From contig NZ_STGL01000005.1 in assembly GCF_004919085.1 (NCBI RefSeq), positions 186,001 through 250,000 on the forward strand: DNA of 64,000 nt, read 5' to 3'. Below, in pieces: positions 1-64,000 of this stretch. The translations under genes were made by a program, and so were the position numbers. Source of the stretch: Nocardioides sp. GY 10127 (GTDB lineage: Bacteria; Actinomycetota; Actinomycetes; Propionibacteriales; Nocardioidaceae). The stretch's first letter is position 1. Each line of letters opens with the position of its first letter. The notes below the pieces were generated by a model. The model was not told where the DNA came from, ran no database searches, and saw only the letters and a program-made list of their open reading frames with translations.

Positions 1-1
1 C

Positions 2-913
2 GACGACAGCCTCCCGCTGCTGCTCGTCTCCCGCGTCGTCTCCGGCGCGAGCGCGGGCATCACGGTCGGGACCGCCACCGTGTTCATCGTCGAGACCGCC
101 GCCGGTGCCCTGCGCGGGCGGGCCTCGGACCTCTCCGGCGGCGCCAACATCCTCGGCCTCGGCCTGGGCCCGCTCCTCGCCGCCGTCCTCGTCGCCCACG
201 CCCCGTGGCCGCTGCACCTCACCTACCTCGTCCACGCCGTGCTGTGCGTGCTGGCGCTGCTCGTCCTCGCGGCCGGGAGGGAGACGGTGGACGTGCCGGA
301 GCACCGCCCCGCCGGGGCGCTCGCGCCGCTGCGTCCGGCCCTGCCGCCGGAGATCCGCGCCGACTTCGTCCGCGTCACCACGCTCTCCTTCGCCGGCTTC
401 GCGGTGCTGGGCCTCTTCACGGCCGTCATCTCGACCGTGTGCTCGCAGGTCCTCGACCTCACCGCGGCGGTGCCGGTGGCGCTGATCATCCTGGTGCCGT
501 ACGCGATGTCGGTCGTGGGGCACCAGGTCGCGCGACCGCTGCCCGAGCGTCGCGCCACCCTGCTGGCCGTGCTGCTGCTGGTCGCCGGCATGGCCCTGCT
601 GGCGCTCTCCCTCCAGCTCGCCTCGACCACGCTGCTGGTGGTCGCCGGGGCGCTGGGCGGCAGCGGCCAGGGGATCGGGTTCAACCGCGGCCTCGCGGTG
701 CTGACCCAGCGCGCCCCGGCCGACCGCAAAGGCGCCGTGACCTCGACGTACTTCCTCGTCAACTACGTCGCGATCTCGGTGCCCGTGCTGCTGGCCGGCG
801 TCGCGGTCGCGCACCTCGGGCCGGTGGAGGCCGGCACCTGGTTCGCAGGCGGGGTGGCGCTGCTCGCCGTCGCCTCCGGCGTCCTCACGCTGCGGCACCG
901 GCACGCCCACTAG
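2..913 (+). CDS. MFS transporter, C-terminal part (5' end outside window)
   Basis: The reading frame is open from base 2, so the true start lies upstream of the window. A possible GTG at 80 is internal to a conserved MFS segment (helix-4-like RVVSGASAGITVG) and is not the start. The rest is a run of hydrophobic helices with short charged loops, as expected for the second half of a 12-helix major facilitator. The substrate is not deducible. The next gene starts 10 bases later and is also an MFS protein, so the two may be co-transcribed. Family assignment is good; function is unknown. Confidence 0.8.
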   Translation, partial: DDSLPLLLVSRVVSGASAGITVGTATVFIVETAAGALRGRASDLSGGANILGLGLGPLLAAVLVAHAPWPLHLTYLVHAVLCVLALLVLAAGRETVDVPEHRPAGALAPLRPALPPEIRADFVRVTTLSFAGFAVLGLFTAVISTVCSQVLDLTAAVPVALIILVPYAMSVVGHQVARPLPERRATLLAVLLLVAGMALLALSLQLASTTLLVVAGALGGSGQGIGFNRGLAVLTQRAPADRKGAVTSTYFLVNYVAISVPVLLAGVAVAHLGPVEAGTWFAGGVALLAVASGVLTLRHRHAH

Positions 914-922
914 CCTGCGGAG

Positions 923-2194
923 GTGACCGCTGACCCCGCCCCGGCCGACCCGGGCGACCCGGGCGACCCCGGCGTCGGCAGACCGCTGGCGGTGCCGGCG
1001 TTCCGGTGGTTCTTCACCGCCGAGGTCACCAGCGCGCTGGGCTCGGCGGGGTCAGGCATCGCCCTGGCGTTCGCGGTGCTGGACATCTCCGGCTCGGCCG
1101 CGGCCGTGGGCTGGGTGGCGGCCGCGAGCACCGTCCCGATGGTCACCCTCATGCTGCTGGGCGGCGCGGTGGCCGACCGGCTGCCGCGCACCCTCGTGCT
1201 GCGCGGGACGAACGCGACGATGTTCGTGGTGCGGTCGCTGGCCGCCGTCCTCGTGCTCAGCGGGCACGCCGAGGTGTGGCAGCTCGTGGTGCTCCAGCTG
1301 GTCGCGGGCACCACCGAGGCCCTCGGCTACCCCGCGTTCCACGGGATGATCCCGGTGCTGCTGCCGCCACAGCGGCGCAAGGCCGGGTACCTGCTGTTCA
1401 GCCAGGCGCAGAGCGCCACGCGCATCGTGGGGCCGGCGGCGGTGGGCCTGGTGGTGGCGACCGTGGGGGCCGGCTGGGCGATGGCGTTCGACGCGCTCAC
1501 CTACCTGCTGGCCGCCGGGTTCCTCGGGCTGCTGCGGCTGCCGCGGGGCGAGCGGGCGGCCGCCCGTAGCAGCGTGCTGCGCGACCTCGCCGACGGGTGG
1601 GCGTTCGCCCGGCGGCTGGGCTGGGTGCTGCCGGTCTCGTCGTACTCGCTCGTCTTCAACGCGCTCATCGCCGGCGGGATCGGCGTGCTCGGACCCGTGA
1701 TCGCGGCGGACACGATCGGCTCGGACGGCTGGGGCGTGGCCCGCTCGGGCCAGGCGGTCGGCGTGATCCTGGCCGCCTGGCTGCTGGGCCGGGCCGCCGC
1801 GGCCCGCCTGGTGCACCGGCCGCTGGTGGCCGCGATCGCCGGCTTCGGGGTCACTGGGCTGCCGGTGCTGGCCCTCGGGCTCGGCGCCGGGACCGTCGTC
1901 CTGACCCTCGCGTTCGGTGCCGCGGGCGCGGGCTTCGCCCTCATCGACGTGGCCTGGGGCCTCGTGGTGGCCGAGAAGGTGCCGGAGGAGATGCTCTCCC
2001 GCATCCAGTCCATCGACGGGTTCTTCTCCTTCGTCGGGATGCCCGTCGGCGAGCTGCTCGTCGGCCCGCTCGCCGTCGCGTTCTCCACCCGCTCCGTGGA
2101 GCTCGGTTTGTTCGCGCTCTTCGTCGCCGCGACCGTCGCCGGCCTCAGCCGCCCCGCGCTGCGGCGGGTGGAGCTGGGGTCGTCGCCGACCTAG
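923..2194 (+). CDS. MFS transporter (EntS/MFS_3-like)
   Basis: A 423-residue integral membrane protein with about 12 hydrophobic segments. The loop after helix 2 carries the MFS signature in the form GGAVADRLPR. The long first half without gaps and the VRSLAAVLVLSG / PAFHGMIPVLLPP segments resemble the EntS/MFS_3 group of drug or siderophore exporters. That is family knowledge, not proof of substrate. The GTG start at 923 sits directly after a GGAGG-like run, so spacing is poor and the true start could be slightly downstream. It follows another MFS gene by 10 bases. The product probably acts at the cytoplasmic membrane as a proton-coupled exporter. Confidence 0.8.
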   Translation: MTADPAPADPGDPGDPGVGRPLAVPAFRWFFTAEVTSALGSAGSGIALAFAVLDISGSAAAVGWVAAASTVPMVTLMLLGGAVADRLPRTLVLRGTNATMFVVRSLAAVLVLSGHAEVWQLVVLQLVAGTTEALGYPAFHGMIPVLLPPQRRKAGYLLFSQAQSATRIVGPAAVGLVVATVGAGWAMAFDALTYLLAAGFLGLLRLPRGERAAARSSVLRDLADGWAFARRLGWVLPVSSYSLVFNALIAGGIGVLGPVIAADTIGSDGWGVARSGQAVGVILAAWLLGRAAAARLVHRPLVAAIAGFGVTGLPVLALGLGAGTVVLTLAFGAAGAGFALIDVAWGLVVAEKVPEEMLSRIQSIDGFFSFVGMPVGELLVGPLAVAFSTRSVELGLFALFVAATVAGLSRPALRRVELGSSPT

Positions 2195-2225
2195 GCGGCT
2201 GGGCGTCGCATCCGGGGATCGCAGC

Positions 2226-2345
2226 GGGGAGCGCCGTCGACGGACCGGAACAACGGTCGGGCGCCCCCGACCCCGTTTGCGTTGTCGCAGGTCAGCGGGT
2301 TGGCCGCCCGGCAGCCTCGCCGTTGTTCCGGTTCGTGGACGGCCG
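2226..2345. repeat. 120-bp dispersed repeat, copy A
   Basis: A 120-base intergenic segment with about four mismatches to the copy at 6965-7084, in the same orientation. Both ends form an imperfect inverted repeat: 23-base arms at about 2234-2256 and 2320-2342 differ at two positions and share ACCGGAACAACGG. An inner hairpin (GGTCGGG/CCCGACC) lies between them. No transposase or open frame is associated. It sits after an MFS gene and before the 3' end of a convergent SDR gene. Confidence 0.85.
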
Positions 2346-2422
2346 GGCCCGCGGCCGTCGCCGGCTGGGCCCCCTGCCCACGCGCCCACGGCGGCTCGAT
2401 CGGTCGGTGGCGGGCATGAGCG

Positions 2423-3355
2423 TCAGCCGCGCAGACGCTCCTTCTCCGGGACGGGCGCGAGCACGTTGCCGGGGCCGTCATCGGCCCGTCGCCCGAGCGC
2501 GAGGGCCCGAGCCAGCGGGCCGACCAGCAGGTCGTAGACCGGCGGCACCAGCAGGAAGCCGAGGCGCGTGAGCGAGTTCGCCGGCCCCACCGAGACCCGT
2601 CGGCGCGGGCGCTCGAGGCACCGCACGGCGGCTCGCGCGACCCGGTGCGGGGAGACCACCGGTGGAGGCGGAGAGCCGTGCCTGCCCAGGTACGTGCCGG
2701 CCTGCTCGTAGACCGGGGTGTCGACGCCACCGGGGACGACCAGGGAGACCCGGGCGCGGGCGGCTCGGCCGCGGTTCTCCTGCTGCAGCGTCCGGACGAG
2801 CCCGTGCACCCCCCACTTGGCGGTCGCGTAGGCGCCCATGCCCGGCACCGTCACCTCGCCCAGCAGCGATCCCACGACCACGAGCGAGCCGACCTCGTCG
2901 CGGCCCGACCAGTGCCGCAGTGCCGTGCGCGCGACGTTCACCGCGCCGCCGAGCGAGACCGCGAGGGCGTGGTCGAGCACCTCGTCCGGCACGTCCTCCA
3001 CGCGGCCGTAGGCGAGGACGGCGGGGCAGTGGACGACTCCCGTCAGGGCGCGTCCCCGGCCCGTCGCCCATTCCGCGGCCCGGTCGAACAGGTCACGCAC
3101 CTCGGCAGCCGACGACACGTCCGCGACCACCGGCAGCGCCGCGCCCTCGCCCTCGCTGACGTCGACCGCCCGCTCCAGCGCCTCCGCGCTGCGCGAGGCC
3201 AGGACGACGTCGTGGCCGGCGGTCCGCAGCAGGGTGACCACGGCGAGGCCGATCCCGCTGGAGGCCCCGGTGACCAGGACCGCTCCCCCACCCGGGTGAG
3301 CGGAGGGGGCCGATCGCCCCCAGTCGCGGCTCGGTCCACGCGTTCTCAGTGACAT
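2423..3355 (-). CDS. SDR-family NAD(P)-dependent oxidoreductase
   Basis: A 310-residue short-chain dehydrogenase/reductase. The Rossmann motif TGASSGIG lies near residue 30, followed by an NV/VVGS strand and the catalytic Tyr-x3-Lys in YATAK. The C-terminal extension contains a hydrophobic stretch (LTRLGFLLVPPVYDLLVGPLA), suggesting membrane association. I chose ATG 3355 because AGGAGG lies five bases upstream; a longer frame reaches 3421 without a better ribosome site. It is divergent from a second SDR gene at 3475, with 119 bases between starts. The substrate is unknown. Confidence 0.82.
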   Translation of the reverse strand: MSLRTRGPSRDWGRSAPSAHPGGGAVLVTGASSGIGLAVVTLLRTAGHDVVLASRSAEALERAVDVSEGEGAALPVVADVSSAAEVRDLFDRAAEWATGRGRALTGVVHCPAVLAYGRVEDVPDEVLDHALAVSLGGAVNVARTALRHWSGRDEVGSLVVVGSLLGEVTVPGMGAYATAKWGVHGLVRTLQQENRGRAARARVSLVVPGGVDTPVYEQAGTYLGRHGSPPPPVVSPHRVARAAVRCLERPRRRVSVGPANSLTRLGFLLVPPVYDLLVGPLARALALGRRADDGPGNVLAPVPEKERLRG

Positions 3356-3474
3356 CTCATCCTCCTGGGCGGACTTCCCCCGCAGGTTCGTGGGTACCCG
3401 GTTTTTCGTTGCACCACTCAACTATCTGGGGCGGGCGTGGCCCGTCGGCCACGTCCCAGTCAAGGAGGAGTCGC

Positions 3475-4481
3475 ATGAGCACACATCGCCCGGTCGTCGT
3501 CATCACCGGAGGGACCGGCGGCATCGGCCGCGCCACGGTCCGTGAGTTCGCCGAGCACGGCTACGACGTAGCGGTCCTCGCCAGGGGCCGCGCCGGCCTC
3601 GACGCCGCGTCGAGGAGGTGGAGCAGCGGGGCGCCCGAGGCCTGGGGCTCTCGGTCGACGTCGCCGACGGCGAGGCGGTCGAGGCGGCCACCGACCTGAT
3701 CGAGGAGCAGCTCGGCGAGATCGACGTGTGGGTCAACGTCGCGTTCGCCGGGGCTCTCTCCTACTTCTGGGACACCACCCCGGAGGAGTACCACCGGATG
3801 ACCGCCGTGACCTACGACGGCCAGGTCAACGGGGTGCGCTCCGCGCTGAAGCGGATGCGACCGCGCGACCGCGGCGCGATCGTCAACGTCTCGTCGGCGA
3901 TGGCGCACCGCTCCATCCCCCTGCAGTCGGCCTACTGCGGCGCCAAGCACGCCGTGAAGGGCTTCACCGAGTCGGTCCTGACCGAGCTCAAGGCCACCGG
4001 CAGCCACGTCACCATCGGGCTCGTGACGCTGCCCGGAGTCAACACCACCCAGTTCGCCTGGAACCTGAACAAGATGCCGCAGCACCCGATGCCGGTGCCG
4101 CCGATCGTGCAGCCCGAGGCGTGCGCGAAGCAGATCCGGCACTCCGCCGAGACGGGCAAGCGCAACGCCTGGGTCGGGGTCGCCACGGCGTACACAGTGC
4201 TGGGCAACCGGCTCGCCCCGTCCTTCGTGGACTGGTACCTGGCACGCACGGGCGTGGCGTCCCAGCAGACCGACGAGGCGCTGCCGCGCTACGGCTCCAA
4301 CGTCTTCGAGCCCCGCGACGAGCACGAGGACCGCGGCGCCCGCGGCCCCTTCGACAAGGGGGCACTCGAGCACGACCCGGTCTCGATCATCGGCCGACAC
4401 CGCGGGGCCGCCATCGGCGCCACGCTGGCCACGGCCGCCGCCATCGTCGGGTCGCTCGCGCTGCGCCGGCAGGCGGCCTGA
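3475..4481 (+). pseudogene. SDR-family oxidoreductase with a one-base frameshift
   Basis: ATG 3475 follows a strong AAGGAGG site and encodes a normal SDR N-terminus (ITGGTGGIGRA). After codon 44 the frame is lost: from about 3608 the homologous protein continues in the next frame (EEVEQRGARGLGLSVDVADGEAV...), with YCGAK as the catalytic Tyr-x3-Lys, and ends at 4481 in a short C-terminal hydrophobic anchor. Adding one base near 3608 would restore a protein of about 335 residues. Everything else looks intact, so this is a very recent mutation or a sequence error. GTG 3618 is an ordinary internal codon. The next gene starts one base after the stop. Confidence 0.8.
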
Positions 4482-4482
4482 C

Positions 4483-6399
4483 GTGCCCGGGCAGGCACCC
4501 GTCCCACCCGCGGCGTCGATGCCGGCCCCGCGGGCCCCGGCGACGCAGGCCCACACGCGGGACGACGCCGGGTTCGCCGATCTCGGCCGCTACGGCGTCC
4601 TCGGCGACGGGCGGGGCGTCGCCCTGGTCGCACCGGACGCCTCCGTCGACTGGTGGGCCACGCCCGACCTGGACTCGCCTCCGACCTTCGCGGCGCTGCT
4701 CGACCCGGAACGGGGCGGTGCGCTGCGTGTCAGCCCGGACGCCGAGGTCCTGGGGACCTCCGCGCGGTACCTGCCCGGCACGAACGTCCTGAAGACGACG
4801 CTGGTCACCGCGTCGGGCACGCTGGTCGTGCTCGACGCGCTCGACTCCGGCCACTCCGGCCCGCTCCCGTGGAGCGAGCTCGCCCGCCGTCTGACCTGCA
4901 CCGACGGGGAGGTCACCGTCACGCTCGAGATCGCGCCCGGCGACGGCCTGCGGGCCTGGCAGCCGTGGGTCGAGGAGACGTCGGCGGGCGTCGTCGTGCA
5001 CGCCGGCCCCACGGTGATCGGGCTCCGGGTGACCGACGAGGCCACCCTGCACGTGGAGCACCGGCGGGTGCTGGTGCGCCTGCACCTGGCCGCCGGGGAG
5101 CGGACGACGGTGGGCCTCGTCGCGTCCGAGGCCGACCCGGTCTTCCTCTGCGACGTCGCCTCCATCGACGCCCGGCTCGACCGGACGGCCGAGTCCTGGC
5201 GCTCGTGGAGCGACTCGGTCGTGTGGGAGGGACCCGAGCGCGACCGCATGGTGCGCTCCGGCCTGGCGCTCAAGACGCTGCTCATGACGACCTCGGGCGC
5301 CATCGCCGCCGCTGCGACGACGTCGCTGCCCGAGCGCGTGGGTGGCGACAAGAACTGGGACTACCGCTTCACCTGGGTCCGCGACGCCGCCATGACGATC
5401 GACGCGCTCGCGGCGCTCGGCCTGGAGGAGGAGGTGCACGCGGCCATGCGCTGGCTGCTGCACGCCATCCGCGACCACGGACCCGACGTCCAGGTGCTCT
5501 ACACCTTGGAGGGCGACGTGCCGACCGCGCTCGAGGAACCGGACCTCCCCGGCTACCGCGACTCCCGTCCGGTGCAACGCGGCAACCGGGCCACCGGCCA
5601 GCTGCAGCTCGGCGTCTACGGGCACCTCTTCGGGGCCGTGCTGGGCTGGGTCGAACGCGGTCACGTGCTCGACCCCCGCACCCAGCGCGAGCTCTCCGAC
5701 CTCGCCGACATCTGCGCCGACCGCTGGCGCACCCCCGACGCGGGCATCTGGGAGCTGGAGGGGAACCAGCGCTGGACGTCGTCGGCGATGAGCGTCTGGC
5801 ACGCGCTGGAGTGCGCGGCCACCCTCGCCGAGCGGGGGCAGCTGCACGGCGACGGGCGCCGCTGGCACGGCGAGGCGGAAGCCGTGCGGGAGTGGGTGTG
5901 GGAGCACTGCTGGTCCGAGGTGGCCGGTGCCTGGACCGCCCGTCCTGGCACCGACGACCTGGACGCATCGGTGCTGCTGGGCGCCATCACGGGCTTCGAC
6001 CGCAGCGAGCGGATGAACAGCACCCTGGACGCGGTCGGGCAGCGGCTCGGCGTCCAGGGCACAGGGTTGGTCTACCGCTACACCGGCGCCGAGAAGGAGG
6101 AGGAGACCTTCCTCGCCTGTGCGTTCTGGCGGGTCCATGCCCTCGGCCTGCTGGGCCGGACCGATGAGGCGCGTGACCTGCTGCGCTCGCTCGACCACCT
6201 CAGCGACCCCGAGGGGCCCGGCCACGGCCTGCTGGCCGAGATGGCCACGCCCGATGGCGTCCCCACCGGCAACCTGCCGCAGGCCCTCAGCCACCTCGCG
6301 CTGATCGGGGCCACCGCGGCCCTGCGGGCGGCGGGCGAGGGGGAGCAGCCCACCACCCCGGTGGACCCGGCACCCACGGGCAGGGGTGGTGTCGCGTGA
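4483..6399 (+). CDS. Glycoside hydrolase family 15 protein (glucoamylase/trehalase-like)
   Basis: A 638-residue enzyme. The N-terminal part (about 25-250) is the beta-sandwich domain usual for bacterial GH15 proteins (GFADLGRYGVLGDGRGVALV, SVDWW). The C-terminal part is the (alpha/alpha)6 barrel with GDKNWDYRFTWVRDA around residue 290, the GIWELEG motif that carries the general acid, and EEETFLACAFW near residue 545 for the second acid. Known members hydrolyse alpha-1,4-glucans or trehalose. No signal peptide is seen, so it is probably cytoplasmic. GTG 4483 is one base after the SDR frame; ATG 4519 is an alternative start. The downstream membrane-protein gene overlaps its stop. Confidence 0.85.
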   Translation: MPGQAPVPPAASMPAPRAPATQAHTRDDAGFADLGRYGVLGDGRGVALVAPDASVDWWATPDLDSPPTFAALLDPERGGALRVSPDAEVLGTSARYLPGTNVLKTTLVTASGTLVVLDALDSGHSGPLPWSELARRLTCTDGEVTVTLEIAPGDGLRAWQPWVEETSAGVVVHAGPTVIGLRVTDEATLHVEHRRVLVRLHLAAGERTTVGLVASEADPVFLCDVASIDARLDRTAESWRSWSDSVVWEGPERDRMVRSGLALKTLLMTTSGAIAAAATTSLPERVGGDKNWDYRFTWVRDAAMTIDALAALGLEEEVHAAMRWLLHAIRDHGPDVQVLYTLEGDVPTALEEPDLPGYRDSRPVQRGNRATGQLQLGVYGHLFGAVLGWVERGHVLDPRTQRELSDLADICADRWRTPDAGIWELEGNQRWTSSAMSVWHALECAATLAERGQLHGDGRRWHGEAEAVREWVWEHCWSEVAGAWTARPGTDDLDASVLLGAITGFDRSERMNSTLDAVGQRLGVQGTGLVYRYTGAEKEEETFLACAFWRVHALGLLGRTDEARDLLRSLDHLSDPEGPGHGLLAEMATPDGVPTGNLPQALSHLALIGATAALRAAGEGEQPTTPVDPAPTGRGGVA

Positions 6400-6896
6400 G
6401 CCCCCTGCTGCAGCAGGCCCTGCACACCCGGGCCGGGCGCCTCGGTCTCGCGCGCTCCGTCTGGGGCCTGGCGGCCCTCACCGTGCCCGGTCGCGTGGCC
6501 ACCCTGCTGCCCGGCGCGCGTGACGACCGGTTCACCCGCAGCATCGGTCGCGTGCTCGGCGCGCGCCACCTCGCGCAGGCGGTGCTCTCCGGGCCGGACC
6601 CGACACCCAGCGTCCAGGCGATGGGCGTGTGGGTGGACGGCGCGCACGCCGCGTCCACCCTCGTCCCCGTGCTCACGGGCAGGCCCTTCGGCGCGCCCGC
6701 CCACCGCTGGGCTGCGCTCGTCGACGGGGGCATCGCGGCGACCTGGGCCTACGTCGGCTGGCGCGGGCTGCCCGTTCAGACCGGCGAGCCGGCCGGCGGG
6801 TTCCGAGCGGACGCGGCGCGGGTTCTCCTGTGCCGACTGCCCGGCGGCCGCCTCCTCCTCCGGCGCGCTGGGCTCCCGACCGGCTCTGCCTCCTGA
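6396..6896 (+). CDS. Small integral membrane protein of unknown function
   Basis: A 166-residue protein starting at a GTG that overlaps the GH15 stop (GTGA), so translation is probably coupled. The middle contains four or so weakly hydrophobic helices (LARSVWGLAALTVPG, ARHLAQAVLSG, AALVDGGIAATWAYVG) and a conserved-looking IGRVLGARHLAQA segment. The C-terminal 40 residues are Arg/Gly-rich and probably disordered. I do not recognise a catalytic motif. The context (SDR, GH15, this gene) suggests one transcription unit, but no shared pathway can be named. Confidence 0.65.
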   Translation: MSPLLQQALHTRAGRLGLARSVWGLAALTVPGRVATLLPGARDDRFTRSIGRVLGARHLAQAVLSGPDPTPSVQAMGVWVDGAHAASTLVPVLTGRPFGAPAHRWAALVDGGIAATWAYVGWRGLPVQTGEPAGGFRADAARVLLCRLPGGRLLLRRAGLPTGSAS

Positions 6897-6964
6897 CAAC
6901 GCGGGTGGGGCGGGGCACGCGGGCGAAGGAGCCGGATCTGGGCGTCGCGGCTGGGCCCGACAGA

Positions 6965-7084
6965 GGGGAGCGCCGTCGACGGACCGGAACAACGGTCGGG
7001 CGCTCCCGACCCCGTATGCGTTGTCGCAGGTCAGACGGTTGGCCGCCCGGCAGCCTCGCCGTTGTTCCGGTTCGTGGACGGCCG
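6965..7084. repeat. 120-bp dispersed repeat, copy B
   Basis: The second copy of the element at 2226-2345, in the same orientation and about 97% identical over 120 bases. The outer arms (ACCGGAACAACGG near the left end, CCGTTGTTCCGGT near the right end) and the inner hairpin are kept. It lies after the GH15 unit, about 70 bases beyond the last stop, in a long non-coding stretch. It is not clearly a simple terminator, because copy A lies behind a different gene pair and no T-run follows. Confidence 0.85.
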
Positions 7085-7500
7085 AGCCCCTGCCCATCCA
7101 GCAGCGGTGCCCCAGCAACCACCCCCGCCCACCAGACCGTTGCCCAGCCACCGCTCGCCGACGTCCTTCGCAGGTTCTTCACTCCCCGAGGGGGGATGGC
7201 CGACGCGGCCTTCACGCCCCGCCGCGCAGGCTGGGGTCATCCCCGGGAGACGCGCTGTCGAGAGCCCGGCGGGTGGTGAGCCACCGCGCCGAGGACGGAC
7301 GACTCCCGGGGTTCGGTCTTTTTCGGGTACCGCGCGGCGGGGGCGGCCGGGACCGGGGAAGGATGCCCGGACCGCAGGCGTTGCGCGGGGGAGACACCCG
7401 TTCCGACGCCCACCCGCCGACGCGGCGGAATAACCCCCCAGGGGGTTGCGTTGGGGCGAGTGACCTTCCCCGATCCGCGAGCCGAGAGGACCCAGCCACC
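7085..7500. other. Long non-coding leader region before trxA
   Basis: About 415 bases without a credible gene. The only structured element I would single out is the box at 7432-7447. A T-run (CTTTTT) lies near 7317. I looked for a known riboswitch and could not support one. Confidence 0.5.
7432..7447. promoter_or_regulatory. C/G-run palindrome upstream of trxA, CsoR/CstR-like box
   Basis: AACCCCC-CA-GGGGGTT is a perfect palindrome with 7-base arms, 54 bases before the trxA start. Operators of the CsoR/CstR/RcnR (DUF156) repressor family are typically TACCC(C)N2(G)GGGTA-like, so this is a candidate for copper- or persulfide-responsive control. No DUF156 repressor gene is in the window. This is inference from motif shape only. 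Confidence 0.3.
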
Positions 7501-7884
7501 ATGGCGACCATCGACCTGACCAAGGACGACTTCGAGAAGACCGTCACCGACAACCAGATGGTGCTCGTGGACTTCTGGGCCTCCTGGTGCGGCCCGTGCC
7601 GTCAGTTCGCCCCGGTCTACGAGAAGGCCTCCGAGAACCACGACGACATCGTCTTCGGCAAGCTCGACACCGAGGCCGAGCAGGAGATCGCCGCCGCGGC
7701 CCAGATCACCTCGATCCCCACGCTGATGGCGTTCAAGGCCGGTCACCTGGTCTTCGCCCAGCCCGGCGCCCTCCCGGCCCAGGCCCTCGAGCAGGTCATC
7801 AGCGCCGTCAAGGAGCTGAGCGTCGAGGAGATCGAGAAGGCCGTCGCCCAGCAGGAGGCGGAGCAGGGCTCCCAGGAGGGCTGA
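7501..7884 (+). CDS. trxA: Thioredoxin
   Basis: A 127-residue thioredoxin-fold protein. The active site is W29-C30-G-P-C33 after the strand VLVDFWAS, and the cis-proline is in TSIPTLM near residue 75. It would reduce disulfides of cytoplasmic proteins. The protein is about 15-20 residues longer than classic TrxA, with an acidic Glu/Gln-rich C-terminal helix (VEEIEKAVAQQEAEQG). ATG 7501 is preceded by GAGAGGA. The gene stands alone, has a long structured leader with a CsoR-like box, and faces a convergent permease gene. Confidence 0.93.
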   Translation: MATIDLTKDDFEKTVTDNQMVLVDFWASWCGPCRQFAPVYEKASENHDDIVFGKLDTEAEQEIAAAAQITSIPTLMAFKAGHLVFAQPGALPAQALEQVISAVKELSVEEIEKAVAQQEAEQGSQEG

Positions 7885-7894
7885 CCCCCCCTGG

Positions 7895-7972
7895 GCCGCA
7901 GGCCCGCCCTGAGCCCGCAGCCCGCCCTGAGCCCGCAGCCTGCAGGCCCCCCCCTGAGCCCGCAGCCCCCGC
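7895..7972. repeat. GC-rich imperfect tandem repeat between convergent genes
   Basis: Three copies of a unit close to CGCCCTGAGCCCGCAGCC lie one after another between the trxA stop and the stop of the opposing permease. They can fold into GC-rich stems, but no classic terminator with a T-run is present. Confidence 0.7.
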
Positions 7973-7992
7973 GGCCCACCCCCGGGCGGGCG

Positions 7993-9270
7993 TCAGCCGC
8001 GCAGCCGCTCGACGGCGCTCATCCCGTGGTAGACGACGAGCGCCGCGAGCGAGCCCAGCGCGATACCGGTGACGGTGACGGTGTCGCCGCCCAGCGTGAG
8101 GTCGCCGATGCCGATGACCAGCGCCACCGCCGCGGTGAACTGGTTGACCGGCCGGTTGAGGTCGACCCGGTTGTCGACCCAGATCTTGATGCCGACCACG
8201 CCGATGAGGCCGTAGAGCGCGACCGTCACGCCGCCCAGCACGCCGGCCGGGATGGTGTTGACCAGCGCGCCGAACTTCGGCGACAGGCTGAGCACCAGCG
8301 CCACCAGGCCCGCCACCCAGTACGCGGCCGTCGAGTAGACGCGCGTCGCGGCCATGACGCCGATGTTCTCGCCGTAGGTCGTCGTGCCCGAGCCGCCTCC
8401 GGCGCCGGCCAGCGTGGTGGCCAGTCCGTCGGCGAGCAGCGCCCGGCCGGTGCGGGCGTTCACCTCGTCGTCCCCCGTGAGGTGCGCGACGGTGCGCACG
8501 TGCCCGACGTTCTCGGCCACGAGCACGAGCACCACCGGCAGGAACGCGGGGAGGACGCCCCACGACACGACCGGCGTGCCGAAGTCGGGCAGGCCGACCC
8601 AGGCGGCGTCGGCGACGGGCGCGAAGTCCACGACGCCGGCCACGGCCGCCACCACGTAGCCCACGAGGACGCCGAGCAGCACGGCGAGCCGCGAGGCCAG
8701 CCCGCGCAGGCCCACCGCCACGAGCAGCACCGCCGCCAGCGTCACGCCCGCCACCCACGGCGAGACCTCGACGTTCGCGGTGGCGGCGCCCGCCAGGTTG
8801 AGGCCGATGAGCGCGACGATCGAGCCGGTGACGACCGGCGGCATGAGCGCGTCGATCCAGCCGGTGCCGGTCACGAGGACGACGACGCCGACCAGGGCCA
8901 GCAGGACGCCGGTGGCCAGGACGCCGAAGAGGGCGCTGCCCATCGTCCCGGTGGCGGTGGCGGCGGTGATCGGCGCGATGAAGGCGAAGGACGAGCCGAG
9001 GTAGCTCGGCACCCGGTTCCCCGTGATCGCCAGGAACAGCAGCGTGCCGACGCCCGAGAAGAAGAGCGTCGCCGTGGGCGGGAAGCCGGTGAGCACCGGG
9101 ACCAGGAACGTGGCCCCGAACATCGCCACGACGTGCTGGACGCCGAGCCCGATCGTCCGCGGCCAGCTCAGCCGCTCCGTCGGGGCGACCACCGCCCCGT
9201 CCGCGATCGTGCGCCCGTCCCCGTGCACGCTCCAGCCACCGAACCCACCCGCACCGCTTCCGCCAGCCAT
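7993..9270 (-). CDS. NCS2-family uracil/xanthine permease
   Basis: A 425-residue transporter with about 12-14 hydrophobic segments. It matches the UraA/RutG/PyrP nucleobase:cation symporter-2 group: the N-terminal GLGVQHVVAMFGATFLVPVLTGF motif, SSFAFIAPI, and a helix-10-like GENIGVMAATRV segment. That family imports uracil, or xanthine in some branches, with protons. I start at ATG 9270; upstream codons in the same frame run into low-complexity repeats and are unlikely to be translated. No purine or pyrimidine enzyme gene lies next to it, so the exact base is uncertain. Confidence 0.85.
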   Translation of the reverse strand: MAGGSGAGGFGGWSVHGDGRTIADGAVVAPTERLSWPRTIGLGVQHVVAMFGATFLVPVLTGFPPTATLFFSGVGTLLFLAITGNRVPSYLGSSFAFIAPITAATATGTMGSALFGVLATGVLLALVGVVVLVTGTGWIDALMPPVVTGSIVALIGLNLAGAATANVEVSPWVAGVTLAAVLLVAVGLRGLASRLAVLLGVLVGYVVAAVAGVVDFAPVADAAWVGLPDFGTPVVSWGVLPAFLPVVLVLVAENVGHVRTVAHLTGDDEVNARTGRALLADGLATTLAGAGGGSGTTTYGENIGVMAATRVYSTAAYWVAGLVALVLSLSPKFGALVNTIPAGVLGGVTVALYGLIGVVGIKIWVDNRVDLNRPVNQFTAAVALVIGIGDLTLGGDTVTVTGIALGSLAALVVYHGMSAVERLRG

Positions 9271-9310
9271 GCCCCGCATCCTGGTGCACCGCCGTGGCAC
9301 GGGGCCAGCC

Positions 9311-9358
9311 GCCGAGCCGGCCGCCGGGCCGGCCACCGAGCCGGCCACCGAGCTGGCC
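9311..9358. repeat. Four 12-bp tandem units upstream of the NCS2 permease
   Basis: Four consecutive 12-base units related to ACCGAGCCGGCC lie 40-90 bases before the permease start and just before the divergent GNAT gene. The unit length keeps any frame open, which explains spurious long frames here. Confidence 0.75.
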
Positions 9359-9428
9359 ACCGGCCAGCCGCCGGCCAGGCGCCGGAGCCCGCCGCCACGG
9401 CCCGCCGGCCGTGCGGCAGAGTGGCCGG

Positions 9429-10394
9429 GTGACCTCCCCGGTACGCGTGCAGCCCCTCGACCCCGTCCGCGACGCGGCGCTCCTGGACGCCGCGCTGACC
9501 GCCGTCTCGCCCGGAGACCCGCTCGCCTGGATGTACCTCCACTGGCGGCGGGCCGAGGCCACCGGCGGGCTCCCCTGCCGCTGGTTCGTGGCGCTCGACG
9601 ACGACCACGACCAGGCCGGCACCCCCGTCGGCCTGGCGCTGGCGGTCTGCCGGCCCGTCGCCGTGGCCGGGTTCGGCTCCGGACTGGTCTCGGTCACGCC
9701 GTCGCGCCGCAGCGAGGGCGTGGGCACGGCCCTGCGAACAGTCGTCGAGGCCGCGGCCCGTGGCCTCGTCCCGGGGCTGGTCTACGAGTACCGCGAGGGC
9801 GAGGACGACGCGGAGGCCGCCCGCCGCGCGTGGGGGCTGGCGGTCAGCGAGCGGCACCACGAGTCGGTGCTGGACCTGGGCCCGAGCACCCTGGAGCGGC
9901 TGGCCGGCGTCCCCGTGCCCGACGGGGTGCGGCTGGAGCGGATCGACGACCTCGACGCCGTGGCCGCGGACGCGTGGCGGGGCCTGCACGCACGGTTCAC
10001 CGCCCTCTTCGCCGACGCCCCGGACGTGGCGGACGGCGACGCCAACGTCCCCTACGAGGTGTTCCGCGGGCTCCTGACGCAGCCGTGGATGCTGCTGCTC
10101 GCCAGGGACGCGTCGAGCGACGCGCTGCTCGGGCTCACGATGGTCACCGAGCGCCCCGGGGAGGCGGCCGCGGCCAACACCTTCTTCACCGGCACGACGC
10201 CGGCGGCGCGCGGCCGCGGGATCGCGACCGCCGTAAAGGCGCAGCAGGCCGTGCGGATGGCCGCGTACGGGGTCAGGCGGCTCTACACGCAGAACATGGT
10301 CGGCAACGAGCCGATCCTCGCCGCCAACCGGCGACTCGGGTTCGCGCACGCGGTGACCACCTGCGACGTCCCCGTGCCCCTCGACCCGGCCTGA
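9429..10394 (+). CDS. GNAT-family N-acetyltransferase (two GNAT halves)
   Basis: A 321-residue protein that reads as tandem GNAT domains. The first (about 1-150) has SRRSEGVGTALRTVVEAAARG as an acetyl-CoA-binding loop. The second (about 170-320) ends with TPAARGRGIATAVKAQQAVRMAAYG, the canonical R/Q-x-x-G-x-G/A motif, followed by MVGNEPILAANRRLGF. Such duplicated GNAT proteins acetylate small molecules or peptides; the substrate is unknown. GTG 9429 is chosen because the frame further upstream is Pro/Arg-rich repeat sequence. The gene is divergent from the permease and convergent with the GlsB-like gene. Confidence 0.8.
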   Translation: MTSPVRVQPLDPVRDAALLDAALTAVSPGDPLAWMYLHWRRAEATGGLPCRWFVALDDDHDQAGTPVGLALAVCRPVAVAGFGSGLVSVTPSRRSEGVGTALRTVVEAAARGLVPGLVYEYREGEDDAEAARRAWGLAVSERHHESVLDLGPSTLERLAGVPVPDGVRLERIDDLDAVAADAWRGLHARFTALFADAPDVADGDANVPYEVFRGLLTQPWMLLLARDASSDALLGLTMVTERPGEAAAANTFFTGTTPAARGRGIATAVKAQQAVRMAAYGVRRLYTQNMVGNEPILAANRRLGFAHAVTTCDVPVPLDPA

Positions 10395-10441
10395 GCGCCC
10401 TCGCGCCGCCCGACGCGATCAGGGCTCAGCGCAGAGGCGGG

Positions 10442-10702
10442 TCAGGACGCGCGGCGCTGCTGGATCTGCTGCCAGACGAGGCTCACGAGGACGGCGCCGG
10501 CGATCGAGCCGATGAGGCCGGTGGGGCGCAGGGCGAGGCCGTCGCCGGCCAGGAGGCTCACGAGCAGCCCGCCCACGAGCGAGCCGAGCAGCCCGACGGC
10601 GACCGCGGTCGGCCACGAGACCTCGCGGAACGGCACCCCCAGTGCCAGCTGCGCGAGCCCGCCCACGAGGACGCCGAAGCAGACGATCGCGATGATCAGC
10701 AC
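10442..10702 (-). CDS. GlsB/YeaQ/YmgE-family small membrane protein
   Basis: An 86-residue, three-helix membrane protein (LIIAIVCFGVLVGGLAQLALG ... AVGLLGSLVGGLLVSLLAG ... GLIGSIAGAVLVSLVWQQI). Glycine-zipper spacing and overall length fit the transglycosylase-associated/GlsB family, which is often stress-induced; molecular function is unclear in the family. GTG 10702 has AGGTGG a few bases upstream and begins exactly at the first helix, which decides this start over a longer frame to 10792. Confidence 0.75.
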   Translation of the reverse strand: MLIIAIVCFGVLVGGLAQLALGVPFREVSWPTAVAVGLLGSLVGGLLVSLLAGDGLALRPTGLIGSIAGAVLVSLVWQQIQQRRAS

Positions 10703-11237
10703 GGTGGAGCCACCTTTGTCTTCCCTGTCGGCAGCGGCACCCACGACGGCACCGCGCCGTGGACGGTAGGTGTCCGCTCCCCCGGCGGCCACCGCGAGGG
10801 GGTGGATTCACCCCCGGCGGGTGAGCGATCGGTCCAGACCAGTGGGGCCCGAAGGAAGCCGCCCACGGCCACCCCCGGAGCCCGGCGAAGACCCTTGCGG
10901 GCTGAAACCCGGGTGCCGACGGACGTCCCGCCGGACCCCGTTCCCCGCCTGGGAGCGTGAAATTCCTGTGCAGATTACCCCGGGGGGTACCAACACCCAG
11001 GGGCCTGCCGATGGGCCGTGCATCCCCCCACGGGTTTCTTCCCACCTCGACGACGCGGACGGGAGTGAAACGGCGGATTCGACAAGTTGCCGTCGGAACC
11101 CACATCCACAGGGCCATCCTGTGACGAAGTCCCCCGTGCACGACGTGCCCCCAGCACGCCCCCACACCGGTCGCGACACCTCCCCCAGAGGACGCGGCTC
11201 GGTCACGACAACCACATCCCACGGACGGAACACCCCA
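10703..11237. other. 535-bp intergenic region, no gene seen
   Basis: Divergent spacer between the GlsB-like gene and the small gene at 11238. It contains a short hairpin at about 10797-10814 (GGGGGTG/CACCCCC), the TACCCC box at 10976 and several C-runs. The open frame through the region has coding quality only from 11238 onward. Confidence 0.5.
10976..10989. promoter_or_regulatory. TACCCC-GG-GGGGTA palindrome, CsoR-like box
   Basis: A perfect palindrome with 6-base arms and a 2-base centre, in the divergent spacer 274 bases from the GlsB-like start and 249 bases from the small-protein start. The shape matches operators known for CsoR/CstR (DUF156) repressors. Together with the box upstream of trxA it is the second such site in the window. 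No regulator gene is nearby. Confidence 0.3.
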
Positions 11238-11432
11238 ATGCTCCACGAACTCTGGGAAGACCCTCTCGCGCCCGAAGACGCCCGCTACTGGGTGTGCCCT
11301 GCTGGACCGGAGGGCGACGAGTGCCGCGCCTCCCTGTCTCCGGGCGCCCAACGCACCATGACCGTGCACGCCACGAACCAGCTCGAGGCGATGTACCAGA
11401 TGTACGACCACCTCAGTCGCCTCGCGAGCTGA
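11238..11432 (+). CDS. Small protein of unknown function (64 residues)
   Basis: This short frame encodes a soluble, slightly acidic protein with two Cys (VCPAG and DECRAS), a Trp pair and an amphipathic C-terminal helix (ATNQLEAMYQMYDHLSRLAS). Residue composition is protein-like, unlike the Arg/Pro-rich sequence upstream in the same frame, which is why I begin at ATG 11238. A GGACGGAAC stretch lies about 10 bases before the start. I do not recognise the family. The two Cys could bind metal or form a disulfide, but that is a guess. Confidence 0.6.
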   Translation: MLHELWEDPLAPEDARYWVCPAGPEGDECRASLSPGAQRTMTVHATNQLEAMYQMYDHLSRLAS

Positions 11433-11444
11433 GCCGCTCCACCC

Positions 11445-12437
11445 TCAGCCGGCGGTCCACCGCAGGCTGCGTCCGTGACCATGGGTCCGGGCGAGCATCC
11501 GGCCGTCCAGGCCGAGCACGAACGTCTGGTGCTCGACTGGGATCTCGGGGCCGGTGCTCGTGACCGAGGGCAGCACGTTCTTCCCCTCGTTGCTGACCCA
11601 GTGGCACGCACCCTCGGCCACCAGGCCGCGCACCATCTCGTCGAAGCGCACCCGGTCGGTGGGCTCGAGGTAGGCCACGACCGCGCTGTGGAAGACCACG
11701 GGCGTGCCGTGCCGGCCCGCCTCGGCGACCAGCGACGGCAGCTCCTCCAGCAGGTCGCCCACCCGCAGGTCGGGCGGGTCCGCCCGCGCCACCTCCACGG
11801 CGTGCCGCAGCCGGGCCCGCCGCTCCTCCTGCTCGGGCCAGACCAGGGTCTCGAGCCAGGCCATCGCGTCCTCGTCCGTGACGTCGAGCGGGTGCAGGTC
11901 GACGCCGGCGCGCCAGGCCACCTCCGGCAGGGCGGACGGGAGGGGCGCGGCGCCCCGCACCCGGCACGGCAGCCGCAGCTCGGCGCCGAGCGCCACCGCG
12001 CCGGCCCCGGTGTCCCAGGCGTAGCCCCAGCGGTCGGGGTACAGGCAGAGCCCGGCCGACGCGCCGACCTCGAGGAGCGCCAGCGGCCCACCGGCCCGCT
12101 CGGCCACCAGCCCGAACGCGGGCAGCAGGGTGGCGAGCCGGCCGACCTCGTTCGTCTGGGTCGCCCGTGCCAGGACGGTCGCGCGGATCGTCCCGTCGTC
12201 GGCGAGCAGCGCCTCGCGCAGCCCCGCGTACGGGCCGGGCGCCGGGACGCCGTGCCAGCGCGCGGCCGCGAGCACGAGGTTCGGCTGCTGCTTGATCCCG
12301 GGCAGCGTCGCCACCCAGGCGCTCACCTCGGGGTCGGCCGCCACCCCCTCGGCCCAGTCGGCCATCGTCGCCGAGTCGGCCCGGGCGTACGAGGCGAAGT
12401 CGAGGTAGGACTCGGCGACCTGCGCGTAGGGCTCCAC
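11445..12437 (-). CDS. DUF2332 family protein
   Basis: A 330-residue cytoplasmic protein. It has the DUF2332 pattern: an N-terminal all-helical part, then PLALLEVGASAGLCLYPDRWGY around residues 130-150 (a methyltransferase-like strand-loop), and VVFHSAVVAYLEPTDRVRF near residue 250. The fold resembles SAM-dependent methyltransferases, but the biochemical role is not established. GTG 12437 (VEPYAQVAESYLDFA) is preferred over a longer frame that runs into Gly/Ala-rich non-conserved sequence. It is convergent with the small gene ending at 11432 and divergent from the PLD-like gene. Confidence 0.82.
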   Translation of the reverse strand: MEPYAQVAESYLDFASYARADSATMADWAEGVAADPEVSAWVATLPGIKQQPNLVLAAARWHGVPAPGPYAGLREALLADDGTIRATVLARATQTNEVGRLATLLPAFGLVAERAGGPLALLEVGASAGLCLYPDRWGYAWDTGAGAVALGAELRLPCRVRGAAPLPSALPEVAWRAGVDLHPLDVTDEDAMAWLETLVWPEQEERRARLRHAVEVARADPPDLRVGDLLEELPSLVAEAGRHGTPVVFHSAVVAYLEPTDRVRFDEMVRGLVAEGACHWVSNEGKNVLPSVTSTGPEIPVEHQTFVLGLDGRMLARTHGHGRSLRWTAG

Positions 12438-12545
12438 CCGCCCGACGCTAGCGCCCGCGGCCGCGGGCGCGACGCCACAGCGGGGGTGTCCACGTCTCAC
12501 CCCTGCGGGCGGTCACCGACACCCCCGGGGGTGAAGGATGGGCCG

Positions 12546-14321
12546 GTGATCGACGACTGGCTGCTGACCTCGACCGAGCGGGGCAACCCGCACACGAGGA
12601 TCGACGGCCACCGCAGCGGCGGCGCGGCCTGGGCCACCGGCAGCGCGGTCCGCCCGATCGTCCACGGCCACCCCTACCTCGCCGAGCTCCACGCCCGGGT
12701 CAGCGCCCTGGGCGAGGGCGACCGCCTCTACTTCACCGACTGGCGCGGCGACCCCGACGAGCAGCTCACCGACGACCCCGGCAGCACCCTCACCGACGTC
12801 CTCGTCGCCGCCCTGGGCCGGGGCGTGGACGTCCGCGGCCTGCTCTGGCGCTCCCACTGGTCGCGCCTGGGCTACTCCGCCGAGGGCCACCTCCGCCTCG
12901 GCGAGGCGATCGGCGAGGCGGGCGGCGAGTGCCTGCGCGACATGCGGGTGCGGGCCCGCGGCAGCCACCACCAGAAGCTCGTCGTCCTGCGGCACCGCGA
13001 CGCCCCCGAGCGCGACGTCGCCTACGTCGGCGGCATCGACCTGTGCCACAGCCGCCGCGACGACGCCCGGCACCTCGGCGACCACCAGGCCGAGACCCGG
13101 CTCGCCTCGGCCTACGGCTCGACGCCCGCCTGGCACGACGTGCAGGTCGCCGTCACCGGACCCGCCGTGCTGGACGTCGAGACCACCTTCCGCGAGCGGT
13201 GGGAGGACTCGCTCCCCCTCACCGTCAACCCGGGCCGCTGGCTCTCCAGCAGGCTCCAGCGCGAGCAGCTCGAGCCCAGCCCCCTCGGCGCGCAGTGGCC
13301 GGCCCCGCCCTCGCCGGACGGCGCCCACGACGCCGTCCAGGTGCTCCGCACGTACCCCTCGATCCGGCCCCGCGGCTTCGACTTCGCCCCGGACGGCGAG
13401 CGCTCGGTGCGCGCCGGCAACCTCAAGTCGCTCGGGCGGGCCCGCCGGCTCGTCTACGTCGAGGACCAGTACCTGTGGTCGGAGGAGGTGGGCGAGCACT
13501 ACGCCCGCGCGCTGCGCGAGAATCCCGACCTGCGCTGCGTCTTCGTGCTGCCGCTGGTCCCCGACGAGGAGGACCCGCTGCACCGCGTCCCGCAGCTCTA
13601 CGGACGCAGCCTGGCCATGCGCCGCATCCTCGAGGCCGGCGGTGACCGGGTGGCCGTCTTCGGGCTCAGCAACGAGCACGGCCTGCCCGTCTACGTCCAC
13701 GCCAAGACCTGCATCGTCGACGGACGCTGGGCCTCCGTCGGCTCCGACAACCTCAACCGGCGGTCCTGGACGCACGACTCCGAGGTCGCCTGCGCCGTCC
13801 TCGACGAGCGGGACGGACCCGAGGGACCCGACGGGCCCGCGCCCGCCGACGCCTTCCCCCGCGTCCTGCTGCGCACGCTGGCCGCCGAGCACCTCGGGTG
13901 CGAGCCCGAGGCCGTCCCGGAGGACCCCCACGCGCTCTTCGACGCGATGGTGGCGTGCGCCGACGCCCTCGACGAGTGGTTCGCGGGCGGGGTGGCCGAC
14001 CCGGCTCCCGACCCCGAGTCCGGGGTGCGGGGGCGCGTGGTCCGCCGCGTCGTCGGCGCGCGGCCGCACGTGCGCGACCAGCTCGCCGCCCGGGTGCCCG
14101 CCCGGCTCGCCACCTCGTGGCAGCGGCAGGCCCGGCTGCGGGCGGACGCCGAGGCGCACGGGACGATCGGTCGGGCCGGCGCGGCCGCCACCCGGCCCCC
14201 CGGCCGGCTGCGGCGGCTCGCCCCGCCCGTCCTCACGCCCGCGCAGGAGCGCTGGGCCAAGCCGCTCTACGAGCTCGTGTTCGACCCCGACGGGCGCCCG
14301 CCCGGGCTGGGCGCCGACTGA
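12546..14321 (+). CDS. Phospholipase D-like protein
   Basis: A 591-residue protein with two HKD half-sites. The first is HHQKLVVL near residue 140, followed by YVGGIDLCHSRRDD. The second is VHAKTCIVDGRW near residue 390, followed by GSDNLNRRSW. This is the arrangement of bacterial PLD/cardiolipin synthase-type phosphodiesterases, which act on phospholipids or nucleic acid backbones through a covalent phosphohistidine. No clear signal peptide is present. GTG 12546 begins at the conserved VIDDWLLTSTERGNPHTRI segment; the much longer upstream frame lies opposite a real gene. Its 3' end overlaps the convergent AraC gene by 55 bases. Confidence 0.87.
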   Translation: MIDDWLLTSTERGNPHTRIDGHRSGGAAWATGSAVRPIVHGHPYLAELHARVSALGEGDRLYFTDWRGDPDEQLTDDPGSTLTDVLVAALGRGVDVRGLLWRSHWSRLGYSAEGHLRLGEAIGEAGGECLRDMRVRARGSHHQKLVVLRHRDAPERDVAYVGGIDLCHSRRDDARHLGDHQAETRLASAYGSTPAWHDVQVAVTGPAVLDVETTFRERWEDSLPLTVNPGRWLSSRLQREQLEPSPLGAQWPAPPSPDGAHDAVQVLRTYPSIRPRGFDFAPDGERSVRAGNLKSLGRARRLVYVEDQYLWSEEVGEHYARALRENPDLRCVFVLPLVPDEEDPLHRVPQLYGRSLAMRRILEAGGDRVAVFGLSNEHGLPVYVHAKTCIVDGRWASVGSDNLNRRSWTHDSEVACAVLDERDGPEGPDGPAPADAFPRVLLRTLAAEHLGCEPEAVPEDPHALFDAMVACADALDEWFAGGVADPAPDPESGVRGRVVRRVVGARPHVRDQLAARVPARLATSWQRQARLRADAEAHGTIGRAGAAATRPPGRLRRLAPPVLTPAQERWAKPLYELVFDPDGRPPGLGAD

Positions 14322-15310
14322 CGCCGGGCGGCCCGGTACTCCGACGGGCTGGCGCCGTAGCGACGCCGGAACCGCTGGCTGAGCAGGGACGCGTCCCCCA
14401 CCCCCCAGCGGGCGCCGAGCTCGGAGATCGAGAACCGATCCATCCCCGGGTCGTCGAGGTCGCGCCGCACCCGCTCCAGCCGCGCGGCGCGGATGTAGCC
14501 CGCCACCGTCTCCGGCTCGTCCTCGAAGAGCCGGTGGAGGTAGCGCAGGGAGACGTGGTGGGCCGCGGCCACCACCGGCGGCGCGAGCGCGGGGTCGTCC
14601 AGGTGCGCGTCGATGTAGGCCTGCACCCGCTCGAGCAGCCCCACGCCGGGTCCGGGGGTGCTGCGCAGCGCGACCACCAGCGCGGTGACCAGGCCGGCCA
14701 GCCCGACCCCGAGGGCGGAGCCGCGCAGCGTCTCCTCCGGTACCTCGCCCGAGAAGATCGAGCGGACGACGTCGACGACGTTGCGCTGCAGCGGCCCCCC
14801 GCCGGTGCGCGGGACGGCGGCCAGGTCGATGAGGGCCCGGGTGGGCAGGGCGACGTCGCGCCGCGGCACGTGCAGCGCGAACGAGCGGCTGCCGGGCCCG
14901 AACTCCGCCGTCACCCGGTGCAGCGGCTCGAGGACGGTGAGGTCGCCGGGCCCCAGCACGGCCGTGCGGCCGAGCTGGGAGACCGTGACCGTGCCGAGGT
15001 CGCCGATGACGAACAGGGCCCGCTCGTCGTCGGCCGCCGCGACCGTCTCGTCGGTGCGCCGGAAGGTGGCCGGCCCGAGCCGCACCTCCGAGAGGCGCAC
15101 GGGGCCCAGGTCGACCACCCGCAGCGTCGACTCCCACTCCTCGACCGGGACCGACAGCTCCAGGTCGCCGAAGTTGAGGCTCATCAGGTCGGTCCACCGC
15201 CGCACCCGCTCGGAGGCCGGCCACTCGCGCGCGTCGAAGACGGTGACGACCCCGGCGTCCGGCCGGCGCGGCGGCTCGCCCGTGGGGACGCCGCTCGAGG
15301 ACCCGCTCAT
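14267..15310 (-). CDS. AraC-family transcriptional regulator
   Basis: A 347-residue regulator. The N-terminal 220 residues fit the AraC-binding-like (FeaR-type) ligand domain. The C-terminal 110 residues carry the double HTH (AAHHVSLRYLHRLFEDEPETVAGYIRAARLERVRRDL, then ISELGARWGVGDASLLSQRFRRRYGASPSEYR). FeaR-type regulators often activate aldehyde dehydrogenase or amine oxidase genes. Here the aldehyde dehydrogenase gene lies immediately upstream in the same orientation, 37 bases away, so this gene may be the last gene of that unit and its activator. The 3' end overlaps the PLD-like gene tail-to-tail. Confidence 0.85.
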   Translation of the reverse strand: MSGSSSGVPTGEPPRRPDAGVVTVFDAREWPASERVRRWTDLMSLNFGDLELSVPVEEWESTLRVVDLGPVRLSEVRLGPATFRRTDETVAAADDERALFVIGDLGTVTVSQLGRTAVLGPGDLTVLEPLHRVTAEFGPGSRSFALHVPRRDVALPTRALIDLAAVPRTGGGPLQRNVVDVVRSIFSGEVPEETLRGSALGVGLAGLVTALVVALRSTPGPGVGLLERVQAYIDAHLDDPALAPPVVAAAHHVSLRYLHRLFEDEPETVAGYIRAARLERVRRDLDDPGMDRFSISELGARWGVGDASLLSQRFRRRYGASPSEYRAARRQSAPSPGGRPSGSNTSS

Positions 15311-15347
15311 CGCCGCAGGCTAGCCGTCGCCGCCCCGGCGCGGGAGG

Positions 15348-16844
15348 TCAGAACGGGTACCGGGCGATGCTGCCCTGCACGGTGATCCACTGCGTCTCCG
15401 TGAAGGCCTCGATGTTCGCCTCGTGCCCGCCGAACCGCGAGCCGGTGCCCGAGGCCCCGGTGCCGCCGAACGGGGCGTGCGCCTCGTCGTCCACCGTCTG
15501 GTCGTTCACGTGGACGATGCCCGACTCGAACCGCTCGGCCAGCTCGAACCCGCGGTAGGCGTCACCGGTGAGGATGCCCAGCGAGAGGCCGTACTCACTG
15601 CTGTTGACCAGGTCGGTGAGCTCGTCGAGGTCGGAGAACGGGACCACGGGCGCCACCGGCCCGAAGACCTCCTCGCGGAACGCCGGGTGCTCCGGGCGGA
15701 CGCCGGAGAGCACGGTCGCGGCGTAGAAGAGACCGTCGTGCGTGCCGCCGGCCTCGAGCCGCGCGCCCGCCGCCACCGTGGCCTGCACGAGGGCGTCGAC
15801 CTTGGAGAGCTGGCCCGAGTCGATGATCGGGCCGAGCGGCGCGCCGGAGGCCGGGTCGCCCGCGGGCAGGTTCCGCGCCTTCTCCGCCAGGGCGGCCACG
15901 TAGGCGTCGTGGACGCGCTCGTGGACCAGGTGCCGACCGGTCGTCATGCAGATCTGGCCCTGGTGCAGGAAGGAGCCCCAGGCGCCGGCGGAGGCGGCCG
16001 CGGCGACGTCCACGTCGTCCAGGACGACGAGGGCGTTGTTGCCCCCGAGCTCCAGGTGCGCCCGCTTGAGCAGCTCGCCGGCGCGGCGGCCGATCGCGCG
16101 GCCGGCCGCGGTGGACCCGGTGAAGGAGAGCACGGGGACCTGCGGGTGGTCGACGAGGGCCGCGCCCACGTCGGCCCCGCCGGGCAGGACGCTGAACAGG
16201 CCGGCGGGCAGGCCGGCCTCCTCGAGGACGGCCGCGAAGAACAGCCCGCCGGAGACGGTGGTGCGCGGGTCGGGCTTGTGGACCACCGCGTTGCCCAGCG
16301 CCAGGGCCGGCGCGATGGAGCGGGCGGAGAGGATGGCGGGGAAGTTGAACGGCGAGATGACGCCGACCACCCCGACCGGACGCCGGCGGGCCATGCTGAG
16401 CCGCGGCCGGTCGGTCTGGAGGAGCTGTCCGTACGGCATCATCGCGGTCGCCGCGGCCTGGTGGAACTCGGCCGCGACGAGGCCCGCCTCGAAGCCGGCC
16501 TTGCCGAGGGCGGAGCCCGCCTCGCTCGCCAGCCACTCGGCCAGCAGGGACTGGTGCTGCTCCAGCAGGAGCCCGGCCCGGCGCAGCACGGCGGCCCGCT
16601 CCTGCGCCGGCGTCCGGGCCCACGTGCGCTGGGCCTCGACGGCCCGCTCGACGGCGCGGTCGAGGTCGTCGGGGGAGGCGGTCGCGTAGCGGCCGAGCGT
16701 GGCGCCGGTCGAGGGCGAGACGATGTCGGCGACCTCGGTGCCCTGGCGCCAGCCGTCCGCGTAGAAGCGGCCGTCCCAGGTGGTCTGGTCGAAGAAGGTG
16801 GCGCCGGTGCTGTGCTCGGTGGTGTGGTCGGTGGTGGCGGTCAT
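15348..16844 (-). CDS. Aldehyde dehydrogenase (benzaldehyde dehydrogenase-like)
   Basis: A 498-residue NAD(P)-dependent aldehyde dehydrogenase. All key residues are visible: N167 in SPFNFPA, E265 in LELGG and the nucleophile C299 in GQICM. The sequence resembles the XylC/benzaldehyde dehydrogenase group. It oxidises an aldehyde to the acid. ATG 16844 follows AAGGGA and overlaps the oxygenase stop by four bases (ATGA), so the two are translationally coupled. Context suggests it finishes an oxidation started by the MpaB-type oxygenase and the SDR enzyme. The substrate is unknown. Confidence 0.88.
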   Translation of the reverse strand: MTATTDHTTEHSTGATFFDQTTWDGRFYADGWRQGTEVADIVSPSTGATLGRYATASPDDLDRAVERAVEAQRTWARTPAQERAAVLRRAGLLLEQHQSLLAEWLASEAGSALGKAGFEAGLVAAEFHQAAATAMMPYGQLLQTDRPRLSMARRRPVGVVGVISPFNFPAILSARSIAPALALGNAVVHKPDPRTTVSGGLFFAAVLEEAGLPAGLFSVLPGGADVGAALVDHPQVPVLSFTGSTAAGRAIGRRAGELLKRAHLELGGNNALVVLDDVDVAAAASAGAWGSFLHQGQICMTTGRHLVHERVHDAYVAALAEKARNLPAGDPASGAPLGPIIDSGQLSKVDALVQATVAAGARLEAGGTHDGLFYAATVLSGVRPEHPAFREEVFGPVAPVVPFSDLDELTDLVNSSEYGLSLGILTGDAYRGFELAERFESGIVHVNDQTVDDEAHAPFGGTGASGTGSRFGGHEANIEAFTETQWITVQGSIARYPF

Positions 16845-17848
16845 GCGCTCGCGTCCCTTGCTGCCTCGGCGCGGCCGGTCCGCGTCGGTGGGGTGGAGAG
16901 GGCGCCCGTGCGCAGGGCGCTCTCGTGCACGCGCGCCATCCGGGCGCGGCGCTTGTCCGCGGCCTGGGCGGCGCGCGGGCTGGTGCGGCGCTGCGAGAAG
17001 GGCAGCGCGGGGTCGGGCGCCTTGGCCTGGGCCAGGAGCGCACGGCGGAACAGGGCCTTGACGACCGGACCGGCGACGGGGCCGGGGTCGCCCATGCGGT
17101 GGACGCGGCGGATCGGCTCGGGCGTGACGAGCTGGACCAGCGTCCTGCCGAACCAGTGCAGGGGCCGCGGGAAGAACCGCTCGCACAGCTGGCGGGTCAT
17201 GCCGTTGATCAGCTCGAGGCCCTCGGGGGTCGTCTGCCAGGACCGGGCCTCCCACTCCTCGGCCATCGCGAGCAGCCCGGCGTAGTCGTCCGGGAACCCG
17301 GTCACCGGGCCGTGGGTGCCGACCAGCCGCGAGCAGAGGTCCCGCAGGGCGTGGTGCCAGGCGATGGCCACGTTCGGGTGCTCGGGCGGCAGGTCGAGCG
17401 CGCGGCGCATGCGCTCGCCGAACACGGCCAGCGCGGCGAGCGTGTAGAGGTAGTCCTCGTCCTGCCCGAACGCCGCCGGGTGCTCGCGGGCGACGCCCAG
17501 GTGGTAGCGGTTGAGCCGCTCGGTGGCGGCGATCCCGGCCTCGCTGTTGACGCCGTCGACCAGCCAGGCGAAGAAGTAGCCGTTGCCGTCGTCGAAGCGC
17601 CGCTCGCTGCGGTGCAGCATCTTGCCGGTGCCCACGAGCGTCCTCGCGCCCTCGGGGTTCATCACGGCGCCGGCCGTGGAGACGAGCAGCACCAGGTTCA
17701 TCGGCAGGAAGTCGAGGCGGTACTCGGCCACCAGCCGGAGGATCTGCTCGTAGTCGTGCTCGGGGTCGAGCCGCGCGATCTCGGCGTCGACCCAGCGGCG
17801 GGGCCGCGGGGCGCCGGTGGCCCGGTCGGCGGTGGGTGCGGTGGTCAT
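16841..17848 (-). CDS. MpaB/Lcp-type (DUF2236) oxygenase family protein
   Basis: A 335-residue predominantly helical protein of the DUF2236 family, which includes fungal MpaB and the heme-b rubber oxygenase Lcp. It carries the family's core ...GIAATERLNRYHLG..., with His as the likely proximal heme ligand, plus DEDYLYTLA and the C-terminal PRPLHWFGRTLVQLVTPEPIRRV. Known relatives cleave C=C bonds of isoprenoids; others have unknown substrates. It is coupled to the aldehyde dehydrogenase by a 4-base overlap, which fits oxidative cleavage producing aldehydes. ATG 17848 is the first good start. Confidence 0.78.
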   Translation of the reverse strand: MTTAPTADRATGAPRPRRWVDAEIARLDPEHDYEQILRLVAEYRLDFLPMNLVLLVSTAGAVMNPEGARTLVGTGKMLHRSERRFDDGNGYFFAWLVDGVNSEAGIAATERLNRYHLGVAREHPAAFGQDEDYLYTLAALAVFGERMRRALDLPPEHPNVAIAWHHALRDLCSRLVGTHGPVTGFPDDYAGLLAMAEEWEARSWQTTPEGLELINGMTRQLCERFFPRPLHWFGRTLVQLVTPEPIRRVHRMGDPGPVAGPVVKALFRRALLAQAKAPDPALPFSQRRTSPRAAQAADKRRARMARVHESALRTGALSTPPTRTGRAEAARDASA

Positions 17849-17862
17849 CGTGGCGCCGCGGC

Positions 17863-18255
17863 TCAGGCGCCCTGGCCGACGGGCCAGAACGCGAGCCGGA
17901 ACGATGCGATGCGCTCGTCGCGCAGCGTGTAGGACGCCAGGCAGCGGCCGACCGCGCGGCCGGGGCCGAGGGGCCCGACCGGCGTCATCACGTCCTTGGA
18001 GACGTCGAAGACCATGTCGAGCTCGGCCAGCAGCACGTCGCCCTGCTCGGCGACGGCCAGCGGCACGAGCTCCTCCCGGACGCCGTCGTGGGCCTGGGCC
18101 AGGAAGCCCGCCAGCTGCTCGCGCCCCTCGATCCGCAGGCCGGGGGCCTCGAGGACGACGTCCTCGGTGTAGAAGTCGCGGGCGGTGGCCGCCTCGTCGC
18201 CCGCGTTGTAGGAAGCCAGGTACTCCGCGTAGGAGAAGCGCGTCGTCGTCGCCAT
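17863..18255 (-). CDS. SnoaL/NTF2-like fold protein
   Basis: A 130-residue protein with the NTF2-like pattern: YAEYLASYNAGDEAATARDFYTEDVVLEAPG at the N-terminus and strands ending in SYTLRDERIASFRLAFWP. Members are small hydrolases/isomerases or dimerising accessory domains. ATG 18255 has AAGGAG six bases upstream; the longer frame is rejected. It is the first gene of a three-gene unit with the MpaB-type oxygenase (14-base gap) and the aldehyde dehydrogenase, so it may process the oxygenase product. Confidence 0.8.
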   Translation of the reverse strand: MATTTRFSYAEYLASYNAGDEAATARDFYTEDVVLEAPGLRIEGREQLAGFLAQAHDGVREELVPLAVAEQGDVLLAELDMVFDVSKDVMTPVGPLGPGRAVGRCLASYTLRDERIASFRLAFWPVGQGA

Positions 18256-18457
18256 GGGTGCTCCTTGTCCTCGCCCGGGGAAGGGACCTCCTGCCCCGGT
18301 CCTCCCTGCCGTCCGGCGGGAGCCAGCCGAGCGTGGCATGACCTGGGTCACACGATCTGTGTCGCGCGTGCACGGTGGCTACGACATCCGTGCACAGGCG
18401 TCCGCACCCCGGACGCACCGCCCTGGAGCGGCTTCGGACGCAGCCCCCGGACGCACG

Positions 18458-18487
18458 CGAGGCCGCCCCCTCGCGGGGACGGCCTCG
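18458..18487 (-). terminator. Probable terminator of the SDR gene
   Basis: CGAGGCCG...CGGCCTCG forms a GC-rich stem of about 12 pairs with a one-base bulge, 20 bases beyond the SDR stop on the minus strand. No long T-run follows. Confidence 0.55.
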
Positions 18488-18506
18488 AACGGCGTGCGGG
18501 GAGCGC

Positions 18507-19268
18507 TCAGCGGCTGGTGTAGCCCGCGTCCACGTGCAGCGTGGTGCCGGTGACGTAGGAGGAGGCGTCGGACGCCAGCCACAGCGAGGCCTGGGCGATC
18601 TCGTCGGCCTGGCCGAAGCGGTTGAGCAGGCTCAGCAGCGGCGCGTACTCCTCGACGGTGTGCCCGAACTGGTCCAGGGCCGCGCGCAGCATCGGGGTGT
18701 CGATCGCACCCGGGGCCACGTTGTTGACCCGGATGTTGGCCGCGCCGTTCTCGAGGGCGGCGACCTTGGTCATGCCGACCACGCCGTGCTTGGCGGCCAC
18801 GTAGGCGATGTTCTGCGGCTGCGGCCGGAAGCCGGAGACCGAGGAGATGTTGATGATCGATCCGCCCTCGCCCTGCGCCTGGAGCTGCTTGAGCTCGTAC
18901 TTCATGCACAGCGCGGTGCCCTTGAGGTCGACCGACATGAGCCGGTCCCAGTAGGCCTCGTCGAAGTCGTCGACGGGCTTGTCGTCGGGGGTGAGGGCGG
19001 CGTTGTTGACCGCCGCGTCGAGCCGGCCGAAGCGGGCGACGGTCTCGGCGACCATCGCCTCCACCTCGGCGGACTGCGAGACGTCCACCTTGACGAAGTG
19101 GGCGCTCTCGCCGATGTCGGCGGCCACCGCCTGGCCCTTCTCGACGTTGAAGTCCGCGACGACCACCTTGGCGCCGGCCGCGGCGAACAGTCGCGCCGTC
19201 GCCTCGCCCATGCCCATCGCCGCGCCGGTCACGATCGCGACCTTGCCCTCCAGAACCGGGAACGTCAT
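18507..19268 (-). CDS. SDR-family oxidoreductase
   Basis: A 253-residue classical SDR. It has TGAAMGMGEA at residues 15-24 (a variant TGxxxGxG cofactor loop), VNNAA near residue 90, ISS for the catalytic Ser, and YVAAK for Tyr/Lys. D39 after the second strand (VVVADFN) predicts NAD preference. Length and the C-terminal VTGTTLHVDAGY are typical of alcohol dehydrogenases of this family. ATG 19268 follows GAGGAGGAGC. It is divergent from a TetR regulator and upstream, same strand, of the NTF2/MpaB/ALDH genes, but separated by 251 bases and a hairpin, so it is probably its own unit. Confidence 0.9.
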   Translation of the reverse strand: MTFPVLEGKVAIVTGAAMGMGEATARLFAAAGAKVVVADFNVEKGQAVAADIGESAHFVKVDVSQSAEVEAMVAETVARFGRLDAAVNNAALTPDDKPVDDFDEAYWDRLMSVDLKGTALCMKYELKQLQAQGEGGSIINISSVSGFRPQPQNIAYVAAKHGVVGMTKVAALENGAANIRVNNVAPGAIDTPMLRAALDQFGHTVEEYAPLLSLLNRFGQADEIAQASLWLASDASSYVTGTTLHVDAGYTSR

Positions 19269-19352
19269 TGCTCCTCCTCGAGCATCGGGGTCCGGCCCCG
19301 GTGGGAGCCGGTCGGAGGGCTTCCCTCCACCTCGACGCTACTGCTGTTGCCA

Positions 19353-19378
19353 CTACAGGTGTAGCGCACGTGCGCCAC
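19353..19378. promoter_or_regulatory. Two overlapping palindromes, likely TetR operator
   Basis: In the 165-base divergent spacer between the SDR gene and the TetR gene, CTACA-GG-TGTAG (19353-19364) abuts an 18-base near-palindrome centred on GCGCACGTGCGC (19361-19378, 16 of 18 symmetric). The position in front of both genes fits autoregulation plus control of the SDR gene by the TetR protein. This is inference. Confidence 0.4.
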
Positions 19379-19433
19379 GAGACACCCGGCCCCCGCAGCG
19401 GTCCGGACAGGTACCCGGGGGAGGATGTGCGCC

Positions 19434-19997
19434 ATGACGACGAGGCACCGGTTGCTCACCGCGGTGCGCGCGGCGTGCCTGGAGCCCGGGGTGGACGTCG
19501 GGAGCCTCACCGTCGCCGACCTGGCCCGCCGCTCCGGGGTGCACCGCGTGACCTTCTACCGGCACTGGCCCGACGTGCCGGCCGCCGTCACCGAGGCGTT
19601 CCTCGAGGAGATGGAGCGGCTCTCCACCGTCGACGCGGACGAGGTCGCCGCCGCCCAGGACCAGGCCGCGCTCTCCCGCGTCTACGAGGCCGCGCTGCTC
19701 GCCCAGCTCCGCACCGTCCGCGACCACCGCGCGATCTACCGGGTGCTCTTCGCCTGGCCGTCCTTCATCGCCGACGCCCTGCCCCGGCTGCGCCAGCGGG
19801 CTGCCCTCATGGTCGAGGCGGTCGAGCGCACGGGGACGCCGGTCCCCGGCGCGCACGACGGCCTGGCCGCCGACTTCGTGAGCGGCGCCGCGCTCGCCGT
19901 CCTCGCGGCCTGGGTGCGCTCGGACTCCGAGGACGTCGAGGGGACGACCGCCGAGATCGTGGCCCTGATGCCGTCGTGGTGGCCCCGGCCGCGCTGA
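19434..19997 (+). CDS. TetR-family transcriptional regulator
   Basis: A 187-residue protein with an N-terminal HTH (LTVADLARRSGVHRVTFYRHWPDVPAAVTEAFLEEM) followed by an all-helical ligand domain. The HTH matches TetR proteins, in which the second helix reads GV-x-x-x-T-F/I-Y-x-H. I choose ATG 19434, nine bases after GGGGGAGG; an ATG at 19425 would be too close to that site. It is divergent from the SDR gene and probably represses it through the palindromes between them. The effector is unknown. Confidence 0.85.
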   Translation: MTTRHRLLTAVRAACLEPGVDVGSLTVADLARRSGVHRVTFYRHWPDVPAAVTEAFLEEMERLSTVDADEVAAAQDQAALSRVYEAALLAQLRTVRDHRAIYRVLFAWPSFIADALPRLRQRAALMVEAVERTGTPVPGAHDGLAADFVSGAALAVLAAWVRSDSEDVEGTTAEIVALMPSWWPRPR

Positions 19998-20059
19998 CTG
20001 CCCGTACCTCTCCGTCGGCCCAGCTCGTCAGCCCGGCCCGTCGGCCCGGCGCGTGAGTG

Positions 20060-20111
20060 CGGGATCGGGGTGGATGCGGTGCGTCCCGCACACCCCGTCC
20101 ACCCCGATCCG
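20060..20111. repeat. Intergenic palindrome, family 2, copy 1
   Basis: About 52 bases forming an imperfect hairpin whose outer arms are GATCGGGGTGGA and TCCACCCCGATC. It shares sequence with the perfect hairpin at 57121-57175. Here it lies between convergent genes (TetR and DUF5134) and could serve as a bidirectional terminator, but the other copy lies between divergent starts. Confidence 0.8.
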
Positions 20112-20148
20112 GGTCGTGCCGGGTCTCTTTCCCGGGTCTCGCGGGGAG

Positions 20149-20730
20149 TCACCCCATCTGGAGCAGCATGACCGCCATCGCGCCGGCCATCACCGACTCG
20201 CCGGCGAGCCCCGCGCGGCAGGCCCGCGCCTCGCCGCGGCTGCGGACGAACAGCCAGAGCGCCGCCCCGGCGACGACCAGCAGCAGGAGCGCGCCGGTGG
20301 TGCCCAGCGCCTCGCGCAGGAGCCCGGACCCCGAGGCCGACCCAGTGCTCATGCCCGTGCTCATGTCCATCCCCGCCATCGCGTGCGCGGACGACGCCTC
20401 GGCCGCCTGAGCCGGCATCGTCAGCATGAGCGCGAGCATCCCGCTCATCCCCGCGAACGCGCCGGCGAGCCGGAGGTAGGCCGCGCGGCCCAGCGGCCGC
20501 ACCACCCGCACCAGGCAGCCGAGCGAGCCGAGGGCGTAGCCCGCCACGAGCACCGCGAGGACGGCGGTGGGCAGGTCGAGCAGGAGCATGGCGGCCATCC
20601 CCGCGGACATGACGAGGTGGCCGTAGTCGGCCCCGCGGGGCTCCCCCGGCACCCGCCACGCCGGGACGACCGCCCTGGCCAGGCACACGACGCTGGCCAG
20701 GGCGACCGCCACCAGGAGCAGGTCCTGCAT
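20149..20730 (-). CDS. DUF5134 membrane protein, coupled to amine oxidase
   Basis: A 193-residue protein with about five to six transmembrane helices. Between helices 4 and 5 lies a His/Met-rich loop (SSAHAMAGMDMSTGMSTG), typical of DUF5134 proteins and similar to copper-binding methionine motifs. The start ATG 20730 shares one base with the amine oxidase stop (TGATG), so the two are translationally coupled. Since the oxidase needs copper to form its cofactor, a role in copper delivery or sensing is reasonable. That role is my inference; DUF5134 has no established function known to me. Confidence 0.75.
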   Translation of the reverse strand: MQDLLLVAVALASVVCLARAVVPAWRVPGEPRGADYGHLVMSAGMAAMLLLDLPTAVLAVLVAGYALGSLGCLVRVVRPLGRAAYLRLAGAFAGMSGMLALMLTMPAQAAEASSAHAMAGMDMSTGMSTGSASGSGLLREALGTTGALLLLVVAGAALWLFVRSRGEARACRAGLAGESVMAGAMAVMLLQMG

Positions 20731-22733
20731 CAGCAGCAGCTGCAGCCGTCGCCGCACCCGCCCTTGCCGGTGTGGCACGCGGCGGGCGACGGGGGCAGGT
20801 CGAGGGCGGGGTTGCCGTCGAAGAAGCCCATCGGCTTGAGGTGGAAGCCCACGTAGGCGCAGGGCATGACCGGCCAGTCCTCGGGGCGGACGATGTGGTG
20901 CGCCGTGACCGTCGGCCACAGCACCAGGTCGCCGTCCGCGATGTCGTCCCCGCCGGCGACGTAGTCGGGCAGGCCCTGGACGTCGGAGGTCTGGTACGGG
21001 TACTTGCCGGCCGAGTACTGCTCGGTCGGGTCGTAGGCCGAGGCCCACACCGCGTGCTGCACGAAGCGCGCCCGGTCGTAGATGTAGCTGCCCTCCTGGA
21101 CCATCGAGGGCACCGGGTCGCGCGGGATGAACTTGTAGGCGACCGGGCTGCCCAGCTCGTTGACCTTGGAGGGGTTCACGACCTTCCAGTACCGGGCCGT
21201 GGAGTAGTCCCAGTCGTAGCCGCCCTCGGTGTCGACCACGGTCTCCTTCGTGATCCAGGCGTTGTGGTGCGGGTTGAGGGCCGGGTCCGGCTCGGGCACC
21301 GAGTCGACCTGGACGAGGCTGTTGCCGGGGCCGTCGATCGTCATGTCGAGGCGGAAGCTGAAGGCGTGCTGGTGGTGGGGGCCGTAGATGCCCGGGGCCA
21401 CCAGGTTGCCGTGGCGCGGCTTCTCGCCGACGGCGATGGAGCCGGTGGTGAGGACGCCGGTCAGCTTGATCTCGAGCTCGATGGAGGCGTCGTTGTAGAG
21501 GTACCAGAAGAAGCCGTACTCGTAGTTGCCGACCGTGGCGATGGTGGAGATGACGAGGCGGCGCGACCGGCGGACCTCGACCTCGCCGGTGCGGAAGTCG
21601 GTGTGCTTCCAGGAGATGCCGTAGTCCTCCTCGTGCATGCAGATGGCGTTCGGCAGCTCCACGGCGCGGCCCTGGGCGTCGTTGAAGACGGCGTCGAAGT
21701 AGAAGATCTCGCCGAGGCAGTCGCAGCCGAGGGTGAGGGAGTTGGCGCTGAAGCCCATCCCGACCTCGCCCATGTCGAACACGTTCTTGTTCCAGTGGGT
21801 CGGCGCGGTGTCGCCGTAGGGCACCACCATCTCGGCGAGCGCGGCCCGGTGCATGATCGGGCGCTCCTCGCCGCGGTCGGTGTAGGTGAGCTGGTGCAGG
21901 ACGAGGCCCTCGCGCGGGTTGAACCCGACGCGCAGCGACCACTTCTGCCACTCGACCTTCCAGCCGTCCACGCTGAAGCTCGGGCCCTCGGGCTGGGTGA
22001 TCTCGATGGGCTTCACCCCGTCGCGGAACCCGCTGAAGTCCGGGCGGTTCTCGCCGGGCTTGTCCTCGCCCCACATGAACCGCTCGGAGTAGTTGCCGGC
22101 CATCGGCGGCAGCGGGACCACGCCGTGGTCCTCGACCTCCATGACCTCCATCGTGTCCATGTTGAAGGTGACGATGAGGCCCTCGACCGGGCGGGCGTAG
22201 CCGTGCTCGCCGGGGGCGGCGCGCATGAAGGTGAGCGGGCGGCAGATGAGCGGGGAGTCGGCGTAGGCGTCCTGCGGGCCGTAGTAGCCGGCGGGCCACG
22301 GGTCGACCATCGCGAGGCTGAAGTCCTCCACGCCGCGCAGGCGCATGGCGGCCTGCCAGCGCTCGTCCTTGACCACCTGCTCCTCCACGCCCTCCATGTG
22401 CTCCATGAGGTAGGACGGGAAGCGGCCGGGGACGGGCGTCCACGAGGAGACGACGGAGGCCTCCAGGTCGACGACCACCTCGACGAGCAGCTTGGCGGCG
22501 GTGTCGTAGGCGACGCAGAACGCCGAGCGCGGCAGCGCCTCCAGCGTCAGGTCGGCCTTCTTCGGGGGCTCGTGCAGGGAGATCATCACGAACGACATCG
22601 AGTCCGTGGCACCGTCCGCCGCCTTCACCACGGCCGCGGCCGCCTCGATCTCGGCGCCGGTCAGCGGGTCGAGCGGGTGCGGCGCGCTGCTCGCGCTGCC
22701 GGTGACGGGAGAGATCTCGGTGTCGATGGCCAT
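20730..22733 (-). CDS. Copper-containing primary-amine oxidase with Cys-rich C-terminal tail
   Basis: A 667-residue enzyme that oxidises primary amines to aldehydes with release of ammonia and H2O2. The topaquinone precursor is Y404 in TVGNYEYG. The likely catalytic base is D320 (FDMGEVG). Copper ligands are H454 and H456 (HHQH) plus H612 or H613 (TAHHIVRPEDW). There is no signal peptide. Unusual is the last 15 residues, with C653, H654, C660, C664, C666 and C667 in GGCGDGCSCC, beyond the usual family end. An APC permease gene lies upstream in the same orientation and a DUF5134 gene is coupled downstream. Confidence 0.93.
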   Translation of the reverse strand: MAIDTEISPVTGSASSAPHPLDPLTGAEIEAAAAVVKAADGATDSMSFVMISLHEPPKKADLTLEALPRSAFCVAYDTAAKLLVEVVVDLEASVVSSWTPVPGRFPSYLMEHMEGVEEQVVKDERWQAAMRLRGVEDFSLAMVDPWPAGYYGPQDAYADSPLICRPLTFMRAAPGEHGYARPVEGLIVTFNMDTMEVMEVEDHGVVPLPPMAGNYSERFMWGEDKPGENRPDFSGFRDGVKPIEITQPEGPSFSVDGWKVEWQKWSLRVGFNPREGLVLHQLTYTDRGEERPIMHRAALAEMVVPYGDTAPTHWNKNVFDMGEVGMGFSANSLTLGCDCLGEIFYFDAVFNDAQGRAVELPNAICMHEEDYGISWKHTDFRTGEVEVRRSRRLVISTIATVGNYEYGFFWYLYNDASIELEIKLTGVLTTGSIAVGEKPRHGNLVAPGIYGPHHQHAFSFRLDMTIDGPGNSLVQVDSVPEPDPALNPHHNAWITKETVVDTEGGYDWDYSTARYWKVVNPSKVNELGSPVAYKFIPRDPVPSMVQEGSYIYDRARFVQHAVWASAYDPTEQYSAGKYPYQTSDVQGLPDYVAGGDDIADGDLVLWPTVTAHHIVRPEDWPVMPCAYVGFHLKPMGFFDGNPALDLPPSPAACHTGKGGCGDGCSCC

Positions 22734-22801
22734 CAGTGGCTTCCTTCCAGGGCGGGTGCGGTACGGCGGTTCAGGAGGTGCGGGCGGGACGTGTCGGGGG
22801 A

Positions 22802-22835
22802 GGTCCGGCGGCGCCGTCGGGGGCGCCGCCGGACC
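22802..22835 (-). promoter_or_regulatory. Perfect 14-bp intercistronic hairpin
   Basis: GGTCCGGCGGCGCC pairs perfectly with GGCGCCGCCGGACC around a 6-base loop, between the permease and amine oxidase genes. Lacking a T-run, it may be an mRNA-stabilising or attenuating structure rather than a full terminator. Confidence 0.55.
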
Positions 22836-22866
22836 GGTCGGGCAGGTGCGGCCCGGTGGGCAGGCG

Positions 22867-24372
22867 TCAGGAGGTCGCCTTCTCGTCCTCGGCCAGGACG
22901 GCGAGGTGGGCCAGCGCGTCGGGGGCGCTGAGCTTCGCGGCGGAGCGACGCCCGAAGACGTAGACCAGGACGGCGAGGACGAGCGTGCCCGCAGCGATCG
23001 ACCCGAGCCACGTCATCCACTCCTTCGGGGTGACGTCGATCCACGGCGTGGCGAAGGAGTAGTAGATGCCGGCGAGGGTGGCGACGCAGCCCACGGTGGC
23101 GACGAGGTAGACGACCGGGAGGCCACCCGGGATGCGCCAGAAGTCCTCGTTCTCGTACCGGTCGGCGTACTTGTGCCGGGCGATGACCAGCGGCACGAAG
23201 AAGAAGAAGCCGGAGACCAGCCACACCACCGACAGGGCGCCGGTGAGGTAGATCGTCACGTTCGCGAGGCTGGACTGGGAGAACAGGCCGACCATCACCA
23301 GCGACGAGATGGTGCCCTGCACCAGCACGGCGGTGACCGGGTTGCGGGTGCGCGGGTTGAGGTGGGTGAAGATGCGGGGCAGGTGGCGCTCGAGGCCGGA
23401 GACGAAGATCAGCCGGCTGTAGGCCACCTGGTAGGTCACGAGGGCGACGAAGACGATGGCCGCCAGGACGACGCCGCAGACCTCCATGAGGCCCGGGACG
23501 CCGGAGACCGACAGCATCCCGATGACGCCGGTGACCGGGTCGATCTCGGCGCTCGGCAGGGCGAGCATCGTGCCGATCGTGGTGAGCAGGTAGATCGCGA
23601 TGAGGGCGACCGAGCCCCAGCCGATCATCCGCACGGCGCTGCGCTTGACCGAGAGGAACTCCGCGCCCATGTTGAAGGGCGTCTCGACGCCGACCAGGTA
23701 GAGCAGGACGGTGCCGAACATCCAGCCGCCGGCGGCGAAGTCCGGGACGGTGAGGTCGTGAGCCGTGATCGGGGTGCCGCTGCCGTTGTCCACGGCGGCG
23801 GTGAGGCCGACGAGGAAGATCACGACGGTGAGCACGCCGTAGACGACGAAGACCGCGTTCATGATCTTCTGGTTGGCGGCCAGCTTGGCCAGGGCCAGCG
23901 CGACCACGGACCACAGCACGACCAGCTGCAGGATGATGCTGAGCGTCAGCCCGATCTCGGCGTGGAAGCTGAGCAGCAGGAGCTGGATGACGATGGCCGG
24001 CGAGGCCGAGCCGTTGAGGATGACCGGCACCCACGAGAGGAAGCCGCCGAAGAAGGCCAGCGGCTCGTTCATCGTCCGGTAGGCCCAGATGTAGACACCG
24101 CCCTGGCCGGGCCACAGGTTGCCGAGCTCGGCGACGGCCAGGCCCGCGGGCACGAGGAAGAGCACGATGCCCAGCACCCACATGGGGATCGCGCCCCAGC
24201 CCGCGGTCGCCATGACCGAGGAGCCGGTGATCCAGCAGATGATGAACACGTAGGTGGCGGTGAGGCCGAAGGTGCCAAGCACCTTGGGGAGCACCTGCTC
24301 GGGGACGAGCTCGGTGGTCATGAGGGCGTCGCGGTCTCGGGCGACCGACGTCTCGGCGACGTTCTGGGCCAT
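22867..24372 (-). CDS. APC-family amino acid/amine permease
   Basis: A 501-residue transporter with about 12 helices. The first helix region (LGTFGLTATYVFIICWITGSSVM) and the WPGQGGVYIWAYRTM segment after helix 2 match the amino acid-polyamine-organocation family. ATG 24372 follows GAGAGGAAG. The gene precedes the amine oxidase by 133 bases on the same strand, so it probably imports the amine substrate (for example an aromatic or short-chain amine). Substrate identity cannot be read from sequence. Confidence 0.87.
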   Translation of the reverse strand: MAQNVAETSVARDRDALMTTELVPEQVLPKVLGTFGLTATYVFIICWITGSSVMATAGWGAIPMWVLGIVLFLVPAGLAVAELGNLWPGQGGVYIWAYRTMNEPLAFFGGFLSWVPVILNGSASPAIVIQLLLLSFHAEIGLTLSIILQLVVLWSVVALALAKLAANQKIMNAVFVVYGVLTVVIFLVGLTAAVDNGSGTPITAHDLTVPDFAAGGWMFGTVLLYLVGVETPFNMGAEFLSVKRSAVRMIGWGSVALIAIYLLTTIGTMLALPSAEIDPVTGVIGMLSVSGVPGLMEVCGVVLAAIVFVALVTYQVAYSRLIFVSGLERHLPRIFTHLNPRTRNPVTAVLVQGTISSLVMVGLFSQSSLANVTIYLTGALSVVWLVSGFFFFVPLVIARHKYADRYENEDFWRIPGGLPVVYLVATVGCVATLAGIYYSFATPWIDVTPKEWMTWLGSIAAGTLVLAVLVYVFGRRSAAKLSAPDALAHLAVLAEDEKATS

Positions 24373-24482
24373 GTGCTTCCTCTCGCTGATCGGTACGGCG
24401 TGCGTACGGCGTGCGTGCTGCGGTCGTGCAGGGAGCGGTGGTGCGGTGCGCTGGTCGCGACGCTGCGAGCAGGAGCGGTGGG

Positions 24483-25202
24483 TCAGTCCTCGACGATGCG
24501 GCCGTCCTTCATCCGGACGACGCGGGAGGCGACCTCGGCGACCGTCGGGTCGTGCGTGCTCGCCACGACGGTCACGCCCAGGCGCGAGCAGAGGTCGCGC
24601 AGCTGGGTGACGACGGCGGTGCCGGTGCGGTGGTCGAGGTTCGCGGTCGGCTCGTCGGCCAGGATGAGCGTCGGGTTGCTGACCAGCGAGCGCGCGATCG
24701 CGGTGCGCTGCTGCTCGCCGCCGGACATCTTGGTCGGCTGGTGGTCGACGCGGTGGGAGAGCCCCACGTGGTCGAGCAGCTCCAGGGCCCGGGTGCGCAG
24801 CGCGGCCCGGTCGTAGGGCTCGAACATGAGCGGGAGCTCCACGTTCTCGACCGCCGAGAGAAACGGGATGAGGTTGTAGCTCTGGAAGATGAAGCCGATC
24901 GTGTCGTGGCGCAGGGCCGCGAACTGGCTCTCGGTGAGCCGGCCGGTGTCCTGGCCGTTCAGCCGCACGCTGCCCTTCGTCGGCCGGTCGAGGCCGCCGA
25001 TGATGTTGAGCAGCGTGGACTTGCCCGAGCCGCTGGGGCCCATGAGGCAGACGAACTCGCCGGGCTGTACCTGGAGCTCGACGGCGACCAGCGCCTTGAC
25101 GACCTCGTCGCCCAGCTGGTGCAGCTTCCAGACGTCGCTCACCTCGACGACGGGTCCGGCGGACGCCTCGAGGGGCTCGGTGTGGGGGTCGGTGACGGTC
25201 AT
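24483..25202 (-). CDS. ABC transporter ATP-binding protein (LolD/MacB-like)
   Basis: A 239-residue ATPase. Walker A is GPSGSGKST, the Q-loop is FQSYNLIPF, the signature is MSGGEQQRTAIARSL, Walker B is LILADEPTANLD, and the switch His is STHDP. The type that pairs with FtsX/MacB permeases contains IGGLDRPTKG as here. It follows the small permease gene with a TGA-C-ATG junction and a good GGAGG site. It powers a three-subunit exporter or lipoprotein-release-like machine with the two upstream permeases. Confidence 0.92.
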   Translation of the reverse strand: MTVTDPHTEPLEASAGPVVEVSDVWKLHQLGDEVVKALVAVELQVQPGEFVCLMGPSGSGKSTLLNIIGGLDRPTKGSVRLNGQDTGRLTESQFAALRHDTIGFIFQSYNLIPFLSAVENVELPLMFEPYDRAALRTRALELLDHVGLSHRVDHQPTKMSGGEQQRTAIARSLVSNPTLILADEPTANLDHRTGTAVVTQLRDLCSRLGVTVVASTHDPTVAEVASRVVRMKDGRIVED

Positions 25203-25203
25203 G

Positions 25204-25770
25204 TCAGCCTCCGGTGCTCAGGGAACGGATGGGCGGGCGCGACGCAGCGCGCCAGGTGGGGAGGACGCTCGTGGCGAGCGCGGCGCCGATGCTGACCAGC
25301 ACCGACACGAGGACGCCGAGTGCCGCGCCGCCGAGCGACACCCCGGCCGCGGCCGCGCCCACGGCGTCCAGGACGAGGGAGACGACGACCGCGACGACGG
25401 ACCCCAGGACCGCCCCCGCGACCGCGGAGATCACGGGCTCGACGAGCAGCGCGGTGACGACCGGGCCGCGCGGGACGCCGGTCGCGCCGAGGACGCCGAG
25501 CTCCCGGGTGCGGTGGCTGATGGTGCGCGTGGTCGCGACCGCGACCTCCACGACGCCGACCAGCAGCACGGTGACGGCGATGAGGACGACGGCGCGACCG
25601 ATCTCGTCGGCGTGGCCGAGCGACGCCGCGGACTCGCGGATGCCCGCGGCCATGGCGAAGACGACGACGACGAGGAAGGCCCCCGTGGCGGTGGTGAGCG
25701 AGGGCAGCACCAGCTCCGCGGCGCGGCGCCGGGTGGAGAGGAGCCCGTAGGCGAGTCCGTACTTCAGCAT
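25204..25770 (-). CDS. ABC transporter permease, short FtsX-type subunit
   Basis: A 188-residue membrane protein consisting of the FtsX core: four hydrophobic helices, with the conserved cytoplasmic RTRELGVLGATGVPRG loop between helices. It is about half the usual FtsX/MacB permease length and lacks the large extracytoplasmic domain. It begins at ATG 25770, sharing one base with the stop of the longer permease gene (TGATG). The pair probably forms a heterodimer in which only one subunit has the periplasmic-side domain. Confidence 0.83.
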   Translation of the reverse strand: MLKYGLAYGLLSTRRRAAELVLPSLTTATGAFLVVVVFAMAAGIRESAASLGHADEIGRAVVLIAVTVLLVGVVEVAVATTRTISHRTRELGVLGATGVPRGPVVTALLVEPVISAVAGAVLGSVVAVVVSLVLDAVGAAAAGVSLGGAALGVLVSVLVSIGAALATSVLPTWRAASRPPIRSLSTGG

Positions 25771-26954
25771 CACAGGCCTCCGAGCAGCTGGACGGGCCGC
25801 TGCTGGAGCAGCCGGTGGACCGGGACGAGCGCGCCCACGATCGCCATCGCCGGCAGGAACGCGGCGACCATCGCGGAGGCCTGGACCCAGGCGAGCGGGG
25901 TGGCGATCTCGGGGATGACGAGCGCGACGGCGGCGCCGGCGCCCAGGACGCCCACCACCCAGGCGGTGACGAAGACGATCCCCGACTCCACCAGGAAGAA
26001 GTAGAGGACCTCGTCGGCCAGGCCGATGCTCGACATGATGCCGAACTCCCGGCGGCGCTCGTGGACGGCGGCGAGGAAGGAGCTCACGGCGATGACGAAC
26101 CCGAGGATGAGCCCGATCGTGGAGATCAGGCCCAGGGCGGAGCTCGTCACCTGCCCGGAGAACAGCGCCGAGTAGCGCTGCTCGAAGGTCGTCGCCCCGC
26201 TGCCGCCGACGGTGTCGTAGATGAGCCCGTCGCCGGCGGCGTCGGGGCTGACGGCCGGGTCGGTCGTGGTCGGCAGGCCCGTCGACTCCGCGAGCACGGC
26301 GCCGAGGTCGTTGCGGGTCAGGTCGGCCGCGGGGACGGTGACCGTCCACCAGCCCACGTCGCCCACGGCCGTGGTGGCCACGTCGGCGGACGTCGTGATC
26401 CAGGTGTCCCCGGCGTCCGCGTCCTCCTCGAGGCTCACGGTGAGGTCGCTCCCGCCGAGGCTGAGGGTGTCGCCGTCGGTGACGCCGAGCCGCTCCGCCA
26501 CGGAGGAGGGCACGAGGGCGGTGCCCGCGTCGACGCCCTCCAGGCCGTGGACGGCGACGGTCTTCCCGTTCACCGTCGTCTCGCCGGCCACGGTCCGCAG
26601 GGCGGTCCAGCCGTCGGGGAGGTCGAGGGACGCCGTGGGCGCCCCGTCGGCGACCAGGGCCTCCGCCTCCGGGTCGTAGGTGACGCCGTCGGCCGGCACC
26701 ACCCACAGCTGGGCGTCCGCGACGACCGCGTCGACGGTCTCCGCGCCGGTGAGGGCGAAGCTGGCCGAGATGGTCCGCACCACCGTCACCGACAGGATCG
26801 CCAGCGCGATCCCGAGGGTGGACAGCACGAACCGCTCGGGTCGTCGGCGGATGTTCGCGATCGCGAAGACGAGGAGCCGGCGGAACGTCCCCGAGGAGGA
26901 CGAGGCGACCAGCTCGGGAGCCGGTGGTGCGGGTGCCGTGGTTGTCGTGCTCAC
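25770..26954 (-). CDS. ABC transporter permease, FtsX/MacB-type
   Basis: A 394-residue permease. An N-terminal helix (FVLSTLGIALAILSVTVV) is followed by a large extracytoplasmic MacB-like domain (about 60-250), then three helices with the FtsX loop ERRREFGIMSSIGLADEVL. GTG 26954 (VSTTTTAPAPP) begins a short disordered leader; the ribosome site is weak. It is first in the three-gene ABC unit and divergent from an Lrp-type regulator 265 bases away. The transported compound is unknown; location upstream of amine uptake and oxidation genes may be coincidental. Confidence 0.85.
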   Translation of the reverse strand: MSTTTTAPAPPAPELVASSSSGTFRRLLVFAIANIRRRPERFVLSTLGIALAILSVTVVRTISASFALTGAETVDAVVADAQLWVVPADGVTYDPEAEALVADGAPTASLDLPDGWTALRTVAGETTVNGKTVAVHGLEGVDAGTALVPSSVAERLGVTDGDTLSLGGSDLTVSLEEDADAGDTWITTSADVATTAVGDVGWWTVTVPAADLTRNDLGAVLAESTGLPTTTDPAVSPDAAGDGLIYDTVGGSGATTFEQRYSALFSGQVTSSALGLISTIGLILGFVIAVSSFLAAVHERRREFGIMSSIGLADEVLYFFLVESGIVFVTAWVVGVLGAGAAVALVIPEIATPLAWVQASAMVAAFLPAMAIVGALVPVHRLLQQRPVQLLGGL

Positions 26955-27060
26955 GCAGGTCAGACAAGTAGCCGGACGTTTCGCCTGCCGCGCCTGCTCG
27001 GTGGCCGACCCGTTACGTCGGCGCCCGCCCCGGTAACGAGTGCATGGCCTCGGCAAAGGA

Positions 27061-27111
27061 CGAAGGGCCCGATCCTGTGCGGGACCTTCGGCCCCACCGA
27101 CGATTCGTCGG
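27061..27111. promoter_or_regulatory. Inverted repeats in the ABC/Lrp divergent spacer
   Basis: Two adjacent dyads: CGAAGGGCCCG and CGGGACCTTCG (11-base arms, one mismatch, 27061-27090), then CCGACGA-T-TCGTCGG (perfect, 27097-27111). They sit between the divergent starts at 26954 and 27220 and are candidates for Lrp-protein binding. The first also resembles a DosR-type box, but only loosely. Confidence 0.35.
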
Positions 27112-27219
27112 CCGACGGCACCGGTAACGCCGATTTTTCGTGCCGCGCCTTCCGGGGGCGCACCCGGGAGGCGAATGCTCGGGCTTTACCACCAGGAAAT
27201 GACCTCGGAGGTATCCCCC

Positions 27220-27807
27220 GTGCCCGATCGCACCACCCAGGACGACCACGTCCGGCCCGCCCCGGGTGTGCCGAGTGCGCCGGTGGGGCCGCCGCGCCGG
27301 CGGCGCAAGCGCTCCAGCGCCCTCGACGACGTGGACGAGCGGCTCGTGTGGGAGCTCGTGCGCGACGCGCGCACCAGCATCAGCCGGCTCGCCGCGCGCA
27401 CCGGGCTGGCGCCCTCGACCGTGCACGCGCGGGTCCGCGCGCTGGTCGGCGCCGGGGTCCTGCGCTCGTTCCACGCCCACGTCGACCTCGAGGCGCTGGG
27501 GCTGCCCCTCCAGGCGATGATCAACGTCCGGCTGCGGGAGGACGCCCGCGCCGACGGCCGGGGGTTCGGCGTCCGGGTGGTGCGCCGGGCGCCGGTGCTG
27601 CACGTCTACCAGCTCGGCGGGCCGGACGACTACCTCGTGCACGTCGCCTGCGCCTCGCCCGGCCACCTCCGCGACCTGGTCGAGGACCTCACCGCCGACC
27701 CGGCCGTCTCCTCCGCCAGCGCCTCCATCGTCTACGAGCACCTGGTGGCCGCCGAGCACATGGACCACCTCGACGGCCTGGAGCAGATGCGGACCTCGAT
27801 CGCCTGA
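27220..27807 (+). CDS. Lrp/AsnC-family transcriptional regulator
   Basis: A 195-residue regulator. After a basic leader (PPRRRRKRSS), the HTH reads LDDVDERLVWELVRDARTSISRLAARTGLAPSTVHARVRALVGAGVLRSFHAHVD, the hallmark of Lrp/AsnC proteins. The RAM-like effector domain follows (VLHVYQLGGPDDYLVHVACAS). Such regulators respond to amino acids or amines, which suits the neighbouring permease and amine oxidase genes. GTG 27220 has GGAGG eight bases upstream; ATG 27199 is an alternative. The stop codon lies inside the first unit of a 15-bp tandem repeat. Confidence 0.85.
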   Translation: MPDRTTQDDHVRPAPGVPSAPVGPPRRRRKRSSALDDVDERLVWELVRDARTSISRLAARTGLAPSTVHARVRALVGAGVLRSFHAHVDLEALGLPLQAMINVRLREDARADGRGFGVRVVRRAPVLHVYQLGGPDDYLVHVACASPGHLRDLVEDLTADPAVSSASASIVYEHLVAAEHMDHLDGLEQMRTSIA

Positions 27808-27853
27808 CCCTCGATCGCCCGACCCTCGATCGCCCGACCCTCGATCGCCCGGC
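27794..27853. repeat. Four 15-bp tandem units overlapping a stop codon
   Basis: Four consecutive copies of CCTCGATCGCCCGAC-like units. The first contains the Lrp gene's TGA (CTGA); in the later ones this is CCGA or CCGG. Each unit holds CGATCG. It looks like a local duplication of the gene's last codons. Confidence 0.85.
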
Positions 27854-27888
27854 CCTGTGGGGCAGGGCCAGGCGACCGAGGAGGCGCC

Positions 27889-29730
27889 TCACACGGTGGC
27901 TGCGCGTGCGTGCTTCCCGTGCTTGCCGTGCTTCGGGTGCAGCATCGCCGTGAGCCAGGTGCGGCGCGGCGAGCAGACGATCTTCCCGTCGACCACCGTG
28001 CAGGTCTGCTGGTAGCTGCTGGAGAAGAGGTGCTGCCCCAGCCAGGAGTAGCCCGGGCCGGGCTCGGCGCCGCGCGGCGTGAACGGCACGAAGTTCGCCG
28101 CGTCGTCCGTGCTGCCCGTGCCGTCGTAGCGGGCGACCGTCGGGTAGGGGTAGACGGGACGCGTGCGGGTGACCGTGCCGTCGTCGTCCGTGGACGAGGC
28201 GATGAGCGCGTCGGGGGCCCGGCCGCTCTCCACCCAGGCCATCGTCGGCGTGAGCACGTCGGTGCTGTGCGGGCCCGCCCCGTCACCGCAGTGGGCCATG
28301 CCCGGGAACAGGTAGAGCCGCGCGAACCGCGCCACGTTCCCGCTGCCCATCGCCTGCTTCATCGCGTGCCAGTAGGCCAGCGTGTTCTGCGGGGAGATGT
28401 GCTGGTCGTTCCACCCGTGCCAGAGGACGAGCCGACCGCCGGAGGCGCGGAACGCCGAGAGGTCGGGGTCGAGCGCCGACTGGTAGCTGGAGGACTGCAC
28501 GGTCCTCCAGAACCCCTTCTCGCTGAAGTCGAGGTCGGTGAGCTGCGGGTCGTCCAGCGTGGTGTTCGTGAACGCCAGCGCCTTGATGTAGCCGAGCACG
28601 AACCGCTGGCTGCCCACGGTCTCGCCCTGGGCGGTGGGGATGAACAGCGTCCACTCCAGCTCGGAGCCCCACTCGTGCGAGATCGCCACCTCCAGCCGCT
28701 TCCCGCTCGGGGTGGTCGCGCCGTCGTGGAGCCGCTGCACGACGCCGGCCTCCTCGGCGGTCAGGCAGGAGGAGTCGTCCACGCCGTCGGCGCAGAGCAT
28801 GGTCATCGGGTCGAAGTCGCACCGGCGCGGGTCGTCCAGGACGCCGTCGACCACGCCGTCCAGGCCGTCGCAGGCGGCGAGCACGGCGTCGTGGATGGCG
28901 GGCAGCTTGTCCGCCAGCAGGATGTACTGCCCGTCGTCGTCCAGGTTGGTCAGGACGTTCCAGGCGTGGTGGTAGGTGTTCTGCACGACCATGTTGCTGG
29001 CCGGGGCGCCGGCGGCGATGCCGTCGAAGTCGTCGGGGTAGCGCTGGGCCTCCATGAGCGCCTCGCGCCCGCCGTCCGAGCAGCCGTCGAAGTAGGAGAA
29101 GCGCGGCGCGTGCCCGTAGAACTGCGTGATCATCTCCTTCGCCACCAGCGAGGTCACGTGGACGCCGCGGTAGGAGAAGTCGAGCGCCGCCTGGGCGTCG
29201 GCGGCCCAGGAGCCGTCGTTGCCGCCCTGGTGGCCCATGTCGGTGGTGGCCGACGCGATGGTGCCGTCCTCCACGACCGTGCAGCCCTCGGTCTGCGTGT
29301 AGCTGATGTTCGAGCTGCCGCAGAGGCCGCCGCAGCCGGTCTGGAGGTAGCGCTGCGTCCAGCCCTCCAGCGGCAGCCGGACGACGATCGTGTCGGCCGG
29401 CGCGATCGTGCCGGTCACCTGGCAGTAGGGCGCGGTCTCGCCGTCGTCGACCACCTCGGTGGCGGTCACGGTGACGGGGGCGTCGGCCGCGTCGTCGAGG
29501 TCCATCGTCGCGACGTCGTCGCACGACATGACCGGCGCGAGCTCCGGCAGGACGAGCAGGCCGTCCTCGTCCACGACGACGGGCGTGGCGGGGCCGGAGC
29601 CGCCGTGGCCCCCTCCCGCCTGGGCGGTGCCGCCGGTGAGCACGAGGGCCCCGGCGACGAGGAGCGCGAGGGTCGCGCTCGTGAGGACGGCGACGGCCGA
29701 GCGCCGGCTGCCGTGATGACTGGTGTGCAT
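27889..29730 (-). CDS. Secreted tannase/feruloyl esterase family protein
   Basis: A 613-residue exported hydrolase. The N-terminal signal peptide (RRSAVAVLTSATLALLVAGALVL) ends at AQA-GG. The tannase-family CS-D-HC catalytic motif is complete: C217-S218 in GCSDGGRE, D442 in HGWNDQHIS and H480-C481 in GMAHCGD. Many further Cys suggest disulfides. Known members cleave galloyl, feruloyl or phthalate esters outside the cell. The C-terminus has a basic HPKHGKHGKHAR tail. It lies next to a gallate dioxygenase operon with its own palindromic operator, so releasing gallate from tannins or gallate esters is the most likely role. Confidence 0.9.
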   Translation of the reverse strand: MHTSHHGSRRSAVAVLTSATLALLVAGALVLTGGTAQAGGGHGGSGPATPVVVDEDGLLVLPELAPVMSCDDVATMDLDDAADAPVTVTATEVVDDGETAPYCQVTGTIAPADTIVVRLPLEGWTQRYLQTGCGGLCGSSNISYTQTEGCTVVEDGTIASATTDMGHQGGNDGSWAADAQAALDFSYRGVHVTSLVAKEMITQFYGHAPRFSYFDGCSDGGREALMEAQRYPDDFDGIAAGAPASNMVVQNTYHHAWNVLTNLDDDGQYILLADKLPAIHDAVLAACDGLDGVVDGVLDDPRRCDFDPMTMLCADGVDDSSCLTAEEAGVVQRLHDGATTPSGKRLEVAISHEWGSELEWTLFIPTAQGETVGSQRFVLGYIKALAFTNTTLDDPQLTDLDFSEKGFWRTVQSSSYQSALDPDLSAFRASGGRLVLWHGWNDQHISPQNTLAYWHAMKQAMGSGNVARFARLYLFPGMAHCGDGAGPHSTDVLTPTMAWVESGRAPDALIASSTDDDGTVTRTRPVYPYPTVARYDGTGSTDDAANFVPFTPRGAEPGPGYSWLGQHLFSSSYQQTCTVVDGKIVCSPRRTWLTAMLHPKHGKHGKHARAATV

Positions 29731-29804
29731 GTGGTCTCCCCCTCGAGAGGACGGTGCGTGGTCCGCCGGGCAGGGTCGGGGGCGCCCGGCGCTGTGACGT
29801 TAAC

Positions 29805-29822
29805 CACATTGCCAACAATGTG
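29805..29822. promoter_or_regulatory. Palindrome upstream of the tannase gene, likely GntR operator
   Basis: CACATTG-CCAA-CAATGTG: perfect 7-base arms, 75 bases before the tannase start. Its core ATTG-N4-CAAT is shared with the sites at 36781 and 37614 next to the GntR gene. Confidence 0.55.
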
Positions 29823-29914
29823 TCCACCAAGATCGTGAAGGATCTCGCCGCGTCGTCCTTCTGACCGTTTCTGGGCACAAATGCGCAGGTCAGAGCCCCT
29901 GTTCGAAGGCAGGA

Positions 29915-29955
29915 AGGCCCCGCCGACCGGGGGGCACGCCCGGTCGGCGGGGCCT
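29915..29955 (-). terminator. Strong hairpin ending the gallate operon
   Basis: A perfect 17-bp stem (AGGCCCCGCCGACCGGG with its complement, 7-base loop), starting 23 bases after the dioxygenase stop on the minus strand. No T-run follows, as is common in high-GC actinobacteria. Confidence 0.75.
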
Positions 29956-29977
29956 GTCGCGCAGGTCCTGCGGGGCC

Positions 29978-31231
29978 CTACTGGCGCCCCACTCCGTACT
30001 GCAGCGCCACCTTGCGCGTGGCCTGGAACTCCTCGAGCGTCTCGCCGCGCATCGAGGCGTAGACCTGCGGGTTGGGGATGCCCAGGACGGCCGCCATCTT
30101 CTCGAGGACGAAGAAGGTGACCCCGCTGCGGACCATCTCGATCCAGCGACGCTCGCGGATGAGCGTCCGCTCCTCCTCGCTGAGCCCGTGCTCCTCGGCC
30201 AGGGCCTCGAAGTCCTCCAGGAACCGCCGCCGGTGCTCCGGCTCCACCAGGCGGTGGAGGAAGTCGTTGACGCGGTAGCCGGCCGCGCTCCGGGCGAGGG
30301 TGAACGGGTAGGTGCCGGCGAGGGCCTCCGCCCCCGCGAGCTCGCGACCGACGTGCTCGCGGTGGGCGGCCGCCAGCGCCTCGTCCGGTGCGTCGCCGAG
30401 GTCCTCCAGGACGACGGTGGCGATGTTGGTGACCGACGGGGCGTAGGTCATGGAGTGGACGAGGCGGACCTTCTCCGACAGCGCGCCGCGCATGATCAGC
30501 CACATCACCACCTCGGCGCCCTCCATGCCGCCGCGCTCGGCGTACTCGGCGATGCGCATCTCGACGAGCTTCTCCGGGTCCTCGACGATGAGCCGCAGGA
30601 ACTCGGTGTCCCACTCCTCGTTGACGAACCCGGCCCGCTCGCCGTGCACCTGGTGGGAGAGGCCGCCGGTGCCGACCACGGCAACCCGGAGGTCCTCCGG
30701 GTAGCTCTCGACGGCCCGGCGCAGCGCCTTGCCGAGCTTCCAGCAGCGGCGCGCGTTCGGGATCGGCAGCTGGAGCACGCCCACCTGGAGCGGGACGATG
30801 GCGCCCGGCCAGGGCCCGTCCTCGTCGCCCATCATCGACAGCGGCGAGAGGCACCCGTGGTCGAGCGCCCGGCCGCGGAAGAACGACATGTCGAACTCGT
30901 CGGCCATGAGCGAGGCGCCGATGTGCCGGGCCAGGTCCGCGTGCCCCGTGGCGGGCGGGACGTCGCGCGGTCCGCCGCCCTCGTCGGCTGCCTCGTAGGT
31001 GTCGTCCACCCCCAGCGCGAACGCCGAGTAGTGGTCGAAGAAGAACGACGTGATGTGGTCGTTGTAGATCATGAACAGGACGTCGACGTCCTGCTCCTGC
31101 ACCCAGCGGCGCACCTCCCCGAACCCCTCGAAGATGGGCGCCCAGGCGGGGTCGTCCTCCTTGTGGGCGTCCTTCGCGAAACCGATGGTCGGGGAGTGCG
31201 AGGCGCCGATGCCTCCGACGATGCGGGCCAT
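29978..31231 (-). CDS. galA: Gallate dioxygenase (fused LigB-LigA type extradiol enzyme)
   Basis: A 417-residue class III extradiol dioxygenase; length and layout match gallate dioxygenases DesB/GalA (about 420). The LigB-like N-terminal domain (1-280) has the Fe(II) ligands H12, H59 (NDH) and E240, and active-site histidines H125 and H193/H196. The C-terminal part (about 290-417) is LigA-like, fused rather than a separate subunit. Single-chain fusion is typical of enzymes that cleave gallate to 4-oxalomesaconate; protocatechuate enzymes are usually two-subunit. The neighbouring genes supply every later step. It is last in a seven-gene operon. Confidence 0.88.
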   Translation of the reverse strand: MARIVGGIGASHSPTIGFAKDAHKEDDPAWAPIFEGFGEVRRWVQEQDVDVLFMIYNDHITSFFFDHYSAFALGVDDTYEAADEGGGPRDVPPATGHADLARHIGASLMADEFDMSFFRGRALDHGCLSPLSMMGDEDGPWPGAIVPLQVGVLQLPIPNARRCWKLGKALRRAVESYPEDLRVAVVGTGGLSHQVHGERAGFVNEEWDTEFLRLIVEDPEKLVEMRIAEYAERGGMEGAEVVMWLIMRGALSEKVRLVHSMTYAPSVTNIATVVLEDLGDAPDEALAAAHREHVGRELAGAEALAGTYPFTLARSAAGYRVNDFLHRLVEPEHRRRFLEDFEALAEEHGLSEEERTLIRERRWIEMVRSGVTFFVLEKMAAVLGIPNPQVYASMRGETLEEFQATRKVALQYGVGRQ

Positions 31232-31258
31232 GTCTTCTCTCCTCTGGCTGCGGGGTGC

Positions 31259-32371
31259 TCAGGCGGCCGGCGCGGAGCCGGCGGGGCTGGTCTGGGTGTT
31301 CTGGCTGTTCTCGCTGGTCGCGCGGTCGGGTCCGGGGTAGACGGTGCCGTCGAGGATCAGCCGGGCGGTGCGCAGGACGGACGTGGAGAGCACCTCTCCC
31401 GCCTCGCCCAGCCGCGCGTCGACGTCCAGGAAGCCGCTGGGGTGCTCGACGCGCACCGGCTCCCCGGCGGCCGGCGCCACCGCGACGTCCGCCGCGACGC
31501 TCCCGGGCAGGCGGACGGCGGCGGCGACCGTGGCCGCCCCCAGCACCCCGATGGCCTGGTGCACCCGCTCGGGGATGAAGCTGCGGGTGGTGAGGCTGCC
31601 GCCGCCCTTCGGGCCGGAGACGAGCACGATCTTGGGGACGGTGGTGGCGGCGAGGTCGGTGGAGAGCCCCATCGCCGCCGCGGCCTCGGCCCGCACGGCG
31701 TCCACGCGGGCGCGCAGCGCCGGGTCGGCCTCGAGGACGGCGGGCTCCTCCGTCCCGGCCAGGCCGAGGTCCGCGGCCCGGACCAGCACCGACGGCATCC
31801 CGTTGTCGATGCAGGTGGCCTCCAGGCCGGCGAGCACCTGCCGCGCGCGACCGGTCGGCAGAAGCGGGGTGGCCGAGGGCACCGCCACGATCTCGACGGG
31901 CGCGGCCGTGCCGGGCACGCCGGTGATCTCGGTGTCGCCGGCGAAGGTGACCACCCCGCCCGGGGTCTGCACCCGCAGGACGGCGAGCGCCCCGGTGTTG
32001 ACCAGGCGCACGCGGACGTCGGTGACGCCGTCGGTGGCCGGCACCAGGCCGCGCAGGACGGCGAACGGGCCGACCGCGGCCAGCATGTTGCCGCAGGTCT
32101 GCGAGCCGGAGACCACCGCCGCGTCGACGACCACCTGGAGGAACAGGTAGTCCACGTCGGCCTCGTCGTCGGCCGAGGGCGAGACGACGGCGACCTTGCT
32201 GGTGAGCGGGTGCGCCCCGCCGAGGCCGTCGATCTGCCGGACGTCGGGGCTGCCCATCACGCGCAGCAGCAGCGCGTCCCGCTCGGCTGGCTCGGCGGGC
32301 AGGTCCGCGGCCAGGAAGACCCCGCCCTTGGAAGTGCCGCCGCGCATGAGCGCGCAGGGGATGCCGGCCAC
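31259..32371 (-). CDS. galD: 4-oxalomesaconate tautomerase (PrpF family)
   Basis: A 370-residue member of the PrpF/GalD isomerase family. The diagnostic N-terminus is PCALMRGGTSKG, QTCGNM carries a probable catalytic Cys, and SFIPERVHQAIGVLGA lies near the C-terminus. In gallate catabolism GalD converts keto 4-oxalomesaconate to the enol (4-carboxy-2-hydroxymuconate) used by the hydratase. GTG 32371 begins two bases after the aldolase stop. The last 25 residues are a low-complexity Ser/Ala/Gln tail. Operon position between aldolase and dioxygenase supports the GalD assignment over PrpF of propionate metabolism. Confidence 0.85.
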   Translation of the reverse strand: MAGIPCALMRGGTSKGGVFLAADLPAEPAERDALLLRVMGSPDVRQIDGLGGAHPLTSKVAVVSPSADDEADVDYLFLQVVVDAAVVSGSQTCGNMLAAVGPFAVLRGLVPATDGVTDVRVRLVNTGALAVLRVQTPGGVVTFAGDTEITGVPGTAAPVEIVAVPSATPLLPTGRARQVLAGLEATCIDNGMPSVLVRAADLGLAGTEEPAVLEADPALRARVDAVRAEAAAAMGLSTDLAATTVPKIVLVSGPKGGGSLTTRSFIPERVHQAIGVLGAATVAAAVRLPGSVAADVAVAPAAGEPVRVEHPSGFLDVDARLGEAGEVLSTSVLRTARLILDGTVYPGPDRATSENSQNTQTSPAGSAPAA

Positions 32372-32372
32372 G

Positions 32373-33089
32373 TCAGCCGTCCGACCGGACCGCGTCGCGG
32401 TCGAGCTCGTCCCACCGGCGGTAGGAGACGCCGAGGTCGGCCAGGACGGCGCGCAGGCCGTACCGGTCCAGGCCCAGCTGGCCCTCGAGGAAGGCGGCGC
32501 GGGTGGCGGCCTCCTTGGCCTCCCGGGCCTCGCAGCCCAGCAACGCCTCGTCCACCCGACCGCGCGGCACCACGACCACGCCGTCGTCGTCCGCGACCAC
32601 CACGTCGCCGGCCTCGACGACCTGGCCGGAGATCACGACGGGCAGGTTCACGTTGCCGGCGGTGGCCTTGACGCTGCCCTGCACCGAGACGTGCCGCGAC
32701 CAGGCGCCGAAGCCCATCTCGCGCAGGGTGGCGGTGTCGCGCACGGCCGCGTCGCAGACCACCGCACGCGCACCGCGGTGCTGCAGGGCGGTGGCGAACA
32801 GGTCGCCGAACACGCCCCACGTGGACGGGCCGGCCATCGCGACGACGAGGACGTCGCCCTCGCCGCACTGCTCGACGGCCGCGTGGATCATCAGGTTGTC
32901 GCCGGGCCAGCAGAGGGCGGTGACGGCGCGACCGGCGACGGCCATCCCCTGCTGGATCGGGCGGAGGTCGGGGCCCAGGCTGCCGGTGCGACCCAGCGCC
33001 TCGTGCACCGTCGCGGTGCCGTACCCCTCGAGCCGGCGGACCTTCGCGGGGTCGGGCCGCGGGACGTCGGTGACGACGAGCCTGCGCAT
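32373..33089 (-). CDS. galC: 4-carboxy-4-hydroxy-2-oxoadipate aldolase (RraA-like)
   Basis: A 238-residue class II pyruvate aldolase of the HMG/CHA aldolase family. The family's metal/substrate site is visible as CGEGDVLVV followed by VVCDAAVRDT (the R-D pair). It would cleave CHA to pyruvate and oxaloacetate, the last step of the gallate pathway. ATG 33089 shares one base with the stop of the ABC ATPase gene (TGATG), showing tight coupling. RraA itself is shorter and does not sit in such operons. Confidence 0.85.
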   Translation of the reverse strand: MRRLVVTDVPRPDPAKVRRLEGYGTATVHEALGRTGSLGPDLRPIQQGMAVAGRAVTALCWPGDNLMIHAAVEQCGEGDVLVVAMAGPSTWGVFGDLFATALQHRGARAVVCDAAVRDTATLREMGFGAWSRHVSVQGSVKATAGNVNLPVVISGQVVEAGDVVVADDDGVVVVPRGRVDEALLGCEAREAKEAATRAAFLEGQLGLDRYGLRAVLADLGVSYRRWDELDRDAVRSDG

Positions 33090-33982
33090 CAGACGGCCTC
33101 GCCGTCCGGCCGGTAGCCCTTCTTGGCCTTCTGCACCAGCTCGTAGACGTGGTGGCGCAGCTCGGCGAACCGGGCCGTGGAGCGGGTCTCCAGCTGGTCG
33201 CGCACGTCCGGGAGGTCGACGGTGACGTCCTCCAGGATCACGGTCGGGCGGTTGGAGAGGACCAGGACGCGCTGGCCGAGGTAGACGGCCTCCTCGATGT
33301 CGTGCGTGACGAAGAGGACGGTGACGCCGAGGCGGTGCCACAGGGTGCGCACGAGGTCCTCGAGGTCGGCGCGGGTCTGGGCGTCGACGGCGGCGAACGG
33401 CTCGTCCATGAGCAGGACGCTGGGCTCGTAGGCGACGGCGCGGGCGATCGCCACGCGCTGCTGCATGCCGCCGGAGAGCTGCCAGGGATGGGCGTCGCCG
33501 CTGTCGGCCAGGCCCACCGCCTCGAGGGCGGCCTCCACCTTCTCGCGGCGCTCGGCCTTCTTCAGGCCCTTCTCCTTCAGCGGCAGCTCGACGTTCTGGC
33601 GGACCGTGAGCCACGGGAAGAGGCTGCGGCCGTACTCCTGGAAGACCACGGCCATGCCGGCCGGCGGTCCGGTCACGCGGGCGCCGTCGAGGACGACCTC
33701 GCCCGAGGTGAGCGGGAGCAGACCCGCGATGCCGCGCAGGAGCGTGGTCTTGCCGGCGCCCGAGGGCCCGACGATGCAGACGAGCTCGCCGCGGGCCACC
33801 GAGAACGTGAGGTCGCGGACGGCCTCGACCTGGCGACCGGCGCCCTCGTAGATCTTCTTGAGTGCGCGGACGTCCAGGGCGACGTCGCTGCTCGGGGTGC
33901 TCACGTGGTCTCCCGGGGTGGTGGAGGGACGGGTCCGGTCGGCGGGCGCCGTGCGCCGCGTCGTGGGGAAGAGGGACGTCAT
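33089..33982 (-). CDS. ABC importer ATP-binding protein (SsuB/TauB-like)
   Basis: A 297-residue ATPase with Walker A GPSGAGKTT, Q-loop VFQEYGRSLFPW, signature LSGGMQQRVAIARA, Walker B VLLMDEPFAAVD and switch THDIEEA. The class matches importers for sulfonates, nitrate, thiamine precursors and aromatic acids. ATG 33982 is one base after the permease stop; GTG 33904 with a GGGAG site is an alternative that would remove a 26-residue disordered leader. It energises the importer formed with the two permeases and the lipoprotein encoded upstream. Confidence 0.9.
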   Translation of the reverse strand: MTSLFPTTRRTAPADRTRPSTTPGDHVSTPSSDVALDVRALKKIYEGAGRQVEAVRDLTFSVARGELVCIVGPSGAGKTTLLRGIAGLLPLTSGEVVLDGARVTGPPAGMAVVFQEYGRSLFPWLTVRQNVELPLKEKGLKKAERREKVEAALEAVGLADSGDAHPWQLSGGMQQRVAIARAVAYEPSVLLMDEPFAAVDAQTRADLEDLVRTLWHRLGVTVLFVTHDIEEAVYLGQRVLVLSNRPTVILEDVTVDLPDVRDQLETRSTARFAELRHHVYELVQKAKKGYRPDGEAV

Positions 33983-33983
33983 G

Positions 33984-34769
33984 TCAGGCTCCTCGGTCGG
34001 CCTGCCGCAGACCGCGGTACCAGGCGAGGCTGTAGTGCTCGACGACGCGGAACAGCACCGAGAGGGCGAACCCGATGAGGCCGAGCAGGATGATGCCGGT
34101 CCACATCTGCGGGACCGCGAACGCGCGTTGGAACTGGACGATGGAGGCGCCGAGGCCGCGGTTGGCCCCGAACAGCTCGCTGATCACCATGAGGATCACG
34201 CCGATCGACAGGGCCTGGCGGGCGCCGGCGGCGACCTGCGGGCTGGAGCCGCGCAGCACCACCTGGAACAGGTGGGTCCGGCGGCGGAGCCGGTAGGAGC
34301 GCGAGGTGTCGACGAGGACCTCGTCGAGGCCGCGGACGCCCTCGACGGCGTTGAGCAGGATCGGCCAGAGGCAGCCCAGCGCGATGGTGACGATCTTCGA
34401 CGTCCACCCGGTGTAGCCGGCGAAGAGGGCGATGATCGGCACGAGGACCGGCGGCGGGATGGCGCGGAAGAACTCCAGCGTCGGCTCCAGGAAGGCCCGG
34501 AGCGTCGGGTTGAGGCCGATGGCGGAGCCGAGGGCGACGCCCGCGACGAGCGCGATCGAGTAGCCGATGGCCAGGCGCGCGAGGCTCGGGAGGACGTCGT
34601 TGACCAGCCGCTCGGCGTCCCACGTCTCGGGGAAGACCTCCACGATCCGCGAGAGCGGCGGCCAGAAGAAGCTGGTGCTGCCCGCGCTCGCGAACCACCA
34701 CACCGCCACGAGGACGACGGGCAGGGCGAGGGCGAGGACGAGCTGGGTCAGTGCCTTGCGGACGGTCAC
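33984..34769 (-). CDS. ABC importer permease (SsuC-like), second subunit
   Basis: A 261-residue permease with about six helices and the BPD_transp_1 signature (FFRAIPPPVLVPIIALFAGYTGWTSKI ... VEGVRGLDEVLVDTSRSYRLRRRTHLFQVVLRGSSPQVAAGARQA). The EAA-type loop contacts the ATPase. GTG 34769 overlaps the previous permease stop by four bases (GTGA). Most SsuC/TauC importers use a homodimer; here two different permease genes lie in tandem, predicting a heterodimer. Confidence 0.88.
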   Translation of the reverse strand: MTVRKALTQLVLALALPVVLVAVWWFASAGSTSFFWPPLSRIVEVFPETWDAERLVNDVLPSLARLAIGYSIALVAGVALGSAIGLNPTLRAFLEPTLEFFRAIPPPVLVPIIALFAGYTGWTSKIVTIALGCLWPILLNAVEGVRGLDEVLVDTSRSYRLRRRTHLFQVVLRGSSPQVAAGARQALSIGVILMVISELFGANRGLGASIVQFQRAFAVPQMWTGIILLGLIGFALSVLFRVVEHYSLAWYRGLRQADRGA

Positions 34770-35596
34770 GGGAGCTCCCGGCGGATCGAGGGGTGCCAGC
34801 GCAGGACGCGCCGCTCCACCTGGCGGGCGAGGACGTTGACGGCCACCCCGATGACGCCGACCACGACGACGAGCGCGTAGGTGGTGGCGACCGCGCCGGA
34901 GGACTGGGAGACGCCGATCCGCTGGCCCAGGCCCGGGACACCGATCACGAGCTCGGCGGTGATCTCGAGGATGAGCGCGACGGCGGCCGCCAGCCGGAAG
35001 CCGGTGACGACATAGGGCAGCGCCGTGGGCCAGACGACCTGACGCAGGACGGTCAGCCGGCTGAACCGGTAGGAGCGCGCGGTGTCGCGCACGACCGGGT
35101 CCACGTCGGCGACGCCGTAGAGGACCTGGACGAGGACCTGCCAGAACGAGGCGTAGACGACGAGGATCAGCGCCGACTGCGGCTGCGAGCCGTAGACGAG
35201 GACGACGAGCGGGATCAGCGCCACGGACGGGATCGGCCGGAGGAACTCCACGGTGGAGGCCGTCAGCGCCCGCAGCAGCGGCACGCTGCCGATGAGCACG
35301 CCGGCGGCGACCCCGGCGGCCATCGCGACCGCGAGGCCGATCGCCCAGCCGCGCAGGGTCTGGCCGAAGGCGGTCCAGAACTCCGGCTCGGTGACGAGGC
35401 GGCCCAGCGCCGCGCCGATGTCCGTCGAGCTGGGCAGGTACGTGGGGTCCGCGACGCCGAGCGCCGGGAGGATCTGGAGGACCACGACGACGCAGAGGAG
35501 GCCGAGGCCTCCCAGGGCGACGTCGCGGGTGCGTCCCGACAGCACCGGGCGTCTCGGGGACGCGACGGCACCGGCGGGAGCGGTGGTGGTGGCCAC
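34766..35596 (-). CDS. ABC importer permease (SsuC-like), first subunit
   Basis: A 276-residue permease with about six helices and the same family signature (FLRPIPSVALIPLVVLVYGSQPQSALILVVYASFWQVLVQVLYG; DPVVRDTARSYRFSRLTVLRQVVWPTALPYVVTGFRLA). It is clearly paralogous to the next gene but diverged. GTG 35596 starts 120 bases after the binding-protein gene, with a hairpin in between. Probable function: half of the transmembrane channel for gallate or a related aromatic acid. Substrate is inferred from operon context only. Confidence 0.88.
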   Translation of the reverse strand: MATTTAPAGAVASPRRPVLSGRTRDVALGGLGLLCVVVVLQILPALGVADPTYLPSSTDIGAALGRLVTEPEFWTAFGQTLRGWAIGLAVAMAAGVAAGVLIGSVPLLRALTASTVEFLRPIPSVALIPLVVLVYGSQPQSALILVVYASFWQVLVQVLYGVADVDPVVRDTARSYRFSRLTVLRQVVWPTALPYVVTGFRLAAAVALILEITAELVIGVPGLGQRIGVSQSSGAVATTYALVVVVGVIGVAVNVLARQVERRVLRWHPSIRRELP

Positions 35597-35662
35597 GATC
35601 AGGGGTTCCCTCTCGGGTCGCGGGCGGTGGGTCGGGCGGTGGGTCGGGCGGGACGCCGGGCG

Positions 35663-35692
35663 GGGCGGGCCCTGCCGAGGCAGGACCCGCCC
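35663..35692 (-). promoter_or_regulatory. Intercistronic hairpin after the binding-protein gene
   Basis: A 14-base stem with one mismatch (GGGCGGGCCCTGCC / GGCAGGACCCGCCC, 2-base loop) between the lipoprotein and first permease genes. Such structures commonly lower downstream expression so that the binding protein is made in excess. Confidence 0.5.
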
Positions 35693-35716
35693 GTCGGACG
35701 TGCGGGCCCCCCGGGG

Positions 35717-36697
35717 TCAGGGCAGGAGCGCGGAGACGTCCGGCGTCGAGTCGACGATCCCGTCGGTGACCATGAGGTCGGCCAGCGAGCTGACGGCGTC
35801 CGTCGGGACGTCCGACGACCAGCGCGGCAGGACGACGTTCGCCTGCACGTCGGCGTCCAGGTCGGTGTAGGTCGACAGGATGTCGCGCACCTCGTCGGGG
35901 TGGTCCGCGGCGTAGTCGAGCGACTTGTTCATGGCGCTGGTGAACGCCGCGACCGTGTCGGGGTCGGAGTCGGCGTAGTCCGCCGAGGTGAAGTACATGC
36001 CCACCTCGAGGTCGGGGTCGGCGGCCGCGTAGTTGGAGACCACCTGGGTGTCGCCGCCGCCCGTCGCGATGGTGAGGAAGGGCTCGACGAGCTGGCCGGC
36101 GTCCACGTCGCCGCTGGCCACCGCCGGGGCGATGTCCGGGAAGCCGAGCTCGACGTACTCGATGGTCGACGGGTCGCCGCCGGCGGCACGGACGGCCGCG
36201 TTGATGGTCACCGTGTTGATGTTGTTGAGCGTGTTGACGGCGATCTTCTTGCCGGCCAGGTCGGCCGGGGAGCTGATGTCGCTGCCCGCGGGCACCACGA
36301 CGGCCCCGAAGTCGGCGCCCTCCTCGCCGGTGCTCTGCACGCCGGCGGTGACGGCCTTGAGGCTCAGGCCCTGGGAGCCGGCCAGCAGCAGCGAGACGGT
36401 GTTGGAGAAGCCGAACTGGTACTGGCCGCTCACGACGCCCGGCACGATCGCGGCGCCGCCGTCCGCGGTCTGGAGGTCGAGGTCCAGGCCCTCGTCGGAG
36501 AAGAAGCCCTGGTCGATGCCCAGGTAGATGGGGGCCACGTCGATGATCGGGATGATGCCGACGCTGACGGTGGTGGTGCCGTCAGCGGAGTCCGAGCCGT
36601 CGTCACTGCCACCGCAGGCCGCCAGGCCGAGCGGGAGCACCAGGGCTGCCGCGGCGAGCAGGCTGCGGCGGCGCAGACCGGCGTGGATGGGGTGCAT
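35717..36697 (-). CDS. ABC importer substrate-binding lipoprotein (SsuA/NMT1-like)
   Basis: A 326-residue lipoprotein. The signal peptide RRRSLLAAAALVLPLGLAAC has a lipobox with the acylated Cys at residue 28, followed by a Ser/Asp-rich linker. The mature part is NMT1/SsuA-like (VSVGIIPIIDVAPIYLGIDQGFFSDEGLDLDL). Relatives bind sulfonates, pyrimidine precursors or aromatic acids such as phthalate. It is first in the operon with the two permeases, ATPase and the three gallate-pathway enzymes. A GntR-type palindrome lies 84 bases before the start, and gallate is the likely ligand. Confidence 0.9.
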   Translation of the reverse strand: MHPIHAGLRRRSLLAAAALVLPLGLAACGGSDDGSDSADGTTTVSVGIIPIIDVAPIYLGIDQGFFSDEGLDLDLQTADGGAAIVPGVVSGQYQFGFSNTVSLLLAGSQGLSLKAVTAGVQSTGEEGADFGAVVVPAGSDISSPADLAGKKIAVNTLNNINTVTINAAVRAAGGDPSTIEYVELGFPDIAPAVASGDVDAGQLVEPFLTIATGGGDTQVVSNYAAADPDLEVGMYFTSADYADSDPDTVAAFTSAMNKSLDYAADHPDEVRDILSTYTDLDADVQANVVLPRWSSDVPTDAVSSLADLMVTDGIVDSTPDVSALLP

Positions 36698-36780
36698 GTC
36701 GTCTCCTCGTTGATGCGACGCGAGACCGCGACGGGCGCGGACGCCGGGGGTCGCTCCGGCGTGTGACGCACACTACACAC

Positions 36781-36794
36781 GATTGTGAACAATC
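36781..36794. promoter_or_regulatory. GntR-type operator of the gallate import/degradation operon
   Basis: GATTGT-GA-ACAATC, a perfect palindrome between the GntR terminator and the lipoprotein gene. The TTGT-N2-ACAA form fits FadR-subfamily operators. GATTGTGAACAA recurs, inverted, at 37620-37631. An extra AACAATC half-site follows at about 36800. Confidence 0.65.
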
Positions 36795-36814
36795 GGAAGA
36801 ACAATCTTGGGGAC

Positions 36815-36844
36815 AAAAAATCCGGCCCGCTGGAGCGGGCCGGA
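36815..36844 (-). terminator. Rho-independent terminator of the GntR gene
   Basis: A perfect 10-bp stem (TCCGGCCCGC with its complement, 4-base loop at 36831-36834) followed on the minus strand by TTTTTT, 30 bases after the regulator stop. It is one of the clearest classic terminators in the window. Confidence 0.85.
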
Positions 36845-36873
36845 TCGGGTGGAGCGGGGTGCCGACGGGGACG

Positions 36874-37530
36874 TCAGTCCGTCTGCTGGAGGGCGCGGAT
36901 GACGCTGGCGACGTGCTCTCGGACGGCCGCCTCGGCGGCCGCCGGGTCCCCGGCGCAGACGGCCTCGATGATGGCGAGGTGCTCCGGGAGCGAGACCTGC
37001 GGGCGCCCCGGGCGCAGGGCCAGGCGGAACTGGTGCCGGACGTTGCGGGCCAGCAGCCTGCCCAGCACCTCCTCCGCGACGTCCTGGCGCCCCATCACGC
37101 GGATCTTGTCGTGCAGCCGCACGTTGAGGCCGGAGTAGACCATGATCTCGCCGCCGGCGACGGCGGCCTGCATGGCCGCCCCGATCTCTCGGAGCTCGGC
37201 CACGTCCTCGGGCGTCGCGTTCTGCGCGGCCTTGGCGCCGACGAGGCCCTCCACGACCATCCGCACCTCGGTGATCGCGACCGCCTCCTCGACGCTCACG
37301 ACCCGGACGCGGGCGCCGCGGTTGGCGATCCGCTCGACGAGGCCCTCGTGCTCGAGCTGCTGGAGCGCGTTGCGCACCGCGCCCCGACTGGCCTGGTAGG
37401 ACTCCGACAGGTCCGCCTCGACGAGCCGCTGCCCCGGCGCGAACTCGCCGGAGACGATGTCCTCCCGGATGCGGTCGGCGGTGGGCTCGGCGCCGACCTT
37501 GGGGGCCAGGGGTGCGGTGCTCGCGGCCAT
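36874..37530 (-). CDS. GntR-family regulator (FCD/FadR subfamily)
   Basis: A 218-residue regulator. The winged HTH (DRIREDIVSGEFAPGQRLVEADLSESYQASRGAVRNALQQLEHEGLVERIANRGARV) is followed by the all-helical FCD domain with metal/ligand residues such as R100, N144 and H187 (SLPEHLAIIEAV). It sits between the import/degradation operon and the divergent dehydrogenase-hydratase operon, with matching palindromes on both sides. It is most likely a repressor released by gallate or a pathway intermediate. Which ligand is unknown. ATG 37530 follows AAGGAG. Confidence 0.9.
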   Translation of the reverse strand: MAASTAPLAPKVGAEPTADRIREDIVSGEFAPGQRLVEADLSESYQASRGAVRNALQQLEHEGLVERIANRGARVRVVSVEEAVAITEVRMVVEGLVGAKAAQNATPEDVAELREIGAAMQAAVAGGEIMVYSGLNVRLHDKIRVMGRQDVAEEVLGRLLARNVRHQFRLALRPGRPQVSLPEHLAIIEAVCAGDPAAAEAAVREHVASVIRALQQTD

Positions 37531-37613
37531 GGTGACTCCTTCTCGCCAGGACCGAACGACGGCTCCCGCCGCCGGCCCGCGATGTGTACTCTGCGCATCC
37601 TAACGATCGGCAG

Positions 37614-37631
37614 ACAATTTTGTTCACAATC
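37614..37631. promoter_or_regulatory. GntR-type operator before the dehydrogenase-hydratase operon
   Basis: ACAATTTTGTTCACAATC lies 15 bases before the ATG at 37646. Its right part is the inverted copy of GATTGTGAACAA found at 36781, and ACAATTTTGT forms an overlapping dyad. Its position over the start region fits repression. Confidence 0.6.
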
Positions 37632-37645
37632 CACGGAGGTGCGGG

Positions 37646-38542
37646 ATGACCCACGTTCTCCTCGTCGGCCTCGGCGAGGTCGGACGGGTGCTGACCGAGG
37701 ATCTCACGTCCGCCGGGCACGCGGTGGCCGCGCACGACGTCGGTTTCCCCGACGCCGCGTCGCGGGCTTCGGCGAACGCCCGTGCCCTGAGCCTGCCGAC
37801 CGACGTCGCCCTCGCCGAGCAGGTGCCGGCCGCCGACGTCGTGGTCTCGGCCGTCACCCCGTCGTCCTGCGTCGAGGTGGCCCGGGCCGTCGCCCCGCAC
37901 CTGCGGGCCCGCACGTGGTTCCTGGACCTGAGCTCGGCCTCCCCGGGCCACAAGCGCGAGGCCGCGGGCCTCGTCGAGGACGCCGGCGGGCGCTACGTCG
38001 AGGTCGCGCTCATGTCGGCCGTCAGCCCTCGCCGGCTGGGCTCGCCGTTCCTGCTCGGCGGACCGCACGCGGAGGACGCCCTGGGCCTCGCCGCCGGCCT
38101 GGGGATGACCGGTGCGGGCCTCGCCGACGGGCCGCTCGGCACCGCCGCCGCCACGAAGCTGTGCAGGTCGGTGGTGGTGAAGGGGATGGAGGCGGTCTTC
38201 ACCGAGGCCCTGCTCACCGCCCGTCGCCTGGGGGTCGAGGACGCCGTCCTCGCCTCGCTCACCAACATGCTGCCCGAGGGCGACTGGGAGGCGCTGGCGG
38301 GCTACTTCGTCGAGCGGTCGCTGCGCCACGGCACCCGCCGGTCCGAGGAGATGCGCGAGGCCGCCCACACCGTCGCCGGGGCCGGCCTCGAGCCCTGGAT
38401 GTCCCGGGCCTGCGTCGAGCGCCAGGCCTGGGCCGGCGGGCGCGTCCCGGCCGAGCCGGGCGAGCCGCTCCTGGCCCTGCTGGACAGGGTCCTCACCGAC
38501 GTCCCCGCACCCCCGTCCTCACCCCTGGAGGAGCACGCATGA
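37646..38542 (+). CDS. NAD(P)-binding dehydrogenase with DUF1932 domain
   Basis: A 298-residue protein related to 6-phosphogluconate/beta-hydroxyacid dehydrogenases. The N-terminal Rossmann motif is VGLGEVGRVL, and the middle DLSSASPGHKREAAGL is the typical substrate loop. The C-terminal DUF1932 domain contains TKLCRSVVVKGMEAVFTEALL with the conserved Lys. The known gallate pathway needs no dehydrogenase, so its reaction is unclear. It could act on a side product or a different ring-cleavage substrate. A good GGAGG site precedes ATG 37646, and the hydratase gene overlaps its stop by four bases. Confidence 0.82.
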   Translation: MTHVLLVGLGEVGRVLTEDLTSAGHAVAAHDVGFPDAASRASANARALSLPTDVALAEQVPAADVVVSAVTPSSCVEVARAVAPHLRARTWFLDLSSASPGHKREAAGLVEDAGGRYVEVALMSAVSPRRLGSPFLLGGPHAEDALGLAAGLGMTGAGLADGPLGTAAATKLCRSVVVKGMEAVFTEALLTARRLGVEDAVLASLTNMLPEGDWEALAGYFVERSLRHGTRRSEEMREAAHTVAGAGLEPWMSRACVERQAWAGGRVPAEPGEPLLALLDRVLTDVPAPPSSPLEEHA

Positions 38543-39558
38543 TCATCGACTGCCACGGCCACCACACCACCGCTCCCGCGGCCCACACCGCGTGGCGCAC
38601 GGCCCAGCTCGAGGCGCACGCCGCCGGCCGCCCGGCGCCCGCGTACCCCACGATCAGCGACGACGAGCTGCGCGAGGGGATCGAGGGCGCCCAGCTGCGG
38701 CTCCAGCGCGAGCGCGGCGCCGACGTCACGATCTTCTCCCCGCGCGCCTCCGCCATGGGCCACCACGCGGGCGACCTGGCCACCAGCACCGCCTGGGCCC
38801 GCGCGTGCAACGACCTCGTCGCGCGCGTCGTGGAGCTGTACCCCGAGAACTTCGCCGCCGGGTGCCAGCTCCCCCAGGCGGCCGGCGAGCCGCTGGACGC
38901 CGCGATCGCCGAGCTGCGTCGTTGCGTGGAGGAGCTCGGCTTCGTCGGCCTCAACCTCAACCCCGACCCCAGCGGGGGTCACTACACCTCCCCGCCGCTG
39001 ACCGACCCGTACTGGTTCGGCCTCTACGAGGTGATGTGCGAGCTCGACGTGCCCGCGATGGTGCACGTCTCGGCGTCCTGCAACCCGGCGTTCCACGCGA
39101 CCGGCGGTCACTACCTGGCGGCGGACACCACCGCGTTCATGCAGCTGCTCGAGGGCGACCTGTTCTCACGCTTCCCGGACCTGCGGCTGGTGATCCCGCA
39201 CGGAGGCGGCGCGGTGCCCTACCACTGGGGCCGCTACCGCGGCCTGGCCGACATGCTCGGGCGGCCGCCGCTCGACCAGCACCTCATGGGCAACGTCTTC
39301 TTCGACACCTGCGTCTACCACCAGCCCGGCATCGACCTGCTGCTCTCGGTCATCGACACCCCGAACGTGCTGTTCGGCTCCGAGATGGTCGGCGCGGTGC
39401 GCGGCATCGACCCGACGACCGGCTTCCACTTCGACGACACGAGGCGGTACGTGGACGCCGCGGACGTGACCCCGGCGCAGCGGGCGGCCGTGTACGAGGG
39501 CAACGCCCGGCGGGTCTACCCGCGGCTCGACGCACGGCTGGTCGCCCAGGGGCGCTGA
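38539..39558 (+). CDS. ligJ: 4-oxalomesaconate hydratase (LigJ-type amidohydrolase)
   Basis: A 339-residue amidohydrolase-superfamily protein matching LigJ in length and key residues. As I recall the LigJ structure, zinc is bound by H6, H8, a His near 178 and E282; here H6 and H8 (DCHGH), H176 (VHVSAS) and E282 (GSEM) occupy those places. LigJ hydrates the enol of 4-oxalomesaconate to CHA. Pseudomonas gallate clusters use the unrelated GalB for this step, so this locus is a mixed Gal/Lig design. ATG 38539 overlaps the dehydrogenase stop (ATGA). Confidence 0.88.
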   Translation: MIIDCHGHHTTAPAAHTAWRTAQLEAHAAGRPAPAYPTISDDELREGIEGAQLRLQRERGADVTIFSPRASAMGHHAGDLATSTAWARACNDLVARVVELYPENFAAGCQLPQAAGEPLDAAIAELRRCVEELGFVGLNLNPDPSGGHYTSPPLTDPYWFGLYEVMCELDVPAMVHVSASCNPAFHATGGHYLAADTTAFMQLLEGDLFSRFPDLRLVIPHGGGAVPYHWGRYRGLADMLGRPPLDQHLMGNVFFDTCVYHQPGIDLLLSVIDTPNVLFGSEMVGAVRGIDPTTGFHFDDTRRYVDAADVTPAQRAAVYEGNARRVYPRLDARLVAQGR

Positions 39559-39610
39559 CCGGCGCTGACCGGCGCTGACCGGCGCTGACCGGTGCTGATC
39601 GGCGCCGATC
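39551..39610. repeat. Six 10-bp tandem units overlapping the hydratase stop codon
   Basis: Four exact GGCGCTGACC units, then GGTGCTGATC and GGCGCCGATC. The first unit contains the hydratase TGA. It looks like slippage expansion of the gene end. Confidence 0.9.
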
Positions 39611-39911
39611 GGCGGGCCGCGAGGAATCCTGCGCAGCGATTCTGTGCAAGTCCGGGCATTTGTCCGGCGCTCCTTGCCCCGGCGTTTCGGACTGTGCTCA
39701 GATCTGGCCACACCGGCCCGCGCCGCTGCACCCGAGTCGCCCCGAAGCCTCCTGTGACGGCCCCGCGGACCGCCACGCCGAGCCGTCCGCCGCGCCGCGC
39801 CCCACCGGGGCGGCGCCGGTGGCCCCTGCCGTCGACGCGTGGACCCCCGGGGTGCGAGACCCGCACCGGGATCCGGGACCAGCACCCACCCGTCCAGCCA
39901 GGAGTCTCGTC
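39611..39911. other. 301-bp leader of the esterase gene, no gene seen
   Basis: No credible frame. A GAATC-N9-GATTC dyad lies near 39624-39642. None of the GntR-type ATTG-N4-CAAT sites is visible here. Confidence 0.5.
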
Positions 39912-41321
39912 ATGCCCTTGTCCCGCAGAGAGGCCGCGCGCTCGGTCGCGCTCGCCGTGGGGGCGACCGCCGCCCTCGGCGCCCTCGAAGCCCCGTCCAC
40001 CGCTGCGTCCGCGGCCGCGAAGAAGCCGACGCCCAAGGCGGGCAAGTACGGGCCGCTGGTCCGCCACACCGGCCGCGGCCCGACCGGCTACCAGGTCACC
40101 TTCCGCTACCACGCCCCGTCGGCGACCCGCGTCCAGCTCAAGGGCGAGTGGTACTTCCAGGACCCGCTGAAGCTGTCGCCGCGCCTGTACTCCCCCGACC
40201 ACGCGGTGGAGTCCGACGGGCTGGTGCCCGAGGACTGGTACGCCGGCTGCATCCCCATGTCCCACCCCAACTCCACCAACCCGTGGTGGCCGGTGGTCGA
40301 CATGGTGAAGGGCCGCGACGGGACGTGGACGACGACCGTCCCGCTGCCCGGCGGCGTCTACACCTACGGCTTCTTCGTGGACGGCGACGCCGACTACGCC
40401 TCGACCACGGGCCAGCTGCCCGACCCCGCCAACCCCGCGTGGAACGTGCACAAGGGCGTCGTGGACGGGCGCGCCGTCGACCGCAGCCAGGTCTACGTGC
40501 CGTCCGACCCCGACTTCGACCCGGTCGACATGGCCTGGCAGGGGCCGACCACCGGGACGCCCGGCGCGCTGCGCTACGTCACCTACGACTCCCCGGACCA
40601 CCTCGACCCGGTGGGCCAGAACTTCTTCGTCGTCTACACGCCGCCGGGCTACGACCGGAAGCGCTCCGAGCCCTACCCGACCTTCTACCTCAGCCACGGT
40701 GGCGGCGAGGACGAGATGGGCTGGACGACCCAGGGCAACATGCAGAACATCCTCGACAACCTCATCAACGAGGGCCTGATCGAGCCGATGCTCGTCGTCA
40801 TGCCGAACGGCAACGGCTACGCGGCCTCCGACACCAACGAGGACTACCGGGTCGACCTGCGCGAGCGGGTCATCCCGTGGATGGAGGCGCACTACCACGT
40901 CTCCCCGGACCCGCTGCGGCGCGCGTTCTCCGGCCTCTCCGCGGGCGGCATGCGGACCGCCTACCTGCTCGTCGGGGACACCGACCTGTTCGGCTACTAC
41001 GGGATCATGTCGGCGGGCCTGCCCCCGGGCACGGTGATCACCGACGAGATGGTGGCCGAGCTGGTCGACAAGCAGGTCTACGTGGGCTCCGGCTGGTCCG
41101 ACCCGATCGATCCCGGGTTCACGCTGCCGACCACCGGCCGCGCCATCCACCGGGGTCCGTTCCGGGCCGTCCGCGACCTCACCGACGCCGGCGTGCACGT
41201 CACCTCGTGCTTCATCGACGGCACGCACGAGTGGCACGTGTGGCGGCTCATGCTGCGCGACTTCCTCACCCGGTGCGCGTTCCTGCCGCAGACCTCTGCT
41301 CCGGAGAGCTGGGGCGCCTGA
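39912..41321 (+). CDS. Tat-exported esterase (feruloyl esterase/esterase D-like)
   Basis: A 469-residue secreted enzyme. SRREAARSVALAVGATAALGAL is a plausible twin-arginine signal. Residues about 60-190 form an E-set/CBM48-like domain (GYQVTFRYHAPSATRVQLKGEW). The catalytic domain is an esterase D/XynZ-type alpha/beta hydrolase: nucleophile in FSGLSAGGMRT (about residue 340) and His in DGTHEWHVW (about 440). Relatives hydrolyse feruloyl or similar aromatic esters. It follows the gallate cluster, so it may be a second ester-cleaving enzyme feeding it. ATG 39912 has AGGAG upstream. Confidence 0.82.
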   Translation: MPLSRREAARSVALAVGATAALGALEAPSTAASAAAKKPTPKAGKYGPLVRHTGRGPTGYQVTFRYHAPSATRVQLKGEWYFQDPLKLSPRLYSPDHAVESDGLVPEDWYAGCIPMSHPNSTNPWWPVVDMVKGRDGTWTTTVPLPGGVYTYGFFVDGDADYASTTGQLPDPANPAWNVHKGVVDGRAVDRSQVYVPSDPDFDPVDMAWQGPTTGTPGALRYVTYDSPDHLDPVGQNFFVVYTPPGYDRKRSEPYPTFYLSHGGGEDEMGWTTQGNMQNILDNLINEGLIEPMLVVMPNGNGYAASDTNEDYRVDLRERVIPWMEAHYHVSPDPLRRAFSGLSAGGMRTAYLLVGDTDLFGYYGIMSAGLPPGTVITDEMVAELVDKQVYVGSGWSDPIDPGFTLPTTGRAIHRGPFRAVRDLTDAGVHVTSCFIDGTHEWHVWRLMLRDFLTRCAFLPQTSAPESWGA

Positions 41322-41365
41322 GCGGCTGCACCTGCTTCATCTGCTTCACCCGCTTCACCCGCGTC

Positions 41366-41423
41366 CCGCCGGGACGTCATACGGAGGGACGTCCGTCCCC
41401 TCAGACGGATGACGTCCCGGCGG
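41366..41423. terminator. Inverted repeat between convergent esterase and LysR genes
   Basis: Perfect 15-base arms (CCGCCGGGACGTCAT and its complement) flank a 28-base segment. The right arm lies inside the last LysR codons. It could end transcription from both sides. Confidence 0.6.
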
Positions 41424-42318
41424 CCGCGGCCACCTCGACCAGCTCGCGGGCCAGGGGGGTGCAGCCGGATGTCGGCCAGACGGCCGTGAGGGGCCGCTCG
41501 GTGAGCAGTCCGGGGACCCGGACCTCGCCGAGCGCCCCCGTGGCCAGGTCGCCGGCCGCGGCCCGGGCCGAGACCACGCCGATCCCGCCCCCGGCGCGGG
41601 CGGTGGCGAGGATCGTGGCCGTCGAGCCGAGCGCGTCGGCGTGCGGCAGGGCCGGCGGCTCGCCGAGGAGCTGGGTCAGCGCCTGGAGGAACGTCTCCCG
41701 GGTGCCCGAGCCGGTCTCGCGCAGCAGCAGCGGCAGCCCCACGAGGTCGGCGCCGCTCACCTCCGCCCCCGCGGCGACCGGCCCGTCGTGGCCGACCACG
41801 AGGACGAGCCGGTCGTGGCCCACCACGGTGCGCTCCAGGCCGTCCGGCACGAGGGGCGACTCGACGAACCCGACATCCGCCTGCCCCGCCGCGACCTGGG
41901 CGGCGACGGCGCGGCTGTTCTCCACGGCGGCGACCACCTCGACGTCCGGGTGCCTGCGGCGGAGGGCGAGCAGCCACCCGGGGAGCAGGTACTCCGCGAC
42001 CGTGAGCGACGCCGCCACCCGCACGCGCGCCTCGGCGTGACCGCGCAGGCTCTCGACGCCGTCGGTGAGCTCGCGGGCGGCGTTGACGACCGCCGTGGCC
42101 CAGGCGAGCACCGCCTCGCCGGCCGGCGTGAGGCTGCTGCCGCGGGAGGTCCGGTCGAGGACCTGGACGCCGAGCTGGCGCTCGAGCCGTGCCAGTCGGG
42201 TGCTGGCGCTCGGCTGGCTGAGCCCGTGCGCCGCCGCGGCACGGCTCACGCTGCCCAGCTCGGCCACCGAGAGGAGGAGGTCGAGCGAGACGAGGTCGGG
42301 CGTCCACGGGCGCAGCAC
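41401..42318 (-). CDS. LysR-family transcriptional regulator
   Basis: A 305-residue regulator. The HTH at residues 6-65 is LVSLDLLLSVAELGSVSRAAAAHGLSQPSASTRLARLERQLGVQVLDRTSRGSSLTPAG. The LysR substrate-binding domain begins near residue 95 (VRVAASLTVAEYLLPGWL). The start is GTG 42318. It lies downstream, in the same orientation, of a YeiH-family transporter gene. In many bacteria a LysR protein (YeiE/CbbR-like) controls yeiH, and a good LysR box is found at that promoter. An array of palindromes separates the two genes. Confidence 0.9.
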   Translation of the reverse strand: MLRPWTPDLVSLDLLLSVAELGSVSRAAAAHGLSQPSASTRLARLERQLGVQVLDRTSRGSSLTPAGEAVLAWATAVVNAARELTDGVESLRGHAEARVRVAASLTVAEYLLPGWLLALRRRHPDVEVVAAVENSRAVAAQVAAGQADVGFVESPLVPDGLERTVVGHDRLVLVVGHDGPVAAGAEVSGADLVGLPLLLRETGSGTRETFLQALTQLLGEPPALPHADALGSTATILATARAGGGIGVVSARAAAGDLATGALGEVRVPGLLTERPLTAVWPTSGCTPLARELVEVAAAAGTSSV

Positions 42319-42426
42319 GGGTCCAGCCTCTCAGGTGACGGGGTGGCGCGGCGGCTGCTGCGGCGTTCTGGTGGGTGGCACGCCGATGTGCCCCACGAGG
42401 GCTCCGCGCCACCCACCGGCACCGCC

Positions 42427-42858
42427 GCGTTCGGTCCTCGTCACCACGAGGACCCAACGCCTCCCAGCGTCCACCCTCCCTCGCAACCTCCCAGGTCAGA
42501 GCGCTGTCCCAGCAACCCTGCCGGCGTTCGGTCCTCGTCGGCACGAGGACCCAACGCCACCCGCCAGCCGACCCGCCACCATGCCCGCCAGCGGACCCGC
42601 CACCGTGCCCGACAGCCGGCCCGCAGCGTTCGGTCCTCGTCACCACGAGGACTCAGCGCCACGCACCGGCCCCGCCGCGTTGGGTCCTCGCCGCCACAAG
42701 GACCGAACGCCACCCAGCGTCCGCCCACCTACACAACTGCCCAGGTCAGCCGCCTGCCCCAGCCGACCCCGCCGCGTTCGGTCCTCGTCACTACGAGGAC
42801 CGAACGCCACCCACCGACCCCGCCGCGTTCGGTCCTCGTGACCACGAGGACCGAACGC
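42427..42858. repeat. Array of six palindromic hairpins (34 bp each)
   Basis: Copies at 42427-42460, 42524-42557, 42626-42659, 42677-42710, 42774-42807 and 42825-42858. The consensus stem is GCGTTCGGTCCTCGT, 4-base loop, then its complement; the last two copies are perfect, the others have 1-3 mismatches. The spacers are also repeated: a 17-base spacer ending CCGCC occurs between copies 3-4 and 5-6 (and before copy 1), and two long spacers sharing CCAGCGTCC and CCCAGGTCAG separate copies 1-2 and 4-5. It lies between YeiH and LysR genes on the same strand. Confidence 0.93.
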
Positions 42859-42913
42859 CCCACAGCCGCCCGCAGCCCACACCGGCCCCGCAGCCCTGCA
42901 GAGGACACACGAC

Positions 42914-44020
42914 TCAGCTCACGAGCAGCACGAGCCCCAGGCTGGAGACGGTGACGACGAGCCACAGCACGAAGCCCATCGCGAGGGGGCGCCATCCGGC
43001 GCGGCGGAGTCCGGCGACGTCGGTGGAGAGACCGATCGCGGCGAGGGCGACGGTGATGAGGAAGACCGAGAGGTGGGCGAGGGCGGTCCGGGCGTCGTCC
43101 GGGATGCTCACGACGCTGCTCACGCCCGCCAGCACCAGGAAGCCGACGAAGAACCACGGGACGCGCGGCACCCGGCCAGCAGCCCCCACACCATCAGCCC
43201 CGACACCAGCCCCACCGCGCCGATCACGCCGACGCACCACCGCACCGAGGACCAGGACGATCGGGATGATCGACAGGGTCCGCACGAGCTTCACGACGAC
43301 CGCCTGCGTGCCGGCCTCGTGCCCGTACGTCGAGCCGGCGGCGACCACCGAGGAGGTGTCGTTGACGGCGGTCCCGGCGAGGAGCGCGAACTGGTCCTGG
43401 CTGAGCCCGAGCAGGTGCCCGACCGGCGGCAGCAGCAGCACGGCCACCACGTTGAACAGGAAGATCGTGGAGAGGGCGTAGGCGACGGCGTGGCCGCGGG
43501 CGCGGACCACGGGGCTGACGGCGGCGATCGCGGAGGCCCCGCACACGGCGGTGCCGACGCCCACGAGGACGGCGAGGTCCGACTCCACCCGCAGCCACCG
43601 GGCCAGCAGCGCCGCGGTGGTCAGGCAGATCGCCAGCGTCCCGAGCATGACCGGCAGGCTGCTCAGCCCGACCGACGCCACCTCGCCCAGCGACATCTGG
43701 GTCCCGAGCACAACCACCGCCAGCTGCAGGACCGTCGACGCGCTGAAGGCCAGGCCCGGACGCAGCGCCTGCCGTCGTCCGAGCCGCCCGCTGAGCAGGA
43801 CGCCGAGGACGATCGCGGCCACGGGGGCGCCGAGCACCGGCAGCGCCAGCCCGATCGGCGTGGCCACGGCGGCGACGGCCACCGCGACGGCGACGCCCGG
43901 CCACCGCCGGTCCCCTGGCACGCTCACCGCCGCGCGCGCAGCAGCCCCGCCGGGGCCTGGCTGCGCGGGGGCGGTGGCGGTCGGGGACAGCGGGGCGGTC
44001 GGAGCGGTCGGGGGCGTCAC
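42914..44020 (-). CDS. YeiH-family putative sulfate exporter-like membrane protein
   Basis: A 368-residue protein with about ten hydrophobic helices and the family's conserved stretches VGVGTAVCGASAIAAVSPVVRA and LLAGTAVNDTSSVVAAGSTYG. The YeiH/Cons_hypoth698 family is annotated as sulfate exporter-like, but substrates are little tested; some members are linked to sulfonate breakdown. GTG 44020 is preferred over an upstream ATG at 44080, because the ATG lies inside the palindromic LysR box. A LysR gene follows after the hairpin array. Confidence 0.83.
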   Translation of the reverse strand: MTPPTAPTAPLSPTATAPAQPGPGGAAARAAVSVPGDRRWPGVAVAVAVAAVATPIGLALPVLGAPVAAIVLGVLLSGRLGRRQALRPGLAFSASTVLQLAVVVLGTQMSLGEVASVGLSSLPVMLGTLAICLTTAALLARWLRVESDLAVLVGVGTAVCGASAIAAVSPVVRARGHAVAYALSTIFLFNVVAVLLLPPVGHLLGLSQDQFALLAGTAVNDTSSVVAAGSTYGHEAGTQAVVVKLVRTLSIIPIVLVLGAVVRRRDRRGGAGVGADGVGAAGRVPRVPWFFVGFLVLAGVSSVVSIPDDARTALAHLSVFLITVALAAIGLSTDVAGLRRAGWRPLAMGFVLWLVVTVSSLGLVLLVS

Positions 44021-44071
44021 CCGTCCAGCGTGGCCGCACGGACGCACGGCCGGAACCCGCGACCTCGCTAC

Positions 44072-44100
44072 CTCCGCCATAGTCGCTGTCTATGGCGGAG
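44072..44100. promoter_or_regulatory. LysR-type operator upstream of the YeiH gene
   Basis: CTCCGCCATAG, 7-base centre, CTATGGCGGAG: perfect 11-base arms that contain a T-N11-A LysR box (T80 to A92 of this block). It lies 52 bases before the GTG at 44020 and is probably bound by the LysR protein encoded at 41401. Confidence 0.6.
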
Positions 44101-44248
44101 CGGCGGCGCCCGCACACGCAGCGCCGGTGTGAGAAGAACGACGCCTCCCCGCGTCCAGCGTGAAAGGTCGTGCCACCACCCGCAGGACCCCCCTCACGCC
44201 GGTGTGGACCGGGCTGCGCGCCTTTACCTCCGGTGCCACCATGCGCCG

Positions 44249-45979
44249 GTGAACCACCCTGAGAGCCCTGCCGAGACACCGGACCACGCCGAGGGCGGGC
44301 GAGGGGGACGAGTCCTCGCCCGCGTGCGCGCCCGCCTGCTCGGCGTCCGCGTCGGCCTCGGCCCGACCGTCGGGGCGCTGGTCCTGCTGTGGCTCTCGCT
44401 CACGCCGTCGCTGCTCCCGCTGGGCCCGGTGTTCCAGGGCCTCGTGTCGGCCGTCTGCGCGTTCCTCGGCTACGGCCTCGGCGCGCTGGTGGCCTGGCTG
44501 CTGGCGGGCTGGGAGCGCGCGTCCGCCCCCCGCACCCGGGCGCTGGCGTGGCGCTGGGTCGCCGGCGTCGGCACCGTCGGGACGCTCGTCGCGCTCGTGC
44601 TCGGGCACCGGTGGGACGACCAGGTCCGCGACGCCGTCGGCGTCGAGCGCGACGCGGTCTGGGACGACGTCCTCCAGGTGCTCGTCACGGCCGTCGTCCT
44701 GCTGCTGCTCGTGGCGATCGCCCGCGGCCTGCGCGCCGCCGGTTCCTGGACGTCGCGGCAGGTCGGCCGCGTGCTGCCGCGCCGGGTCTCGCTGGTGGTG
44801 GGCGGCCTCCTCGTCGCGTGGGTCGCCTCGAGCCTGGCCACGGGCGTGCTGGGCGGGGCGGTGGTCGACGCGCTCGACCAGACCTTCGCGGGCATCAACG
44901 ACGACTACACCGACGACGTCGACGCCCCCACGAGCTCCGCCCTCTCCGGCAGCCCGGACTCGCTGGTGTCCTGGGCGGACCTGGGCCGCCAGGGCCGCGT
45001 CTTCGTCACCAACGCCCCCACCCCGGAACAGATCAGTGCCTTCACCGGCGAGGACGCCGTGCAGCCGGTGCGCGCCTACGTGGGCTCGACCGCGGGCAGC
45101 GGGGAGGCCGACCTGGCCGCCGAGGCCGACGAGGCCGTCGCCGAGCTCGAGCGGGCGGGCGGCTTCGACCGCGCTGTCCTCAACGTGGCCACCGGCACCG
45201 GGCGCGGCTGGGTCAACGAGAACTCCGTGCGTGCCCTGGAGCTGATGTGGGGCGGGGACACCGCCACGGTCAGCATCCAGTACTCCTACCTGCCCAGCTG
45301 GATGTCGTTCCTCGTCGACCAGCAGCGGGCGCAGGACGCCGGACGCCTGCTGTTCGACGCCGTGTACGCGCACTGGCTGGAGCTGCCGAAGAAGCAGCGC
45401 CCGCTCCTCGTGGTGAGCGGCGAGAGCCTCGGCTCGTTCGGCGGCGAGGCCGCGTTCAGCGGGTCCCAGGACCTCGCGAACCGCACCGACGGCGCCCTCT
45501 TCGTCGGGCCGACGGCGAACAACCGGCTGTGGAGCCGCTTCACCACCGAGCGGGACGCCGGCACGCCCGAGGTGCTGCCCACGTACGAGGGCGGGCAGAC
45601 CGTCCGGTTCGCCGACCAGGACACGGACTGGGGGACCCTCGGCGAGTGGGACGGCACGCGCGTCGGCTACCTCCAGCACGCCAACGACCCGGTGACCTGG
45701 TGGGACTGGTCGCTGGCGACGGAGAAGCCCGACTGGCTCAGCGAGCCGCGCGGCCGGGACGTCTCGACGTCCCTGCACTGGCTGCCGGTCGTCACCATGC
45801 TCCAGGTCGCCGCCGACCAGATGGTCGCCAACGACGTGCCCGCCGGTCAGGGCCACCAGTTCGGCCAGGAGCCGGTGCGGGCGTGGGCGCAGATCCTCCC
45901 GCCGGACGGCTGGACGTCGGCCGACACCGAGCGGCTGGTCGACGCCGTCGCCGCCCTGGAGCCGGACATCCTCAGCTGA
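44249..45979 (+). CDS. Membrane-bound alpha/beta-hydrolase (Abhydrolase_9 type)
   Basis: A 576-residue protein. The N-terminal 210 residues contain about five transmembrane helices. The C-terminal domain carries a GESLG nucleophile elbow (LLVVSGESLGSFGGEAAF, about residue 393) and QHANDPVTWWDWSL near residue 475. This two-part layout matches the actinobacterial Abhydrolase_9_N/Abhydrolase_9 family, whose role is not well defined. GTG 44249 is used; the long frame upstream lies opposite the YeiH gene and is not coding. It is divergent from YeiH across the LysR box. Confidence 0.82.
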   Translation: MNHPESPAETPDHAEGGRGGRVLARVRARLLGVRVGLGPTVGALVLLWLSLTPSLLPLGPVFQGLVSAVCAFLGYGLGALVAWLLAGWERASAPRTRALAWRWVAGVGTVGTLVALVLGHRWDDQVRDAVGVERDAVWDDVLQVLVTAVVLLLLVAIARGLRAAGSWTSRQVGRVLPRRVSLVVGGLLVAWVASSLATGVLGGAVVDALDQTFAGINDDYTDDVDAPTSSALSGSPDSLVSWADLGRQGRVFVTNAPTPEQISAFTGEDAVQPVRAYVGSTAGSGEADLAAEADEAVAELERAGGFDRAVLNVATGTGRGWVNENSVRALELMWGGDTATVSIQYSYLPSWMSFLVDQQRAQDAGRLLFDAVYAHWLELPKKQRPLLVVSGESLGSFGGEAAFSGSQDLANRTDGALFVGPTANNRLWSRFTTERDAGTPEVLPTYEGGQTVRFADQDTDWGTLGEWDGTRVGYLQHANDPVTWWDWSLATEKPDWLSEPRGRDVSTSLHWLPVVTMLQVAADQMVANDVPAGQGHQFGQEPVRAWAQILPPDGWTSADTERLVDAVAALEPDILS

Positions 45980-46102
45980 CCCGCTCCGCGGGGGCAGCGT
46001 CGCCGGGACGAAGGACGCCCACCGCCCCAGGCCCGGCCTAGAGTCTGCCGACGCCCGGCCGGGCCCCCGACCGGGCGCCCGCCGTCCCCGCGGAGGTGGC
46101 AG

Positions 46103-47422
46103 ATGCGTGTCCTGGTGGCCGGAGCCGGCCCGACCGGCCTCATGGTGGGCGCCTCGCTGGCGCGGCAGCGGCACGACGTCCTGCTCGTGGACCGCGACGC
46201 CGGGCCCGCACCCGACGGCTCCTGGACCCGCACCGGGGTGATGCAGTTCGAGCACACGCACGCGTTCCGGCCGCACGTGCGCGAGCTCCTCGCCGCCCGG
46301 TGGCCCGAGGCGGACGCCGCGTGGGAGGCGGCCGGCGCCGAGCCGGCCCCCCTCGAGATCCCCGGGGTCGGCACCGTCTCCACGGGCACGCGCTCGCAGC
46401 GCAGCACCTTCGAGCGCGCGCTGCACGAGACCGCGCGCACGCAGCCGGGGCTGACGCTGCGCCGCGCCCACGTCGACGGGCTCTGGAGCGAGGGCGGGCG
46501 GGTCGTGGGCCTGCGCGTCGAGGGCGAGGACGTCGCGGGCGACCTGGTCGTCGACGCCACCGGCCGGTCGGGCGGGCTGGCCCCCGAGCCGATCGACCAC
46601 CCCGACGCGCTGCGCAGCGAGTGCGGCATCGCCTACGTCAACCGGCTCTACCGGCGGCGGCCGGGCACCGGGCCGGCGCCCCGCGTCGACGGCGTGGCCT
46701 GGGGGGCGATGCTCGACGGCTACATGGGGCTGGTCTTCCCGCACGAGCACGGCACGTTCTCCGTCCTGCTGATCCGCCGCACCGACGACGCCGCCCTGCG
46801 CGACCTGCGGCACGAGCCGGCGTTCGAGGCCGCCTGCGCCGCGGTCCCGGGTATCGCCGCGTGGACCGACCCGCGCGTCGCCGAGCCGCTCGGCCCGGTG
46901 CTGGTCGGCGGCGCGCTGCGCAACGTGTACCGCCCGCAGGCGGGGCTCCCCGGGCTGGTAGCGGTGGGCGACGCCGTCGCCACCACCACGCCGACCGCGG
47001 GCCGGGGCGTCGGGATGTGCGCGCTCCAGGTGGGGCACCTGCTCGACCTCCTGGACGCCGGCACCGACCCCGCCGAGGTCTGGGCCCCCTTCGAGCAGTG
47101 GGCCCTGACCGCGATGCGGCCGTGGGTGGTGGACCACGTCGAGTGCGACGACGACCTCGCCGAGCGCTGGGCCGGGGTCGACCTGGACGTCGAGGCGACC
47201 CTCGTCTCGAGCCGGATCTGCGACGCCGGCGCCCAGGACCCCCGCATCCTGCAGGGCGCGACGGGCTACCTGGGCATGCGGGCGCTCCCCGAGTCGCTGC
47301 GCGCGGTCGAGCCGCTCGCCCGCGACGTCTACCGCACCGGCTGGCGGCCGCTCCTCGACCCGGGCCCGTCGCACGACGACCTCGTCGGGATCGTCCAGCG
47401 GGCGCTGGTCGGCACCGCCTGA
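46103..47422 (+). CDS. FAD-dependent monooxygenase-like protein
   Basis: A 439-residue flavoprotein. The FAD-binding GAGPTGLMVGASLARQRHDVLLVDRD motif is at the N-terminus, the NAD(P)H/FAD DG-like region is VVDATGRSG near residue 150, and the second FAD motif VGDAVATTTPTAGRGVG is near residue 290. It resembles styrene-monooxygenase/geranylgeranyl-reductase-type oxidoreductases. ATG 46103 follows GGAGGTGGC. No reductase partner or pathway neighbour is present, so the substrate is unknown. Confidence 0.83.
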   Translation: MRVLVAGAGPTGLMVGASLARQRHDVLLVDRDAGPAPDGSWTRTGVMQFEHTHAFRPHVRELLAARWPEADAAWEAAGAEPAPLEIPGVGTVSTGTRSQRSTFERALHETARTQPGLTLRRAHVDGLWSEGGRVVGLRVEGEDVAGDLVVDATGRSGGLAPEPIDHPDALRSECGIAYVNRLYRRRPGTGPAPRVDGVAWGAMLDGYMGLVFPHEHGTFSVLLIRRTDDAALRDLRHEPAFEAACAAVPGIAAWTDPRVAEPLGPVLVGGALRNVYRPQAGLPGLVAVGDAVATTTPTAGRGVGMCALQVGHLLDLLDAGTDPAEVWAPFEQWALTAMRPWVVDHVECDDDLAERWAGVDLDVEATLVSSRICDAGAQDPRILQGATGYLGMRALPESLRAVEPLARDVYRTGWRPLLDPGPSHDDLVGIVQRALVGTA

Positions 47423-47517
47423 GCCGCCTACGGCAGCGCTCGGCGGATCTCGCGCAGCGGCTCGCCGGCGGCGTGGTGACGGCCCGCCTCCCGGGGAGGC
47501 GAAGAGCTCTGTCATGT

Positions 47518-47546
47518 CACTTTGTCCTTTATTAAAGGACAAAGTG
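47518..47546. repeat. Perfect 29-bp A/T-rich palindrome
   Basis: CACTTTGTCCTTTA, one central base, TAAAGGACAAAGTG: perfect 14-base arms. About 66% A/T in a region above 70% G/C. It lies 95 bases after the FAD gene and 100 bases from the 3' end of tRNA-Arg. Typical of a regulator or recombinase binding site, but no partner gene is visible. Confidence 0.9.
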
Positions 47547-47603
47547 CAGCCGAACCGAGGCGAGCGCCTGCGCACCGACGGAGCGCACACTCCCGGGAAC
47601 GCA

Positions 47604-47635
47604 GAAGGGCCCGGTCCTGCTGGACCGGGCCCTTC
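47604..47635 (-). terminator. Terminator of tRNA-Arg
   Basis: A perfect 14-bp stem (GAAGGGCCCGGTCC, TGCT loop, complement) starting 11 bases after the tRNA-Arg 3' end on the minus strand. Confidence 0.8.
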
Positions 47636-47645
47636 CGAGTGCTGC

Positions 47646-47717
47646 GCGCCTGTAGGGATTCGAACCCCAAACCTTCTGATCCGTAGTCAGATGCTCTATC
47701 CGTTGAGCTACAGGCGC
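47646..47717 (-). tRNA. tRNA-Arg (ACG anticodon)
   Basis: Read on the minus strand, a 72-base cloverleaf: 7-bp acceptor (GCGCCTG/CAGGCGC), D-stem GCTC/GAGC, anticodon stem TCTGA/TCAGA with loop CTACGGA giving ACG, and T-loop TTCGAAT. CCA is not encoded. It is followed by a strong hairpin. Confidence 0.95.
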
Positions 47718-48170
47718 CCGCCGCACCGCTTGCGCCGTGCGACTGGTCAACGATAGCGCTCCCGACGCCCCAGACCGAAATCGCGCCCTCCGGCCCGGCC
47801 CCCAGGGCGCCTCGAGGGGTCGTCCAGCCGCGTCCCGGAGGCACCGCGCGACGTCCTGCACCCTCGACCCGCAGCCCCACGTCGTGAGAGCGTGACCGGG
47901 CAGGTTCCGGGCGCTCCCACACCCCGGTGCGGGCAGGTGACCAGGCACAACGCAACCGTTCTCGGCAATGTGAAGTGGGTCTCCACCTTGGGATCGATCT
48001 AATAGTCGGACGTCGATGTCCGCAGTATGGTCGCCTCATCCCGGACGGGGTCTCACGCAGACGCCGTCCGGGTCGTTCGTTCCCGCGCCGAGAGAGACGC
48101 GCGAGCCGGTCCGCGACCGGTGGGGCCCGAACGGACATCCCGGCACCCGCGAGAGGCGAGATCCAGGCAC
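47718..48170. other. Spacer between tRNA-Arg and pckG, no gene seen
   Basis: About 450 bases holding the divergent promoters of tRNA-Arg and pckG. A/T-richer patches around 47940-48010 (for example ATCTAATAGT) are the likely pckG promoter area; I cannot assign exact boxes. No credible small gene. Confidence 0.5.
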
Positions 48171-50039
48171 ATGACGGCGATCCTCGAGACCGAGACCCAC
48201 CACGACCAGGGCGCTACCCCGCTGGAGCTGGCGGCACCCACGACCCACCGCGGCATCCTCGACTTCGTCGCCCAGGTGGCGTCGCTGACGCAGCCCGACG
48301 AGATCCACTGGTGCACCGGCTCGGACGAGGAGTGGGCCGAGCTCACGGACTTCCTCGTCTCGACGGGCACGTTCACCCGACTGAACCCCGAGCGGATGCC
48401 GAACAGCTTCCACGCGGCGTCCGACCCGATCGACGTCGCCCGGGTGGAGGACCGCACCTACATCTGCTCGCTCGCCGAGCGCGACGCCGGCCCCACCAAC
48501 AACTGGATGGCGCCGGCGGAGATGAAGCGGCGCATGCGCGGGCTCTACGAGGGCTCGATGCGCGGCCGCACGATGTACGTCATCCCGTTCGTCATGGGCC
48601 ACCTGGACGCCGAGCGCCCGATGTTCGGCGTCGAGGTCACCGACTCCGCCTACGTCACCGTCTCGATGCGGGTCATGTCGCGGATGGGCACCGAGGTCCT
48701 GCGCCGGATGGAGGAGCTCGAGGCCGACTTCGTCCAGGCCGTCCACTCCGTCGGCCACCCCCTCGCCCCCGGCGAGCCGGACGTCGCCTGGCCCTGCAAC
48801 GAGATCAAGTACATCTCCCAGTTCCCCGAGGAGCGCGCGATCTGGTCCTTCGGCTCGGGCTACGGCGGCAACGCGCTGCTCGGCAAGAAGTGCTACGCCC
48901 TGCGCATCGCCTCGGCCATGGCCCGCGACGAGGGCTGGCTGGCCGAGCACATGCTCATCCTCAAGCTCACCAGCCCCGCCGGCTCGGTGAAGTACGTGGC
49001 CGCGGCCTTCCCCAGCGCCTGCGGCAAGACCAACCTCGCCATGCTCGAGCCGACCATCCCCGGGTGGAAGGTCGAGACCCTCGGCGACGACATCGCCTGG
49101 ATGCGCGTGGGCGAGGACGGCCGCCTCTGGGCCGTGAACCCCGAGAACGGCTTCTTCGGCGTCGCGCCGGGCACCAACTGGCACACCAACCCGAACGCGA
49201 TGCGCACCATCGCCAAGGGCGGCTCGGTCTTCACCAACGTGGCCCTCACCGACGACGGCGACGTGTGGTGGGAGGGCCTGGAGAACCCGCCGGCCCACGC
49301 CACCTCCTGGAAGGGCGAGGAGTGGACGCCGGAGAGCGGGGAGCTCTCCAGCCACGCCAACAGCCGCTACTGCACGCCCATCCGGCAGTGCGACATCCTC
49401 GCCCCCGAGTTCGACGACCCGCGGGGGGTGCCGATCGACGCGATCCTCTTCGGCGGACGCCGCCGCACGACCGTCCCGCTGGTCTTCGAGTCCCGCGACT
49501 GGAACCACGGCACCTTCCTCGGCGCCACCCTCTCCTCGGAGACGACGGCGGCGGCCACCGGCGCCGTCGGCGTGGTGCGCCGCGACCCGATGGCCATGCT
49601 GCCCTTCATCGGCTACAACGCCGGCGACTACTTCGGCCACTGGGTCGACATGGGCAAGAGCGGCGACGCCGCCCGCATGCCGCGGATCTTCTACGTCAAC
49701 TGGTTCCGCCGCGCCCGCCTCGAGGACGGCAGCGAGGGCGGCTTCCTCTGGCCCGGCTTCGGCGAGAACTCCCGCGTCCTCAAGTGGGTCGTGGAGCGCA
49801 TCGACGGGGAGGCCGCCGCCGTCGAGACCCCGATCGGCCACGTGCCCACGCCGGAGTCGCTCGACACCGACGGGCTCGACATGACCGCCGCCGAGCTCGA
49901 GGCCGCCCTGGCCGTCGACGTCGACGAGTGGCGCGCGGAGCTCCCGGGCCTCACGGAGTGGTTCGAGGGCTTCGGGGACGACCTGCCGACCGTCCTGTGG
50001 AACGAGCTGGACTCGCTCCGCAGCCGCCTGGAGGGCTGA
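48171..50039 (+). CDS. pckG: Phosphoenolpyruvate carboxykinase (GTP)
   Basis: A 622-residue enzyme converting oxaloacetate and GTP to PEP, GDP and CO2. The kinase-1a P-loop is [12 protein letters not shown] (residues about 280-291), and [16 protein letters not shown] and the GTP-binding FGGRRR and NWFRR regions follow. Length is normal for GTP-type PEPCK. ATG 48171 begins MTAILETET; the preceding frame is Arg-rich and not conserved. A strong terminator follows. The oxaloacetate produced by the gallate pathway 15 kb away could feed this gluconeogenic step. Confidence 0.96.
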
Positions 50040-50086
50040 GCCGCCCGCCAGGCACCGCTGAGGCCCCCGACGAGCCTCCCCCCACC

Positions 50087-50122
50087 GCGACCCCGGTCGG
50101 CAACGGCGCCGACCGGGGTCGC
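50087..50122 (+). terminator. Terminator of pckG
   Basis: A perfect 15-bp stem (GCGACCCCGGTCGGC with its complement, 6-base loop), 47 bases after the pckG stop. Confidence 0.75.
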
Positions 50123-50150
50123 GTGCATCCCGGGTCCTCCCGCCAGGTAG

Positions 50151-50210
50151 CGCTCCGTCCCGCCCCGTCCCACTCCGTCCCGCTCCGTCCCGCTCCGTCC
50201 CAGTCCGTCG
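50151..50210. repeat. Six 10-bp direct repeats upstream of the LuxR-type gene
   Basis: Six head-to-tail units of consensus CGCTCCGTCC (two units differ by one or two bases, the last ends in G), 118-177 bases before the regulator start and just after the pckG terminator. A 10-base period places each unit on the same DNA face. Confidence 0.9.
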
Positions 50211-50327
50211 GTCGACACGGTGTGCACGCGTGCGTGGACGCCTCGTGGGGTATCCGACGGCTGTGGAACGATGCGGGAGCACGACCGTGACGCACGGCCG
50301 TGGCGGGACTCGCAGGAGGGAGCGGCG

Positions 50328-51347
50328 GTGAACGGCTTCGGTCCGGAGCAGCGCGCGCTGTTCGAGAAGGCGGCGGTGCCGCTCTACGAGGACGTGCTGG
50401 CCGCCGGCGGGATGGCCGCGGACGACGTCCGCGTCGCCGAGGGGGCCGCCGAGCGCCCCGCCTTCGAGCTGCTCGTCGAGCTCGGTCTGCTCCAGCTCGA
50501 CGAGGCGGGCGAGCGCTGGCGACCGGAGGACCCCTCCACCGTCCAGTCCCGCGTCGTCGCCCCCATGAACCAGGAGTCGACCCGCCTGCTGCAGGAGTCG
50601 ACGGAGTGGGCCCGCGCGTTCACCGGGATCGGCCAGGCCTGGCGCCGCACCCCGCACGCGGAGGGCCCCGGGCCGTTCACCTACCTGCGCGACGGCGCGA
50701 TCGGCCGCTTCCTCACCGGCCTGGTGGCCGACGCCGAGACCGAGATCCTCACCGCCCAGCCGCAGGCGGGCCGCGACGCGCAGACCCTCGCCGCGGCCGT
50801 GCTGCGCGACACCGCCGCCCTCGAGCGGGGCGTCTCGCTGCGCACGCTCTACCAGCACTCCGCCCGCCGCTCCGTGGTCACCGCGCAGTACGTGCAGGAG
50901 GTCTCGGCCCGCGGCGCGCAGGTGCGCACGCTGGACGAGTTCTTCAACCGGATGATCGTCGCCGACCGGCGCATCGCGGTGATCCCGGGCGCCGAGGACC
51001 TGCGGGTCGCGGTCGCGGTGCGCGAGCCGTCGGTGGTGGCCTACCTCGTGGACGTGTTCGAGCGCTCGTGGGAGCGCGGGCGGCCGTTCGCGAACAAGGA
51101 GACCGGCACCATGCGCACGATCGCCGGCGAGCAGCGGGCGATGACGATCCGGATGCTCATCGAGGGGCACGCCGACCCCGCGGCCGCCAAGCGGGTCGGG
51201 GTCAGCCCCCGGACGTACGCGGGCTACGTGGCCGACCTCAAGACCGAGTTCGAGGCCGAGACCCGGTTCCAGCTCGGCTGGACCATGGGCCGACTCGGTC
51301 TCACCGGCGGGGACGACGACCCGGACCCCGACGCCTCCGACCAGTGA
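50328..51347 (+). CDS. LuxR-type HTH regulator with N-terminal TrmB/PLD-like sensor
   Basis: A 339-residue regulator. Residues 5-60 look like a winged-helix (EDVLAAGGMAADDVRVAEG ... LLVELGLLQLDEAGERW). About 115-255 is a PLD-like sensor domain (EILTAQPQAG ... LRTLYQHSARRSVVTAQYVQEVSARGAQVRTLDEFFNRMIVADRRIAVIPG). The C-terminal HTH is LuxR/GerE-like (EQRAMTIRMLIEGHADPAAAKRVGVSPRTYAGYVADLKTEFEAETRFQLG). GTG 50328 has GGAGGGAG upstream. It faces a gene for a secreted 45-residue peptide, the possible ligand. Ligand binding is inference. Confidence 0.85.
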   Translation: MNGFGPEQRALFEKAAVPLYEDVLAAGGMAADDVRVAEGAAERPAFELLVELGLLQLDEAGERWRPEDPSTVQSRVVAPMNQESTRLLQESTEWARAFTGIGQAWRRTPHAEGPGPFTYLRDGAIGRFLTGLVADAETEILTAQPQAGRDAQTLAAAVLRDTAALERGVSLRTLYQHSARRSVVTAQYVQEVSARGAQVRTLDEFFNRMIVADRRIAVIPGAEDLRVAVAVREPSVVAYLVDVFERSWERGRPFANKETGTMRTIAGEQRAMTIRMLIEGHADPAAAKRVGVSPRTYAGYVADLKTEFEAETRFQLGWTMGRLGLTGGDDDPDPDASDQ

Positions 51348-51420
51348 GCCGCCCGGCCGCAGCAGCGCGGCCGGCGTCCCCCTGACGTCCTCGGGCGAAG
51401 GCGAGCTCGGACAAAAATGT

Positions 51421-51454
51421 GCTCAGGCGCCGGACGGACAGCCGGCGCCTGAGC
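51421..51454 (-). terminator. Terminator of the small peptide gene
   Basis: A perfect 13-bp stem (GCTCAGGCGCCGG with its complement, 8-base loop) followed on the minus strand by ACATTTTTG. It lies 76 bases after the peptide stop and may also stop readthrough from the LuxR-type gene. Confidence 0.8.
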
Positions 51455-51529
51455 GGGGGGTTGTTCCGGGGACCGGTCCACACCCGAGAGGGGGACCGGA
51501 CTCCGGCACGTCTTCAGTTGGTCAGCGGG

Positions 51530-51667
51530 TCACTTCTTGACGGCGCAGTAGCCGCCGCAGCCCCAGCTGGTGTCCATGGCGTTGGCCGGCACGGCGAGCG
51601 CCGCGGTGAGCCCGAGGCCCAGCGTGGCGGTAGCAACGACGACACCGATCCTGCGAACGATCTTCAT
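51530..51667 (-). CDS. Secreted 45-residue peptide with a Cys pair (candidate signal)
   Basis: This small gene has a clear start region (GAGGAGAGGGACAGG before ATG 51667), a clear stop and its own terminator. Residues 1-30 are a signal peptide: basic MKIVRR, hydrophobic VVVATATLGLGLTAALA, and an ANA signal-peptidase site. The predicted mature peptide is MDTSWGCGGYCAVKK: 15 residues with one Trp, one Tyr and Cys at positions 7 and 11, able to form a small disulfide ring. No modification enzyme or lanthipeptide gene is nearby. It faces a LuxR-type regulator gene with a ligand-sensor domain, which suggests a peptide signal/receptor pair. It could also be a bacteriocin-like peptide. Confidence 0.8.
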   Translation of the reverse strand: MKIVRRIGVVVATATLGLGLTAALAVPANAMDTSWGCGGYCAVKK

Positions 51668-51755
51668 GAGCCTGTCCCTCTCCTCGGTCCCTCAGTGGTG
51701 GCACGAGTGTGGGCCGAGGGCGGCGAGGGGAGCGAGCGATCCGGTGCCTCATGTC

Positions 51756-51768
51756 TGTGCAGTGCACA
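51756..51768. promoter_or_regulatory. TGTGCA-G-TGCACA palindrome in the peptide promoter
   Basis: A perfect 13-base dyad about 90 bases upstream of the peptide start. On the minus strand it lies just after TTGCAG (possible -35) and before ACATGA (weak -10), where a regulator would act. Candidate operator only. Confidence 0.4.
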
Positions 51769-51928
51769 AACCTGCAATCCCTGCCGCGACCTGCGATGAC
51801 AGGCCCTCCCGGCAGGGCTGCCCTGCACACTAGGCGTCGCCGGGCGCGGACGGAAGACTTCGCCGGGATCGGCGCGTCCTGGAACAGGCGACCCCACGTC
51901 CGGCCTCGCGCGCGGGCCCGGGAAAGGC

Positions 51929-51959
51929 CAGAGCCCCCGGCGTGACGCCGGGGGCTCTG
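51929..51959 (-). terminator. Terminator of tRNA-Ser(GCU)
   Basis: CAGAGCCCCCGGCG and its complement form a stem of 14 or more pairs with a 3-base loop, seven bases after the tRNA 3' end on the minus strand. Confidence 0.8.
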
Positions 51960-51966
51960 CACTGTG

Positions 51967-52057
51967 CGGAGGCGGAGGGATTTGAACCCTCGATGGGGTT
52001 GTAGCCCCAAACCCGCTTAGCAGGCGGGCGCCATAGACCTGACTAGGCGACGCCTCC
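51967..52057 (-). tRNA. tRNA-Ser (GCT anticodon)
   Basis: A 91-base class II tRNA on the minus strand: acceptor GGAGGCG/CGCCTCC with G discriminator, anticodon stem CCCGC/GCGGG with loop CTGCTAA (GCT), a long variable arm (GGGGCTACAACCCC) and T-loop TTCAAAT. CCA is not encoded. Confidence 0.95.
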
Positions 52058-52161
52058 TCGCGCAGCCGAGGTTACCGTCACATCGCTCCGGGCACCGAAT
52101 CAGGTCCCCCTCGCACGGCGTGGCGGAGGCGGGTCGGCGGACGGGGCGGCAGGCGCGAGGG

Positions 52162-52644
52162 TCAGCGCCGGCCGAGCCGGGTGATCATCTCGGTCACGAA
52201 GAGCTCACGGTCGTAGGCCATCGCGGCGACCGGGATGCGGGTCTGGCGGCCGCCGGTGAGGTGCAGCCCGAGCACGGCCACACCCTGCGGGGTGGCGGTG
52301 GTGACCCGCTCGACCTCGCGCCAGGTCGCGGCCCGCACGCCGACGCCGCGCACGATCGCGACGCGGTAGCCCTCGGCGTCCACCTGGACCACCCAGGCGC
52401 GGCGCAGCAGCCACCAGGCGAACCCGGCCGCGGCCACGACACCGACGAGCGCCACGACGCCCGTGAGCAGGCCGGGCAGGCCCGTGAGCGCGACGAGGAG
52501 CTGCACGAGCAGCGTCACCACGGCCACCGCCACCAGCGCGACGCCGCTGAGCCGGACCGCGATCACCGGCGCGAGCCGGTACGTGTGCGGGGTGGGCGCG
52601 CCCGGGTCGGCGGGGGACGCTGCGGGGGACGACGGCGTGCTCAC
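52162..52644 (-). CDS. PH-domain-like membrane protein of unknown function
   Basis: A 160-residue protein with a short disordered N-terminus, two transmembrane helices (IAVRLSGVALVAVAVVTLLVQLL and LTGVVALVGVVAAAGFAWWLL), then a beta-rich cytoplasmic part (WVVQVDAEGYRVAIVRGVGVRAATWREVERVTTATPQG) typical of bacterial PH-like domains. GTG 52644 begins the low-complexity leader. It lies between the two serine tRNA genes. Function is unknown. Confidence 0.72.
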   Translation of the reverse strand: MSTPSSPAASPADPGAPTPHTYRLAPVIAVRLSGVALVAVAVVTLLVQLLVALTGLPGLLTGVVALVGVVAAAGFAWWLLRRAWVVQVDAEGYRVAIVRGVGVRAATWREVERVTTATPQGVAVLGLHLTGGRQTRIPVAAMAYDRELFVTEMITRLGRR

Positions 52645-52770
52645 AGGCGCATGGTGCCGGACGCGCGCGGCCGGCTGCCAGCCGGGGGCGGCGGGCCGCC
52701 CCCGACCGACACCGGGGTGCGGTCGTAGGATGCCCGCAGTCCGCTGCCGGCGTCCGCGCCCCGGCGGTCT

Positions 52771-52858
52771 GGAGGGGTGCCGGAGTGGCCTATCGGAACC
52801 GCCTTGAAAGCGGTCGTGGGGAGACCCACCGCGGGTTCGAATCCCGCCTCCTCCGCCA
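52771..52858 (+). tRNA. tRNA-Ser (TGA anticodon), CCA encoded
   Basis: An 88-base class II tRNA: acceptor GGAGGGG/CTCCTCC with one G-T pair, anticodon stem ACCGC/GCGGT with loop CTTGAAA (TGA), a variable arm, T-arm GCGGG-TTCGAAT-CCCGC, and the genomic CCA end. The opposing gene's stop codon lies four bases beyond. Confidence 0.95.
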
Positions 52859-52861
52859 CCC

Positions 52862-54358
52862 TCAGCGCGCCCGCACCCGCAGGACGTCGGTCCCGGCGTC
52901 GTAGTGGCTGCGCCGGCCCACGGCCCGCAGCGAGCCCGTCGCGTCGGGCCGCAGCGCCATCCGGCAGGTCCCGCGCGAGGACGTGCGGCACTGCCGTCCG
53001 TCCACCGTGACCCGCACACCGGCCACCGGCACCCCGGCGTCGGTCGCCGTGAAGGTGACGCGCGTGCGCCGGTGGACGGTGAGCGTCGCCGGGTCCGCGA
53101 CGAGGCTCAGCCCGGGGTAGACCTGCTGGTGGAGCAGGCGCTCGGTGTCGTTCGCGACCACGTCGGCGTAGCTCGCGGCGGCGTCGACGACCACGCCGTA
53201 GGTGCTGTCCAGCCCGTCGCGACGCAGCGTCCCGAGGACCACGGCGCGGCCGAAGCGCGTGCCGGCGGGGTTGCTCCTGGCCGCGCGCACCTCGTGGCCG
53301 GACGCCCAGGCGACCCAGAGCCGCCCGCGCGGGTCGACGGAGAGGGAGGCGTACCGGGCGTCGGCGCTGGACGGCACGCGGACCACGCCCGAGCGACCCA
53401 CCCGCCACACCGCCAGGTACTCGCGGGTGGGGTAGCCCACCGGGTAGGCGACGAACACCGCCCCGTCGCTGCGGGCCACCAGCGGCGCCGGTCCGCTCAT
53501 CTGGCTGGTGACGGCCGTGCCGCCCGAGGTCGTCGTGGAACGGGGGGCCTTGGCCGGGTCGTCGTCGACGTCGATCCGGCGCACGAAGACCCCGTTCGGG
53601 GCGCTGCCCCCGACGGTCCAGGACATCCAGGTCCGGTCGTCCCCCGGGACGACGGCGACCTCCGGGTCGTACCCGCAGCAGCCGTCGAGGGTCTCGGTGT
53701 CGTCCGCCGCGGCCGTCGCAGGGTCCGCCACCACCCCGGTGCGGAAGCTGACGGTCGCGCCGCCGACGGTCCACGCCGTCACGGGGGTCCCGTCGTCGAG
53801 GGCGGCGGCACCGAGCGTGGCACCCGTCGTGAGCGCCGTGGACAGGTAGGTCGACGACAGCGTCCACGTCGCCCCACCGTCGGACGACGAGCTCCGGTGG
53901 GTCTGACCCCCGCCGGAGACGCCGTCGGAGCTGCCCGAGCTGCGCTTGCCGGTGAAGGCCACCGTCAGCCCGCCGCTCCCGTCGGGCAGCAGCTGCGGGT
54001 CGCGGCCCAGGATGTACCAGCCGGACACGACGGCGCTGCGCGACAGGACCCGGCCCCGCGCCCCGAGCGCGACGTGGCGCAGCGAGTACGTCCCGTCGTC
54101 CTCCTGGCGGGTGTAGACGACGTGCAGGGTGCCGTCGTCGGTGCGCAGGAGCGAGGGCCGCCCGGTGTTCCCGATGGCCTGCGCGGACGAGCCGGTGACC
54201 GACGTCCACGTGCCGGGAGCCCCGGCGTCAGCGGCGGGGAGGGGGCCCAGGAGGGCCAGGCCGGGGAGCAGGACGAAGGCGAGGACCGAGGGGACGGCCG
54301 TGGTCAGGGCCGCGCGGAGGCGGCGGACGCCGGGGGGCGCGCAGGTTTCCCGGGACAT
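52862..54358 (-). CDS. Secreted protein with sialidase-like (BNR/Asp-box) repeats and Ig-like end
   Basis: A 498-residue protein. The N-terminus has a long signal-like segment (LTTAVPSVLAFVLLPGLALLGPLPAADA). Residues about 50-400 are repetitive beta-strands with an Asp-box (SSSSDGGATWTLSS), as in sialidase-fold propellers. The last 90 residues resemble a bacterial Ig-like/invasin domain (VTFTATDAGVPVAGVRVTVDGRQC). Sialidase catalytic arginines are not evident, so it may be a binding or structural protein. It ends four bases from the 3' end of tRNA-Ser in convergent orientation. Confidence 0.72.
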   Translation of the reverse strand: MSRETCAPPGVRRLRAALTTAVPSVLAFVLLPGLALLGPLPAADAGAPGTWTSVTGSSAQAIGNTGRPSLLRTDDGTLHVVYTRQEDDGTYSLRHVALGARGRVLSRSAVVSGWYILGRDPQLLPDGSGGLTVAFTGKRSSGSSDGVSGGGQTHRSSSSDGGATWTLSSTYLSTALTTGATLGAAALDDGTPVTAWTVGGATVSFRTGVVADPATAAADDTETLDGCCGYDPEVAVVPGDDRTWMSWTVGGSAPNGVFVRRIDVDDDPAKAPRSTTTSGGTAVTSQMSGPAPLVARSDGAVFVAYPVGYPTREYLAVWRVGRSGVVRVPSSADARYASLSVDPRGRLWVAWASGHEVRAARSNPAGTRFGRAVVLGTLRRDGLDSTYGVVVDAAASYADVVANDTERLLHQQVYPGLSLVADPATLTVHRRTRVTFTATDAGVPVAGVRVTVDGRQCRTSSRGTCRMALRPDATGSLRAVGRRSHYDAGTDVLRVRAR

Positions 54359-54480
54359 GACCGCAATGTCGCGCCGGGACGCGGGGGCGGCGACGCGGTC
54401 TGGACCACGGTCCTCGTGGTCTGCGGCGATGCTCGTGCTGGCACCACCGCGCGGGGCCCGTGGGACCCCGACGGTCCGGA

Positions 54481-54708
54481 TCAGACCAGGCTGAGCAGGA
54501 GGTCGCCCTCCTGGACGACGTCGCCCGGCGACACGGTGACGGACTTGACCGTCCCCGCGTGCTCGGAGATCACCGGGATCTCCATCTTCATCGACTCCAG
54601 GAGCACCACGGTGTCACCGACGGCGACCTTCTGGCCGACCTCGACGCTGATGCTCAGCACGTTGGCGACCATCTCGGCCAGGATCTCGTTCACGTTCTCG
54701 CGCGGCAC
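54481..54708 (-). CDS. Biotin/lipoyl-binding carrier protein
   Basis: A 75-residue stand-alone carrier domain. The biotinylation site is K in ESMKMEIPV, flanked by the usual V-x-V-x-x-G-D-x-V and P-G-D-V-V-Q-x-G-D-L-L turns. Actinobacteria carry such short biotinyl proteins as possible partners of acyl-CoA carboxylases. GTG 54708 (VPRENVNEIL) is chosen from comparison with typical family length; ATG 54672 would shorten it. No carboxylase gene is adjacent. Confidence 0.85.
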   Translation of the reverse strand: MPRENVNEILAEMVANVLSISVEVGQKVAVGDTVVLLESMKMEIPVISEHAGTVKSVTVSPGDVVQEGDLLLSLV

Positions 54709-54766
54709 CCGCTCACCGTAGCCGTTACCCGCGCGTACGGGTCGACCAGGGCGCCGCGGACGGGCG

Positions 54767-56230
54767 TCAGCGCAGGACCTGCGTGCGGCCCGGCTCGGGT
54801 CGGGCCGCGGCGGCCCGCTCCGCACGCCGGGACCCGCGCCCCCGCTGGCCCGTCACGGCGAGGTCGAGGCGGATGACGAGGAAGCCGATCAGCAGGCCCA
54901 GGAGGAGGCCGTAGAGCGTCGAGAGCCCGGCCTCGGAGAAGGACACCCGGGCGTGGACCAGCGCTGCCGAGACGGGGGCGGTGGCGGCGACGCCGAACGC
55001 GCACATCCACCAGCCCTGCCGGCGCCGGGCGCGCATGTGCACGCCCCACACGATGGCCGGGACGCCCAGGAGCGTCATCAGGGGCCGGGGGAAGGCCCCC
55101 AGGTGGAGGCGCGTCCAGCGGACGACGGAGAGCAGGTCGGAGACCACGGTGCCCGGCCCGTAGCGGCGCAGCGCCTCGGCGTAGGCGGTGCCCACGATGA
55201 GCATGAGCCCGGCCACGGCGACCGTCACCAGGCCACGCCGGCCGAGCCCGTGGAGGCCGGCCGCGAGGCCGTGCACGAGCAGCAGCGCGCCGACGGTCGA
55301 GAGGAAGAGGACGAGGTAGTCGAAGCGGACGACCTCGAGGCTCGGCCCCCAGCCGACCACGCCGAGGGAACCGATCGTGGCGATCGCCAGCGCGAGCACC
55401 GCCTCGCGCGCCGCCCCGCCGAAGCCGCGCGCCGGCACGGTGGCCATGACGCCGAGCAGGGCCGAGACGACGGCGGTGAGCACGGCGGCGCCGTCGGCCA
55501 GCAGCTGCTCGCCCGAGAGCGCGACCACCGTCCCGAGGACGGCGACCACGGTGCCGAGGACGACGGGCCGCCCACCGGTCCGGGCGGCCAGCGCCCAGGC
55601 GTAGGCCGTGGTGAGCACGACCGAGCCGGCCGTCGGCAGCCAGTCGGGCCCGATCGGGACGACCCCGGCCACCAGCGCGACCACCGAGGCCGCGACGAGG
55701 GCGAGGAAGCCCGCGAACGGCAGCCGGGAGTCGGAGACGCGGCGCCACCAGGACGCTGTGCCGGTGCCCGCGTCCGTGGTGGGCTGGTCGGCCGCGTCGG
55801 GGGCGTCGGGGGCGTCGGGGGCGTCGAGGGCGTCGAGGGCGGGGGCCGCGGGGGCGTCCTCGCCGATGACCTCAGGGGAGGGCCGGCCGGGCTGGGTGCC
55901 GGGCTGGGTGGCGGGCTGGGTGGCGGGCTGCGCGGGGATCGTCGTCGTGGCCGCGGCGGGTGCGGACGGCAGGGGCTCCAGCCGGGACGCGGGCTCCGGG
56001 ACGGCCGGGGCCGGCGGGGCGGGCGGGGCGGGCGTGGGTGTCACTGCCGTCAGCGTGGTGGTCTGCGGGGCGCTCACCGGGGCCCCCGACGGGGCTGCCG
56101 ACGGGGCGCTCGACGGGGCTGCCGCGTCGGCCGGCCGGGCCGCGCGGGTGCCGACGGCGCGCTCGCTCCGGCCGAGGCCGAAGCGGCGGGGCTTCTCGGC
56201 GCGGCGACGTGGGGCTGCTCGACGTGACAC
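54767..56230 (-). CDS. Hypothetical multi-pass membrane protein with low-complexity N-terminus
   Basis: A 487-residue protein. Residues 1-165 are disordered and Pro/Ala/Thr-rich, including QPATQPATQPGTQPG and a DAPDAPDAPDAAD run encoded by 9-bp DNA repeats. Residues about 170-460 hold nine or ten transmembrane helices with few charged residues. A basic tail ends the protein. I do not recognise the family. It is 11 bases downstream of the nitrilase-family gene on the same strand, so the two may be co-transcribed. Confidence 0.7.
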   Translation of the reverse strand: MSRRAAPRRRAEKPRRFGLGRSERAVGTRAARPADAAAPSSAPSAAPSGAPVSAPQTTTLTAVTPTPAPPAPPAPAVPEPASRLEPLPSAPAAATTTIPAQPATQPATQPGTQPGRPSPEVIGEDAPAAPALDALDAPDAPDAPDAADQPTTDAGTGTASWWRRVSDSRLPFAGFLALVAASVVALVAGVVPIGPDWLPTAGSVVLTTAYAWALAARTGGRPVVLGTVVAVLGTVVALSGEQLLADGAAVLTAVVSALLGVMATVPARGFGGAAREAVLALAIATIGSLGVVGWGPSLEVVRFDYLVLFLSTVGALLLVHGLAAGLHGLGRRGLVTVAVAGLMLIVGTAYAEALRRYGPGTVVSDLLSVVRWTRLHLGAFPRPLMTLLGVPAIVWGVHMRARRRQGWWMCAFGVAATAPVSAALVHARVSFSEAGLSTLYGLLLGLLIGFLVIRLDLAVTGQRGRGSRRAERAAAARPEPGRTQVLR

Positions 56231-56241
56231 GACCGTCGAGG

Positions 56242-57030
56242 TTACAGCCGACGGTTGCTCAACGACGGGTTGAGGCGACGGGCCTCGGCCACCACCCCGG
56301 CGTCCAGGACCGCCCTCGCGACCCCCGGCCCCTCGTCGGCCTCGACGAGGACGTCGCCCAGGGGGTCCACGACCATCGAGTGGCCGGAGTAGCGCGGCGC
56401 GGGCTGGCCGCAGGCGAGGACGTAGACGGTGTTCTCGATCGCGCGGGCCCGGACGAGGGTGCGCCAGTGGTCGACCTTGCGCTCGCCGGCGACCCAGGCG
56501 GCGGGCACGACGAGGGCCTGCGCCCCGGCGTCCACGAGGCTCCGCGCGAGCTCGGGGAAGCGGAGGTCGTAGCAGGTCATGAGGCCGAGGCGGAAGCCGC
56601 CGAGGTCGACGACCGCGGGGCCCGCCTCCGCCGGCAGCGGCCCGGGCAGGAGCCGGTCGGACTCGCGGTAGCCGAAGGAGTCGTAGAGGTGCACCTTGCG
56701 GTACTCGGTGCTCGCGCCGCCGCGCACGAGCAGGGTGTTCCAGGGCCGCTCGGCGTCCGGGGAGCGCTCCAGCATGCCCGCGACGACGGTGGTGCCGTGC
56801 TCCTTGGCGACCCGCTCGAGCTCGGTGCCGAACGGCCCGTCGATCGGCTCGGCGAACGGCGAGACGTCCGAGCCGGCGGTGCCGAAGTCCCGCGCGAACA
56901 CCTCGGGCAGGACGACGAGGTCGGCGTCGTCCGGCACGACCTGGGCCAGCCGCGCCCGGTTCTCGGCGGGGTCGAGGCCCGCGGGCTCCTGCACCAGGGC
57001 GACCGTGAGGCGCGCCGTCTGCTCGCTCAT
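56242..57030 (-). CDS. Carbon-nitrogen hydrolase (nitrilase superfamily)
   Basis: A 262-residue enzyme with the Glu-Lys-Cys triad: E in LPEVFARDF (about 43), K in EYRKVHLYD (about 113), C in LMTCYDLRFPEL (about 153). The C-terminal NTVYVLACGQPAPRYSGHSMVVDPLGDVL is typical of omega-amidase/NIT-type members, which hydrolyse small amides such as deaminated glutathione. ATG 57030 begins MSEQTARLTVALVQEPAG. It is divergent from mobA across a palindromic repeat. Confidence 0.88.
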   Translation of the reverse strand: MSEQTARLTVALVQEPAGLDPAENRARLAQVVPDDADLVVLPEVFARDFGTAGSDVSPFAEPIDGPFGTELERVAKEHGTTVVAGMLERSPDAERPWNTLLVRGGASTEYRKVHLYDSFGYRESDRLLPGPLPAEAGPAVVDLGGFRLGLMTCYDLRFPELARSLVDAGAQALVVPAAWVAGERKVDHWRTLVRARAIENTVYVLACGQPAPRYSGHSMVVDPLGDVLVEADEGPGVARAVLDAGVVAEARRLNPSLSNRRL

Positions 57031-57120
57031 GGGTCCCAGGGTGCCAGGTGCACCTGTGGCCGCTCGCCCGGGTCGGCGGGGCGACTCGGTGGGTCGGGCT
57101 GGTCGATCAGGCGGCGTGCC

Positions 57121-57175
57121 GCGTGATCGGGGTGGATGCGGTGCATCTGACACACCGCATCCACCCCGATCACGC
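57121..57175. repeat. Intergenic palindrome, family 2, copy 2 (perfect)
   Basis: 23-base arms beginning GCGTGATCGGGGTGGA pair perfectly around a 9-base loop. The sequence is shared with the hairpin at 20060-20111. It lies between divergent starts (57030 and 57218), which argues against a terminator role for this copy. Confidence 0.9.
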
Positions 57176-57217
57176 ACCGTCGCCGGCACGCACGCGGCCG
57201 CGTGCAAGGCTGGGCGG

Positions 57218-57901
57218 GTGAGCACCCCGGGGAGTCCGTTCGCCGCGATCGTCCTGGCCGGCGGGCGGGGCGAGCGCCTGGGCGGGGCGGTCAAGGCCAC
57301 CCTCCAGCAGGACGCCGGGGGCCCGACCCTGCTGGAGCGCGCCCTGGCCGCGGTGACCGGCGCGACGGCCGTGGTCGTGGTCGGTGACCCGGTGCCGCTC
57401 CCCGGGCACGAGGGGCCGCAGCCGCGCTGGGCCCGGGAGGACCCGCCGCTGGGCGGTCCGGCGGCCGCGCTGCTCGCGGGGGTGGACGCGCTGGCGCCGC
57501 GGCTCACCGAGGCGGGCGATCCGGCCACCGACACCACCGCCACCGGGACCGACACCACCGCGACCCGCGACACCCTCGACGGCTGGCTCGTCGTCCTCGC
57601 CGTGGACATGCCGCACCTCGACGCGGGCACGGTCGCCCGGCTGCTCACGGCGGCGGAGGTGGCCGCCGCACGGGGCTCCGGCGACGGCGCGCGGCTGCGC
57701 GACCCGGACGGTCGCCACCCGCTCGCCCTGGCCGTGTCGGCACGGCGGCTGGCCGACGTCCGCCCCGCCCCCGGGGAGGCCGACGGGCTGCCCCTGCGCC
57801 GCCTCCTCGCCCCGCTGGACCTCGCGGACGTGCCGACCGTCGGCGACGAGCACCGCGACGTCGACACCCCGGACGACCTGGCCGCGTGGCGCGCGCGCTG
57901 A
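57218..57901 (+). CDS. mobA: MobA-like molybdenum cofactor guanylyltransferase
   Basis: A 227-residue nucleotidyltransferase. The N-terminal AAIVLAGGRGERLGGAVKATL is the nucleotide-binding loop, and LAVDMPHLDAGTV carries the metal-binding Asp. MobA attaches GMP to molybdopterin. A Thr/Asp-rich insertion (DTTATGTDTTATRDT, about 105-122) is unusual. GTG 57218 follows a GGGCGG run. The DUF6457 gene comes next; this pair is common in actinobacteria, which supports the molybdenum-cofactor reading. Confidence 0.82.
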   Translation: MSTPGSPFAAIVLAGGRGERLGGAVKATLQQDAGGPTLLERALAAVTGATAVVVVGDPVPLPGHEGPQPRWAREDPPLGGPAAALLAGVDALAPRLTEAGDPATDTTATGTDTTATRDTLDGWLVVLAVDMPHLDAGTVARLLTAAEVAAARGSGDGARLRDPDGRHPLALAVSARRLADVRPAPGEADGLPLRRLLAPLDLADVPTVGDEHRDVDTPDDLAAWRAR

Positions 57902-58018
57902 CCCGCACCCCGCACCGCCACCACCAGCACCCACCCGCGCCACCCACCGGACCAGCCAGAACCTGTGAGGTCGGCGACCCCGCTTGCGGGGCCGGGCCAG
58001 GACTCGCAGGCTGGTCCC

Positions 58019-58339
58019 GTGAACCTCCACGACTGGATCGACGAAGTCTGTGACGCCCTCGACCTCGAGGCCGAGATCGACGAGGGCCTGGTGCTGGACC
58101 TCGCACGCGTGGTCGCCCACAACGTGACCCGCCCCGCCGCCCCGCTCACCGCCTACCTGCTGGGCCTCGCCGTGGGCGCCAAGAGCCTCTCGGCGGACCC
58201 CGAGGCCGTCGAGGACCTCGCCGACCGGGTCTCCCGGCTCGCCGAGTCCTGGGACCGCCCCGCCCCGGCCGGCGTCGAGGACGCGCCCGAGGAGGAGGAC
58301 GAGCTCGACGACGAGCTCGACGCCGACGAGGAGGAGTGA
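58019..58339 (+). CDS. DUF6457 domain protein
   Basis: A 106-residue protein: an N-terminal helical domain (NLHDWIDEVCDALDLEAEIDEGLVLDLARVVAHNVTRPAAPLTAYLLGLAVG) followed by a strongly acidic tail (EEEDELDDELDADEEE). DUF6457 proteins or domains are often encoded next to, or fused with, MobA in actinobacteria. That suggests a helper role in molybdenum cofactor handling; mechanism is unknown. GTG 58019 begins the conserved part. Confidence 0.8.
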   Translation: MNLHDWIDEVCDALDLEAEIDEGLVLDLARVVAHNVTRPAAPLTAYLLGLAVGAKSLSADPEAVEDLADRVSRLAESWDRPAPAGVEDAPEEEDELDDELDADEEE

Positions 58340-58397
58340 CCGCACCGCGCACCGACGGGGCGGTGGCCCGGCTCGCGCCGCGGCCTACGGTGGTCGC

Positions 58398-59375
58398 ATG
58401 CGTGCCGTGGTCGCCACCGAGCCCGGAGGTCCCGAGGTCCTCACCGTCACCGAGCTGCCCGACCCGGAGCCCGGCCCCGGCGAGGTCCTGCTCGACGTCG
58501 TCGCCGCGGGGCTGAACCGCGCCGACCTGCTCCAGCGCCAGGGCTTCTACCCGCCGCCGCCCGGGGCGTCCGAGATCATCGGGATGGAGGTCTCCGGTCG
58601 CGTCGCCGCCTTGGGCGAGGACGTCGGGGGGCTCGCTGTCGGCGACGAGGCCTGCGCCCTGCTGGCCGGTGGCGGGTACGCCTCGAAGGTCGTGGTCCCG
58701 GTCGGGCAGCTGATGCCCCTCCCGCCGGGCGTCGACCTGGTGACCGCCGCCGCGCTGCCCGAGGTCGCGGCCACGGTCTACTCCAACCTCGTGCTCACGG
58801 CGGGGATGCGCCAGGGCGACACCCTGCTCGTCCACGGCGGCGCCGGCGGGATCGGCTCGTTCGCGATCCAGCTCGCCGTCGCGAGCGGCGTCCGGGTCCT
58901 CACCACCGCCGGCTCGGCCGAGAAGCGCGCGTTCTGCCGCTCGCTGGGCGCCGACGTCGTCATCGACTACCGCGAGGAGGACTTCGTCGAGGTCGTCCGC
59001 GAGGCCACCGACGGCCGGGGCGTCGACGTCGTCCTCGACAACATGGGTGCGAAGTACCTCATGCGCAACGTCGAGGCCCTCGCCCTCGACGGCCGGCTCG
59101 TCGTCATCGGCCTCCAGGGCGGGACGCGGGCCGAGCTCGACCTCAACGCCCTGCTGCGCAAGCGGGCCGGCGTCATCGCCACCAACCTCCGCGGCCGCTC
59201 GGTCGCGGAGAAGTCGGAGATCTGCGCCGGGCTGCTGCGCGACGTGTGGCCGCTGCTGGGCACCGGGGCGATCAAGCCGGTCGTGGAGGGCACGTTCCCG
59301 CTCGAGCGGGCCGCCGACGCCCACCGGCTCATGACCGAGGGCAGCCACACGGGGAAGATCCTCCTCACGCTCTGA
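58398..59375 (+). CDS. NAD(P)H-quinone oxidoreductase (zeta-crystallin/QOR family)
   Basis: A 325-residue medium-chain dehydrogenase without zinc ligands. GAGGIGSFAIQLA (near residue 150) binds NADPH, and the N-terminal GLNRADLLQRQGFYPPPPGASEIIGMEVSGRV is the PIG3/QOR pattern. It would reduce quinones by single- or two-electron transfer. ATG 58398 is clear. It is possibly co-transcribed with the Bpa gene 94 bases downstream, though an 8-bp hairpin lies between. Confidence 0.88.
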   Translation: MRAVVATEPGGPEVLTVTELPDPEPGPGEVLLDVVAAGLNRADLLQRQGFYPPPPGASEIIGMEVSGRVAALGEDVGGLAVGDEACALLAGGGYASKVVVPVGQLMPLPPGVDLVTAAALPEVAATVYSNLVLTAGMRQGDTLLVHGGAGGIGSFAIQLAVASGVRVLTTAGSAEKRAFCRSLGADVVIDYREEDFVEVVREATDGRGVDVVLDNMGAKYLMRNVEALALDGRLVVIGLQGGTRAELDLNALLRKRAGVIATNLRGRSVAEKSEICAGLLRDVWPLLGTGAIKPVVEGTFPLERAADAHRLMTEGSHTGKILLTL

Positions 59376-59469
59376 GGGGCGCGGGAACGGGAGCGGGCGC
59401 CGGGCCGGCACCGCGGCCCTCGCACGGACGGGCGAGGGCGCCCTCACGGCGTCCTCCTAGGCTGGAGCC

Positions 59470-60105
59470 ATGAGCGAGCAGCAGCAGGGTCACCCGGCCG
59501 ACGGCGAGCAGCAGGTCGTGATCGTCGGCCCCGACGGGCAGCCGATGGCCGCCGTCCCCGCCTCCGCGCTCGCGCACCTGGCCGGCGCCCCCGGCGAGGC
59601 CGGTGCCGTCGACGACGAGGACGCCGAGGGCGACGAGGGCCGCTCGCTCACCGAGCTCGTCGAGCAGCCGGCGAAGGTGATGCGGATCGGCACGATGATC
59701 CGCCAGCTCCTCGAGGAGGTGAAGGCGGCGCCCCTCGACGAGGCCAGCCGCCAGCGCCTCAAGGAGATCCACCAGGCCTCCGTCGCCGAGCTGGAGACGG
59801 GCCTGGCGCCCGAGCTCGTCGAGGAGCTCCAGCGGCTCTCGCTCCCCTTCACGGAGGACGCCGTGCCCTCCGAGGGCGAGCTCCGCATCGCGCAGGCCCA
59901 GCTCGTGGGCTGGCTCGAGGGGCTCTTCCACGGCATCCAGACCGCGATCTACGCCCAGCAGATGGCCGCGCGCGCCCAGATGGAGCACGGACGCCGCGGT
60001 CTGCCGGCCGGGCTCGGCCAGGGCGGCGTCACCGCGGCGCCCGGCGCCACGGGCGGTGCCCCCGACGACGACGGCGGTCACCGCAGCGGCGGCATGTACC
60101 TCTGA
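59470..60105 (+). CDS. bpa: Bacterial proteasome activator (Bpa, DUF2587)
   Basis: A 211-residue protein. The N-terminal third is acidic and disordered. The core (about 65-165; LVEQPAKVMRIGTMIRQLLEEVKAAPLDEASRQRL ... FHGIQTAIYAQQMAARAQM) is the four-helix ring subunit of Bpa. The C-terminus ends GGMYL, comparable to the GQYL tail by which mycobacterial Bpa docks on the 20S proteasome. Bpa stimulates ATP-independent degradation. Its presence implies the genome encodes a 20S proteasome. Confidence 0.9.
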   Translation: MSEQQQGHPADGEQQVVIVGPDGQPMAAVPASALAHLAGAPGEAGAVDDEDAEGDEGRSLTELVEQPAKVMRIGTMIRQLLEEVKAAPLDEASRQRLKEIHQASVAELETGLAPELVEELQRLSLPFTEDAVPSEGELRIAQAQLVGWLEGLFHGIQTAIYAQQMAARAQMEHGRRGLPAGLGQGGVTAAPGATGGAPDDDGGHRSGGMYL

Positions 60106-60169
60106 CCGCCCGTCGGCCAGCCCGCCGGCCAGCCCGCAGAGCGGCCGCGGGCGTGGGCGTCAGCAGGCG

Positions 60170-60856
60170 TCAGTGCCGGACGAAGCGCCGCAGCAGGACC
60201 AGGCCGAGCACGCCGACGAGCGCCATCGCGGCGCCGGGGGCGGCGGTGCGCGCGAGGCTGCGCGGCTGCGTGACGGCCAGCGAGGTGAACTCGGCGGTCT
60301 CGGGCTCGGCCGCGACCGGCGGGTGGGGGTTGGGGAAGATCGACTCGATCCGGTCGGAGACCGCGGCGGTGAGCTTCGTCGTCCCGCTGTCACCGGTGGC
60401 GAAGAACGCCTCGCCGCTGCTGGTGACGAAGAACAGGTAGGTCTCGCCGCTGGTGAGCCGGCCGAGGTCGCAGCCGTGCTTGGTGCCCGCGTGGGTGCGC
60501 ACCTCGACGACGCTGCTGTTGATCCGGCCCTCGCCCTTGTAGACGAGGTCGACCTGGACCTCCTGGGTCACCAGCGTGCCCTGCTTGTTCGTCAGCGGGC
60601 TGCTGGAGATCGCGGCCACCTCGCCGCTGAACACGGCGGTGGCCTGCCGCGCCTGCGTCGCGAACGACGGGTTCGTGCAGGTCGTGGTCGGCTTCTTGTC
60701 CGCCGCCGAGGCGGGCTGCACGGGCACGAGGACGGCGAGCGCGACGAGGAGCGCCGCCACGACGGGCGCGGCCGCGCGCAGCACGACGGCCCGGGCTGCG
60801 GGGAGCACGAAGGGCCCCGCGGTGGCGGGGCGACGGGGTCGCAGGCGGCTCAGCAC
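60170..60856 (-). CDS. Secreted, membrane-anchored protein with TIMP/NTR-like domain
   Basis: A 228-residue protein. The N-terminal signal segment (PVVAALLVALAVLVPVQPASA) is followed by a Cys-containing domain (CTNPSFATQARQATAVFSGEVAAI ... VQVDLVYKGEG ... VVEVRTHAGTKHGCDL) resembling tissue-inhibitor/NTR-type beta-barrels found in many actinobacterial cell-surface proteins. A C-terminal helix (ALVGVLGLVLLRRFVRH) anchors it. No sortase motif. It starts 7 bases inside the end of the upstream HAD gene, same strand. Confidence 0.72.
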   Translation of the reverse strand: MLSRLRPRRPATAGPFVLPAARAVVLRAAAPVVAALLVALAVLVPVQPASAADKKPTTTCTNPSFATQARQATAVFSGEVAAISSSPLTNKQGTLVTQEVQVDLVYKGEGRINSSVVEVRTHAGTKHGCDLGRLTSGETYLFFVTSSGEAFFATGDSGTTKLTAAVSDRIESIFPNPHPPVAAEPETAEFTSLAVTQPRSLARTAAPGAAMALVGVLGLVLLRRFVRH

Positions 60857-61683
60857 CCCTCCAGGGTGTCAGGTGGGAGGTCGAAGACTCCAGCCAGCAC
60901 CCGCGCGACGCCGTCCTCGGCGTGGTCCGGGGCGACGTGGTCGGCGACGGCCAGGACGCTCTCGTGGGCGCCCTCCATCGCGTAGGAGCGGCCGGCCCAG
61001 CGCAGCATCGGCAGGTCGTTGGGCATGTCCCCGAAGGCGATCACCTCCTCCGGCGCCACCCCCAGGTCGGCGCACAGGTCGGCCAGGGTGGTGGCCTTGG
61101 TGACGCCCGCCGCGCTGACCTCCAGGAGGGTGGTGGAGCTCGACCAGGTGATGGTGAGGCTGCCCCCGGTGGCGCGCTCGGCCAGGTCCCAGAACTCCTG
61201 CGGCCCCAGGTCCTCGTGCCGCGCCAGGAGCTTGAGGGGCGCGCTCGCGGGCTCGTCCGTGAGCAGGTCGGCCAGCGGGGCGCGGCGCGCCCCCTCCGGC
61301 AGCGGGAACCGCTCGACGAACGCGGGCTCGACGTCCAGCCCGGCCAGGGACTCCACCCCGAACGCCGTGCCGGGCACGGCCGCGCGCAGCGCCTCGCACC
61401 AGTCGCGGGCGTCGGCGGCGGTGATCCCCCGGGTGCGCACCGCCCGGTCGCGGGTGATGTCCCACAGCAGCGCGCCGTTCGACACGACCGCCAGGCCGTG
61501 GCTGCCGACGTGCTCGAACACCTCGCGCGCCCAGCGCAGGGGGCGGCCGGTGACGAAGACGACCGGCACGTCGCGGGCGTCCAGGGCCTCCAGGACGTGA
61601 CGGGTCCGGTCGCTCACCAGACCGTCGGCGCCGCACAGGGTGCCGTCGAGGTCGGTCGCGACCAGCCGCGGCAGGTCGCTCAC
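60850..61683 (-). CDS. HAD-family hydrolase (Cof-type phosphatase)
   Basis: A 277-residue HAD phosphatase: motif I DLDGTL at residues 10-15, motif II VTGRP, motif III/IV AAGVTKATTL ... GDMPNDLPML. A Cof-type cap domain lies between. Members dephosphorylate sugar phosphates or nucleotides. GTG 61683 overlaps the stop of the acetyltransferase gene by four bases, and a paralogous HAD gene lies just upstream, making a tight four-gene group behind serS. Confidence 0.87.
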   Translation of the reverse strand: MSDLPRLVATDLDGTLCGADGLVSDRTRHVLEALDARDVPVVFVTGRPLRWAREVFEHVGSHGLAVVSNGALLWDITRDRAVRTRGITAADARDWCEALRAAVPGTAFGVESLAGLDVEPAFVERFPLPEGARRAPLADLLTDEPASAPLKLLARHEDLGPQEFWDLAERATGGSLTITWSSSTTLLEVSAAGVTKATTLADLCADLGVAPEEVIAFGDMPNDLPMLRWAGRSYAMEGAHESVLAVADHVAPDHAEDGVARVLAGVFDLPPDTLEGC

Positions 61684-62192
61684 GCCGGGGCCCCCGGCCC
61701 AGAAGTCGGCCCAGAAGTCGGCCCGGGCAGCGGGCGGGCCATCACGAGCTCGCCCTCCTCGTTGGCGCCGCGCAGCAGGGTGAACCCGTTCTTGGCCAGG
61801 ACGCGCAGCGACGCCGCGTTCTCCGGGCGCACCGACGCCCGCAGCCGCACCCCGAGCGCGTCGCAGGCGGTGAGCAGGCCGGCCAGCGCCTCCGAGGCGA
61901 AGCCGTAGCCGCGGGCCTCGGCGACGAGGCCGTAGCCGACCTCGGTCTCCGGCACCCCGTCGGCCTCGTGGGGCGAGGGCGGGCCGAAGCAGCCGATCGA
62001 GCCCAGCACGGTGACGCCGCGGACGATGCTGCGCGGCCCCCAGCCGTCGCCGTCGACCCACAGGGTCGAGGCGTCGAGGTCGTCGCGGCGCGGGAAGTCG
62101 GGGTGCCAGTCCCGGTGGCGTCGGCCCTCGCGCATCCCCGCGACGTCCGCGGCCGTCCACAGGGGCAGGGTCAGGCGCTCGGTGCGCAGCAC
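61680..62192 (-). CDS. GNAT-family acetyltransferase (RimJ/RimL-like)
   Basis: A 170-residue protein with the N-terminal TERLTLPLWTAADV strand typical of the Acetyltransf_3 (RimJ/RimL) group and the acetyl-CoA loop EARGYGFASEALAGLL. The end RVLAKNGFTLLRGANEEGELVMARPL is also typical. It may modify a protein N-terminus or a small molecule. It is coupled to the downstream HAD gene by a GTGA overlap. Confidence 0.83.
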   Translation of the reverse strand: MLRTERLTLPLWTAADVAGMREGRRHRDWHPDFPRRDDLDASTLWVDGDGWGPRSIVRGVTVLGSIGCFGPPSPHEADGVPETEVGYGLVAEARGYGFASEALAGLLTACDALGVRLRASVRPENAASLRVLAKNGFTLLRGANEEGELVMARPLPGPTSGPTSGPGAPA

Positions 62193-62206
62193 CGGCGCGG
62201 GCGCGC

Positions 62207-63076
62207 TCAGAAGAACCGCCCGATCTCGGTCGCGGCGCCGTCCTGCGTCACCGGGTGCGTCACCGCGTCCGCGGCCGCGAGGACCTCGGGCACCGCCTGG
62301 CCCATCGCCACGCCGCGCCCGGCCCAGGCCAGCATCTCCAGGTCGTTGCGGCCGTCCCCGATCGCCAGGGCGTCGCTGGGGTCCACGCCCAGGTCGCGCG
62401 CCACCTCGTCGAGCCCGGAGGCCTTCGAGACGCCCACGGGGGCCAGGTCGAGCCAGGCCGTCCAGCCGACGACGTAGTCGGTGCCGTGCAGGCCCAGCCG
62501 CTGGCCGAGGTCGACGAAGTCCTGGGCGGTCGCCTCGGGGTCACGGATGATCACGCGGCTGACCGGCTCGGCGACGAGGTCGGCGACCGGGGTGATGTGC
62601 TGGGTCCCCGAGAGCTCGCCGTCGGGGAAAGGCGCGGAGACGCGGTAGCCGTCCCCGCGCTCCTCGACCGCCACCAGCGCCCGCGGGTGCTCGCGCAGGA
62701 CGGCCGCGACGGCGTCCGCAGCCTCGAAGGTGTGCTCGTGGACGACCTCGAGCGGCGGGTAGCGGAAGACCACCGCGCCGTTGGAGGCCACGATCCACAC
62801 CGGCTCGTCGGCGCCCAGGCCGAGCATGTCCGCCACCGGGAGCATGCCGTGCGGCGAGCGCCCGGAGGCGAGGACGACGTGGCACCCGGCGTCCAGCGCG
62901 CGCCGCACCGCGGCGCGCACCGGCTCGGTGACCTCGCCGTGCGTCTGGCCGGAGCCCTCGACCCACGAGAGGAGCGTGCCGTCGATGTCGAGCGCGACCA
63001 GCCGCGGCACCCAGCCGGGCGCCGGGTCGGGGCCGACCGGCGGCGGGGGCGTCGCCGCGACCGGGGACTCGCTCAC
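62207..63076 (-). CDS. HAD-family hydrolase (Cof-type phosphatase)
   Basis: A 289-residue HAD phosphatase: DIDGTL at about residue 30, [18 protein letters not shown] and [14 protein letters not shown]. It is about 40% similar by eye to the HAD protein two genes downstream, so the pair is probably an old duplication. GTG 63076 overlaps the serS stop by four bases. In actinobacteria a HAD hydrolase gene directly after serS is a common arrangement. Substrate unknown. Confidence 0.87.
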
Positions 63077-64000
63077 GCCTGCTCGGCCGGGTGCACCGGG
63101 ACGAGGACCTCGAGGCCCCCGAGGTAGGGCTGCAGCGCCTTCGGGACGCGGACGGAGCCGTCGGCCTGCTGGTGCTGCTCGAGCAGGGCGATGATCGGCC
63201 GGTTCACCGAGCACAGGGTGCCGTTGAGGGTGGCGATCGGGCCGGTGGCGGTGCCGCCGTCCTCCTTGGCGAAGCGGCCGCGGGTGTCGAGGCGACGGGT
63301 CTGGAAGTCGGTGCAGTTGGAGGTCGAGGTGACCTCGCGGTACCGCTCCTGGCTGGGGATCCACGCCTCGCAGTCGAACTTGCGGAAGGCGGAGAGGCCC
63401 AGGTCGCCCGCGGCCACGTCGATGACCCGGTAGGAGAGCTCGAGGGCGTCGAGGAACTGCCGCTCCCAGGCCAGCAGGCGCTCGTGCTCGGCCGGCGCCT
63501 CCTCCAGCGTGGTGTAGACGAACATCTCGACCTTGTCGAACCAGTGCACCCGGAAGATGCCGCGGGTGTCCTTGCCGTGCGAGCCGGCCTCCTTGCGGAA
63601 GCAGGGGCTCACCGCGGCGTACCGGAACGGCAGCTGCTCGGCGTCCAGGATCTCGTCGGAGTGGTAGGCCGCCATCGGCACCTCGGAGGTGCCGACGAGG
63701 TACATGTCCTGCCCCTCGATCGTGTAGACGTCGTCGGCGGCCTGGCCGAGGAAGCCGGTGCCCTCCATGGCGCGCGGCTTGACCAGCGACGGCGGGACGA
63801 CCTCGGTGAAGCCGTTCTCGTGGGCCATGTCGAGCGCCATCGCGATGAGCGCGCGGTGCAGGCGGGCGCCGATGCCGGTGAAGAAGTAGAAGCGCGAGCC
63901 CGAGACCTTGGCGCCGCGCTCGAGGTCGATCGCGGCGTGCATGCGGCCCAGCTCGACGTGGTCGCGCGGGGCGAAGCCCTCGGCGGCGAAGTCACGGATC
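63073..64000 (-). CDS. serS: Seryl-tRNA synthetase, C-terminal part (5' end outside window)
   Basis: The catalytic two-thirds of SerRS; the frame is open to base 64000, so the N-terminal coiled-coil arm lies beyond. Class II motifs are visible: motif 1 around [18 protein letters not shown], motif 2 [27 protein letters not shown], and motif 3 [21 protein letters not shown]. The enzyme charges tRNA-Ser, two genes for which lie in this window. The stop overlaps the downstream HAD start. Confidence 0.97.

Follow-up and report, generated by a model that had tools for sequence, protein, structure and literature searches.

The locus analyzed here, in the genome of Nocardioides sp. GY 10127 (G000, 4.4 Mb), raises the question of whether a small secreted peptide and the regulator encoded beside it form a signalling pair and, if so, which part of the peptide would be the signal. 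The window, that is, the whole analyzed stretch of 64,000 nucleotides, contains a sensor-regulator gene (50328..51347, + strand; 339 aa, GTG start) preceded by an AGGAGG ribosome site (50314..50319, +), and, tail-to-tail with it, a 45-codon ATG-initiated gene for a secreted peptide precursor (51530..51667, -) with GGAGAGGG upstream. A hairpin scan located a terminator-like hairpin with a T-run 3' of the peptide gene (51421..51454, -), where shuffled sequences gave a mean of 0.1; on the far side of the peptide gene there is a tRNA gene (L002:3140-3230). The arrangement described by an earlier sequence-only reading, namely a peptide gene with its own ribosome site, signal peptide and terminator facing the regulator tail-to-tail, was thus present in full.

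Orthologues of the regulator were detected in 35 of the 36 other genus genomes sampled (E 1.6e-107 or better), the sole orthologue-less genome (G031) being 84% complete, and the named records carrying them were nearly all Nocardioides. In the family sample, matches at 1e-40 were found in 153 of 245 genomes, with five of the genus genomes included lacking one. After removal of duplicates from 167 loci, 137 distinct Nocardioidaceae loci were available for comparison, and in 131 of them the regulator was followed by a tail-to-tail small ORF with a signal-like start and a D-x-x-W motif. The rule (signal-like start plus D..W) had been fitted to the first loci seen, and the controls were run under the identical rule: they gave 1/137 for the downstream sense strand, 2/132 in each of two upstream controls and 2/137 within the regulator, while ten shuffles gave a mean of 2.6 and a maximum of 5. 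Stricter rules retained 128/137 loci vs. 0, 0, 0 and 1 in the controls and 0 in the shuffles. Among the six misses, L072 carried SSWGCGG, L143 carried SDWPC and the sequence of L147 ended 59 nt past the regulator; no recognizable peptide was seen beside the regulator in L020/L067, L070 and L162/L309, despite enough sequence. The regulator-peptide pair is therefore real, and the conservation of the peptide frame beside regulator homologues, proposed earlier as a check, was borne out. Two loci (L010 and L029) were excluded from alignment A1 owing to a stop within the matched range. A search of ten genomes with the peptide profile A5 recovered the peptide in two of five regulator-bearing genomes (G208 and G155) and gave 33 matches in five regulator-less ones, ten of which were inspected and included no DxxW precursor; given the 2/5 recovery, this silence in regulator-less genomes carries little information. 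PADLOC returned no match.

By inspection, the first 30 residues of the precursor form a signal peptide ending in ANA (51578..51667, -), after which cleavage would release the predicted secreted part MDTSWGCGGYCAVKK (51533..51577, -). Comparison of homologues pointed to the D-T-S-W core within it (51563..51574, -) as the proposed signal unit. The 131 precursor homologues were uniform in their gene starts (ATG in 128, a ribosome-site-like stretch in 128) and in the presence of A-x-A (128), and their cores fell into 17 types (DTSW 37, DTGW 34, DSSW 22, DTTW 13, plus thirteen rarer). The residue after the core W was G in 92/131 and P in 16, while three precursors terminated exactly at W. The ligand had originally been proposed to be a small disulfide-ring peptide; at least two Cys occurred in the mature part of only 40/131 precursors (WGCGGxC in 32/131), and the ring was rejected as a general feature, the Cys pair being a lineage variant and D-x-x-W the conserved and multiplied unit. 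Searches of the precursors against Pfam and NCBIfam gave nothing above cut-off (thiovarsolin, 20 bits vs. a cut-off of 35).

Multi-copy precursors with two to four cores made up 16 of the 131, and the copies were identical in 16/16. With two extra Nocardioides loci and ten Streptomyces-like loci added, 28 precursors with 2-10 cores were available, and the copies were identical inside every one of them. At the two middle core residues, 338 codon pairs from these 28 precursors showed 128 synonymous and 0 non-synonymous differences, a count in which pairs from one precursor, or from related ones, are non-independent, and in which D and W themselves are fixed by the search pattern. Residues 2-5 past the core W, on the other hand, agreed in 133 of 330 comparisons (26 of the 28 precursors). 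Identical cores within variable flanks are expected if a short core peptide is the functional product and its function depends on its exact sequence; coding constraint on the peptide, a further check derived from the first reading, was found in these synonymous-only differences.

The upstream regions of the peptide genes shared an operator, which at the window's locus reads TTGCAGGTTTGTGCACTGCACAGACATGAGG (51747..51777, -) and consists of TGCA boxes with dyad symmetry. Central boxes of the form TGCA-N-TGCA (or TGCAATGC) occurred in 99/131 regions, at a distance of 80-160 nt from the start codon; in these 99, an extra box six bases before the central boxes was near-invariant (T 99, G 97, C 99, A 93), and a TG six bases past them (93 and 99 of 99) completed the dyad symmetry. 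The 13-bp palindrome (51756..51768) earlier put forward as a candidate operator is thus the centre of a larger, conserved site. In the scan that found the terminator-like hairpin no sigma-70 consensus promoter was detected, while a promoter scan placed a -10-like hexamer, CACACT, at 51706..51711 (-), at a spacing from the operator that is conserved: in 79 of the 92 peptide promoters scanned, the start of the operator and that of the best such hexamer were 64 or 65 nt apart. This fixed offset would put the operator centre near -63, a usual place for an activator. The central boxes were absent in 32/131 peptide upstream regions, including those of the DTGW clade, which still has the operator before a hairpin RNA described below. 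In loci L014-L017, L127, L128 and L154 of this clade, the TGCA operator was absent at the peptide promoter. In 10/137 loci the regulator, too, was preceded by the central boxes or by a two-box site.

Across G000, the exact three-box pattern had a single occurrence, at the peptide promoter; allowing up to one mismatch, 6 sites (1 exact) were counted vs. 20 for a reversed control pattern, and none of the five mismatch sites lay before a secreted-type ORF, so that the operator gave no regulon in this genome. The six 10-bp direct repeats before the regulator, also put forward initially as a candidate operator, exist as a GC-rich tandem array (50151-50209; 5.9 copies, 87% matches). The operator role proposed for them was not supported: no array was visible upstream of the regulator in five relatives inspected, including the closest named relative, N. 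bruguierae, and the array is therefore probably a local repeat rather than an operator.

In the class sample, regulator homologues at E 1e-18 or better were present in 73 of 296 genomes, and the distant loci inspected were the top-scoring ones, a non-random choice. In genus g55, which appears to be Streptomyces-like, a divergently oriented gene for a secreted DxxW precursor was found in 13/15 loci (13 genomes), 10 of them multi-copy; in the other two, L222 and L226, the rule identified no DxxW precursor. A shared CAGGAACATGATGCA stood upstream in 10 of the 13 Streptomyces-like regions, with TG before it in seven (counted by eye), and this box is close to the Nocardioides operator. Loci L228-L232 are Streptomyces-like clusters in which three to five regulator paralogues accompany one DSTW (multi-copy) or DTVWD precursor. 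A different secreted precursor, ending in CxnCW and likewise divergent from the regulator, was found in 12 of the 15 distant loci L203-L217, a count that is uncontrolled and obtained under a post-hoc rule; eleven of the twelve belonged to Kribbella-like genus g3, and the twelfth was a Nocardioides paralogue. These C-x(n)-C-W ORFs (L204:1706-1834, L210:1637-1768, L213:3106-3237 and L203:1128-1277, among others) constitute a second peptide class, mostly Kribbella-like, beside distant regulator homologues. No CxnCW precursor was seen in L205, L217 or L212, the last being a G000 paralogue of the regulator, and neither a DxxW nor a CxnCW precursor was seen in L198-L202 (the five strongest g3 loci) or L233-L237.

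These comparisons bear on the most serious alternative, in which the regulator controls the peptide gene and the peptide itself serves as an antimicrobial, metal-binding or surface end product and not as the ligand of the regulator. In favour of this, the peptide is secreted and short, has an operator ahead of its gene and contains at least two Cys in the 40 precursors mentioned above. Against this, the mature parts vary widely outside D-x-x-W, the identical multi-copy and species-specific cores suit a ligand better, a gene for a secreted Trp-containing peptide stays beside the receptor family in other families too, and the ORFs read in the window included none beside the peptide gene that was recognizable as a gene for modification, export or immunity. 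An end product is accordingly regarded as unlikely.

An AlphaFold2 model of the regulator (mean pLDDT 81, pTM 0.45), with a structure alignment built from 38 of 80 loci, predicted an N-terminal winged-helix-like part, a long helix, a mixed alpha/beta middle domain of PLD fold (residues ~113-256) and a helical C-terminal part containing a LuxR-type HTH (~261-323); given the pTM, the domains are better defined than their mutual arrangement. Foldseek ranked archaeal TrmBL2 and TrmB at the top (E 1.9e-13 over residues 6-255), followed by Nuc and other PLD proteins. VIA-align superposed residues 6-255 on 5box with Z 17.2 and 236 aligned residues at an rmsd of 19.4, indicating that the parts match but are arranged differently, while the middle domain alone aligned closely with the PLD-family nucleases 6ehi (Z 17.9, 134 aligned, rmsd 2.1) and 1byr (Z 17.3, 136 aligned, rmsd 2.3). 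At the sequence level the profile match to TrmBL2 was weak (E 0.1); Pfam gave no TrmB match, only sub-cutoff DUF7436 and TbsP_N for the sensor part, and neither a TPR nor a LuxR autoinducer-binding domain among matches up to E 1. The catalytic HKD residues appear to be lost, judging by eye from the corresponding stretch, which reads N207-R208-M209 to D213. The C-terminal 73 residues, modelled alone (pLDDT 87), gave VqmA (E 0.04, probability 1.00), DegU, CviR, LiaR and GerE as top Foldseek rows, with E values of 0.04-0.4 and none at 0.001 or below; Pfam GerE matched eight of the 34 close members weakly (best E 0.009) and passed its cut-off in two of the four Streptomyces-like homologues. On its predicted folds, the regulator would be a TrmB-like protein with a degenerate PLD-fold domain plus a probable LuxR-type HTH at the C-terminus, in agreement with the domain assignment made initially.

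The same architecture could serve a sensor of some other ligand, for instance a sugar as in archaeal TrmB, with the peptide being sensed elsewhere. TrmB relatives do have a sugar-binding domain (according to the title of the Foldseek row 2f5t), and a match to the end of PEPCK, which we take from its sequence to be the gene upstream of the regulator, was found near the regulator in 83/111 loci tested, as would suit a carbon-status sensor. No PLD domain is known to bind peptides, which counts against a peptide receptor. Sensing of another ligand nonetheless leaves unexplained the adjacency of secreted DxxW or CxnCW precursors across three lineages and in either of two gene arrangements, and it is judged very improbable. 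That the peptide is a chance ORF or annotation artefact, as might be suspected of any short ORF in DNA of 72% G+C, is refuted by the pairing in 131/137 loci vs. 0-5 in controls and shuffles and by the synonymous-only differences in the cores.

Exact operator sites were searched in 58 relatives, and 36 loci other than the peptide promoter were examined. At 10 of the 41 sites in these loci (palindromic ones counted on both strands) a secreted-type ORF began 60-170 nt downstream with the orientation of the operator, vs. 3 on the other side. Eight of these ten were metalloprotease-like, as was a ninth missed by the rule (L292), with starts 105-134 nt from the site. Pfam assigned M4 thermolysin-type domains in L275, L292 and L298 and M10/M57-type domains in L276 and L300, all five from other Nocardioides; L281, L296 and L299 were called metalloprotease-like from their N-termini and L274 is presumably one as well. 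The remaining two of the ten were L285 and the Kribbella-like L297. Set aside as unrelated were exact operator-like sites between a PadR-like gene and another gene in L245, L246, L248 and L250, all from Kribbella-like genomes.

At ten further sites the operator preceded a long hairpin (e.g., L254:1310-1389 (-), L256:1311-1390 (-), L262:1644-1723 (+)), the stem of which covaries, with both sides changed in 14/28 pairs, and the apex of which, UCUCGGG, was invariant across the ten. Rfam contained no family for it in the loci tested, where two microRNA matches were far below the gathering score. A covariance model detected the hairpin in 36/36 other genus genomes of the sample (E 0.01 or better), ten of which had supplied the model. 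Within 260 nt upstream of the hairpin, the best operator had at most 2/14 mismatches in 27/27 anchored loci, nine of which had supplied the model and been found via the operator; the 18 loci outside the model comprised 4 with no mismatch, 10 with one and 4 with two. Segments drawn at random from these loci reached at most two mismatches in 22/300 cases, some being the operator itself, with a mode of 6. The apex anchor was missing in three of the 30 loci and looks misplaced in L329 and L340. The operator-preceded hairpin co-occurred with the regulator, being present in 5/5 tested genus genomes with it (in G155 as the second model match) and 0/5 without it, regulator-less meaning no match at 1e-40; of those five, four gave only weak model matches lacking an operator (5-7 mismatches) and one gave no match. 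An alternative reading of the hairpin is that it is itself a strong bidirectional terminator. No copy of the hairpin was detected in G000, which, together with the single exact operator, leaves that strain with no known target beyond self-control.

The reading preferred here, with a probability of about 0.75, is that the two genes form a peptide quorum-sensing module. The Sec signal peptide would export the precursor, and processing would leave a short linear fragment spanning D-T-S-W(G); this fragment would re-enter cells and bind the degenerate PLD-fold domain of the regulator, and the LuxR-type HTH of the loaded regulator would bind the TGCA-box operator near -63, presumably activating rather than repressing the peptide promoter in a positive feedback. 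The regulator may, in addition, switch on the conserved hairpin RNA in many relatives and secreted metalloproteases in some. Quorum sensing is proposed because the core is species-specific and often multiplied, a one-component regulator is adjacent, and the operator is shared with secreted enzymes. Of the compact module suggested by the sequence-only reading, the pair, sensor, HTH and operator were upheld by comparison, while the disulfide ring and the operator role of the 10-bp repeats were not. A wider claim, considered fairly probable, is that of an actinobacterial class in which receptors with a degenerate PLD/TrmB fold and a LuxR-type HTH read short Trp-centred peptides, DxxW or, in Kribbella-like genomes, CxnCW, that differ by species and come from single- or multi-copy secreted precursors, the outputs in Nocardioides being feedback, the hairpin RNA and metalloproteases.

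No description of such a peptide-regulator pair was found in full-text searches of an open-access library. One paper sets the peptides that Firmicutes use for signalling against the small molecules, typically made by enzymes, of Actinomycetota (PMC10075063), peptide quorum sensing with intracellular receptors being described mainly in Firmicutes; an older review mentions cyclic or modified peptides and butyrolactones (PMC4748050). The recurrent pairing with a common core points to an undescribed peptide communication among these bacteria. If this is true, a peptide-receptor family would be readable from genome sequence, its ligands being only a few residues long and purchasable as synthetic peptides, so that cell-cell communication in Nocardioides and Streptomyces-like bacteria would become directly testable, and peptide sensing would be added to the PLD/TrmB fold.

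Set against known systems, the pair is best read as part of an actinobacterial linear-peptide quorum-sensing family that would work in the manner of RRNPP systems (Rap, Rgg, NprR, PlcR, PrgX and kin) and is non-homologous to them. Published criteria for RRNPP include a small Sec-type propeptide beside a cytoplasmic one-component receptor of 250-500 aa (PMC10075063). By simple rules, the locus resembles them in the small Sec-type propeptide gene adjoining the receptor and in the size of the latter (339 aa); it differs in the predicted TrmB/PLD fold and LuxR-type HTH with no TPR match, in its actinobacterial host and in propeptides that often carry several identical cores. Secreted metalloproteases are among the outputs of NprR, similar to those linked to the operator in relatives. 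Archaeal TrmB and TrmBL2 share with the modelled regulator the winged helix, long helix and PLD-like domain in the same order, but the regulator has an extra C-terminal LuxR-type HTH and a paired secreted peptide, and has no Pfam TrmB match. With LuxR-type quorum-sensing receptors it appears to share the predicted fold of the C-terminal HTH, whereas its sensor is PLD-like, with no autoinducer domain in Pfam and with a peptide as proposed partner; from PLD enzymes it differs in the apparent absence, read by eye, of the HKD catalytic motif. The agr system of staphylococci is likewise a peptide system whose outputs include an RNA and secreted proteases, as proposed here, but it relies on a membrane sensor kinase, whereas the present system would combine a soluble regulator, a linear core and a hairpin with no Rfam family.
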